The notes beneath the pieces were generated by a model. That model did no database searches. It was not told where the DNA came from and saw only the letters and a list, made by a program, of their open reading frames with translations. Shown one piece after another: positions 1-40,562 of a DNA stretch of 40,562 nucleotides; within the stretch, counting starts at the first letter, position 1, and every line of letters starts with the position of its first letter. The translations under genes were made by a program, and so were the position numbers. The stretch is from a candidate division Zixibacteria bacterium 4484_95. Its GTDB lineage: Bacteria > Zixibacteria > MSB-5A5 > UBA10806 > 4484-95. The stretch covers positions 1 to 40,562 of the forward strand of contig NATP01000001.1 in assembly GCA_002085375.1 (NCBI GenBank), given 5' to 3'.

Positions 1-10
1 CTATATTTTT

Positions 11-41
11 TTGCAACTATTATTGTGCAATGCACTATAAT
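11..41 (+). promoter_or_regulatory. Putative sigma70-type promoter for the PhaR/phasin-like gene
   Basis: A perfect TATAAT lies at 36-41. A TTGCAA at 11-16 could be the -35 box, but the 19-bp spacer is longer than the ideal 17. The start codon follows 26 bases after the -10 box, leaving a leader of about 20 nt. The region is AT-rich, so chance matches are possible. Confidence 0.4.
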
Positions 42-67
42 GAATAAGAAATGTAAGTTAAACTTAG

Positions 68-631
68 ATGCGGTTAATTAAAAAATACAAAAATCGGAGA
101 CTTTACGATACCGAGTTAAAGAAGACTATCAAAATCGAGGATATAAAAAGATATATCGATGATGGCATACAGATAAAAGTTATCGATAATGCTACTAATA
201 AAGATATCACTGTTAAGACTATGGTTTTGGTTTTGTCCAGCTCGGCCAAAGATACAAAGGAGAAAAGTGATAATGTCATTGTACAATTATTATTAAGGAA
301 AGGAGTAGATGTTATGGATGTTGTCAAAAAATTGATGTTGGCTGCCATAGGTGCGGTTAACCTTTCTAAAGAGAGGGTGGAGGAGATATTAGATGAGCTT
401 GTGAAAAAGGGGGAGATGACATCAGGTGAAAAAGCTGAGGCTTTAAGAAAAATGGCTGATAAAGTGGAATCATCTACTGAGAAAGTGAAAGAGGCGGTAG
501 AGAAACAGGTTAAAAGCGCCATTGATAAAGTCAATGTTGGTGGCCGTATTGATGAGATTTCCAAAAAGGTTGATGACTTGGCAGCCTCTCTGGAGCAGTT
601 GAAAAAAAAGATTGAAAAACGTTGTAATTAG
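68..631 (+). CDS. PHA-synthesis-regulator (PhaR-type) DNA-binding domain fused to a phasin-like coiled coil
   Basis: Residues 1-50 match the N-terminal domain of polyhydroxyalkanoate synthesis regulators: the RLIKKYKNRRLYDTE stretch, then an IEDIKRYI segment. In PhaR this domain binds DNA. From about residue 55 the protein becomes helical and charged, with heptad-like repeats (KVEEILDELVKKGEM-like and VKEAVEKQVKSAIDKV), as in phasin/granule-associated proteins. The ATG at 68 starts exactly at the conserved domain, though no clear Shine-Dalgarno is visible. It precedes a UbiB/AarF-like gene on the same strand by 113 bp. No PHA synthase is in the window, so a granule role is inference; a phasin-like regulator or envelope coiled-coil protein is the alternative. 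Confidence 0.75.
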   Translation: MRLIKKYKNRRLYDTELKKTIKIEDIKRYIDDGIQIKVIDNATNKDITVKTMVLVLSSSAKDTKEKSDNVIVQLLLRKGVDVMDVVKKLMLAAIGAVNLSKERVEEILDELVKKGEMTSGEKAEALRKMADKVESSTEKVKEAVEKQVKSAIDKVNVGGRIDEISKKVDDLAASLEQLKKKIEKRCN

Positions 632-744
632 TTATATTATCTGAAGAAAGTTGGCAATTTGTTTGCCGATAAATAGACAAGCAGTAAGGCGTTTGATTAA
701 ACGTCCGGGAAAAATTTCAATAATTATATTTAAAGTGGGCGCTT

Positions 745-2412
745 TTGGTACTTCCAAGACCAGATAAAGGTATAAAAAGCCTGATGAGATACCGCCAGAT
801 TGCGACGGTATTGATCAAGTATGGTTTTGGTGAGCTTGTTTACAGGATGAACCTTGTTTCCCCACTGAAACCCGGCGCCAAGAAAACTAAAGCGGTGGCT
901 CAGAGTACTCCAGTTAGAGTTAGGTTAGCTTTGGAGGAACTCGGGCCTACATTTGTCAAGCTTGGGCAGGTTCTTTCCACCCGGCCGTTTTTGATACCAA
1001 TGAATTATATTATCGAGCTTTCGAAACTTCAAGACCAGGTTGAACCTATGCCCTGGTCCCTGGCTGTGGATATTTTGTCTGGTGAACTTGGTAAACCAGT
1101 TGAAGATTGCTTTTCTGAAATAGACCCAGTGCCGATAGCCTCAGCTTCTTTAGCCCAGGTACATAATGCAACACTTATGGATGGTACACCGGTGGTTGTT
1201 AAAATCCAGCGTGAGGGGATAAAAAAAGTGATAGATTCAGATATGAGAATCCTTTACGATATCGCTGACCTCCTTTACAAGAATATTCCGGAAAGCCGTC
1301 ATTATGACCCTAAAGGTATAGTAGAAGAGTTATCCTATACTACTTTTAAGGAACTCAATTTCTTAAATGAAGCCCGCAACATGGAGATATTTGCCGAGAA
1401 TTTCAAAAATGAACCTGTTGTCAAAGTTCCGAAAATCTATTGGGATTACACTACCTTGAAGGTCCTGACAATGGAAAGAATTAAGGGGATAAAGATCTCC
1501 AGGCTCGAGGAGTTGAAGAAAGCAGGTTTTAATACCCAATTAATATGTAAAAACGGCTCCCGGCTAATATTAAAAATGATATTTGAAGATGGATTTTTCC
1601 ATGCCGACCCGCATCCAGGAAATCTTTTTGTATGTGAAGGTGGTGTTATCGCACCGGTTGATTACGGGATGATGGGGGTTTTATCTGATTCCCAGATGGA
1701 TGAGCTTGCCGATTTAGTTGTAACAGCCATGTCAAGAGATGCTGGTGCTATTGTCAGGATCTTGCAGAATTCAGGGATTGTTCCTGATGATGTAAATACA
1801 AGGGCGCTGGAACAGGATATAAACGAGCTGATTGTTAAATACTATCATATGGATCTTTCGCGGATAGAAATGAAAACAGCTCTGGATGAGTTTATTACGC
1901 TGGTTCAGCGTTATAAGATTAGATTACAGGCCGATTTCATGTTGTTGGGAAAAGCCTTGAGCACTTATGAAGAAGTTGGCCGTATGCTTTATCCTCAATT
2001 TAACTTTTTTGCAGAGATAATTCCCTACGTAAGAAAATTGACCGCCCGTAAATATAAACCGGGAAGATTCTATAAAGACATCTTGAAGATATTAAATGAA
2101 TTAAGGTGGTTGTTAGTCGAATCTCCCAGGGAGTGGCGCCAGATAGCCAGTAAATTAAGAAAAGGGGAAATGGCTTTTCAGTTGCAGCACAAAGGCCTTG
2201 AGACTTTAATAAAAGAACTTGACAGCTCGTCCAACCGATTATCGGTATCGCTCTTGGTAGCAGGTTTAATAGTTGGTTCATCAATGATTATGACGGTGGA
2301 TAAAGGGTATATGATATTTGACGTACCCCTGTTGGGTCTTATAGGGTATTTGGTTGCAGGTGTCTTAAGTATTTATTTGGTAGTATCTATATTGAGGTCT
2401 GGCAGGTTATAA
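745..2412 (+). CDS. UbiB/AarF (ABC1/ADCK) atypical kinase-like protein
   Basis: A 555-residue ABC1-family protein. Visible family motifs are the KxGQ motif (KLGQ at 72-75), an Ala-rich nucleotide loop (ASASLAQVH at about 132-140), the VVKIQ lysine near 153, the catalytic-loop HADPHPGN motif from residue 286, and a DYG metal-binding motif near 307. Two hydrophobic helices close the C-terminus (about 505-550), the usual membrane anchor. Known family members are ATPases that support quinone biosynthesis or lipid handling at the membrane; the substrate here is unknown. The start is TTG at 745. It agrees with the usual N-terminal RYRQI...LIKYGFGELV segment but has only a weak ribosome binding site. 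Confidence 0.9.
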   Translation: MVLPRPDKGIKSLMRYRQIATVLIKYGFGELVYRMNLVSPLKPGAKKTKAVAQSTPVRVRLALEELGPTFVKLGQVLSTRPFLIPMNYIIELSKLQDQVEPMPWSLAVDILSGELGKPVEDCFSEIDPVPIASASLAQVHNATLMDGTPVVVKIQREGIKKVIDSDMRILYDIADLLYKNIPESRHYDPKGIVEELSYTTFKELNFLNEARNMEIFAENFKNEPVVKVPKIYWDYTTLKVLTMERIKGIKISRLEELKKAGFNTQLICKNGSRLILKMIFEDGFFHADPHPGNLFVCEGGVIAPVDYGMMGVLSDSQMDELADLVVTAMSRDAGAIVRILQNSGIVPDDVNTRALEQDINELIVKYYHMDLSRIEMKTALDEFITLVQRYKIRLQADFMLLGKALSTYEEVGRMLYPQFNFFAEIIPYVRKLTARKYKPGRFYKDILKILNELRWLLVESPREWRQIASKLRKGEMAFQLQHKGLETLIKELDSSSNRLSVSLLVAGLIVGSSMIMTVDKGYMIFDVPLLGLIGYLVAGVLSIYLVVSILRSGRL

Positions 2413-2564
2413 CTTAAATAATATAGTTACTTATTCTTAAATTTTTATTGACTCAACAACGATATTCTTGCTTGCAAAACATCGGATAAAGGCAAACTCT
2501 ATATTTGCAGTTGGATTACATTATTTCAGAAATCGTAGTTCATTAAAAACGAAAGATAAGTTTG

Positions 2565-2593
2565 TTGACAGATATGACATAGTAAAGCATATT
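2565..2593 (+). promoter_or_regulatory. Putative sigma70-type promoter upstream of the RlmD-like gene
   Basis: A consensus TTGACA at 2565-2570 is followed after 17 bp by CATATT at 2588-2593 (4 of 6 matches to TATAAT). If real, transcription would begin near 2600. The TTG codon at 2592 would then lie inside the -10 box and could not be the translation start. Confidence 0.4.
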
Positions 2594-2609
2594 GGTTTTT
2601 ATTAGAAAT

Positions 2610-4013
2610 GTGCAACAATTAAGCGTTAAAGCCTGTGAATTGAAAAAGAACGACGTTATCAAACTCCAAGTTACAGATCTGGCATATGGAGGCAGGGGAG
2701 TTGCTGAAGAAGGGGGCAAGGTTGTCTTTGTCGAGAAAGGATTACCAGGCGATATTCTCGATGTGCGCATAAAAAAGGTTAAACCGGATTATTGTGAAGG
2801 TGTAACCGAGAGAATCATTCAACCCTCTCCACATAGATGTGAACCCTTGTGCCAGCATTTCGGCATCTGTGGTGGTTGCCGGTGGCAAAATTACAATTAT
2901 AATATGCAATTGAAATTTAAGGCCGATCAGTTAAAGGAGAGTCTTATGCGCATTGGTGGGCTTTCCAACCCGCCGGTTGAGCCTATCATCGGGGCAAAAA
3001 AGATATATTTTTATCGTAACAAGATGGAGTTCTCATTTAATCGAGATAAAAATAACAATAATTTACTGGGTCTACACCAAACCGGTTTTTTCGATAGGGT
3101 TTTCGACCTCAACAAATGTTATCTGCAATCGGAGTTATCCAACGAAATCGTAAAGTTTGTTAAAGACGAATGCCATAGGTTGCATCTTCCGGCATATCAT
3201 ATCCGTAACCACGATGGCCTGATGCGTTTTTTAGTGATAAGAGAAAGCAAATTTGATAGCGGGGTTTTGGTCAACATCGTCACCGGCAAGGACTATCATG
3301 GATATGAGGACAGTATCGTTGAACTTGGTAAAAACCTCGCAGACAGGTTTAACAGGATAGAAAGTTTGCTCTGGACAATTAACAGCAAAAAGGCCAACAT
3401 TGCCAAATGGGATATGTATCCCGAAAAATTGAAAAATGGTATACTGTATGGACGGGACCATATCTATGAAAAATTGGGGCGGTATCGTTTTCGGGTTTCT
3501 GCAGACAGCTTTTTCCAGACTAACCCATATCAGGCACAGATACTCTATGATACGGTAGTTGATTACGGTCAGCTCTCCGGACTTGATGATGTTTGTGATT
3601 TATATTGCGGGACGGGTACTATATCCGTCTATATTTCTGGATTGGTAAGATCGGTGGTGGGGGTTGAGTCAGTGGCTCAAGCAGTTTTTGATGCACGGAT
3701 TAATGCTGAAGAAAATGGTCTTAACAACGTTGATTTTATTGTGGGGAATGTAGAGGATATAATCTTCGAATTAAGGAAGTTTAATAAGGTTATTCTTGAT
3801 CCGCCGCGAGCAGGGTTACATCCTAAGGCATTAGAAAAAATCGTTGAAATATCACCTGAGATTGTTGTATATGTTTCGTGCAACCCAACGACTTTAGCCC
3901 GTGATATTGCCGGTTTTATTCAAAATGGGTATAACCTTCAAAGAGCAGTGGCGGTTGATATGTTTCCACACACTTATCATATAGAGTCAGTGGTCAAATT
4001 GGTACACAGATAA
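2610..4013 (+). CDS. rlmD: 23S rRNA (uracil-5-)-methyltransferase, RlmD/RumA (TrmA superfamily)
   Basis: An SAM-dependent RNA m5U methyltransferase. A TRAM domain (VTDLAYGGRGVAEEGGKVVF) comes first, then the Fe-S cysteines C-x5-C-x2-C in LCQHFGICGGC with a fourth candidate in LNKC. The SAM-binding loop is DLYCGTGTISVYIS, followed by LDPPRAGLHPKAL. The catalytic cysteine is in YVSCNPTTLARD (about residue 424), and the C-terminal base glutamate is in FPHTYHIESV. Length is normal for the family. The start is uncertain: TTG 2592 overlaps a likely -10 box, so GTG 2610 or TTG 2640 (which begins exactly at the TRAM domain) is preferred. RlmD versus another TrmA paralog cannot be settled without alignment. 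Confidence 0.88.
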   Translation: MQQLSVKACELKKNDVIKLQVTDLAYGGRGVAEEGGKVVFVEKGLPGDILDVRIKKVKPDYCEGVTERIIQPSPHRCEPLCQHFGICGGCRWQNYNYNMQLKFKADQLKESLMRIGGLSNPPVEPIIGAKKIYFYRNKMEFSFNRDKNNNNLLGLHQTGFFDRVFDLNKCYLQSELSNEIVKFVKDECHRLHLPAYHIRNHDGLMRFLVIRESKFDSGVLVNIVTGKDYHGYEDSIVELGKNLADRFNRIESLLWTINSKKANIAKWDMYPEKLKNGILYGRDHIYEKLGRYRFRVSADSFFQTNPYQAQILYDTVVDYGQLSGLDDVCDLYCGTGTISVYISGLVRSVVGVESVAQAVFDARINAEENGLNNVDFIVGNVEDIIFELRKFNKVILDPPRAGLHPKALEKIVEISPEIVVYVSCNPTTLARDIAGFIQNGYNLQRAVAVDMFPHTYHIESVVKLVHR

Positions 4014-4043
4014 AATATCTGTATCTTTTAGCGGGAGGTAATC

Positions 4044-5689
4044 ATGTTTAAAAAATTATTTATAATTCTGGTGATGGCTAGTTCAGTATATGCTGGTTTG
4101 TCTGAAGATATTAGGAGATTAGGTGATGAATATATTGCTTTAAAAAGCAGGTTCTACCCTGTTTGGGCAACAAATATGGGAATACATGATTATGACTCAT
4201 TACTGACAAACTACAGTGGGGATAACGTTTTTAACTACAGGAATGAAATATTGGAGATAAAGCTGAAATTGCAGGAACTTGATACAACGAGATTGGAAAT
4301 CGATGATTATATTGACTATCAGCTTCTTTTGTCCGATATCGATTATGATAATTTTATACTGGGTAAATATCCATATTATGAACATTCTCCAGCGCTCCAC
4401 GTTGAGGAGGCTTTAAACTCCATATATTACTTGATGATAAATCAATCTATGTCTTTTAAGCAGAAAGCACCATTTATAATGGCCAGATTGAAAGCTATTC
4501 CAACGTTCCTACACCGTGGATTCAGTTATCTTTACCAACCAGTGGATATATTTTATGATACGGCTATAGAAACAGCTACTGAGGGTGAAACCCTTATCGA
4601 TGAAGTAACACAGGAACTTTTAAAAATTTATCCGGAGAGAAGCAAGGCAATTGAGCAGTTGAATGTTGTAGTTAAAAAGAGCTTGAAAAATTATGTGAGA
4701 TATTGTGAAAGTAAGAAAGAATATGCCTCTGGAACATATGCGATTGGTAAGGATAACCTTAATTTTTTATTGAAAAGAGTACATTTCATCGACATCGATT
4801 CTGATTCGTTAAAAAAGATTGGCCGGTATTGGTATAATGTAGCTAACTCTGCAATGGATTCTCTTCAGCGAATCATTGATTCAAAACCAAAGGGGAAAAT
4901 TAAAAAGCATGCTCCTGCTGATTTTTCTAAAGAGGACATTATGGAATATTATCAGTGGGAGATAAACGAGACGGCTGATTTTTTCAAAGAAAAGGATGTC
5001 GTTACTATTCCTGAAGATATCGGTTCCTGCCTTCCGGTTGAGATGCCGCAATTTATGCGGGCAACTCATCGAGGTATTGCCTATCAACCACCGGCACCCT
5101 TTGATATTGACCAGACTGGTTATTTCTATGTCCGCCCGATACCACCGCTGGATTCGATTCTAAAAGATGAATATTACGATTATATTCAGAACCGGGGTTT
5201 TAAAGGTTCGGTCGTTCACGAGGCGTATCCTGGTCATCATCTTCAACTTAGCTTAGCAAACAGACATCCATCCCGCATTCGGCGCCTTCAGCAGGATATG
5301 GTTATGGCTGAGGGGTGGGCGCTATATTGCGAGCAGATGACCGTCGCTGGTATGCTGTGTACGGCGGTATCCGTTTCCGGGCGATAAGAGTAATTGTCGA
5401 TTGTTCGTTGGCTGATGGCACTATGACCCCTGATTCAGCATTGGTATTTATGAATAATATGCTTGGAGAAAACACTGATTATTTTACCGCTGAGATTCGC
5501 CGATACTGCGCTAATCCAACGACAGCTTTATGCTATTTAACAGGGAAGTTGATTATTTTAGATATGTTGAACAAAGCTCGCAGGATTGAAAGCAACTCTT
5601 TTTCTTTAAGAAGGTTTCATGACCGTCTCTTGGCCGAGGGCACAATTTCACCTAATTTAATAGCCTTAAAACTTGGTTATAAAGAATAA
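4044..5689 (+). pseudogene. DUF885-family (M2/M3-like zinc peptidase) protein, disrupted by a frameshift and probable small deletion
   Basis: The gene begins with a strong ribosome site (GGGAGGT) and a signal peptide (KKLFIILVMASSVYA). The first frame carries the DUF885 hallmark HEAYPGHHLQL and then AEGWALYCEQM, but ends at 5387 shortly afterwards. The rest of the domain (RRWYAVYGGIRFRAIRVIVD through AEGTISPNLIALKLGY) is intact in another frame, ending at 5689. The two halves meet at 5333-5341. Family members normally have roughly 8-12 more residues between the EGWALY helix and the R-rich segment, so bases were probably lost as well as the frame. No slippery heptamer is present. A true pseudogene or an assembly error are both possible. 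The intact protein would be a secreted metallopeptidase-like enzyme. Confidence 0.8.
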
Positions 5690-5732
5690 ATAAGTCCCAT
5701 TTATTGCCGATAATTTTATAAGGTTAGTGTAT

Positions 5733-6839
5733 ATGAAGATAATTCATACATCCGATATTCATTTAGGTAAAAAGTTTATCGGGCTCAAACTTGCCGGTGA
5801 TGGATTAAGAGCGGGTTTGAAGGCGTCATTATCAAGGATCGTAGATTACACCCTTGAGCAGAAGGCTGATTTGCTCTTAATTGCCGGCAATCTTTTCGAT
5901 ACACTCGAAGTTTCTAAAAATCTTCAAGATTTTGTTGCCAACGAATTGGCTAGGCTAAAGGAAATTCCTGCAATTATCCTTCCCGGACAGCACGATTATA
6001 ATGCCGGTGGCTCTTTCTGGAAAAGTTGGGAGGGCTATCATTCACAAGGCAATATATTTGTTTTCAATGGAGAGAAAACATATTACAAATTCGATAAGTT
6101 AGATTGCACCGTATATGGATTTCCATATTCAACCGAGGGTAAGCGTAAAAAGTACTTTATGGAGCCTAATAAAAAGCAGGAAACCAAATTCCATATAGCA
6201 ATGGTTTGCATAGGGCCTGATGACTTTAACAATCAAGTTCGGGAAGATAATCCTGATAAGCCTCCAATTGAGGGATTCGATTATGTAGCTATGGGAGGTC
6301 AACCTGTATTTATGGATTTATCTTTTCCTGGTTTCAGAGCGGCCTATAGCGGAGCCCCCGAGCAACTTGATTTCAACCAGAAAGAGGCTGGTTGTATAGC
6401 CAGGATCGAGATTGATGAGTCGAATGAAGTCAGGATAGAAAAAGTTCCTTTCGGTAAGTTTATCTGGCGCACTGAGGAGCTGAAGGCGAAAGATGTTTTA
6501 AACAATGATGACCTGATAAGTAAAATTAGGGAGATGGCAGGTCCTGATTCACTTCTGCGGCTCAAATTTTCTGGACTGGCTTTGTTCGAAGCGGAGGTTG
6601 AACCTGAACATGTTCAGAAGTTGATGGAGAAAGAATTTTTATATCTGGATATTGTTGATGAGATGACGGTACTTCCCGAGAATGTTTTCGAGGTTAAAGT
6701 TTCCGAAAAAACGCTTCTTGGGCAGTATATCAAGGTGATGGCGGAACAGCTTAGCCGAGCAGACAACAATATAAAGCCGCATCTTGAAAAATCATTAAAA
6801 ATTGGTTACGCTCTCCTTCAGGGACGGGAGTTGTGGTAA
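5733..6839 (+). CDS. Mre11/SbcD-like metallophosphoesterase protein with degenerate active site
   Basis: The fold is recognisable from the calcineurin-like motif I (SDIHLG, D8 and H10) and the spacing of later motifs. The start is ATG 5733 because AAGG precedes it at proper distance; GTG 5727 is too close. Most metal ligands are replaced: motif II GD is GN (N53), motif III GNHD is GQHD (Q86, H87 kept), motif IV HG is IG (160-161), and motif V GHxH is GGQP (188-191). The AAYSGAPEQLDF segment matches the SbcD capping strand region (PGSPE). Loss of these ligands predicts no Mn-dependent nuclease activity. It overlaps no gene but abuts the Rad50-like ATPase with one base between, so co-translation and a complex are likely. 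Confidence 0.82.
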   Translation: MKIIHTSDIHLGKKFIGLKLAGDGLRAGLKASLSRIVDYTLEQKADLLLIAGNLFDTLEVSKNLQDFVANELARLKEIPAIILPGQHDYNAGGSFWKSWEGYHSQGNIFVFNGEKTYYKFDKLDCTVYGFPYSTEGKRKKYFMEPNKKQETKFHIAMVCIGPDDFNNQVREDNPDKPPIEGFDYVAMGGQPVFMDLSFPGFRAAYSGAPEQLDFNQKEAGCIARIEIDESNEVRIEKVPFGKFIWRTEELKAKDVLNNDDLISKIREMAGPDSLLRLKFSGLALFEAEVEPEHVQKLMEKEFLYLDIVDEMTVLPENVFEVKVSEKTLLGQYIKVMAEQLSRADNNIKPHLEKSLKIGYALLQGRELW

Positions 6840-6840
6840 A

Positions 6841-8946
6841 ATGAACCTTACCAGCCTGGTTATTGAAAATTTCGGAAAATTTAAGAGTTTTGAATGTGAT
6901 TTCACTCCCGGTTTGAATCTTATTAAGGGGGCAAATGAAACCGGGAAGTCGACATTGGTCTCAGCCATAGCCATGGCATTATATGGTGAACCGGGGTTTG
7001 CACAAGAAGATATCGACAAATCAAAGACCTGGGGAACCGATATACCGTTTGTGCTTAAGGCCAGTATTTCTTCCGATGATTTCACTGGAGTTTTAGAAAA
7101 GGATTTTAGTTCGGGTCAGACAAAGCTTATAAACCAGGAACAAAGCATCTCGGAAAATGATAAAGATAGGATTTTAAAGGTTATAACCGGAGCGATTGGG
7201 CTACCCACGGCAGAGCTTTTCCGGGCTACCGCATGTATCGAGCAGGGGGAGATAACTAAAATCGGTGATTCTTTGGAGGCAATAAGAGATAAACTTGAAA
7301 CGCTTGTCACCGGTGGGCATGAGGATTTGGTTGCATCTGAAGTAATTGCCAAAATAGATCGTCGCATAGAAGATATAACCCGCAAAGATAAACTCAGAGC
7401 AGGATTATTACAAAAACTTGAAGAACAGCAGGCGGATATTGATTATAACATTGATAAGTTGGAACGTGAAATTAACAATATAAAATCGTGGAGAAATTCT
7501 CTTGCCCAGATCGAGATCGCTTTTGTTAACAGCAGAGAGGATTATAAAAGCAAAAAACAACAGTTAGAAATTGCCAAAAAAGTTGAAGAAGCACGTTTGG
7601 AAATAGAACGGGTTACCCAACAGAATAAAGATATTTCTAAAAAACTGGAAGAGATAGAAAGCTCTGGCGCGAAAGTCGAGGAACTAAAAAGGGAAATAAA
7701 TCAGGTTGTTGATATATCAACTGGGGACCGCCAGCAGATTGAGGAAACATCGTCTGCATTAAATTATCTCCGACCCAAATTAAGAGACCTGGAGAAAGAT
7801 GTTGAGGAGGCTAATGAGGAGCTTGACAGTTATAAGTTAAGCGGTGGTCTTATTGGCTGGATGATTTTATCAGTGGTGTTATTCGGATTTTCAATTGTCG
7901 ACTATTTGGTGCATTTTACCGGATTCTATTTTCACCTGGGTGGTTTTGGTTTGATATCGTTTATGTTATCGGCAATGGTTCTGTTGAAAGCTAACCAGAA
8001 AAGGGTATTTTTCAAGGAGCAATTGAATATAAAGGGGCAGAAGAAAAAAGAGGTTGAAAAGGAAATAGAGCAACGGTCTGAAGAGTTGAAAAAACTTCTG
8101 GGTAGATACAATATCAGCTCTATTGACCAGATGCATCAGTCTATCTGGAAACGGAATGAACTGGAAAAACTGCTCAAATCGGAAACTGAACGTTACCAAA
8201 GCCTTCTTGATGGTCAGACTGAGGAGCAATTTAAGCAAAAGTTTAAGGACCTTGAGCGAAAAATAAATAAGAATAAAGCCTTCCTTGAGAAGTGTGCAGG
8301 CCAGGTGATTGATACGGCTGAAGTTGAAAGGTTAGAACTTATTGTGGCTCAGCTTGAGGAGCAAAATAATAACCTAAAAAGTGAAATAAAATCATTAAAC
8401 CACCAGATAGATACTGCAGAGGGGGGAGTTGAACTTTTAGCAAGCTATCTTGAGCGCAAGGAAGAAGCTCGAGCAAAAAAAATTAAATTGGTTGAGGAGC
8501 TTTCGGTATTAAGCCTTACTAAAAGATGTATCGAGAAAGCCCGTCAGAATGTGATGATATCCACTCTGGAACTTCTTGAAAAAAGAACCTCTGAAATTTT
8601 GGAGATGATAACCGGCGGTAAATATAAAAAGGTCCGTTTCGACAAATCGACACTGAGATTTGAGGTTTTTGTCGATGATAAAAGGGGTTGGGTCGACCCT
8701 CTTAAGGAACTTTCGCGAGGAACGATAGAACAGATATATTTAACAGCCCGCCTGGCTTTAACTGAAATTTTGTCTGATAAAGCCCAACCACCAATTATCC
8801 TCGATGACCCGTTTAATAATCTTGATGCACAAAGACTTGAAAACACAATGAAGATGCTTAAACAGATGTCGGAGAACCGTCAGATACTTCTTTTAACATC
8901 TGATGATAGCATGGACAGCTGGGCTGATAACATAATCCAACTGTAA
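6841..8946 (+). CDS. Rad50/SbcC/YhaN-like ATPase with central membrane hairpin instead of zinc hook
   Basis: A 701-residue split ABC-ATPase. The N-terminal Walker A is GANETGKST (30-38). A long coiled coil follows to about 330 and again from about 390 to 590. At the C-terminus are a signature-like LSRGTIEQIY (near 623) and Walker B with D-loop (IILDDPFNNLD, near 652). Where SbcC/Rad50 has the CxxC zinc hook, this protein has two hydrophobic segments (residues about 337-382, DNA about 7849-7986). No CxxC occurs anywhere. The ATG at 6841 has a GGGAG site 9 bases upstream and follows the partner's stop by one base. The architecture resembles Bacillus YhaN, which pairs with the Mre11-like YhaO. 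It is likely a membrane-attached SMC-like ATPase; a role in DNA repair or defence is inference. Confidence 0.85.
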   Translation: MNLTSLVIENFGKFKSFECDFTPGLNLIKGANETGKSTLVSAIAMALYGEPGFAQEDIDKSKTWGTDIPFVLKASISSDDFTGVLEKDFSSGQTKLINQEQSISENDKDRILKVITGAIGLPTAELFRATACIEQGEITKIGDSLEAIRDKLETLVTGGHEDLVASEVIAKIDRRIEDITRKDKLRAGLLQKLEEQQADIDYNIDKLEREINNIKSWRNSLAQIEIAFVNSREDYKSKKQQLEIAKKVEEARLEIERVTQQNKDISKKLEEIESSGAKVEELKREINQVVDISTGDRQQIEETSSALNYLRPKLRDLEKDVEEANEELDSYKLSGGLIGWMILSVVLFGFSIVDYLVHFTGFYFHLGGFGLISFMLSAMVLLKANQKRVFFKEQLNIKGQKKKEVEKEIEQRSEELKKLLGRYNISSIDQMHQSIWKRNELEKLLKSETERYQSLLDGQTEEQFKQKFKDLERKINKNKAFLEKCAGQVIDTAEVERLELIVAQLEEQNNNLKSEIKSLNHQIDTAEGGVELLASYLERKEEARAKKIKLVEELSVLSLTKRCIEKARQNVMISTLELLEKRTSEILEMITGGKYKKVRFDKSTLRFEVFVDDKRGWVDPLKELSRGTIEQIYLTARLALTEILSDKAQPPIILDDPFNNLDAQRLENTMKMLKQMSENRQILLLTSDDSMDSWADNIIQL

Positions 8947-9003
8947 TCAATATTTGTAGAACAATCATAAACCTTATATAGGTCGCCTGCCGTATATTCA
9001 ACG

Positions 9004-9029
9004 GGTAAATGGGTACTTTTTTATTTACC
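9004..9029 (+). terminator. Possible intrinsic terminator after the Mre11/Rad50-like operon
   Basis: GGTAAAT at 9004-9010 pairs perfectly with ATTTACC at 9023-9029 across a 12-base loop, and TGGTTTTTG follows. The stem is only 7 bp and low in GC, so strength is doubtful. Its place 58 bp after the operon's stop and just before a new promoter fits a terminator. Confidence 0.4.
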
Positions 9030-9045
9030 TGGTTTTTGACATTTC

Positions 9046-9076
9046 TTGACTGCTGTTGAGATATTTATAATATAAT
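9046..9076 (+). promoter_or_regulatory. Putative promoter for the MATE gene, possibly leaderless
   Basis: Two overlapping TATAAT boxes lie at 9066-9071 and 9071-9076. TTGACT at 9046-9051 gives a 14- or 19-bp spacer, and TTGACA at 9036-9041 is too far away. The gene's ATG at 9083 lies six bases after the second box, where transcription would start, and no Shine-Dalgarno precedes it. Confidence 0.4.
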
Positions 9077-9082
9077 TATTTT

Positions 9083-10317
9083 ATGGACGCTTCCTCCGAA
9101 CCCTCTAACCGGCAGATTCGAAAGGCGATTTATTCGTTGGCATTACCCATAGTCTGGTCGAATTTTCTTCAGCGGGGAGTGGGCATAATTGATGCTATGA
9201 TGGTACCGGTGCCAACCAACCTGATAAACGTTGCCAGTCGGCTGGAACGGGTATAGTTATGGGTATTTGCATATCGATGATGTTAGGTTTAATAGGGTAT
9301 ATATTCAGCTATAGAGTAGCTGTTTTGATGGGGGCAACTCACCAGGTTGCCCTGTTGGCAGAGGATTACCTTCATATAATATTTATCTTTCTAATAGCCC
9401 GGGGTTTAATTTACATTTTAAGCTCGATATTTCAGGGAGCTGGTAACAGCAAAACCCCCCTTAACGTTATAATCTGGGTCAACATAATTCACATAATAAT
9501 AGCCTATCCCTTGATTTACGGGATGTCGATATCGCCTTTGAAATTATACATTCCTTCATGGGGTGTAAAAGGCGCAGCTTTTGCAACCGGCATTACCGAG
9601 GTTGGTGGAGCTATTGTTCTTTTTACGTTAGCCTTAAAAAAAGGACTGGTGCACTTTTCGTTGTGCAGAATCAATTCTATCGATTTTAGAAAGATCGTCC
9701 GCTTGGGAGTGCCTGTGTTTATTGAGCGAATACTTCTTACTTCTATGCAAATGGTTTATGCCAGGATAGTGGTAGGTTTTTCGGTGGCTGCCTATGCTGC
9801 CCATCAGGTTGGTTTCAATATTGAGGCGCTCTCGTTTCTTCCCGGACAGGGTTTCGCCCAGGGAGCTACCGCTCTGGTTGGTCAAAGTATGGGCGCTAAA
9901 AAACCCAGAAGGGCAAAGCGAATGGGTTACCAGACAAGTTTAATCGCTCTTGTTATAATGACGCTTTTTGGCGCTTCATACTTGATAATACCACGTTTCT
10001 GGGTTAACCTCTTTACTACTGATCCAAGCGTTGTTGCTTATGGGATTACGTTTTGTTATATAGTGGCCTTTGTTCAACCACCATTAGCGTTGTCTTTAGT
10101 TTTTGCCGGGGCTTTGAGAGGAGCTGGTGAAACTCGTTTTGTAATGTATACCTCTATATTTGGCTCATGGTTAATAAGACTTCCTTTCGCATATATTTTA
10201 GGTATATATTTAGGTGGGGGTATAGTATGGGTATGGCTGGCAATGCTTGCAGATTGGCTTGTTCGGGTAACTGTGCTTTTCTGGAGATTTAAACGGGGTA
10301 AGACATTCAGGTTTTGA
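9083..10317 (+). pseudogene. MATE-family multidrug/toxin exporter, broken near the N-terminus
   Basis: From ATG 9083 the reading gives a MATE first helix (IRKAIYSLALPIVWSNFLQ, then GVGIIDAMMV) and then drifts into unrelated residues and a stop at 9256. In a second frame, from about 9207 (GANQPDKRCQSAGTG) to 10317, the rest of the transporter is intact, including the central GVPVFIERILLTSMQMVYARIVV and PGQGFAQGATALVGQSMGAKKP segments of the second half. About 45-50 residues expected between the helix-1 'MV' and the 'GAN' loop (helix 2 and part of its loops) are missing. This is therefore a deletion with frame change at about 9199-9210, not a simple slip. Function is almost surely lost unless this is an assembly error. 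Confidence 0.85.
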
Positions 10318-10362
10318 TCTTATAGGGATGCTTACTAATGCACTGTCTCCGACATTTTTTAT

Positions 10363-10430
10363 ATCGTCATTGCCCCCATATTGGAAGCAATCTATAATTA
10401 TGATTTATTAGCTTTGTATGGAATGACGAT
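10363..10430. repeat. Palindromic intergenic repeat between convergent genes
   Basis: ATCGTCATT at 10363-10371 and AATGACGAT at 10422-10430 are perfect 9-bp inverted arms. The inner GGAAGCAATCT (10383-10393) matches the interior of a palindrome I recall as common in many bacteria (CGTCATTGC...GCAATCT...GCAATGACG). This copy looks degenerate. It sits exactly between the convergent MATE and histidine kinase genes, where it may act as a bidirectional terminator. Confidence 0.5.
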
Positions 10431-10441
10431 TTATTGTAATG

Positions 10442-13400
10442 TTATTTATAGGACACAACATTATTTATCGTTTCTTTTTTATCAAGTTCTTTTCTCAATG
10501 CCTGGGCGATAGTTTTCAAGGTTAATGGTTTTCTTATGAATGCGCCTGCGCCCAGTTTTAAAGCCTCTTCAACTTTTTCTGTTTCTTTATAACCAGATAT
10601 AATGATTGCTTTTTGAGAGGGGTTGAACTTTAGCACTTTTTTATATGTTTCAGCGCCATCGATACCGTCGGGCATTATCATGTCCAGCAACAATATGTCC
10701 TGTGGATTTTTTTTGATGAAGTCTATTGCTTTTTCACCGCTTTCGACAGTTGAGACTTTATAACCAAGTTTTTTCAGTAACTTAGAAGCGACTTCCCTCT
10801 GGACATTGTCATCGTCAACAACCAAGATATTTTCAGTTCCACCAACGATTTGTTCCGGTACTTTTTCTTCGAGGCTTTCACGGGTAATTGGGAAATACAG
10901 GTAAAACTTCGTTCCCTCGCCAACTTTACTTTCCACATCGATATAACCATTGTGGTCTTCAACAACAGCATGAACGATACTTAAGCCTAAACCCGATCCT
11001 CTTTTTTTCGTGGTCGTTTTTGTGGTGAAGAAGGGGTCTAATATTTTGGGCATGATATCATCAGGTATGCCACTGCCGGTATCGGAAACGGTGAGCCGGA
11101 CATACTCTCCACGAGGAACTCGTCCAAATTTTCCGGATAATTTATCTACATAATAATTTTCGGTCTTTATGGTCAGGTGACCGACATCCATCATGGCATC
11201 CCTGGCGTTATGTACAAGGTTTAATATAACCCGGAATATCTGTGAACTTCCGCCTTTGATGTTCATAAGATTGTCACTTAAGTCTGTCTCGATTGTTAAC
11301 GTTTCAGGGACCATGTGGATATGTTTTATCACGTTTGTGATGATATCATTTAAGTTCAAGGGTTCAAGACTGTAATGACCTCTTCTGCCCAATGTTAAAA
11401 GTTGCTGGTTGATTTCTGTTATCTGTTCGGCCGATCTTTCTATTTCCTCGATATATTGTAAAACCGGATGGTTTTCTGGAAGTTCTTCCCTGATTATTTC
11501 CGGGTATGCCATAAGTGGCGCCAGCAGATTGTTGAAATCATGAGCGACCTGTCCGGCAACCCTGCCAGCCTCCTCAAGACGTTGAGCCCGTAAGGCGGAT
11601 TCCTGAAGGCTCTTTTTCTCAGTGATATCTATAATCGATCCAAAAGCACCGATATAATTGTTTTTATCATCAAATCTGGGAGAGATAGAAGCATTAATGA
11701 TTTTTCTTTTACCTTTGGCTGTTATTATTTCTAATTCATACTTGGTGCTTATTCCTTTTTTACGTTTGGCTGTCTGTGATAGAACTAAGTCCTTTTGGCG
11801 ATTATGAGTGTAATCTAATAAACTTTTTCCTACCATGTCATCAGGGGAATCCTCATCAAATATCTTGGCAAAAGCGGGATTGCAAATTTGAATCACTTCA
11901 TTTTCATCGACTAAACCTATTCCTTCAATTACAGAGTTAAATAATTCCTGATAACGTCTTTCGGATATTTTCAGCTTTTCTTCTGCTTTTTTGCGTTCGG
12001 TGATATCCTCCCCAGAACTGAGATGACCTACGATATTACCTTTCTTATCTTTTATAACAGTATTGTGCCAGGCTATCATCCTTTCTTCACCTGACTTGGT
12101 GAGGATTGGATTCTCGTAATATTCTACATTTTCAATCTCTCCAGTTAATAGTTTCTTTGATACAGACTTTAGTTTCTCCCGCATCCGTTCTGGTATGAAA
12201 TTATCAAACCAGTTTTTACCGATAATTTCTTTTTCTTTATATCCCAGGACCTTACATCCCGTCTTGTTTATAAGTATTATTTCTCCCTTAGTATTGATGG
12301 CTACTATTAATACCCCTGCTATATCGAGGTATTTCCGAACTTTTTCTTTTTCTGATTTTAGCTCCTCTTCCATTTGTTTGCGACTGGTGATATCCCGGAC
12401 GATAGCCTGAACCATTACCTTATTTTCAACCTTGATACGATTTAGACTAACCTCTGAATCGAATAAAGTCCCATCAAGTTTTTGATGTTTCCATTCGAAC
12501 AATTGTGGATTTCCGTTTAGGACGGCTCTTATTTTTTTTAGTGCTTTTTCTTTTGAGTCACTTCCATCCGGTTGACGGGGTGGAGAAAATTCATAAGGTG
12601 TATGGTGGAGAATTTCTTCACGCTTACAACCAAATATGTCCTCTGTTTTAAGATTACAGTCTATGAATGTATCTTCATCCATCAGAAATATTGCGTCGTT
12701 GGCGTTCTCAAATATCGATTTAAACTTGTGCTCGGAATTAATAATGCGCTCTTCTGCCTTTTTGCGTTTGGTGATATCTATAACAATACCCTGATAATGG
12801 GTGATTATACCTTCGGCATTTCTTCTGATTTCCGTTATATCGTCAACCCATTTAACCTCTCCGTTTTTTGTAACAATCCGGTATGGCTTGTGCTTAAATC
12901 CTTCCCTTCCTTTTTCTCTACTATATCTTGATGCCTCTTTTGCCACTCTATCCAGATCTTCAGGATGAATAACCTTGTCATATGGTATCATTCCTGTCAT
13001 GAATTCTTTATCTGTGTAACCAAATAATTCCTTGACGTTTTCTGAAACGAATTCGACAGGCCACCCCTCTTTATTCTGCCAGAGAAAAACCACGACGGGA
13101 CTCTTGTTGATGATTTTGTAAGCCTCTTTAAGTTTCTCTTCCGCTTCTTTGCGCTCGGTGATATCACGAGCGATGCCCAACAACAAAGTTCTGTCTTTAA
13201 TCTTTACCGGGTATGTCCTTATTTCCACTGTAATTTGTTTGCCATTTTTATGATTGAGAACTAGTTCGTGAGGCTTAACCTGTTTTCCAAGTGTATATTC
13301 AACAAGAATCTGTTTCACTTTCTGGATTTGCGACTGTGGAAGTGCTTTTAGCTCGGAGAATTTCTTTCCGATTAATTCATGTTTCTCATAACCGATTATC

Positions 13401-13834
13401 TCTTTTGCAGCTTCATTAACATCTATGACAGCGCCTTCTAAATCGTATAGAAAATAAGCATCAGGGTCAAATTCGAATAGTATTTGTAGTCTTTTTTCGG
13501 TATCTTTAAATTTATTTTCTACCCTTGCAGCATGCTCTCTTAATAAAACAATTACTATGGCGATAACTACAAACATGATGGCACGAGCATAGTCATTTAT
13601 AGGTGTCACATCCGGTCTGAATAAAATATGACTGAAAATTAGAAAAGCAGATGAAAATATAGCAACAATTAACCCTTTTCGTTTCCACCAGATGCAGGCC
13701 AAAATTATTGGAATATAAAAGAGATGGGAGATAATTGTTCCAATTTTTAGCACTGAATGGAAGTAGTACACCAACAAACAAGTAATGACAAATAGACCGG
13801 CAACCGAACCTATCTTAGATTTTTTTGGTATCAT
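10442..13834 (-). CDS. Hybrid sensor histidine kinase with five PAS domains and C-terminal receiver
   Basis: A 1130-residue membrane sensor kinase. Four or so helices span residues 8-98 with only short loops, so the sensory input is probably membrane or cytoplasmic. Five PAS domains follow (about 115-230, 245-365, 375-490, 505-620, 630-745), most ending in the usual DIT(E)RK linker. The phospho-acceptor His is in QVAHDFNNLL (H765). The ATP-binding domain shows NLVHNARDAM, DTGSGIPDD and SGLGLSIV. The receiver has DDD, the phospho-Asp in LLLDMIMP (D1051) and RKPLT. ATG 13834 is chosen because GGGGGAAG lies just upstream; a longer reading from 13870 lacks one. No partner regulator is adjacent, so signal and output are unknown. 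Confidence 0.93.
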   Translation of the reverse strand: MIPKKSKIGSVAGLFVITCLLVYYFHSVLKIGTIISHLFYIPIILACIWWKRKGLIVAIFSSAFLIFSHILFRPDVTPINDYARAIMFVVIAIVIVLLREHAARVENKFKDTEKRLQILFEFDPDAYFLYDLEGAVIDVNEAAKEIIGYEKHELIGKKFSELKALPQSQIQKVKQILVEYTLGKQVKPHELVLNHKNGKQITVEIRTYPVKIKDRTLLLGIARDITERKEAEEKLKEAYKIINKSPVVVFLWQNKEGWPVEFVSENVKELFGYTDKEFMTGMIPYDKVIHPEDLDRVAKEASRYSREKGREGFKHKPYRIVTKNGEVKWVDDITEIRRNAEGIITHYQGIVIDITKRKKAEERIINSEHKFKSIFENANDAIFLMDEDTFIDCNLKTEDIFGCKREEILHHTPYEFSPPRQPDGSDSKEKALKKIRAVLNGNPQLFEWKHQKLDGTLFDSEVSLNRIKVENKVMVQAIVRDITSRKQMEEELKSEKEKVRKYLDIAGVLIVAINTKGEIILINKTGCKVLGYKEKEIIGKNWFDNFIPERMREKLKSVSKKLLTGEIENVEYYENPILTKSGEERMIAWHNTVIKDKKGNIVGHLSSGEDITERKKAEEKLKISERRYQELFNSVIEGIGLVDENEVIQICNPAFAKIFDEDSPDDMVGKSLLDYTHNRQKDLVLSQTAKRKKGISTKYELEIITAKGKRKIINASISPRFDDKNNYIGAFGSIIDITEKKSLQESALRAQRLEEAGRVAGQVAHDFNNLLAPLMAYPEIIREELPENHPVLQYIEEIERSAEQITEINQQLLTLGRRGHYSLEPLNLNDIITNVIKHIHMVPETLTIETDLSDNLMNIKGGSSQIFRVILNLVHNARDAMMDVGHLTIKTENYYVDKLSGKFGRVPRGEYVRLTVSDTGSGIPDDIMPKILDPFFTTKTTTKKRGSGLGLSIVHAVVEDHNGYIDVESKVGEGTKFYLYFPITRESLEEKVPEQIVGGTENILVVDDDNVQREVASKLLKKLGYKVSTVESGEKAIDFIKKNPQDILLLDMIMPDGIDGAETYKKVLKFNPSQKAIIISGYKETEKVEEALKLGAGAFIRKPLTLKTIAQALRKELDKKETINNVVSYK

Positions 13835-14133
13835 TTTACTTCCCCCGTTTGTGCTTTTAATAAGGAGCAATTACAAGTTAGCTATGTACTTGTGTCGTTA
13901 ATTCAGGCATACTTATAGGAACATATAAAAATTTTTGCATTTTTCACCTGAATAGTTGAAAAATCTTTGTTAACTTAAACTCCCTCAGCTAACATATTGA
14001 ACTTCCCCCGTATTACTCCATTTTTTTTCTCGCAGTTTAAATCATATGTCAGCTATAATTTTTATCGGTTATTGGAAAGGATATTTTACATTTTATTGAT
14101 ATTTTTTGCATAGTTTAATTGACATTACGCTAT

Positions 14134-14186
14134 AGGTCAGACCCCCCAACATTAAGGAGAAAACCAACATTCTGGCTTTTAAGAAG
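14134..14186. repeat. Diverged repeat unit, copy 1
   Basis: This unit shares an ordered set of words with 14508-14562: AGGTC, AGACC, CCAAC, GGAG(G)AAAAC and ACATTCTG(G/A)CTTT, ending AAGAAG. The order and spacing make chance unlikely, but identity is partial. It may be a dispersed intergenic repeat or remnant of a mobile element. Confidence 0.4.
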
Positions 14187-14248
14187 TCGAAATTATGTTT
14201 CATGCAAATGATTAACGTAATATACTTTTGCAACCCTTGATAGCTGGG

Positions 14249-14279
14249 CCTTTCCAGCTCCAGTGAAGCCCCTGAAAGG
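14249..14279. other. Imperfect hairpin in the mrp upstream region
   Basis: CCTTTCCAG at 14249-14257 pairs with CTGAAAGG at 14272-14279 with one bulged base. It overlaps an alternative smaller hairpin, GCTGG...CCAGC (14243-14257). It could be part of a structured leader RNA or of the repeat-rich tract; the sequence does not decide. Confidence 0.3.
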
Positions 14280-14377
14280 TTTACCTATTAGTTCTAGGAT
14301 ATGATGTAAAATTTTGGGGTAAATTTTAAATGTTCGGTTAGATAATTAGGAGACGTTACCTGACCGTATATAGGTGC

Positions 14378-14411
14378 TGTCAGGTCATACCCTTGTAGCC
14401 ACGACCTGACA
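14378..14411. repeat. Perfect 9-bp inverted repeat TGTCAGGTC / GACCTGACA
   Basis: TGTCAGGTC at 14378-14386 and GACCTGACA at 14403-14411 flank a 16-base spacer. A third related word, ACCTGAC, lies at 14358-14364. A CAGAA-TTCG-TTCTG mini-hairpin follows (14412-14427). It resembles an operator pair or the arms of a small dispersed repeat. No poly-T follows, so it is not an intrinsic terminator. Confidence 0.45.
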
Positions 14412-14507
14412 CAGAACTTCGCTTCTGGCATATTTCCTCTTGACTTGGGGAACCGTTGCCCTATTTTTTGAAGTTGTTTATAAAAATATTGAGTTTTCTT
14501 TAATTAC

Positions 14508-14562
14508 AGGTCGCTTTTAGACCAACGGAGGAAAACGCGACATTCTGACTTTAGAAAGAAGG
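14508..14562. repeat. Diverged repeat unit, copy 2
   Basis: Second copy of the unit at 14134-14186, about 375 bp downstream in the same orientation and ending 21 bases before the mrp start codon. The best-conserved core is GGAGGAAAAC followed by ACATTCTGACTTT. Confidence 0.4.
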
Positions 14563-14583
14563 GATAAGGGTGTTAAACGAGAA

Positions 14584-15645
14584 ATGAAAGTTACTGATGA
14601 GAAAATTCTGGAAGCTTTAAAAAATGTCAACGATCCAGAACTTGGCCGATCCATTGTCGATCTGGGAATGGTGGATAAGATCGAGCGGGATGATGGGACT
14701 GTCAAAATTACCGTTAAACTGACCATATCTGGTTGCCCGATGAAGTACAAGTTTGATGAAGATATCAAATCTGCTTTGATGTCTGTTGATGGAATTAAGA
14801 AGGTGGAGGTTGGTTTTTCATCTATGAACCAGCAGGAACGGGATGCTCTCACCAAGAAAATGACGGGGCAGGTGAAGTCGGATATATTCGATGATGCCAG
14901 GGTAAATAATATCATCGCTATCGCCTCGGGCAAAGGCGGGGTTGGTAAATCGACGGTTACGGTTAATTTAGCGTATGCCCTGAAAAACGAAGGTTATTCG
15001 GTGGGCATCATAGATTCCGATGTCTATGGATTTTCCATTCCTCGCATGATGGGTGTTAAGGCTTTGCCAACGGTGATCGATGAAACCATGATACCGGTTG
15101 ACAAAGATGGCATCAAGGTCATCTCCATGGGCTTTTTCCTTGAGGAGGACCAAGCTGTTTTATGGCGTGGGCCATTGTTGCATAAAGCGGTGGTGCAGTT
15201 TCTTACACAGGTTTACTGGGATAAACTCGATTTTTTATTAATTGACCTTCCGCCGGGCACAGGTGATGTCACCCTTTCAATATCACAAACGGTTAAACAG
15301 GCGCATCTGTTGGTGGTCACAACGCCTCAACCAGCCGCTTCAAGCGTTGCCCAGCGTGTGGCAGAGCTGTCTAAGAAAGCTAATTTCAATTTGATTGGTG
15401 TAATAGAAAACATGTCATATTTTATTGCTCCTGATGGTTCAAAGCAGTATATATTCGGAGACGGTGGCGGTAAGTTTCTGGCTGATAAGATGGGTACGGC
15501 TTTATTAGGCCAGATACCGCTTGAACAGGCGATACGTGAGGGTGGTGACCTGGGCAAACCGATAACTGATTCAAAAGGAGATCATGCCTCAAAAGAGTTT
15601 AAAAATATAGCTGATAAGCTAATCGGTATGTTGGTGAAAAAGTAA
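14584..15645 (+). CDS. mrp: Mrp/ApbC (NBP35-family) P-loop ATPase, iron-sulfur cluster carrier
   Basis: Residues 1-85 form the MIP18/DUF59 domain (NDPELGRSIVDLGMV, SGCPMK). The deviant Walker A is SGKGGVGKST, followed by the IDSDVYGFSIPRMMG switch and the LIDLPPGTGDVTLS segment, all typical of Mrp. Family members bind and transfer Fe-S clusters as dimers. The usual C-terminal CxxC after ENMSYF is absent: the segment reads FIAPDGSKQYIFG. Similar cysteine-free versions are known to me in several bacterial lineages. The NifU-like gene 27 bp downstream supports a joint role in cluster delivery. Confidence 0.92.
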   Translation: MKVTDEKILEALKNVNDPELGRSIVDLGMVDKIERDDGTVKITVKLTISGCPMKYKFDEDIKSALMSVDGIKKVEVGFSSMNQQERDALTKKMTGQVKSDIFDDARVNNIIAIASGKGGVGKSTVTVNLAYALKNEGYSVGIIDSDVYGFSIPRMMGVKALPTVIDETMIPVDKDGIKVISMGFFLEEDQAVLWRGPLLHKAVVQFLTQVYWDKLDFLLIDLPPGTGDVTLSISQTVKQAHLLVVTTPQPAASSVAQRVAELSKKANFNLIGVIENMSYFIAPDGSKQYIFGDGGGKFLADKMGTALLGQIPLEQAIREGGDLGKPITDSKGDHASKEFKNIADKLIGMLVKK

Positions 15646-15672
15646 ATAACACAAAACCAATAAACATAAACG

Positions 15673-15900
15673 GTGATAAAGGTGAAAGAGAAAGTCCAGA
15701 AAGCATTAGATAAAATAAGACCAATGCTTCAGGCCGATGGCGGCGACTGTGAGCTTATTGATGTCAGCGTTGATGGTGTGGTCAAGGTGAAACTGACCGG
15801 TGCCTGCCAGGGTTGTCCCATGTCAGAAATGACCTTGAAAATGGGTATCGAAAGGCAATTAAAGTCAATGGTGCCGGAGGTCAAAGAAGTTACAACTTAA
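15673..15900 (+). CDS. NifU C-terminal-domain-like Fe-S scaffold protein
   Basis: A 75-residue stand-alone NifU C-terminal domain. The family pattern is clear: IRPMLQADGGDCELIDV, then the cluster-binding CxxC in GACQGCPMSEMTLKMGIE. Such proteins hold a transient 4Fe-4S or 2Fe-2S cluster and pass it on. Its position directly after mrp fits a scaffold-to-carrier pair. The start is GTG, either 15673 or 15682; neither has a strong ribosome site. Confidence 0.9.
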   Translation: MIKVKEKVQKALDKIRPMLQADGGDCELIDVSVDGVVKVKLTGACQGCPMSEMTLKMGIERQLKSMVPEVKEVTT

Positions 15901-16283
15901 TATTATTCCCACCACAAGTGAGGCATTATCGTAATCGACAGGATGTTTTGAATTTTCTATTGTCCGGTAGGGATGTTTAAAGAAGTATATCCTACTCGCT
16001 TAGAATTATAAAGATATATTGCTTTCTGATAAAATTTGCTTTATAATACATCAGGTTTGTATTTTTAAAGATTCAGGCGGGCGAATTCATTGAAACAAAG
16101 CGATATTGTTGAAATGATTTTTTGTTAATACTGTTTAAGTGGGTTTTGTTGGTTCTCTTTTTTTGCATAATAGGATTATATTGTTTCAGCCATTAAAGTC
16201 GTGAACCGGCTTTGGTCCTGTAGAAATCATACTTTTGAAAGATACTCAATAACCTTATACCGATTTACAAGCCTGGTGAGTTT
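15901..16283. other. Convergent intergenic region, no gene seen
   Basis: About 380 bp between the converging NifU-like and GWxTD genes. I see no supported coding region, tRNA or clear GC-rich hairpin with a T-tract. Both transcripts must end here, so weak or factor-dependent termination is likely. Confidence 0.5.
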
Positions 16284-17684
16284 TCACTTTACAATCGTGG
16301 ACGGTTTCAACCTGTTTTCCCAGTTATAATCCTTAGGTTCTCTTTTAGCTGTTGAATGCACAAGTCTGTAATTACCATAACCTGTCTCATCGATGAAGAT
16401 GAAATAGACACCCCCTTCTAATTCGTTATAGTTCCACCTTATCCAGGGTTTTTCTTCAAGGGATGATGGATAATTTTCCTCATCGGAAGGAGGGCCATAA
16501 GTAATATAAACCCTGCCCATGTCAGTTTTCCAACCATTACCTTGACCATCCTTTGATTTAAATGTTGAGAAAGCCTCGTTGGCATATCTGAAACGCTGGT
16601 AATGTTCGATCTTGTATTCGTTTATGAGCGTTGAAGGGTTAGTGTCGCGTCTTGCCCAAAACGCTTTGGCGAAATTGTTTTTGCCCTCAATGGATAATTC
16701 ATCGTACTGCTTCAACTCATCACGGGTGCAGATATATAGGATTTGGTTTCTGAAATTTTTTGCCTCTTCTTCGTTAGTGATTTTATCAGCTTCGGGGAAA
16801 TCGGCAAGTTCCCTTTTCTCTCTGGCTATTTCCCATTCCAATTTGCCAGGGCTTACCTCGAATATCTTGCTGGTGAAGGTGCTATCATCACCGGAATAAG
16901 CATTTACCTGAAGATTATATAAACCGACCCTGAAAGCAGATATGTTAATGCCATTTAGAATAATGGCAGGTTTTTCCAAAATAGGCCGGGTTGCAATAGG
17001 TATGTTTTTATAAAGGTTATTGTTGCTGTCATAAATGCGGATATCAAGAGTGTAATTTTCCATGGAACGGTCAAGGTTATATAACTCTGCATAAAAGTAT
17101 ACAATGGTATCATCATGAGAAAAGACATTGCGAGTATTGGGGATGATTTTTTTCCCTGCTTTATCAAAGGGGCCACCATCTGCTTCGGTAACGTTATAGG
17201 CAAGTTCGATAGTGGATATTTCCAATTGGTCCTGCGAATATGCGGGAACTACCATCTTGATTTTTCGTTTTCCCGAGGTATTTGAGTTTACATCGGAAAC
17301 CATGATAGTAAGGTCGTAATTACCTGGTATGAGCGACCCTGTGAAGATGTCGTTAATGAGATAGTTGGATTGATTGGCTTCCGTTAGTGATGATGCATGC
17401 AAAGCAGCCTGCCAGGATTTAGAATCGATGAAATCTCCTGTTTCGGATTTTAGCTCGACATTTATGTCGGCAAGAGCATAATATCCTGTTGTGTCAGGTA
17501 AGAATGAGAATTGATTTCTGAGAAAGCTGTAATAGATCTCGGTGAAAACATATTCGGTGCTATCGGAATATTTAAAACATGAATAATCGGCAGAAATGAA
17601 AAGATTATTAGGTGATTTGGATATATCTGCAAGCCCGATGATTGGAAACAAGATAAGTAAACATAATACTAAAATATCCTTCAT
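16284..17684 (-). CDS. GWxTD domain-containing secreted protein (second of a tandem pair)
   Basis: A 466-residue protein with a signal peptide (ILVLCLLILFPIIGLA). Its C-terminal third holds the GWxTD motif (NGWKTDMGRVYITYGPPSD), preceded by FWARRDTNPSTLINEYK and ending with FIFIDETGYGNYRLVHS. The middle is beta-rich, with repeated strand patterns suggesting Ig-like domains. GWxTD proteins occur in Bacteroidota and related phyla; their function is not established. Its ATG overlaps the upstream paralog's stop by four bases (ATGA-type), so the two are translationally coupled. Confidence 0.85.
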   Translation of the reverse strand: MKDILVLCLLILFPIIGLADISKSPNNLFISADYSCFKYSDSTEYVFTEIYYSFLRNQFSFLPDTTGYYALADINVELKSETGDFIDSKSWQAALHASSLTEANQSNYLINDIFTGSLIPGNYDLTIMVSDVNSNTSGKRKIKMVVPAYSQDQLEISTIELAYNVTEADGGPFDKAGKKIIPNTRNVFSHDDTIVYFYAELYNLDRSMENYTLDIRIYDSNNNLYKNIPIATRPILEKPAIILNGINISAFRVGLYNLQVNAYSGDDSTFTSKIFEVSPGKLEWEIAREKRELADFPEADKITNEEEAKNFRNQILYICTRDELKQYDELSIEGKNNFAKAFWARRDTNPSTLINEYKIEHYQRFRYANEAFSTFKSKDGQGNGWKTDMGRVYITYGPPSDEENYPSSLEEKPWIRWNYNELEGGVYFIFIDETGYGNYRLVHSTAKREPKDYNWENRLKPSTIVK

Positions 17685-18979
17685 GGTTTTCCTTTCCTGA
17701 AATCAATTTGTTTACTTATATCGCCGTCATACGGGTATTGTAACGTATATTCGCCGTAACCTTTTTCATCTATAAACAAAAATCTCTGTCGGGGTTTGTA
17801 ATAATACCAGATTTCATAGGGTCTAACATCTATATCGAATGGATGACGTTCGATGTCATCAGGTTCACCGTAGATAATATGAATCCTGCCCATATCGGTT
17901 TTCCAGCCATCTTTCCCGGGAAGGCTGTAATATTTATTTGAATAAGCGATGCGTCGATAATATTCATCCCTCAATTCATTTTCCTGTGTGCCAGGGCTGG
18001 GATCGCGTGATTTCCAGAATTCGTTCCATAATTGAATTATTTTATCTTTACCCGCATTGCGAAGTTTATCCATTTCCTTTGAATTGGCGATGTATCTTAA
18101 CTGATCAATGGCTATATCAATATCATATTCCACCATTGCCAAGCCAGATAAAGCTATTTTGAAATTACCGCTTGTAGAAACAGTTTTACCCTTCTTAGAA
18201 GATTGATCTTTTATCACTAAATTATAATAACCTGGTTTGAGTTTCTCTAAGCTAAGCTTACCAACGAAACCGTTCAGCTTAGTTATTTTACTGCAAACAG
18301 TATCCGATACCACATAATTATTTTTGTTGTCTAAAACCTCGAAAATAAAATATGTGGTGTCCCCCACCTGCTTGTCGGAGTAATATTCATAATAATACTT
18401 AAGTTCGTTATTGCTATCGCCATAAATTCTGGAGCATGAAGGAATCACTTTCCAGGGACTTTTATCAAAGACATTAGGTTCACCGGCTTCGGATATTTCA
18501 CGGGCGAACTCTATTGATGAAAACATCGGTATTTTTGATTTATAATCAGGTAAAACCAGGTTAGTTTTTAAAGGCAATGATGTGCCAGCATTTGAATCGT
18601 TTAAGGTGATCTCTATTTTATATTTGCCCGGTTTTAAAAAAAACTTGAACGAGTTTATGAGAAAATCTTCGGGATTTGATGCTTTTTCAAAGGTTTCTTT
18701 GTATAAAAATCCTTCAGTTTCGCTTGCTGTAATCTGCTTTCTACCTTTTTTTATAACGGCGTTTACGCTGTAATTGGCGACATATTTACCATTCTTGCGG
18801 ATATGTAATAGTTTTGATGTGTAGATCTGATAATATACTTCCAACTTCACAAGGTCAGTACTATCGGAGGCGAACGAAGCGAAATCCACGTAAAAAGCCG
18901 AATTTTGTGTCCCCTGGAATGACCAGGTTGGAATGGATAAAACTAATATAGTTATTATGCTCATTATCCTGTTTAGCAA
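17681..18979 (-). CDS. GWxTD domain-containing secreted protein (first of a tandem pair)
   Basis: A 432-residue paralog of the next gene with the same plan: a signal peptide (IITILVLSIPTWSFQ), a beta-rich middle, then FWKSRDPSPGTQENELRDEYYRR, the motif DGWKTDMGRIHIIYGEPDD, and a final FLFIDEKGYGEYTL. A TTG start at 18979 is favoured because GGGAG lies six bases upstream; the in-frame ATG at 18964 has only AGGA too close to it. A 177-bp gap separates it from the ABC permease genes upstream on the same strand, so it may have its own promoter. Confidence 0.83.
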   Translation of the reverse strand: MLNRIMSIITILVLSIPTWSFQGTQNSAFYVDFASFASDSTDLVKLEVYYQIYTSKLLHIRKNGKYVANYSVNAVIKKGRKQITASETEGFLYKETFEKASNPEDFLINSFKFFLKPGKYKIEITLNDSNAGTSLPLKTNLVLPDYKSKIPMFSSIEFAREISEAGEPNVFDKSPWKVIPSCSRIYGDSNNELKYYYEYYSDKQVGDTTYFIFEVLDNKNNYVVSDTVCSKITKLNGFVGKLSLEKLKPGYYNLVIKDQSSKKGKTVSTSGNFKIALSGLAMVEYDIDIAIDQLRYIANSKEMDKLRNAGKDKIIQLWNEFWKSRDPSPGTQENELRDEYYRRIAYSNKYYSLPGKDGWKTDMGRIHIIYGEPDDIERHPFDIDVRPYEIWYYYKPRQRFLFIDEKGYGEYTLQYPYDGDISKQIDFRKGKP

Positions 18980-19156
18980 AATTATCTCCCTTTTATTTTT
19001 ATAACGTTACAATTATCCATTTGTTCTTTTTTATGATAATATTCGTGAGATTTCAATTGTTTCTTTTGGATTTTGCATTTTTTAGAGTTTTTTTTCAATT
19101 AATTATTTACAAGTATCAGTTATAGTTTCCACCGAAATATTTTTACGTCGTTTATT

Positions 19157-20398
19157 TTATTCATAACGCAGGCATTCTATGGGGTCAAGTCGTGAGGCGC
19201 GGGCGGCCGGATACATTCCAAAAATGAGAGCCACACCTACTGAAAAACTAAAACCTATTATAACCCAGAGTACTGGTACAACAGCGGGCAAAGGTGAAAT
19301 CAGGGCTATAAATTGAGACAATAGAATACCACAGATGATTCCCATAACACCTCCAAAACCGGATAATGTTATAGCCTCGATTAAAAACTGCCATAATATA
19401 TTTGAACGTTTGGCTCCGACAGCTTTACGTATGCCAATCTCCTTGGTGCGCTCGGTAACCGAGACAAGCATGATATTCATCACTCCAACGCCACCGACAA
19501 GAAGACCGATTGAAGAGATGACAATCATAACCAGCCACACGGCCTGGGTAAGAGAGGTCCATATCTCCATTAGGTTTTCTTGGGTGAAGATAGCGAAGTT
19601 GTTTTCATCATTATACTTGAGACCACGGCGGCGGCGCATGAGGTCGGTAATTTGGTCAATGGCTTCTTGTAGTAGTTCAGGACTTCTAGCCTTACAGGCA
19701 AGCCATAACTCAACCTCTTCAGGATGGATTTTTTTAAAAGTACCATAAGGGATAAGGATGAAATTATTTTCTCTACTGCCCATTATCGTTTCCCGTTTTT
19801 CCATGACACCGATAACTAAAAATTTGTCGTTATTCACAAGTATCTCCTTGTTAATCGGGTCAGTATGCGGGAAAAGAGCCTTGGCAACATCATCACCTAT
19901 AACACACACAAAAGAACGATATTTTACATCAGTGTCAGTGATAAACCGACCATTTTCTACAAAAAAATTATTGACTTTTTCGTAATCCGGCAGGGTTCCA
20001 AAAAATGAAGGGTATCTGGCTTTGTTTTCTTTGTATTTGGCGATGTTTCCTCCGCGTTGAGTAAAATAATTCTGTGGTGAAACAGCTTCAACAGCCGGAC
20101 AGAAACGCATTATGGCCTGAGCATCCTCAAAAGTTATCCCTGGTCGATTGCGCTCGGAAGAACTTCGCCGACCGGTTTGTATTCCCGGTTTATATTTTGA
20201 AACATATATAACATTAGAGCCAAGACTTTCGATCTGTTTTGACATGGAACTATTTAGCCCCTCAATTAGCGAAACCATACCGATGATAGCAGTTACTCCG
20301 ACCAGGACACCAAGAATGGTTAAAAAGGAGCGCAGCTTGTGAGCCCTTATCGTTCCCAGAGCCATTATCAGGCTTTCTTTTAGTTCCAGCAAATGCAT
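19157..20398 (-). CDS. MacB-like ABC transporter permease (second of pair)
   Basis: A 413-residue permease. There is one N-terminal helix (LRSFLTILGVLVGVTAIIGMVSLIEG), a large periplasmic MacB core domain, and three C-terminal FtsX-type helices containing the coupling segment VTERTKEIGIRKAVGAKR. It lacks a fused ATPase, so it must use the separate ATP-binding protein encoded two genes upstream. The paralogous permease at 20489-21706 has the same architecture, and together they probably form a heterodimeric mechanotransmitting complex with the MacA-like adaptor and TolC. The final residues DPIECLRYE match those of its paralog. Confidence 0.9.
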   Translation of the reverse strand: MHLLELKESLIMALGTIRAHKLRSFLTILGVLVGVTAIIGMVSLIEGLNSSMSKQIESLGSNVIYVSKYKPGIQTGRRSSSERNRPGITFEDAQAIMRFCPAVEAVSPQNYFTQRGGNIAKYKENKARYPSFFGTLPDYEKVNNFFVENGRFITDTDVKYRSFVCVIGDDVAKALFPHTDPINKEILVNNDKFLVIGVMEKRETIMGSRENNFILIPYGTFKKIHPEEVELWLACKARSPELLQEAIDQITDLMRRRRGLKYNDENNFAIFTQENLMEIWTSLTQAVWLVMIVISSIGLLVGGVGVMNIMLVSVTERTKEIGIRKAVGAKRSNILWQFLIEAITLSGFGGVMGIICGILLSQFIALISPLPAVVPVLWVIIGFSFSVGVALIFGMYPAARASRLDPIECLRYE

Positions 20399-20488
20399 TT
20401 TAATAATTTAGTTCAACTTCTGATAGAGTAAGAATTATTACAATACAAGTATTTTATTAGACCCCCTATCATTCATGGAAATATAAAC

Positions 20489-21706
20489 CTATTCATACCT
20501 CAAACACTCCACCGGGTCAAGTCTGGCGGCTCTCATGGCAGGGAATATGCCAAAGAACAACCCTACCGATGAGGCAATTCCCAACCCAGCTAAAATAGCC
20601 CATGTTTCTATGGTGGCGGGCAAGGGTGTTTGTGCCCCGACAAGTAAGGCTAAACCACACCCCAGACCAACACCGATGGTTCCTCCCAGAAGAGAGAGAG
20701 TTACTGACTCAACTAAAAACTGCCAGAGTATGTCACGCCGTTTGGCGCCGATGGCTTTTCTTATCCCGATTTCGTGTGTCCTTTCTGTTACCGATACCAG
20801 CATTATATTCATGATTACGATCCCCCCAACCACGAGTGATATACTTGAGATACCTATAAGCACAATCCAGGCACCATTTACAAAATTGTTATAAAGCTCC
20901 ATTAGGGAAGCAGCGGTATATATACCAAAACTATCAGGGTCTTTGTATTTATCGCCACGACGGTTGCGAAGGATAACCCGGACCTGGTCCTGAGCCTCCT
21001 CCATATCGGAAACAGATTTTGCCATTATGTATATTTCAACACTTCGACGCCTGCCGAAATATTTCTCAAATGTTCTGATGGGCAATACAATCCAATTATC
21101 CTGATTTTGCCCCAGAAAGGAACCTCTCTTTGTGCCAACACCAATAATACGCAGATAATAATTACCCACTTTTATATTTTTATTTATTGGATCTATTCCG
21201 GGGAAAAGGTTATCTGCAATCTCTGGACCTATAACGCAAACAGCTCGACGGTGTTTTTCATCGGAATTGGTAAAATTACGGCCGGTAGCAATATCAACAT
21301 CCGATATATCGATATAGTTGTGCGTAACACCCATAACATCGACATCTTCAAGGTATTGAGCACCATATTTAACATGTCTTCGGGTATATACCGAACCTCC
21401 CACATCATAACATAAAGAACAATAACGCCTGACCGCATTCATATCATCAAGGGTTAGTTTTTTACGTTTTCGAGCCTCCATCCAATCTTCATGGGAAGTT
21501 ATTATACCATATCGGTCAATGACGAATGTCGAGGAACCCATAGAGTTGATTTTGTTAGCTACATATTTGTTCATGCCGTTGATGACCGAGACCACGGTAA
21601 TGACTGTTGTTACACCTATTACGATGCCAATGAGGGTAAGTATGGCTCGTAATTTATTAGCATATATTGCTCGCAGAGCTATTATGATTCCTTCAAGTAA
21701 CCGCAT
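20489..21706 (-). CDS. MacB-like ABC transporter permease (first of pair)
   Basis: A 405-residue permease with the MacB arrangement: an N-terminal helix (LRAILTLIGIVIGVTTVITVV), a periplasmic domain, and three closing helices with VTERTHEIGIRKAIGAKRRD. ATG 21706 is chosen because the protein then begins MRLLEGI, as family members do, and follows the ATPase stop by 16 bp. A longer TTG start at 21760 would overlap the ATPase gene. Substrate cannot be told; MacB relatives export peptides, siderophores or lipoproteins. Confidence 0.9.
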   Translation of the reverse strand: MRLLEGIIIALRAIYANKLRAILTLIGIVIGVTTVITVVSVINGMNKYVANKINSMGSSTFVIDRYGIITSHEDWMEARKRKKLTLDDMNAVRRYCSLCYDVGGSVYTRRHVKYGAQYLEDVDVMGVTHNYIDISDVDIATGRNFTNSDEKHRRAVCVIGPEIADNLFPGIDPINKNIKVGNYYLRIIGVGTKRGSFLGQNQDNWIVLPIRTFEKYFGRRRSVEIYIMAKSVSDMEEAQDQVRVILRNRRGDKYKDPDSFGIYTAASLMELYNNFVNGAWIVLIGISSISLVVGGIVIMNIMLVSVTERTHEIGIRKAIGAKRRDILWQFLVESVTLSLLGGTIGVGLGCGLALLVGAQTPLPATIETWAILAGLGIASSVGLFFGIFPAMRAARLDPVECLRYE

Positions 21707-21722
21707 GATACTTACATGTGTT

Positions 21723-22415
21723 TTAATCGGATGGTTTGTTGATTGTTTCCTCTTTTTCAACCAAACCGTCGCGTATATATATTATTCGATCGGCATAAGA
21801 AGCAATGTCGTGTTCATGGGTGACGATGATTACTGTGTTGCCGGTTTTATGCAGTTGAGATAATAATTGCATGATTTCTTTTCCGGTTTTAGTATCGAGG
21901 TTACCTGTGGGCTCATCAGCCAGTATTAAAGAGGGGTTGTTCACAAGAGCCCGGGCAATTGCCACTCTCTGACGTTGGCCACCGGATAGTTCGTTTGGTT
22001 TGTGGTTCATCCTATCGGCCAAGTCAACCAACTCTAAAGCTCTTTTGGATTTTTTAATTCTATCGTTAGTATGGGTGCTGTTATAAATCAGTGGAAGTTC
22101 TACGTTACGTAGGGCGCTTACTCGTGGCAGAAGATTAAATGTTTGGAAAATAAAGCCGATTTCTTTATTCCGGATAAATGCCAGCTCATCATCGTTCATC
22201 GATGAAACCTTGCGGTTGCTTAAAAAGTATTCACCTTTTGTTGGGGTATCAAGGCAACCGATTAAGTTCATGAGCGTTGATTTTCCCGAGCCAGATGGTC
22301 CCATTATGGCAATGTATTCACCTTTTGCTATTTTCAGGCTTACTCCTCTTAAGGCAAGCACCTTTTCTGAGCCCATGTCGTATATTTTCCATATATCTCT
22401 GGTTTCAATTAACAC
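21723..22415 (-). CDS. MacB/LolD-type ABC transporter ATP-binding protein
   Basis: A 230-residue ATPase. It shows Walker [10 protein letters not shown], a Q-loop in [11 protein letters not shown], the signature [15 protein letters not shown], Walker B with D-loop [12 protein letters not shown], and the H-loop VTHEHD. All motifs are canonical. The GTG start at 22415 is fixed by a perfect AAGGAG five bases upstream. It drives the two permeases that follow in the same operon. Confidence 0.95.
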
Positions 22416-22518
22416 AACTACTCCTTAACGAATTTCCCGGGTCAATGGTTTTTTTGAATATAGAATAGCTGCGAGCTTAACAATTATTTCCTCGATTCCG
22501 GGTAGTGCGTTTATTTTT

Positions 22519-23802
22519 TCACCTCTTTGCTGATGTTTTTGCTTTTGATTTTCCCTGTTTCTTGCCATCTTTAGCCTTAACCTTATCGCCATTTTTTAAA
22601 GTTCTAAGGGTTTTATATGAACCAGTTACGATTTTTTGACCTTCTTTTAAACCGGATTTGATCTCAATATATTGCTGATCGGAGATACCGGTTTTTACAG
22701 GTACAAATTTAACTGTTTTATCTTCAACTACAAACACTCCATCAATCTCTTTCTTCTCTTTATCATTATCTATGTCTTCGTCTTCCTTATTTTCTTTGGT
22801 TGTATCGGTATTTGAAGTGGTGGAGTCGATTGAGGTGTTTTGCTCCAAATCTAATTTGTCCTCGGTGGGGATACGCATTACAACTGCCTGAATCGGTATC
22901 TTGACTATGTCCTGCTGAATATTAGTTGTGATGTCTACCGAAGCGTTCATTCCTGGTTTTATGTCAGGGACTTTATCTATAAAAAGGATTGTGACCTCGA
23001 AATTGGTGACCTGGTCCTGGTTTGTCAATAAGGAGGTTTTGGCGGCATTGCCAATTTTGGTGACCTTGCCGTTAAAAGTTGTATCTGGAAAAGCGTCCAA
23101 AGATATTTTAACATCCTGGTCTAATGCAAGCTGGGCAATATCGGTTTCATCGACCTCGGCTTTAACCACAATTTCGGAAAGGTCAGAGATGACCATTATC
23201 ACGGTACCGGGGTTGTTCATTGTCCCAACTATAACATTTTCACCAACTTCAGAATTAAGCTGGGTGATTGTACCAGCCATTGGTGCCCGAATTGTGCATT
23301 TATCAAGCTGGTCTAATGCTCTATCGAGGTTAGCTTTATATTGTTTGAATACTGCCTTGGCCCTCTCGAGGTTTGTTCGGGCAAGATCATATTCTGCCTG
23401 TGAGATCAGGTTCTGGTCGTAAAGTTTTTGTTTACGCTGAAAATTGATATTAGCCTGTTCCTGGTCAACCTTAGCGGAAGCCAGCATCGCTCGCATCTGG
23501 GTAACCTCTGTAAGTTTTTGTGTCTTGTCTATCTCCACGAGAAGCTGGTTTTTTTCCACAACCTGTCCCTCAACTACCGGCATGTTAACAATCCTGCCCA
23601 TAACATCAGCAGAGATATTTACTTTAGTCTTCGCCTCCACTTTGCCGTTAGCGGTGACGATTGATATAATTTTCCCCTTCTTAACTGTTTCGATTGTTAC
23701 AGGAATCAGTTTCTCCTGGTTTTTAACTATGGCAAGTATTATGAATACAGCAAAGATTAAAACTCCAGTAATGATTAATATTAATTTTTTCTTTTTAGCC
23801 AT
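22519..23802 (-). CDS. MacA-like periplasmic adaptor (HlyD/RND membrane-fusion family)
   Basis: A 427-residue adaptor. After an N-terminal membrane anchor (LILIITGVLIFAVFIILAIV) come the first half-lipoyl (VTANGKVEAKTKVNISADVMG), an alpha-hairpin, the second half-lipoyl (IRAPMAGTITQLNSEVGENV), and the beta-barrel. A low-complexity insert rich in Asp, Glu, Thr and Lys (about residues 312-350) interrupts the last domain before DGVFVVEDKTVKFVPV. The C-terminus is Lys-rich. It links the inner-membrane ABC permeases to TolC. Start and GGGAG site are clear. Confidence 0.92.
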   Translation of the reverse strand: MAKKKKLILIITGVLIFAVFIILAIVKNQEKLIPVTIETVKKGKIISIVTANGKVEAKTKVNISADVMGRIVNMPVVEGQVVEKNQLLVEIDKTQKLTEVTQMRAMLASAKVDQEQANINFQRKQKLYDQNLISQAEYDLARTNLERAKAVFKQYKANLDRALDQLDKCTIRAPMAGTITQLNSEVGENVIVGTMNNPGTVIMVISDLSEIVVKAEVDETDIAQLALDQDVKISLDAFPDTTFNGKVTKIGNAAKTSLLTNQDQVTNFEVTILFIDKVPDIKPGMNASVDITTNIQQDIVKIPIQAVVMRIPTEDKLDLEQNTSIDSTTSNTDTTKENKEDEDIDNDKEKKEIDGVFVVEDKTVKFVPVKTGISDQQYIEIKSGLKEGQKIVTGSYKTLRTLKNGDKVKAKDGKKQGKSKAKTSAKR

Positions 23803-23814
23803 AGTAACTCCCTT

Positions 23815-25116
23815 TTATCTGCCCATCGCTTTTTCAAGACGGGATACAGCGAGATTATAATCAAACATTGCCTGCACCTGATTGGTTTGAGCTTGCTTGA
23901 ATGAAACCTCAGCATCCAGTACCTCAATTATGGTTGCCGCTCCAAGGTTATATTTTTCTTTTACGATATTTAGATCCTCCAGGGCAGCTTCCACCGATTC
24001 CTTATTTAGTTTCAATTTTTCAAGGTTCTGTTGAACGTTAAGGTACGCCTGTTTAACCTCTAAAGCGACTGCGTTTTTTGAATATTTAAGGTTTTCCTCT
24101 TGTGTTTTTGCGTATTTTTTCCTGCTCACTAAGTACGAAAGATCGTTAAAATTGTTAAAGATATTGTATGAGAGTGTAATACCGAAATAATAGCTTGCAT
24201 CATTCTTTTCAAAATTAAGAAGCTGGTTGGTTTCATCAACTGCAGTAGAATGAGACAGGTAAAATCTTAATGTGGGTAAAAAATTCGCCTTTGCCATCCA
24301 CGATTCTGCTTTGGCCATCTCCAAGTCATAGATTGCCTTACGGTAAGATGGGTTATTGGTTAAGGCTTCGTTAAGAGCTTGATTGTAGCTTATGTTGAAA
24401 GATCTCTGTGGTAAATCCTCAACCACTTCTATCTCCTCGGTTATATCGATCCCCATATTGAAATTCAGGTTGGCTTTACTTATGCTATAGTTATTTTCAG
24501 CTGTAATCAAGTCGAGCTGGGCGTTACTGCGTAGAACCTTGGCTTTAAGTACATCGGAAAGCGAAACCGAGCCAAGTTCATATTTGCTCTGAGCAACTTT
24601 TAATTGTTCCAGGCTGCGTTTTACAGCGTCTTTATACACATCAACCAGCATCTTTGCTTTTATCAAATTAAAATAAGATTCTTTTATGGTCTGGATCATT
24701 TCATTTTGGGTGCTAATGTAGTTATAGAAGTATGAATATTTTTGAGCGTGTTTTTGCTTGATATTTGCATAAGTTGCCAGACCTAGCCCCGTAAACGACT
24801 GAATAAATGAAAGATTTCCGCCATATTCAACACTTGTACCAGCCCCAGGAATGTAAACCCCTTTGATGCGCCGGTAATATGGTGACCAGCTTTCAGAGCG
24901 GTCGGTGGATATTGATATCGATGGCAGAAGCTGGCCATAAGACGAGTAAACATCCCAGCGTGCCGCATCGTAACTGTTCTTAGCCGAGATAACCCCGAAA
25001 TTATTTTTCAAAGCTATTTCAATGCATTTTTCAAGTGTGTAAGGTTCTGATTGGGCGTTGACGGAAAATGCTATCGTCGATAAAACCACAATACAAAAAC
25101 GGAGTTTCCAGCTCAT
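23815..25116 (-). CDS. TolC-family outer-membrane efflux protein
   Basis: A 433-residue protein with a signal peptide (LRFCIVVLSTIAFSVNAQ). It starts the mature part with the family opening YTLEKCIEIALKNN. Two repeats of the TolC hairpin are visible, each with the coiled-coil motif (KLEL/ KYELGSVSLSDVLKAK and KYNLGAATIIEVLDAEVSFKQAQ). It supplies the outer-membrane channel of the tripartite exporter. A GGAGAG ribosome site precedes ATG 25116, and only 12 bp separate its stop from the adaptor gene. Confidence 0.93.
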   Translation of the reverse strand: MSWKLRFCIVVLSTIAFSVNAQSEPYTLEKCIEIALKNNFGVISAKNSYDAARWDVYSSYGQLLPSISISTDRSESWSPYYRRIKGVYIPGAGTSVEYGGNLSFIQSFTGLGLATYANIKQKHAQKYSYFYNYISTQNEMIQTIKESYFNLIKAKMLVDVYKDAVKRSLEQLKVAQSKYELGSVSLSDVLKAKVLRSNAQLDLITAENNYSISKANLNFNMGIDITEEIEVVEDLPQRSFNISYNQALNEALTNNPSYRKAIYDLEMAKAESWMAKANFLPTLRFYLSHSTAVDETNQLLNFEKNDASYYFGITLSYNIFNNFNDLSYLVSRKKYAKTQEENLKYSKNAVALEVKQAYLNVQQNLEKLKLNKESVEAALEDLNIVKEKYNLGAATIIEVLDAEVSFKQAQTNQVQAMFDYNLAVSRLEKAMGR

Positions 25117-25132
25117 AAATCTCTCCTTTTAT

Positions 25133-25876
25133 TTACATCCCAAAACGACTGAAAAAGCCTGAAAAAGCTGTGCTTATCGCTATCCAGATACACCACAATA
25201 GACCAATCGTAATGTATGCTTTTGTCAAACTGAACCTGTAAATTACGGCAAAACCTGTTGCGAAAACAGCCAGGAACCAGATTGTGAAGATGTTGAAATT
25301 TGCTAAAAATGCATAGATGGTGGTGTCGATTGAATCGTCGGGTAACAATAGTGCTGGCGATAGTGAAATACTCATCGAATTTTTAATCATGGCCAGCGGG
25401 AATGTAATTATAACAGATAATGCAAGAATAAATGTTGACCAGGCAAAGACAGAAAGCACTTTTTTATAAGAGGCATCACCACCGAGAATGACTGTACCTA
25501 TAAAATAAAATATGAAAACCAAGAGGAAATAGAAAACTAAGGGAATGAATATTATCTGTGATATTAAAGTTATAACCCGCTGGGTATTAACATTTTCGGT
25601 AAGTTGTTGTTCGATAGCCTGCAACTGTTCGGTGGATATATTAGGATTGTTTCTAATCATCTCCAACTGTTTATCTATTAGCATAGGAAACAACAACTGA
25701 GTTGATAAAATCGTTATACAGACCATGATTATTACGGGCACAAGCCATGATGGTTGTCTGTCCAAAGACTCGAATGTCTTGCGCGGGTTGGTAAAAATGT
25801 TTATTAATCTATCCCAGAAACCAAGTTCAAGACCTGTTGTTTCGATAGTAGCTTGATTTTGGTCGTTGCTCTCCAT
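25133..25876 (-). CDS. YIP1-family membrane protein
   Basis: A 247-residue protein. A short cytoplasmic N-terminus holds the family signature FWDRLINIFTNPRKTFESL, followed by about five hydrophobic helices. The ATG at 25876 is favoured by GGAG five bases upstream. YIP1-domain proteins have no settled function in bacteria. It opens the exporter operon, 16 bp ahead of the tolC-like gene, which hints at a role in envelope assembly or regulation of the exporter. Confidence 0.82.
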   Translation of the reverse strand: MESNDQNQATIETTGLELGFWDRLINIFTNPRKTFESLDRQPSWLVPVIIMVCITILSTQLLFPMLIDKQLEMIRNNPNISTEQLQAIEQQLTENVNTQRVITLISQIIFIPLVFYFLLVFIFYFIGTVILGGDASYKKVLSVFAWSTFILALSVIITFPLAMIKNSMSISLSPALLLPDDSIDTTIYAFLANFNIFTIWFLAVFATGFAVIYRFSLTKAYITIGLLWCIWIAISTAFSGFFSRFGM

Positions 25877-26273
25877 CACCACTCCTTTCCTGTTTGGTAG
25901 TTTCTATAACGAAAACCTTGCAAAAAAGTTTCAATACTTTACGTTTCTCAAATTAATATACATTATAAGAATAAAAATATTCAAATATTTTTAAAATATT
26001 AAGAATATTATAATCTTAAATAATTTGAGCTTGCGTTTATGGATCAAATCCGATAAACAGTTTAGGAATTTAGCCCCAGATATAACCTGGGCATGCCTAT
26101 AAAAAACCTGAGCTGAAGTTTTATGACCGTAAATTATAACCGAAAGAGGTTTGTTATCTTGCGGTCTGTTTACACAGAGAGATTGTTCTGCTATTCACTC
26201 AGATTTTTGGCAATGACCGGTAAAGTTAACCTATGTTATACAATCCATCCCAATTGGAATTAGCAATTATTTA
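25877..26273. other. Intergenic region between the TonB and exporter operons
   Basis: About 400 bp, very AT-rich at 25950-26030. It should hold the minus-strand promoter for the exporter operon: TATAAT occurs on that strand at 26012-26007 and 25967-25962, but neither has a good -35 box. An imperfect hairpin GCCC(C)AG...CTGGGC (26072-26091) has no T-tract. No gene is supported. Confidence 0.45.
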
Positions 26274-27005
26274 TTATTTTAACTTGAATTCGATTTTGTA
26301 GGCAACCCAGACAGCTACTGGTTGGCCATTGGATATGGCTGGTTTCCAGAGTGTCTTTTTGGCAGCTTCGATTGCTGCTTCCTCAAAACCGGCTTTTGCT
26401 CCAGAATCTTTTACGATAATGACATCCCGAACCTTGCCCTCTTTATCGACGAGAGCTTTAACCCAAACAACGCCCTCGATACTTGCACGTCGAGCCATTT
26501 CCGGGTAAACGGGCTGAACAACTTCAATTTGTTGGGGAGGTTCTTCATAAGCCACGAATTCATCCGGTGTAGGTAGAAGTTCATCGAGGTCTTCGATTAT
26601 GATTTCTTTATCGCCCACTTCATCAATATCGGTGATTGGTGGTGGTGCGGCCATTGATGCGAGTTCGTCCATGGTGGCGTATTCAACATCCTCTGGTGCC
26701 TCCTCATCGGGTACGGGAGTGGGAACTCCGACCGATGGCAGGGCTCTTTCTGGAGCAACAACCCTTACCGGGATATCTTTAGCGGATAGAGTAGGTGGCG
26801 TACCGAGTTCTGCTGCTGTTTTTAAAACTATGGTTCCAGCAGTCTCAGGTGGTTTTGCTGATAGTTTACTGACAAAAACAATACTGCCGATTACAATAAG
26901 ATGAAAAGCACAGGCTACTAATATGCCAATCGCCATGTTTTTTCGATAGACCCGTTTGAGCTCAAAGTTGCCATAACCGGCCAGAATGGAAGGTACTTTA
27001 TTCAT
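26274..27005 (-). CDS. tonB: TonB-family energy-transducing protein
   Basis: A 243-residue protein. One N-terminal helix (MAIGILVACAFHLIVIGSIVFV) contains the conserved His that TonB proteins use to contact ExbB. A Pro/Glu/Asp-rich periplasmic spacer follows, and then a TonB C-terminal domain: YPEMARRASIEGVVWVKALVD, GFEEAAIEAAKKTLWKPA, and final VAYKIEFKLK. ATG 27005 overlaps the upstream ExbD gene by eight bases, with GGGGA at good distance. It energises outer-membrane receptors, none of which is encoded here. Confidence 0.93.
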   Translation of the reverse strand: MNKVPSILAGYGNFELKRVYRKNMAIGILVACAFHLIVIGSIVFVSKLSAKPPETAGTIVLKTAAELGTPPTLSAKDIPVRVVAPERALPSVGVPTPVPDEEAPEDVEYATMDELASMAAPPPITDIDEVGDKEIIIEDLDELLPTPDEFVAYEEPPQQIEVVQPVYPEMARRASIEGVVWVKALVDKEGKVRDVIIVKDSGAKAGFEEAAIEAAKKTLWKPAISNGQPVAVWVAYKIEFKLK

Positions 27006-27630
27006 TATTTTCCCCTTGCTTAGCTGGGACCATTCCCATGGCCTCTTTGGCTTTCTCAATTAATTGAAACTCCCAGAGAGTCATATCCTGAAGACTGAAC
27101 CTGTAAGACCATTCAGGGTCTGCCGCATATCTTACTCCCTTGAATTCAAACCCTGATTTGAAATTTTTTTCTACCACCTGAATTTCATCAATGATATCCA
27201 CCATCATTTCATACTTGCAGGCTTTATCGATCCTTAGCACTGTTACCAACTTAGGTACATCAAGATTTTTCTGAGTAAGGAAATCCCGCAGATTTTTAAG
27301 TTCAATATATTCTGGCAATTTCATATCGGGTTGTCCCTTGGGAGTGTGCATCCAGAATATGTTACCTTCGGCATCAACAAGTATCTCTAAAAGTTTAGAT
27401 TTGGCTACCGGAATTGGGGGCGCTTCCCCTTCTTTTGGCTTTGGAGGAAGATTGATCTCCATTGATTGAGGCATTGAAAAAATCGTTGTCACCATATAGA
27501 ATATCAAAAGTAGAAAAGCGATATCAACCATTGGAGTCATATCAATCCTGATACCAATACGTCTCTTGGGTCGCTTTAAACCGCCTTTTTTAGCTTTAAC
27601 TTCTCTTTGTGGTTGGTCAACAACTCCCAT
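26998..27630 (-). CDS. exbD: ExbD/TolR-family biopolymer transport protein (second, longer copy)
   Basis: A 210-residue ExbD with the channel aspartate in IDMTPMVDIAFLLLIFYMVTT and the LPPKPKEG segment after the helix. The periplasmic domain includes VTVLRIDKACKYEMMVDIIDEIQ. It is about 50 residues longer than its neighbour because of an extra C-terminal tail (FKGVRYAADPEWSYRF onward). A near-perfect AGGAGGT site precedes ATG 27630. ExbD dimers sit inside the ExbB ring and carry protons. Confidence 0.92.
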   Translation of the reverse strand: MGVVDQPQREVKAKKGGLKRPKRRIGIRIDMTPMVDIAFLLLIFYMVTTIFSMPQSMEINLPPKPKEGEAPPIPVAKSKLLEILVDAEGNIFWMHTPKGQPDMKLPEYIELKNLRDFLTQKNLDVPKLVTVLRIDKACKYEMMVDIIDEIQVVEKNFKSGFEFKGVRYAADPEWSYRFSLQDMTLWEFQLIEKAKEAMGMVPAKQGENNE

Positions 27631-27645
27631 TTGGTATCACCTCCT

Positions 27646-28116
27646 TTATAGTGACGGCTCTTTTGGTTCATCGACTTTAAGTTCCGTCATCATTGAAAAA
27701 TGGTCTATACCGACATCCTGAAGGGTGCTCATGATATCTTTCATTGTCCCGTATTTACTATCGCGGTCAGCTTTTACTATTATTATTGGATTACCCAACC
27801 TGACTCTGGCTTTAGTTAACTCGAAGTTGAGGGTGCGAAGCGTGACCTCAGGAGACTCTCTAATTATATCACCAGTTTTTTTATCTTTGGTGATGTATTC
27901 AACGAATATTTCGTTTTGTTTGTTAACAGTGATACTAATCAGACCCGCATCGGGAACTTTGATTTCTGAATGAGAGGAGGGCAGGGTTACATGTTCTTTT
28001 TCAGGTGGTTTGAACTGGGTGGTGGTCATATAGAAAATCAAAAGCAGAAAGGCAATATCGACCATAGGAGTCATATCGATAGAGATGCCAATTCTCCTTT
28101 TTGGTCTTTTAGCCAT
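27646..28116 (-). CDS. exbD: ExbD/TolR-family biopolymer transport protein (first copy)
   Basis: A 156-residue ExbD with the same proton-path motif IDMTPMVDIAFLLLIFYMTTT and the periplasmic IIVKADRDSKYGTMKDIMSTLQDVG segment. ATG 28116 overlaps the ExbB stop by one base (TAATG), so it is coupled to ExbB. The near-identical N-termini of the two ExbDs show a local duplication with divergence of the periplasmic part. Confidence 0.93.
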   Translation of the reverse strand: MAKRPKRRIGISIDMTPMVDIAFLLLIFYMTTTQFKPPEKEHVTLPSSHSEIKVPDAGLISITVNKQNEIFVEYITKDKKTGDIIRESPEVTLRTLNFELTKARVRLGNPIIIVKADRDSKYGTMKDIMSTLQDVGIDHFSMMTELKVDEPKEPSL

Positions 28117-28847
28117 TAACAACCTTCTTTCTTTTTGATTAACTGTATCACCTCGTAGGATGCCTCATCGATTGTGAAGTTGAAAGTATCAACTTTGTTG
28201 ACGAACACATTATATGCCACGATACCCACGATAGCGTTAGCCAGTCCTCCAGCAGTGTTAACCAACGCTTCGGATATACCGATAGCCAATTGCTGAGCAT
28301 CGATAACACCGCCTTTGCGGTGACCGGTTGCGGCAAAGGCTCTGATCATTCCGATTGTTGTTCCCAGCAATCCCCACATGGTGGCGATTGAGGCGATAGT
28401 TGAAAGGGCGATTAAGTTTCTTTCTAAAAGTGGCACCTCTAAAGCATTGGCTTCATCAATAGCGCGCTGAGTTTCTTCAACCTTCTTTTCGGAGGTCAAT
28501 GAGGAATCATCCTTGACAGCATTATATCGTTCTATCCCGGCTCTGAGAATATTGGCGACACTGCCACGTTGTTTATCACAAGCAGCTATGGCACCTTCGT
28601 AGTCACTGCTATTGAGCATAGTTATGACCTTTTTGAAGAAAGATTGCACAGAGGCTTTACCACGGGCGACACGCAACGTTAACCAGCGCTCGATAATAAA
28701 ACCAATCAGAAGGATCATCATGGCAATTAAGCCTGCTACAAGAGGACCGCCTTCGCGAAGATAATCTGGAAGTAAATACGCCCAGATGATATACCCCGTG
28801 GCAATTGCTACAATCAACAACACGAAGAAAAATACAGACTGTTTCAC
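28116..28847 (-). CDS. exbB: MotA/TolQ/ExbB proton channel family protein
   Basis: A 243-residue ExbB-like protein with three or four helices: two near the N-terminus (SVFFFVLLIVAIATGYIIW and LVAGLIAMMILLIGFIIE), then the conserved pore segment WGLLGTTIGMIRAF and SEALVNTAGGLANAIVGIVAYNVFV. A GTG start with AGGAGG seven bases upstream is clear. It forms the pentameric motor ring with the ExbD proteins and drives TonB with the proton gradient. Confidence 0.94.
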   Translation of the reverse strand: MKQSVFFFVLLIVAIATGYIIWAYLLPDYLREGGPLVAGLIAMMILLIGFIIERWLTLRVARGKASVQSFFKKVITMLNSSDYEGAIAACDKQRGSVANILRAGIERYNAVKDDSSLTSEKKVEETQRAIDEANALEVPLLERNLIALSTIASIATMWGLLGTTIGMIRAFAATGHRKGGVIDAQQLAIGISEALVNTAGGLANAIVGIVAYNVFVNKVDTFNFTIDEASYEVIQLIKKKEGC

Positions 28848-28882
28848 TTAATTCCTCCTAAAGTTTATTATTTTATTTAACG

Positions 28883-29935
28883 TTAAAGTTCCATTGCAGG
28901 AATAATTCCTAATAAGTGAGCGGCTATGTTTAACCATATACTGAAACTGGCCAGAGCTAAAATACCTGGCTGCTCAACAAATATTAAAACGATTAACAAA
29001 AGATACAAGATGATGGCTAGGATGTTAAGTTTGCCAAGAGACTTCAAGCGGTCAAAATAGTTAGTCGTTTTCCTGCCAGTGTTTAAGCTTACCAGGTTTA
29101 TAAGCCCGATTAACGGGCTGAGTAATATAAGGATTATAGAAAGAGTGAAAATAATTTTTAAGATTAAATCTCCCCAGGCAACAAAACTGCCTATATTTCC
29201 AAGGTGGAAAATGTAGTTTATTGCCAGCCCACTGAAATTTTTACCAAAAGCGTCAAATCTATAATAGGGCAAAAATAGTGAAATAATCATCAGTGCCGAA
29301 GCAATAGATATTATTGTTATGTCGGTTTTGCTGAGCAAGGATGAATTTACAATTGATGATTCACGTTCGATGTTGTGGGGTTTACCGGATTGTTTTCGTA
29401 TTTTTTCAACGTATTTATTTTTTTCCGCTTCAGAAGTCCAGAATTCCTTGAGTTCTCTTGGAGCTACATCAAAACCGAGGTAGTTGTATCGCAGTTCATC
29501 GGGTGTTGGTTTTGCTGGGGGGTCTAGATAATTTATGCCTAATTCAGAAATAAAAAAGCCGATTGCGGCCAAGATGGCACCAAATTGTATCGTTAATCCG
29601 TAATCTTCGGGTCTTATAGTGCCAAAATCAGTTTTCCATCCCTGTTGGAACATAATATATCTGATTATCATAATTGCGATTGCAATGTTTGAGCTAATCA
29701 AAATGGCAATCTTTGCATTTTGAGACTGCTTTGAACTAATAAAGTAAAAATATGTTGCTAAAATAACAATAGCAGCAGCAAAAACGATCCATAATTCGTC
29801 ACCCAGGAAAATTCCTGACATGTTTAATTCGGCTCCTCCTATTGATAGTTTCAACCAGGGCAGGAAAAAGCAGATGATAGATAATATCGCTCCTATTGGT
29901 ATTGTCAGGATTTTAAACTTGTCCAGTTGATTCAT
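28883..29935 (-). CDS. Eight-helix membrane protein of unknown function with internal duplication
   Basis: I do not recognise a named family. The 350-residue protein has two blocks of about four helices joined by a soluble linker (about residues 140-200, rich in Lys and Glu). Each block opens alike: FFLPWLKLSI...MSG in the first and LFLPYYRFDAFG...FSG in the second, suggesting duplication of a four-helix unit. It lies between the TPR gene (8 bp) and exbB (35 bp) in one operon, so it probably belongs to the same envelope system. AGGAG precedes the ATG. Confidence 0.78.
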   Translation of the reverse strand: MNQLDKFKILTIPIGAILSIICFFLPWLKLSIGGAELNMSGIFLGDELWIVFAAAIVILATYFYFISSKQSQNAKIAILISSNIAIAIMIIRYIMFQQGWKTDFGTIRPEDYGLTIQFGAILAAIGFFISELGINYLDPPAKPTPDELRYNYLGFDVAPRELKEFWTSEAEKNKYVEKIRKQSGKPHNIERESSIVNSSLLSKTDITIISIASALMIISLFLPYYRFDAFGKNFSGLAINYIFHLGNIGSFVAWGDLILKIIFTLSIILILLSPLIGLINLVSLNTGRKTTNYFDRLKSLGKLNILAIILYLLLIVLIFVEQPGILALASFSIWLNIAAHLLGIIPAMEL

Positions 29936-29943
29936 AATTTCTC

Positions 29944-31656
29944 CTAACGTACTTCAGTTCGGGCAGCACCTTCCCGGGCACCCTTATGTTTAGGATCTAT
30001 CTCCAAAACTTTTTTATAATATGTATTTGCAAGTTTAATTTTGTTACACAGATGATAAGCAGTGGCAAGGTTATACAAATAATCGATATTTTTGGGGTCA
30101 CATTTAATTGCCCGTTCACCATAGGTAATGGCGTTGCCACAATCGCGCATCACATTATAACAGAAACAAACGTCACCAAGTATCTTGCACTTGTCAATAT
30201 TCGAGAGGGAACATGTGGTATCTTTTAAAGCAACTTTATAATGTTCAATTGCCTTTTCACAATTGCCGATAAAACTGTATATCTTGCCTATCGTTTGCCT
30301 CATGATGACATCCTCAGGCTTTAAAACAATTGCCTGTTCAAGAGTGGAAGCGGCTAGGTCATATTTTTCTGTTTTCAAATAACAGTAAGCCAAGTTCCTA
30401 AGAGCGTTGACATTTGGGCCACCAAGCTCAATTTTCTTCTTGAAAAAAGGTATAGCCGATTTGTAATCCTTTTTATAATAACGGGCCAGTCCGGCATATT
30501 CCCATGTAACGCTGTTTGTAGAATCAAGTTTTAAAGCTGTATCGAAAGATTCCACAGCTCGACTAAAAAAAGAAGCATCCTTCTCACCGATTTTTAACAT
30601 TACCTTACCCTTGTCAAGCCAGTATTGGGGTTCTTCAGGAGGGCCAAGCTCCTGCTCGAATCGGGAATAGGCGCTATCGGCTTTAAAATACTCTTTTCGA
30701 AACTGGTAAATTTTAGCTAACATTTTATACGATTCAGCAACATGGGCACCAAGAGATACCGCCTTTTCAAGCGCTTCACTGGCAACCTCGTAATTGAAAA
30801 GGTTAAACTCGTTTTTTCCATAAGTGAACCAAGTATCACCATCTTCTGGTTTAAGCTCGGTCAGTTTTTGATAACAGAATGAGGCTTCGGAGGGTTTATT
30901 TGAGGCTTCGCATATTTTAGCCAGTTCTTCCCATGCTGTAGTATCGATGGGATATTTCTTAAGATAGATTTTATATTCCTTGACCGATTCGGTGAAATTC
31001 CTGGAAAAGAAATTAGCTTTTGCAAGCTTGTAATAGAGATCGGCCTGGGTAGAGTCCAGTTCCAATGATGTTCTGTACTCGCTTATTGCGATCGACCATA
31101 CATCTTTTTTAAAATTGATATCGCCTAAGGCTCTGTGAAAAAGGGGGTTATTTTTATCTTCTTTGATGGCTTTTCGCATTGTCAGGTCTGCTTCGACTAA
31201 TGATCCAAGTTCCATCTGGGCAAGGCCGAGGCCATAATAAAAATCACCTTTACGTTTTTTAGTTTTGATTCCTCTTTCAAAATACTCCAATGCCTTTTGA
31301 GCCAGATCTAATTTCAGGGCGCAAATGCCAGCGCCATATAAAGCATCGGGGTCTTTTGATTTTCCAATGAGAGCTTTTTCGTAATAATCGAGAGCTGATT
31401 TATAGTTTTCTTGTAAAAAAAGTATCTTTGCTTTGGCCCGCAGTAGTTTAAAATCATCAGGTGTTACTTCAAGACATGAATCGATAAGGCCTTCGGCACC
31501 TTGTAGGTTGCCCTCTTTTATCATGTTTTCGACTTTCTTGACGATTTTATCGGTTGAACCGGCTAAAACAACGCTTGCAGAGAAAATTACCAGTAGAAAT
31601 ATTGAAACCTTCTTTAACACTTTGTTCCTCTTTTTCAATCGATTCTCAGAATTCAT
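29944..31656 (-). CDS. TPR-repeat periplasmic or envelope protein
   Basis: A 570-residue protein with a Lys/Arg-rich start and signal peptide (VSIFLLVIFSASVVLAGS), then about a dozen tetratricopeptide repeats covering nearly the whole length. Examples are ALYGAGICALKLDLAQKALE, ADLYYKLAKANFFSRN and DYLYNLATAYHLCNKIKLA. Such superhelices bind partner proteins. It is the first gene of the operon leading to ExbB, two ExbDs and TonB, so it may be a periplasmic partner of that motor. ATG 31656 follows TTG in-frame and an AGGA. Confidence 0.88.
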   Translation of the reverse strand: MNSENRLKKRNKVLKKVSIFLLVIFSASVVLAGSTDKIVKKVENMIKEGNLQGAEGLIDSCLEVTPDDFKLLRAKAKILFLQENYKSALDYYEKALIGKSKDPDALYGAGICALKLDLAQKALEYFERGIKTKKRKGDFYYGLGLAQMELGSLVEADLTMRKAIKEDKNNPLFHRALGDINFKKDVWSIAISEYRTSLELDSTQADLYYKLAKANFFSRNFTESVKEYKIYLKKYPIDTTAWEELAKICEASNKPSEASFCYQKLTELKPEDGDTWFTYGKNEFNLFNYEVASEALEKAVSLGAHVAESYKMLAKIYQFRKEYFKADSAYSRFEQELGPPEEPQYWLDKGKVMLKIGEKDASFFSRAVESFDTALKLDSTNSVTWEYAGLARYYKKDYKSAIPFFKKKIELGGPNVNALRNLAYCYLKTEKYDLAASTLEQAIVLKPEDVIMRQTIGKIYSFIGNCEKAIEHYKVALKDTTCSLSNIDKCKILGDVCFCYNVMRDCGNAITYGERAIKCDPKNIDYLYNLATAYHLCNKIKLANTYYKKVLEIDPKHKGAREGAARTEVR

Positions 31657-31679
31657 CAATCCTAAAATTTTAAGTTCTT

Positions 31680-31707
31680 ATATTACTATTTAATATTATA
31701 ATGTCAA
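31680..31707 (-). promoter_or_regulatory. Putative sigma70-type promoter of the TPR-TonB operon
   Basis: Reading the minus strand, a consensus TTGACA (31707 to 31702) is followed after 16 bp by TAATAT (31685 to 31680). Transcription would start near 31673, about 17 bases before the ATG. No other promoter-like pair is evident before the next genes, which are closely packed. Confidence 0.5.
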
Positions 31708-31736
31708 GCCTTTTTTGGTTATGGAATATTTGATTA

Positions 31737-31919
31737 TTATTGATAATCTCCTCTGATATCTTTTCTTCTTTTTCGAAAGAGCGTTATCATTCTTACTGCT
31801 CCGTATAACAATATTATCCCGCCAAAGATTAACCTCTTGTTAGTGGTTATCGGAAAAAGCCAAGGAAATAATAAGCCGCTGAGAATTCCTGTTCCTATGA
31901 TAATGAACAATAAAGCCAT
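31737..31919 (-). CDS. Small two-helix membrane protein, hypothetical
   Basis: A 60-residue protein with two hydrophobic segments (LLFIIIGTGILSGLLFPWLF and LIFGGIILLYGAVRMITLF) and a positively charged tail (FRKRRKDIRGDY). The NKRLIFGGIILLYGAVR pattern resembles small membrane proteins I recall from Bacteroidota-type genomes. No strong ribosome site is seen. It lies 119 bp after the ABC-2 permease gene on the same strand. Function unknown; it could still be a chance reading, but composition and helix layout argue for a real gene. Confidence 0.55.
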   Translation of the reverse strand: MALLFIIIGTGILSGLLFPWLFPITTNKRLIFGGIILLYGAVRMITLFRKRRKDIRGDYQ

Positions 31920-32038
31920 ACCATATGAAAACCACCTTAATATTTTTGGGATTAACTCTATTTAATTTTTCCTTTCCTCAAGTCTTATTTTGTTCCTCAT
32001 AGTATCTTACGATACAAAACACAAATTTTTCCCGAAAA

Positions 32039-33166
32039 TCAAACTAAATGTTTTCTTAATCTTAAAGCGGCTAATAAAGTTACTATAACCGCCCAAATTA
32101 ATAATATCAGCGCTTGGTGCCATAAATCTGTAAAACCCGCTCCTTGTAGGAATATACCCCGAATAATCCTTAAAAAATACCTCATGGGCAGTATGTAGGT
32201 TAAATACTGGACTACATCAGGCATATTATCTATAGGAAAAATGAAACCGGATAGAAGAACATTGGGCATCATGAGAAACTGGTTGGCCCACATTGCCTGG
32301 TCGCCGGTCTGGGAATAGGTAGAGATTAGAAGCCCCATTGAGATAGCACAGAACATGAAAAACGCAGCGAGGAAATAAAGTAGAAATACAGAACCGGCAA
32401 AGTTGATCTTAAACCATATTAAACCAGTAACAAGCACCAGAGTAATAACCAGATATCCGGTTATACAGGCTGGTATTATCTTACCGATTACTAGCTCGAT
32501 AGGTTTAATGGGGGTAACCACCAACTGCTCGGCTGTGCCCAACTCTCGTTCTCTCACTATCGACAACGAGGTTAGGTTTAAAAGCAAAATCAATATCAAC
32601 ATACCCATTACCCCTGGGACCATAAAATTAACCGACTTCAGATCGGGATTAAACCAAACTCTGGGTTGTACATCAATACCATTGCTTAAGCTTAGTCCTT
32701 TGCTTTTAATGAAGTTGTTTGATATTTGTCGTGAATAATCGGCCGTTGTAAAATTTATATAGCCACTAAGGATAGTCGCCAGGTTGGAATTAGTACCGTC
32801 GAGGACAATCCCTACGGAAGCTTGCCTGCCTTTTTTTAGGGTTTCCGAAAAACCTGCGGGGATAGTAATACCGACCACCGCTTGGCTGGCGTCAAGGCGA
32901 TAATTGAAAAGTTCGGATGAGCGAGTATAATACTTATTATCGAAATAACCTGAGGCAGTAAATTTTTCAATGAACTCTCGGCTTGAAGATGTGTTATCGT
33001 AATCACATATAACCATAGGCGTTTTTTTAATATCGGTGGTGGCAACGTAACCGAAGATTAAAAGTTGTATTAATGGGGCTATCAGTAAAAGGGTGAATGC
33101 TCGCTTATCGCGCAGGGTTTGGATAAGCTCCTTTTTTATTATATGAGATAACCTAAATATCATCAA
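32039..33166 (-). CDS. ABC-2 type permease (second of pair)
   Basis: A 375-residue permease of the DrrB/YbhR type. One N-terminal helix (FTLLLIAPLIQLLIFGYVAT) is followed by a periplasmic domain of about 130 residues and five C-terminal helices. The coupling region reads RERELGTAEQLVVTPIKPIELVIGK, and LMMPNVLLSGFIFPIDNMP is the conserved ABC-2 segment. Its ATG overlaps the preceding permease stop by four bases. It probably pairs with that permease as a heterodimer. Confidence 0.92.
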   Translation of the reverse strand: MMIFRLSHIIKKELIQTLRDKRAFTLLLIAPLIQLLIFGYVATTDIKKTPMVICDYDNTSSSREFIEKFTASGYFDNKYYTRSSELFNYRLDASQAVVGITIPAGFSETLKKGRQASVGIVLDGTNSNLATILSGYINFTTADYSRQISNNFIKSKGLSLSNGIDVQPRVWFNPDLKSVNFMVPGVMGMLILILLLNLTSLSIVRERELGTAEQLVVTPIKPIELVIGKIIPACITGYLVITLVLVTGLIWFKINFAGSVFLLYFLAAFFMFCAISMGLLISTYSQTGDQAMWANQFLMMPNVLLSGFIFPIDNMPDVVQYLTYILPMRYFLRIIRGIFLQGAGFTDLWHQALILLIWAVIVTLLAALRLRKHLV

Positions 33167-34305
33167 TCAATCCTCTTCTTAAATCTTGATATGGAAATCA
33201 GTAATAATGATATGCCGAAAACTGCTAAAAATGCAAACTGTGGCCACAAGATATCTATGCTGATACTTTTGAGGAAAATCCCCCGAAGGATGATTATAAA
33301 ATATCGTGCAGGAACAGCATAAGTAATAAACTGAACAACCGTGGGCATGCTTTCTATAGGGAAAACAAAACCGGAAAGCAATATCGACGGTAGAAGGCTG
33401 ATGACCATTGTCAAAATCTGCGAGGCGCTTACTGTGCTTGTTACAGTCGATACAAAAAGACCGAAACCCAAAGTATTAATCATATATAATAATGCTCCCA
33501 GCATTAAAAGGAGTAAACTGCCTTTAATAGGTACTCCCAATAAGAAATATCCCAGGGCTACGATAATGATTACATCAACCAGAGAAATAATCATATAGGG
33601 GAAAACCTTACCCAAGACCAACTCGATTGGCCGAATAGGTGTGGAGTTCACCATCTCAAATGTGCCCATTTCCTTTTCCCGAACTATTGATGAAGATGTT
33701 AGAAGTGAGCCCAGAATCATCATTACTACCGCTATGATGCCAGGTGTAATGAAGTAAGTTGATTTCAACTGTGTATTATACCATACCCTTGTCTTTGTCT
33801 TAACACCCGGAACTGCCGTTGATGTTAAACCATGACCGGAGAGTTTTGCCATCAATTCAGTCCCGTATGAGGATATTATTCCTGCCTGGTATCCAAGAGC
33901 CACATTAGCAGTGTTAGCATCAGAGCCGTTGGTTATCACTTGTATATCAATATCTTTATTTAACTTCAAGCTTTTCTCAAAACCAGGTGGTATAACGAAA
34001 GCAAGTATTATATCGTTTTTGATTAAAAGTTCTTCTATTTTACTGTAATCATCAACTATTTGGATAACATTAAGATAGCCGGATGAATTAATCCTATTGA
34101 TTAAGTCTCTTGAGGAAGGGCTTTTTGAATAATCCAGAACTACTACCGGAACATTATCGATATCAAACGTTATCCCGTATCCATAGAGAAGCAACATGAA
34201 TACAGGGAAAAAAAGGATCAGGAACAAAGACTGCTTATCTCGTGTGATGAGTATCGATTCTTTACAAAGGACTGCTATAAATCTCATCATTATTGACCTA
34301 ATCAT
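33163..34305 (-). CDS. ABC-2 type permease (first of pair)
   Basis: A 380-residue paralog of the next permease, with the same plan: helix one (SLFLILFFPVFMLLLYGYGI), a periplasmic domain, then five helices. The coupling helix segment is REKEMGTFEMVNSTPIRPIELVLGK, and SLLPSILLSGFVFPIESMP is the family segment. It overlaps the ATPase gene by eight bases, so the cassette is tightly coupled. Likely substrates are drugs, lipids or cell-surface compounds; none can be named from sequence. Confidence 0.92.
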   Translation of the reverse strand: MIRSIMMRFIAVLCKESILITRDKQSLFLILFFPVFMLLLYGYGITFDIDNVPVVVLDYSKSPSSRDLINRINSSGYLNVIQIVDDYSKIEELLIKNDIILAFVIPPGFEKSLKLNKDIDIQVITNGSDANTANVALGYQAGIISSYGTELMAKLSGHGLTSTAVPGVKTKTRVWYNTQLKSTYFITPGIIAVVMMILGSLLTSSSIVREKEMGTFEMVNSTPIRPIELVLGKVFPYMIISLVDVIIIVALGYFLLGVPIKGSLLLLMLGALLYMINTLGFGLFVSTVTSTVSASQILTMVISLLPSILLSGFVFPIESMPTVVQFITYAVPARYFIIILRGIFLKSISIDILWPQFAFLAVFGISLLLISISRFKKRID

Positions 34306-35209
34306 GCCTTAGAAGCGAAACGAAAATATCCTCAAGGGATGGAGAGATCTCTTGCTTGGATATACATCCGCATCCTGAAGTATTTAAAATTTTATCGATG
34401 ATCATTTCGGTGCCGGGCATTGGAGTGATATGAATTTTGGTACCGAATAATGCTACTTGGCCGATCTTATCCTCATTTGCTCTTAAGGCTTCATATCCTT
34501 TTTTCCAGTCTTCACATTCAATCTCAAATATATTTTCAGCTGTCATTTTTAGTTTCCGGGGAGAATCAATTTTTACTAGTTTACCTCCATCGATGAAAGC
34601 TACCCGGTCACAATGTTCGGCCTCATCCATATAATGGGTTGTCACAAATACAGTTACACCGGTTTCCGAAAGTTTGTAGATGAGTTCCCAGAAATTGCGG
34701 CGGGATAGTGGATCGACTCCGGCGGTTGGCTCATCTAAAAAAAGTATTTCAGGTTTGTGCAAAAGAGAGCAGCTCAATGCCAACCTTTGCTTTAAACCTG
34801 TGGGAAGAGTCGCTGTTATATCATTCTGGCGTAAGGTTAAATCCGAAAAGATTAGGGCATTTTGAATCCTGTTCTTGCGTTCGTTTCTGGGGATCGGATA
34901 TACGCCAGAATAAAAATCGAGATTCTCATAGACCGTTAAATCATCGTACAACGAAAACTTCTGTGACATATAACCGATTATTGTTTTTATTTCTCTGTTA
35001 TTTGTGCCAAGAGGAAAACCACCGACACTTCCCGAACCGCAAGTAGGGGAGATGATTCCACAAAGAATCCTTATTGTTGTGGATTTGCCTGCACCATTTG
35101 GCCCGAGAAATCCGAATATCTCCCCTTTTTCAACCTTAAATGTGATGTTATCGACAGCAATGAAATCACCAAATTTCTTAGTAATGTTTTCAACCTCAAC
35201 TGATGACAT
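34298..35209 (-). CDS. ABC-2 transporter ATP-binding protein with degenerate signature motif
   Basis: A 303-residue ATPase. Walker A is GPNGAGKST, Walker B EILFLDEPTAGVDPLSR, and the H-loop is intact (VTTHYMDEA, H192). The ABC signature is altered: LPTGLKQRLAL instead of LSGGQ. The C-terminal 90 residues form the usual extra domain ending in PSLEDIFVSLL. In a heterodimer with the preceding ATPase, its intact Walker A and H-loop would face that partner's intact LSGGM signature, forming the one working site. It overlaps that gene by 14 bases. Confidence 0.93.
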   Translation of the reverse strand: MSSVEVENITKKFGDFIAVDNITFKVEKGEIFGFLGPNGAGKSTTIRILCGIISPTCGSGSVGGFPLGTNNREIKTIIGYMSQKFSLYDDLTVYENLDFYSGVYPIPRNERKNRIQNALIFSDLTLRQNDITATLPTGLKQRLALSCSLLHKPEILFLDEPTAGVDPLSRRNFWELIYKLSETGVTVFVTTHYMDEAEHCDRVAFIDGGKLVKIDSPRKLKMTAENIFEIECEDWKKGYEALRANEDKIGQVALFGTKIHITPMPGTEMIIDKILNTSGCGCISKQEISPSLEDIFVSLLRHD

Positions 35210-36107
35210 CGATAAAGATATCCTCCAGATCCGGGATTATTTTTTCTAAAGAAATTATTTCTATCCCCGCTTTTTTAAGTATCTCTTTGAGCAATCGAGT
35301 ATCGTTTTTGAAGTCAACCATTTTTAGATGTAATTTATCCCCGAAAAACACGACGTTTTCAGTGCCAAAATTTTTCTGTAATAAATTCTTGGTTAGGCGG
35401 TTGTTGTTGGTTATAATCTCGGCCAAGTCGTTTTTAAACTCTTTCTTAAGTCCTTCAGGTCGATCACATTTAAGAATTTTACCGTTATATAATAGTCCTA
35501 CCCGACTTACTCTTTCTGCTTCATCCATATAAGGGGTGGCAATGATTATGGTGACTCCCTCAAATAATAGGTCATATAAAATTTGCCAGAACTCTCTTCG
35601 AGATATGGGATCAATGCCCGTTGTTGGTTCATCAAGAATCAACAGCTGAGGGGTATGTATCAAAGCGCAAGCTAAAGCCAGTTTCTGTTTCATTCCTCCG
35701 GATAAATAGCGGGTGCGACGATTGGTATAAGGACCAAGGCGAGAGAACTCAAGGAGGTGGTTTTTTCTGGCTCTACTTTCTCGTTGACTTATTTTATACA
35801 AACGGCAATAAAAATCTATGTTTTCCATTACCGTTAAATCGGGATAAAGCGAGAACTTTTGCGGAAGGTAACCTATTTGATGCTTTGCTGCTTCAATGTT
35901 AGTTGTAATATCTTGGCCAAGTATCTCAACTGTGCCAGACGTTGCTTTCATTACTCCAGCTAATATTCTCAGCAAAGTGGTCTTACCGGCACCATCAGGC
36001 CCTAAAAGCCCGAATACCTCACTTCGTTTAATATGAAAACTTACGTCATCAAGGGCTTTGACCTTATCAAAATCTTTGTGAAGCTCTTTTACGTTAACCA
36101 CCAACAT
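35196..36107 (-). CDS. ABC-2 transporter ATP-binding protein with substituted H-loop
   Basis: A 303-residue paralog of the following ATPase. Walker A is GPDGAGKTT, the signature is canonical (LSGGMKQKLALACAL), and Walker B reads LLILDEPTTGIDPISR. The H-loop histidine is replaced by proline at residue 192 (IATPYMDEA), which should cripple its own nucleotide site. In E. coli YbhF the two halves are fused in one protein; here they are separate genes of identical length. It follows the adaptor gene by 74 bp. Confidence 0.93.
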   Translation of the reverse strand: MLVVNVKELHKDFDKVKALDDVSFHIKRSEVFGLLGPDGAGKTTLLRILAGVMKATSGTVEILGQDITTNIEAAKHQIGYLPQKFSLYPDLTVMENIDFYCRLYKISQRESRARKNHLLEFSRLGPYTNRRTRYLSGGMKQKLALACALIHTPQLLILDEPTTGIDPISRREFWQILYDLLFEGVTIIIATPYMDEAERVSRVGLLYNGKILKCDRPEGLKKEFKNDLAEIITNNNRLTKNLLQKNFGTENVVFFGDKLHLKMVDFKNDTRLLKEILKKAGIEIISLEKIIPDLEDIFIDVIS

Positions 36108-36181
36108 CGATTTTTATAACAAAGTGATTTATCTTTTTTAAATGCCTTGCCCAGATATGGATTTCATAAATAGACCATAAA

Positions 36182-37051
36182 TTATCTTAAGGATATTATT
36201 ACATCACAGGGTAATCCTGGTTTTAATATGCCACCATGGCTTGAGGAGGAAATTTTAATTGCAAAAACTTGCTTAACCCTTTCCTCTTTCGTCTGAATAT
36301 TTTTTGGAGTGAATTCAGCCTTGTCAGAAATGTATTTAATCTTTCCGGGTAATGATTTCTGCGGGTAAGAATCGACTTGTATGGCGACTTCCTGGCCAAG
36401 CTTAACTTTACCGAGATATATTTCGGGAAGGTATATTTTAACAGTCAAATCCTCAAGGTTGGCTATTGTTATAACCGGCGCTCCTGCCGTGATGACCTCG
36501 CCAGGTTCATGCATTCGGTTAATCACCTTACCACTTATAAATGATTTTAAAATCGCATAGCCCAGCCTTATTTCCGCCAGTTCGTATGTGGCTTTAGCAG
36601 CCTCAAGGTTTTTCCTGGCGGATTCAAGTTGGGCTTTGACCTGTCGTTTCTGGTCGGCTAAATCATCATATTGGGACTGGCTCGAGCCGCCGGTTGGTAG
36701 AAGCTGTTTGATTTTGGAAAGGTTACGCTGGATTGTTTCAAGCTGGACCTCAAGTTGAGTGATGGATGCTTTGAAGGCTTCGTAACTTTTATGGGCTTGA
36801 CCCACAATGGCAGAGAGTTCGGTCGTATCCAGAACTGCCACCACGACATTTGAGTCAATTAAGTCGCCCTCATCATAAAATATTTCTGTTATTTGTCCTG
36901 AAATCCTAAAAGAGAGGTCATATTCGACAGCCTCTATAACGCCTGATAATATTAACTTGTCTGATTCTACTCTGCGGGAAAAGCTAAGATATATGACCAG
37001 TGCGGATACCAATACCATAAATAAGATTCCGAAAACAATTACTCGTTTCAA
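36182..37051 (-). CDS. HlyD-family periplasmic adaptor (YbhG/YhiI-like)
   Basis: A 289-residue adaptor with an N-terminal anchor (VIVFGILFMVLVSALVIYLSF), the first half-lipoyl (GVIEAVEYDLSFRISGQITE), an alpha-hairpin with the GGSSQSQYDDLADQKRQVKAQ turn region, the second half-lipoyl (ILKSFISGKVINRMHEPGEV), and the beta-barrel. TTG 37051 is preferred because TGGAGG ends five bases before it; a longer TTG at 37063 would put that site inside the gene. It heads the second export cassette, whose outer-membrane partner may be the TolC encoded at 23.8 kb or one elsewhere. Confidence 0.9.
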   Translation of the reverse strand: MKRVIVFGILFMVLVSALVIYLSFSRRVESDKLILSGVIEAVEYDLSFRISGQITEIFYDEGDLIDSNVVVAVLDTTELSAIVGQAHKSYEAFKASITQLEVQLETIQRNLSKIKQLLPTGGSSQSQYDDLADQKRQVKAQLESARKNLEAAKATYELAEIRLGYAILKSFISGKVINRMHEPGEVITAGAPVITIANLEDLTVKIYLPEIYLGKVKLGQEVAIQVDSYPQKSLPGKIKYISDKAEFTPKNIQTKEERVKQVFAIKISSSSHGGILKPGLPCDVIISLR

Positions 37052-37089
37052 CTCGGCCTCCAATCGTTACATATATTCAATAAAATTCC

Positions 37090-37118
37090 CTAATATCCTA
37101 TCATTAAATATTAGTCAA
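37090..37118 (-). promoter_or_regulatory. Putative sigma70-type promoter of the adaptor-ABC-2 operon
   Basis: On the minus strand TTGACT (37118 to 37113) is followed after 17 bp by TATTAG (37095 to 37090), matching four of six consensus bases. Transcription would begin near 37083, some 30 bases before the TTG start and its TGGAGG site. Confidence 0.45.
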
Positions 37119-37266
37119 GCAAAAATATCGAGATTTGGAAATATCCTCCATGTTTTTAAGGTTAACAAATGCAATATGGTGGTTACTGAAATATTCGTGT
37201 ATTGCTTTTGTTTTGTACAAGTTCCGGTGCACCAGTATGGAATAAAATTGTTTTTGATATAAAAAA

Positions 37267-37295
37267 ATTGACAACAGTATCTTCTGAATATAGAA
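37267..37295 (+). promoter_or_regulatory. Strong sigma70-type promoter placed for a leaderless transcript
   Basis: A consensus TTGACA (37267-37272), an exact 17-bp spacer, and TAGAAT (37290-37295, five of six). The ATG at 37303 lies seven bases after the -10 box, at the expected transcription start. The bases before the ATG are an A-tract with no Shine-Dalgarno, consistent with a leaderless mRNA. Confidence 0.6.
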
Positions 37296-37302
37296 TAAAA
37301 AC

Positions 37303-38082
37303 ATGAAGCTATTTTCGGTTATTTACCTTGTAGTGGTTATGATGATGGCATGTTCTTCGCATAACGAAAAGACAGAACAATCCGAAAAGCACCCCGACAG
37401 GCTGAAGATGAAATTTAGGGACATCACAGAGATTGCCCGCCTGCGAAGGTTAACCGATCTAAAAAAAGATATGAATCCTTTCTTCTCTGCTGATGGAGAT
37501 AGGATATATTTTACCCGCCTTTTAATCCCTACTCCGGCTGATACCGAAGGTGTTCTCTCTGAGGCCAGAGAACGGTATTTTTCAATCGATTATAAAAACG
37601 ATATACTGTATTTACTGGAAGGTGTACCTGATAATCCTCAACCTGATATAATACAGGCCAAGGCATTACCTGAAATGGCTACAGAAAAACCATTGTTTGG
37701 ATACCAAACCTCAGAGGCAATCTATTTCTGTGCTCGCAACAGGGCCAGAAATTATTTTACCAACATTTACAAGCTTGTAAACGACTCCCTTATTCAAATT
37801 ACCTATGGACACAAACCGGCTTTATTAAAAGCGATATCTCCCGACCAGCGGTACCTTGTTTTTCTCTATGGGGAAAGATCTTCACAAATCGTAGTCTTAG
37901 ATTTGCGCACTGATGAGTTTTATGCAGTTCCAAAAAGCGAAATTGAATCCGATAGATTTGATTTCTCACCAAGTTTCTCTCCCGATAGCAGATACTTTGT
38001 CTTTTTACGCTCTGGTGAATTGTATCGAAAAGGATTAACACCGTTTGGAAATATCTGGCTTGTAGAGTTTAAGGATGAGTAA
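37303..38082 (+). CDS. Probable lipoprotein with PD40/TolB-like beta-propeller repeats
   Basis: A 259-residue protein with an N-terminal helix ending in a lipobox-like MMAC (Cys near residue 17), so probably a lipoprotein. Three or more PD40 signatures are visible: PFFSADGDRIYFTR, AISPDQRYLVFLYG and FSPSFSPDSRYFVFLR. The propeller is short compared with TolB (about four blades at most). It could bind a partner in the periplasm. The start is set by the promoter position; no ribosome site is present. Confidence 0.72.
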   Translation: MKLFSVIYLVVVMMMACSSHNEKTEQSEKHPDRLKMKFRDITEIARLRRLTDLKKDMNPFFSADGDRIYFTRLLIPTPADTEGVLSEARERYFSIDYKNDILYLLEGVPDNPQPDIIQAKALPEMATEKPLFGYQTSEAIYFCARNRARNYFTNIYKLVNDSLIQITYGHKPALLKAISPDQRYLVFLYGERSSQIVVLDLRTDEFYAVPKSEIESDRFDFSPSFSPDSRYFVFLRSGELYRKGLTPFGNIWLVEFKDE

Positions 38083-38240
38083 TAAATACATAATATATTT
38101 CTGGTGAAAATCCTTATGTGTATGAGCAAAGCGAACCACCCGTGAAAAAAATTTGTGAACAAATATCTTAAGTTGGGTTGTTATGAATGCAGGTCAGGGT
38201 TTTTACAGTTTTTATTTTATAATTACAAGGTTCCCACCTG

Positions 38241-38275
38241 AGCGGGAATAAGGGCTATAAGGGTCTTTTCCCGCT
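38241..38275 (+). terminator. Hairpin followed by a pyrimidine tract, probable terminator
   Basis: AGCGGGAA (38241-38248) pairs perfectly with TTCCCGCT (38268-38275) across a 19-base loop, followed by TTCTTTTCTCTTG. It lies 158 bp after the lipoprotein gene and just before the tRNA promoter. The loop is longer than usual for an intrinsic terminator. Confidence 0.5.
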
Positions 38276-38285
38276 TTCTTTTCTC

Positions 38286-38316
38286 TTGATTTTATGTAAA
38301 TATTAAATATTATAAT
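38286..38316 (+). promoter_or_regulatory. Putative tRNA promoter abutting the mature 5' end
   Basis: TATAAT at 38311-38316 is perfect; TTGATT at 38286-38291 could be the -35 box with a 19-bp spacer. The tRNA begins at 38323, only six bases after the -10 box, leaving almost no 5' leader. Confidence 0.4.
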
Positions 38317-38322
38317 CGTAGT

Positions 38323-38400
38323 CGGGGCGTAGCGCAGTCTGGTTAGCGCACTTGCTTGGGGTGCAAGAGGTCGGCCGTTCAAATCGGCTCGCCCCGACCA
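38323..38400 (+). tRNA. tRNA-Pro (anticodon GGG)
   Basis: The cloverleaf is complete. Acceptor arms CGGGGCG and CGCCCCG pair fully, followed by discriminator A and an encoded CCA. The D-arm region is GCGCAGTCTGGTTAGCGC. The anticodon stem is CTTGC/GCAAG around loop TTGGGGT, giving anticodon GGG, which reads proline CCC and CCU codons. The T-stem GGCCG/CGGCT encloses TTCAAAT with one G-U pair. Confidence 0.95.
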
Positions 38401-38483
38401 TTAATATTGTGATTTTAAATATCGATCCCGGTGTGGTTTTAGACCTGATTTAGAAAGCTGTTATAAATAAAAGAGGATACATC

Positions 38484-39290
38484 ATGTCCAAGATATATAT
38501 CCAACCTGTGCAAGAGGACACTTTCGACAAATTTTTATCTTATGCCAAAGAGAATGATTTTAACATGGAGATTGCCTTATTTGCCTTTAGCGATGTATTG
38601 GATTCAAACTGGAATGACATATTAAAAAATATCGAGGACAAACTTCAGGGTTTTAAGGGTGAAATTTCTCTTCACGGAGCGTTCATGGAACTTGTTGTTC
38701 ATAGCAGGGATAAGAAAATCAGGGAGGTTGCTAAAAGCAGGATTTATCAGAACCTTGAAATAGCTGAAACGCTAAATGCAAAATATATTGTCTTTCATGG
38801 TAACTTTAATCCTCTTATAAGACAGAAATCTTATATAGAAAACTGGGTTGAGCGAAATACGTCATTTTGGTCGGATGCCCTTGATAAGTTTGATATAGTG
38901 GTTGTGCTGGAAAATTTGTGGGAACCAACACCAGCGATATTCAGAGAGTTACTGGATAACGTTAATCATAATCGCCTTAAGGTGTGTTTTGATACCGGTC
39001 ACGTAAATCTTTTCTCTAAATCTCCCTTTGAGGAGTGGTTCAATGTATTGGGGGATGATATCGTTTATATGCATATTAACGATAATAAAGGGGATTTTGA
39101 TAGCGAGCTTGTTCCGGGAGAGGGTTCGATAGATTGGAAAAGTATTTCAGAACTAATTGAAAAATACAAGATTGCTCCTGAAATAATTTTTGAAGTCGGG
39201 ACACTGGAAAAAGTTGGCAAATCGATAAGATATTTTAAGAGAAATAAAATTTATCCGTTTAATGGATACGGGAAAAAAATAGGGCAATAG
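38484..39290 (+). CDS. Xylose-isomerase-like TIM-barrel protein (sugar phosphate isomerase/epimerase family)
   Basis: A 268-residue protein of the AP-endonuclease-2/sugar isomerase superfamily. Metal-site motifs follow the family order: YIVFHGNFNP, VVLENLW, VCFDTGHVNLFS, YMHINDNKGDFDSE followed by PGEGSIDW, and IIFEVGT. These give the expected Glu, Asp, His, His and Glu ligands. AGAGGA precedes ATG 38484. Substrate cannot be told; neighbours (tRNA, CPBP protease) do not help. A DNA-repair endonuclease IV function is less likely because its extra zinc motifs are absent. Confidence 0.82.
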   Translation: MSKIYIQPVQEDTFDKFLSYAKENDFNMEIALFAFSDVLDSNWNDILKNIEDKLQGFKGEISLHGAFMELVVHSRDKKIREVAKSRIYQNLEIAETLNAKYIVFHGNFNPLIRQKSYIENWVERNTSFWSDALDKFDIVVVLENLWEPTPAIFRELLDNVNHNRLKVCFDTGHVNLFSKSPFEEWFNVLGDDIVYMHINDNKGDFDSELVPGEGSIDWKSISELIEKYKIAPEIIFEVGTLEKVGKSIRYFKRNKIYPFNGYGKKIGQ

Positions 39291-39382
39291 TTCATTTAAT
39301 GTGATAAGATGCCATTATCAATATATTTTCAAATTAACCGTTTACGTTTTCTTATGATTAGCTGAAATTTAATAATCGCTGA

Positions 39383-40132
39383 ATGAAAGGAAAAGTTGTT
39401 ATTATGGATGTTTTCAAAAACAAGGTTGTCGTTGTTGCCATCAGAATTATCGTTGTCATATTTCTTGGCTTATTTATACTTAATATTTCTTCACTAGTAA
39501 TGATGTTTTCTCTTGTCTCACCGGACTTATTGAAATCAAAACCTTGGTTAGGTGGGTTTTCTACTCATACGACAATGCTGGTTCTTTCTGTCCTTATAAT
39601 GCTGGCATTAAGTAAAGGTAAAATTGCCACTTACGGTTTCAAGTTGGCGAGGAATATCCAGTTAAAACGGATTGTACTGTTGAGCCTGGTTATTGGAATT
39701 ATTGGAACCTTAATACAATCTTGCATTCCAAGGGAAGAGACCGCATTCTCTTTTTTAGGGGACTATTCCTTTATCCAGATAATGATTTTTGTTTGGATTT
39801 ATGCAAGTATCTGTGAGGAGGTATTAACCCGGGGGTTAATCCAGGGCTGTCTTGAACCATTAACAAAATTTGGTTTTTCAGTATTTAAATTGCATATCAG
39901 TCTTCCCGTGTTGATAAGCGCTTTATTTTTTGCATTTATGCATATCATGTTATTGACGACAGGGATGGGTAATGCCACGGTGTTTATCATTGTATTATTT
40001 GCATTTATACTTGGGATTATCGCCGGTTATTATCGTCAGAAAACAGAAAGCTTGATCCCGGCCATAATTGTCCACATGTTTTTTAATATAGGTGGAACAT
40101 GTGCAGGTTTGTTGACTGGATTGCCTGTATAA
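39383..40132 (+). CDS. CPBP-family intramembrane metalloprotease (CAAX/bacteriocin-processing type)
   Basis: A 249-residue membrane protein with about seven helices. The three catalytic motifs are present: EEVLTRG (E145, E146, R150), FFAFMH with the first His, and IIVHMFFN with the second His and Asn. Such glutamate proteases process prenylated proteins in eukaryotes. In bacteria roles include bacteriocin self-immunity and regulation, but most are uncharacterised. ATG 39404 is an alternative start because AAAGGA lies 12 bases before it, whereas ATG 39383 has no ribosome site. Confidence 0.88.
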   Translation: MKGKVVIMDVFKNKVVVVAIRIIVVIFLGLFILNISSLVMMFSLVSPDLLKSKPWLGGFSTHTTMLVLSVLIMLALSKGKIATYGFKLARNIQLKRIVLLSLVIGIIGTLIQSCIPREETAFSFLGDYSFIQIMIFVWIYASICEEVLTRGLIQGCLEPLTKFGFSVFKLHISLPVLISALFFAFMHIMLLTTGMGNATVFIIVLFAFILGIIAGYYRQKTESLIPAIIVHMFFNIGGTCAGLLTGLPV

Positions 40133-40245
40133 ATTATCAATGTCTTTGCTGCATAGTGATTGAAATAGGTGAGTGAACCCAATGGTGTTGTGTCCCTAAT
40201 TTCCTCTTGTTTTTACATTAAACATAGTGTAATATCTTCTAAGTT

Positions 40246-40562
40246 ATGCAGAATGTCGAACTGATAATAGTCTTTGTGACTTGCCGACCTGATGATGCTG
40301 AAAAAATCGCCCGGGTTCTGGTTGAAGAAAGGTTTGCCGCCTGTGTGAATATAATTCCGGTGAAATCTGTTTATCACTGGCGGGATGAACTTTGCCGTGA
40401 TGAGGAGTCATTACTCGTGATAAAATCAAACTCTGGAATTTATAAGCGTCTTGAAAAGAGAATAAAAGATATTCACCCTTATGATGTTCCTGAAATAGTT
40501 GCCGTAAAAACGGAAGCCGTGGAGGATGAGTATCTTAAATGGGTGTTAAAACAAACGGGGGG
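40246..40562 (+). CDS. cutA: CutA1-like divalent-ion tolerance protein, truncated at the window edge
   Basis: Reading from ATG 40246 gives about 105 residues with the CutA pattern: VFVTCRPDDAEKIARVLVEERFAACVN, then VKSVYHWRDELCRDEE, LLVIKSN, IKDIHPYDVPEIVAV, and EYLKWV near the C-terminus. No stop codon is reached before the window ends, but the length shows that only a few residues are missing. CutA forms very stable trimers; its copper-tolerance role is disputed. Confidence 0.9.
   Translation, partial: MQNVELIIVFVTCRPDDAEKIARVLVEERFAACVNIIPVKSVYHWRDELCRDEESLLVIKSNSGIYKRLEKRIKDIHPYDVPEIVAVKTEAVEDEYLKWVLKQTG

Follow-up and report, generated by a model that had tools for sequence, protein, structure and literature searches.

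Rad50 and SMC proteins are usually regarded as soluble rings or clamps, which are closed by a hook or a hinge. Within this group, YhaN of Bacillus subtilis was reported as SbcE and linked to double-strand break (DSB) repair and competence (Krishnamurthy et al. 2010, via PMC3896406), and the yhaONM cluster was found to be induced with the SOS regulon (PMC3896406). LmuB of the Lamassu system, a small relative of Rad50, has arms of about 20 nm and does not always carry a zinc hook (PMC10586767). In the papers covered by our literature search, there was no description of a membrane segment in YhaN.

The window analysed here is the 40,562-nucleotide stretch at the start of contig NATP01000001.1 of candidate division Zixibacteria bacterium 4484_95. 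It carries an Mre11/YhaO-like gene followed by a Rad50-like ATPase gene (Table), the ATG of the latter lying 1 bp after the stop of the former. The N-terminal AAA_27 domain of the ATPase scores above the curated cut-off, which places the protein in the YhaN/SbcE group; it also matches SMC_N in the profile search and Rad50 heads in PDB. The SbcC model TIGR00618 gave 27.8 bits, below its cut-off of 478.5, which is not decisive since canonical SbcC proteins of the same phylum score below this value too. The ATPase motifs (Walker A, Q-loop, signature, and Walker B) are intact, and the LSxGT-type signature together with the DD Walker B is the type found in YhaN proteins of Listeria, Latilactobacillus, and Monoglobus. 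A Pfam scan revealed no SMC globular hinge in the ATPase, the apex of which consists of about 50 hydrophobic residues. The AlphaFold2 (AF2) model, built from a two-row alignment with low confidence (mean pLDDT 48.5) and used for secondary structure only, has a helical hairpin (338-364 / 368-421) between the long helices 163-333 and 368-525.

Table. Coordinates of the features of the gene pair, its upstream neighbours, and the f8 mini-ORFs (window positions unless a locus is given).
Feature	Location	Strand	Basis
RlmD/RumA-type 23S rRNA methyltransferase, upstream neighbour	2592..4013	+	named from sequence; 24/39 loci compared
DUF885 peptidase, conserved neighbour, split into two frames	4044..5689	+	
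Mre11/SbcD/YhaO-like pseudo-nuclease (predicted), 368 aa	5733..6839	+	Metallophos Pfam 50.9 bits; TIGR00619 sbcd 67.9 bits
Motif I, D8-I-H10, kept	5754..5762	+	alignment
Motif II, metal-ligand Asp to Asn (N53)	5889..5891	+	alignment
Motif III, Asn ligand to Gln (Q86), catalytic His H87 kept	5988..5993	+	alignment
Motif IV, His ligand to Cys (C159)	6207..6209	+	alignment
Motif V, GHxH to GGQP, both His ligands gone (G189, P191)	6297..6305	+	alignment
C-terminal helix-loop-helix, residues 328-362, presumed Rad50-binding tail	6714..6818	+	AF2 helices 328-342, 348-362; tail alignment
YhaN/SbcE-type Rad50-like ATPase, 701 aa	6841..8946	+	AAA_27 40.9 bits vs cut-off 22; Rad50 models 70-90 bits
Walker A GANETGKST, residues 30-38	6928..6954	+	motif comparison
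Q-loop glutamine Q135	7243..7245	+	
Outgoing coiled-coil arm, residues 163-333	7327..7839	+	AF2 helices
Membrane hairpin (predicted), residues 335-383, apex, zinc-hook position	7843..7989	+	hydropathy, AF2, conservation
Returning arm, about residues 384-570	7990..8550	+	AF2 helices
ABC signature LSRGT, residues 624-628	8710..8724	+	
Walker B ILDD (D655, D656) and D-loop NNLD	8794..8829	+	
f8 mini-ORF, ~62 aa	L073 8429-8617		tail homology
f8 mini-ORF, ~62 aa	L072 10331-10516	minus	GTG start after GAGAGGT
f8 mini-ORF, ~62 aa	L089 about 847-1041		tail homology

At the position where Rad50/SbcC proteins carry the zinc hook, the window ATPase has two hydrophobic segments, 335-357 and 364-383, with Kyte-Doolittle means in 19-residue windows of 2.15 (from residue 335) and 1.88 (from 364). 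At about 17 residues, the second segment is short; apart from D354 and the terminal K383, the 50-residue stretch is uncharged, and among 20,000 shuffled versions of the protein only 11 reached both hydropathy values at equally close spacing. CxxC is absent from the whole 701-aa protein, which has four cysteines. The first-pass annotation had described a Rad50-like ATPase that lacks CxxC and has two hydrophobic segments where the zinc hook would be; its coordinates proved exact, and conservation now confirms the description. In our family table of 37 proteins, which includes the window ATPase and the Bacilli YhaN, all 37 reach 1.68 or more in a mid-protein hydrophobic window and none has CxxC, while 34 reach at least 1.3 in a second window, the exceptions being G095 (1.15), G120 (0.99), and Latilactobacillus; a weak or short second segment is seen in these three and in G009. 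The central segment is found in the YhaN proteins of Listeria and Latilactobacillus, both lacking CxxC, as well as in the proteins of Monoglobus, Vescimonas (where one CxxC lies inside the second hydrophobic segment), and Oscillospiraceae. The hairpin also occurs in the long YhaN paralogs (about 900 aa) of G071 and G119; a 1149-aa “YhaN family protein” of Sphingopyxis is without it. The picture is reversed in canonical SbcC of the same phylum, where all 11 control proteins carry CxxC at the centre and lack the hydrophobic segment (mid-protein maximum at or below 0.67 in 10 of them, with no window above 1.2 in the remaining one). This contrast and the conservation in 37/37 proteins, Bacilli YhaN included, indicate that the hairpin is an ancestral trait of the YhaN/SbcE-type ATPases and is not peculiar to the window gene; on the same grounds we rejected a chance origin or a soluble core.

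The same comparison bears on the proposal of the first-pass annotation that the pair is broadly like YhaN/YhaO. Its gene order and motifs uphold this likeness; the hairpin is no departure from YhaN, since the Bacilli proteins share it, a point which the first-pass annotation understated. The YhaO-YhaN (SbcE) loci of Listeria (L034) and Latilactobacillus (L036) have the nuclease-ATPase order of the window, an LSxGT-like signature, a DD Walker B, and the central hydrophobic segment without CxxC, although their YhaN is 907 aa long versus 701 aa in the window. In Latilactobacillus, yhaO-yhaN is followed by an HD-domain (YhaM-like) gene, whereas the window has no yhaM, and downstream yhaM is a trait of Bacilli rather than a universal one. 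Closer in size are the Clostridia pairs (Monoglobus L035, Oscillospiraceae L001), in which an ATPase of 701-705 aa accompanies a metallophosphoesterase in the same order and with the same hairpin, but with all eight nuclease residues. With SbcCD/Mre11-Rad50 the pair has in common a coiled coil ending in ABC head halves and an Mre11-fold partner with a C-terminal helix-loop-helix, while a zinc hook and a live nuclease are replaced in the window by a hairpin, predicted to lie in the membrane, and an apparently dead nuclease. It is the nuclease, not the hairpin, in which the window pair departs from YhaON.

The partner scores below the TIGR00619 cut-off of 77.65 bits. Its AlphaFold2 model (two-row alignment, pLDDT 46), used for secondary structure and fold search only, has in this low-confidence form both the calcineurin-like domain and the helix-loop-helix tail of the SbcD/Mre11 fold, and Foldseek with it gave Mre11 as the best matches, the first being the Mre11:Rad50 complex 3qg5 (E 3.6e-10). 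We scored the nuclease at eight positions, which are the seven metal ligands and the catalytic His. The window partner retains three (D8, H10, and H87) and has lost five, unlike the competent YhaO of Bacilli; partners from Bacillota retain 8/8. This agrees with the earlier notion of a dead nuclease next door to the ATPase. Most partners of the phylum retain 7/8, and in all of these the GNHD of motif III is GTHD (ligand Asn to Thr), while degenerate partners with 1-3 residues are found in f1, f2 (the order of the window), f3, f5, and G119. Judging from the alignment, the nuclease is dead throughout the window's order and independently in three other lineages, which makes at least four deaths in the phylum. 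On the ATPase tree, the nuclease state must have changed at least five times, which we read as four transitions to the degenerate state and one deletion.

The deletion concerns family f8. In three of its genomes (G069, G070, and G071), the gap before the ATPase is too small for a nuclease and holds, directly upstream of the ATPase, a frame of ~62 aa, which matches the C-terminal helix-loop-helix of the partner. Over 38 codons, these tails are 37-58% identical to intact f8 relatives, with synonymous divergence near saturation; between the mini-ORFs, where pN/pS is 0.62-0.78, these 38 codons are near saturation and dN/dS is unusable. An open-frame simulation was used instead: under neutrality, all three frames remained open in at most 0.4% of runs, varying with branch length, which points to a conserved putative microprotein. 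In the tree, G070 is placed apart from G069 and G071 with weak support and may represent a separate deletion event.

Family f8 is also distinguished by its ATPases. In the six examined (L070-L074 and L089), the second acidic residue of Walker B is replaced by Gln (D656 to Q) and the Q-loop Gln by Ser or Ala, while Walker A is kept; in G071, the first Asp of Walker B is also replaced, by Tyr. In ABC/SMC ATPases, the E-to-Q change at the second Walker-B position favours ATP-bound, non-hydrolysing heads, and the f8 proteins are apparently hydrolysis-deficient Rad50-like ATPases. The f8 partners retaining the nuclease have 7/8 active-site residues; conversely, a dead nuclease is combined with essentially intact ATPase motifs in f1, f2, f5, and G119. 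On the evidence of these motifs, the enzyme activities are separable, the nuclease being lost with the ATPase intact, or Walker B being changed with the nuclease at 7/8. Cutting and hydrolysis have thus each been abandoned, and the hairpin has not: it is lost in no lineage surveyed, despite the nuclease and ATPase changes.

The ATPase was found in 37 of the 132 genomes of the phylum by search and in 38 by profile, and a scan of genome contigs turned up a single distant relative, Oscillospiraceae L001. At all 32 loci where both genes were called, the Mre11-like gene precedes the ATPase gene on the same strand and either adjoins or overlaps it, which bears out the two-gene system supposed in the first-pass annotation. 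The genes for RlmD and the DUF885 peptidase recur next to the pair, as do those for a HIT hydrolase and for aconitase-like subunits, both named from sequence; downstream there is a MatE protein in the window, and many relatives have HIT/aconitase-like genes there. In the ATPase tree, the members of each taxonomic family group as a single clade, and these clades together with the constant gene order indicate vertical inheritance of the pair. None of the 16 genomes with a degenerate partner has canonical SbcC, which occurs in 13 of the 18 genomes whose partner is 7/8 and in 3 of 3 with the deletion. In f12, SbcC is missing although the nuclease is 7/8. The pattern, which comes from only four independent lineages, is no more than suggestive of SbcC loss accompanying nuclease death, and we do not take it as proof. 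In the genome of the window, 85% complete, no other SbcD-like match was found.

The parsimonious interpretation, to which we give about an even chance, is that the pair forms a “membrane-tethered DNA clamp”, which derives from the YhaO-YhaN (SbcE) complex and in which the nuclease has been retired. Two ATPase subunits would each reach the inner membrane with a coiled-coil arm (about 170 residues, roughly 25 nm) and be anchored there by the apical hairpin, and the hairpins, lying side by side, may replace the zinc hook in joining the arms. The Mre11-like protein would hold the arm base via its C-terminal helix-loop-helix, as a head-bridging, DNA-binding scaffold. ATP binding would shut the heads on DNA and keep a DNA end or segment near the membrane, probably for break repair or DNA handling there, and ATP hydrolysis would free the DNA. 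Here we infer the insertion of the hairpin into the membrane, the dimer geometry, the DNA clamping, and the cellular role of the pair. As the Gln in the f8 Walker B suggests, at least one family can do without ATP turnover, and release would then not be a universal step. Since the nuclease died repeatedly and the anchor was never lost, the data suggest that the pair acts by keeping DNA at the membrane and not by cutting it. It is plausible, although we put it more tentatively than the clamp itself, that neither chemistry is obligatory in these Mre11-Rad50 descendants and that their conserved core is the anchoring in the membrane, the complex being a structural tether between membrane and DNA rather than a repair enzyme.

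The hairpin itself is a family trait, and what we consider the notable finding is the repeated retirement of enzyme activities around this conserved, predicted membrane anchor. If our reading is true, a widespread branch which swapped the hook for a membrane anchor would represent a direct ATP-gated link between DNA and membrane in bacteria. The phylum offers natural separation-of-function variants (a dead nuclease, a Gln Walker B, and a nuclease cut to the Rad50-binding tail), which make the role of Mre11-Rad50 without cutting directly testable. The 62-aa tails indicate which part of Mre11 is indispensable to the ATPase, and, should the tether reading hold, the complex in three f8 genomes would use an Mre11 reduced to a Rad50-binding microprotein of ~62 aa.

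Several other explanations concern the parts of the pair. The hairpin might be a cytoplasmic, soluble dimerisation hinge, such as a small helical bundle that packs its hydrophobic faces together and makes no membrane contact. It is located precisely at the hook/hinge position, its second segment is short in the window, and one segment is weak in a few homologs; however, the stretch is without the polar face of a soluble bundle, and its sequence varies freely among homologs while hydrophobicity is maintained, as is usual for membrane segments but not for packed hinges. In addition, the loop between the segments has 0-1 K/R and the 3' flank mostly 2-6 K/R across the family, which fits the positive-inside rule, and we regard the soluble hinge as improbable. 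The partner might still act as a nuclease or phosphoesterase through a remodelled metal site, within an ordinary end-processing Mre11-Rad50 complex at the membrane. The DxH of motif I and the His of motif III are kept in the window, members of other families retain 7/8 residues, and partners of this kind are under purifying selection, but five of the eight residues are lost in the window, different ones disappear in each lineage with no common new site, and three relatives dispense with the whole domain; this explanation is rather unlikely. A slow decay of the nuclease gene as a pseudogene would agree with the missing active-site residues and with the deletion of the domain in relatives. Yet the open frame of the gene is full-length, the pattern is repeated in 16 genomes, and omega of the degenerate partners, calculated for the three pairs not fully saturated, is 0.20 (G001/G002), 0.155 (G008/G009), and 0.143 (G114/G115), tracking the ATPases of the same genomes (0.165, 0.160, and 0.142). 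These values demonstrate purifying selection on the pseudo-nucleases and contradict the decaying pseudogene, leaving it a negligible probability. Intact-like pairs have an omega of 0.07-0.10, with one at 0.24, and selection looks somewhat relaxed on both partners, yet purifying selection is clearly present.

The remaining explanations concern the role. The pair might serve membrane or chromosome organisation unrelated to DNA ends and free of nuclease activity, for example nucleoid or fork tethering in segregation. The absence of canonical SbcC from the 16 dead-nuclease genomes speaks for this, meaning that the pair is not simply a scaffold for another SbcCD. Against it, no segregation genes adjoin the pair, and the sole experimental link found for the family is to DSB repair and competence (Krishnamurthy et al. 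2010); we consider such a role unlikely. The ATPase could also be a Lamassu-type anti-phage sensor detecting foreign DNA ends, and the best PADLOC match is indeed the LmuB model, at full length and with 75.9 bits. Like LmuB, the window ATPase is a small Rad50 relative with short arms, and the LmuB hook is not universal (PMC10586767). However, in Lamassu LmuA/LmuC stand alongside, whereas the vertically inherited pair has rlmD, DUF885, and MATE as neighbours, no LmuA or LmuC candidate beside it, and no PADLOC match for the partner; the housekeeping neighbours and the tree, which follows taxonomy, make this sensor quite improbable. The sensing of phage DNA, one of the roles floated in the first-pass annotation, is disfavoured because the housekeeping neighbourhood is conserved and the pair follows the species grouping. 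A “defence island” was likewise ruled out by synteny and the tree.

Some observations were made on the adjacent genes and on other loci. The DUF885 gene of the window is represented by the overlapping frames 4044-5387 and 5315-5689, while relatives have a single frame of 561-566 aa, and the split would reflect either a frameshift or an assembly error. For the MatE-family transporter (9084-10317), the N-terminal part seems to be encoded upstream of 9259 in a different frame, a possible frameshift. Two neighbouring GWxTD-domain proteins are encoded on the minus strand at 16284-18979. In Latilactobacillus L036, a HIT-family gene (6837-7265) near yhaO-yhaN recalls the HIT-like neighbour in many genomes of the phylum. 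A second, long YhaO-YhaN pair (about 420 + 900 aa), in which the nuclease motifs are intact and the hairpin is present, is found in G071 and G119 (L090, L091). An unrelated pair of an 818-aa SbcC-like and a 400-aa SbcD-like protein is located in G115 (L078, 761-4838, minus strand), in a neighbourhood that has a phage-like look.
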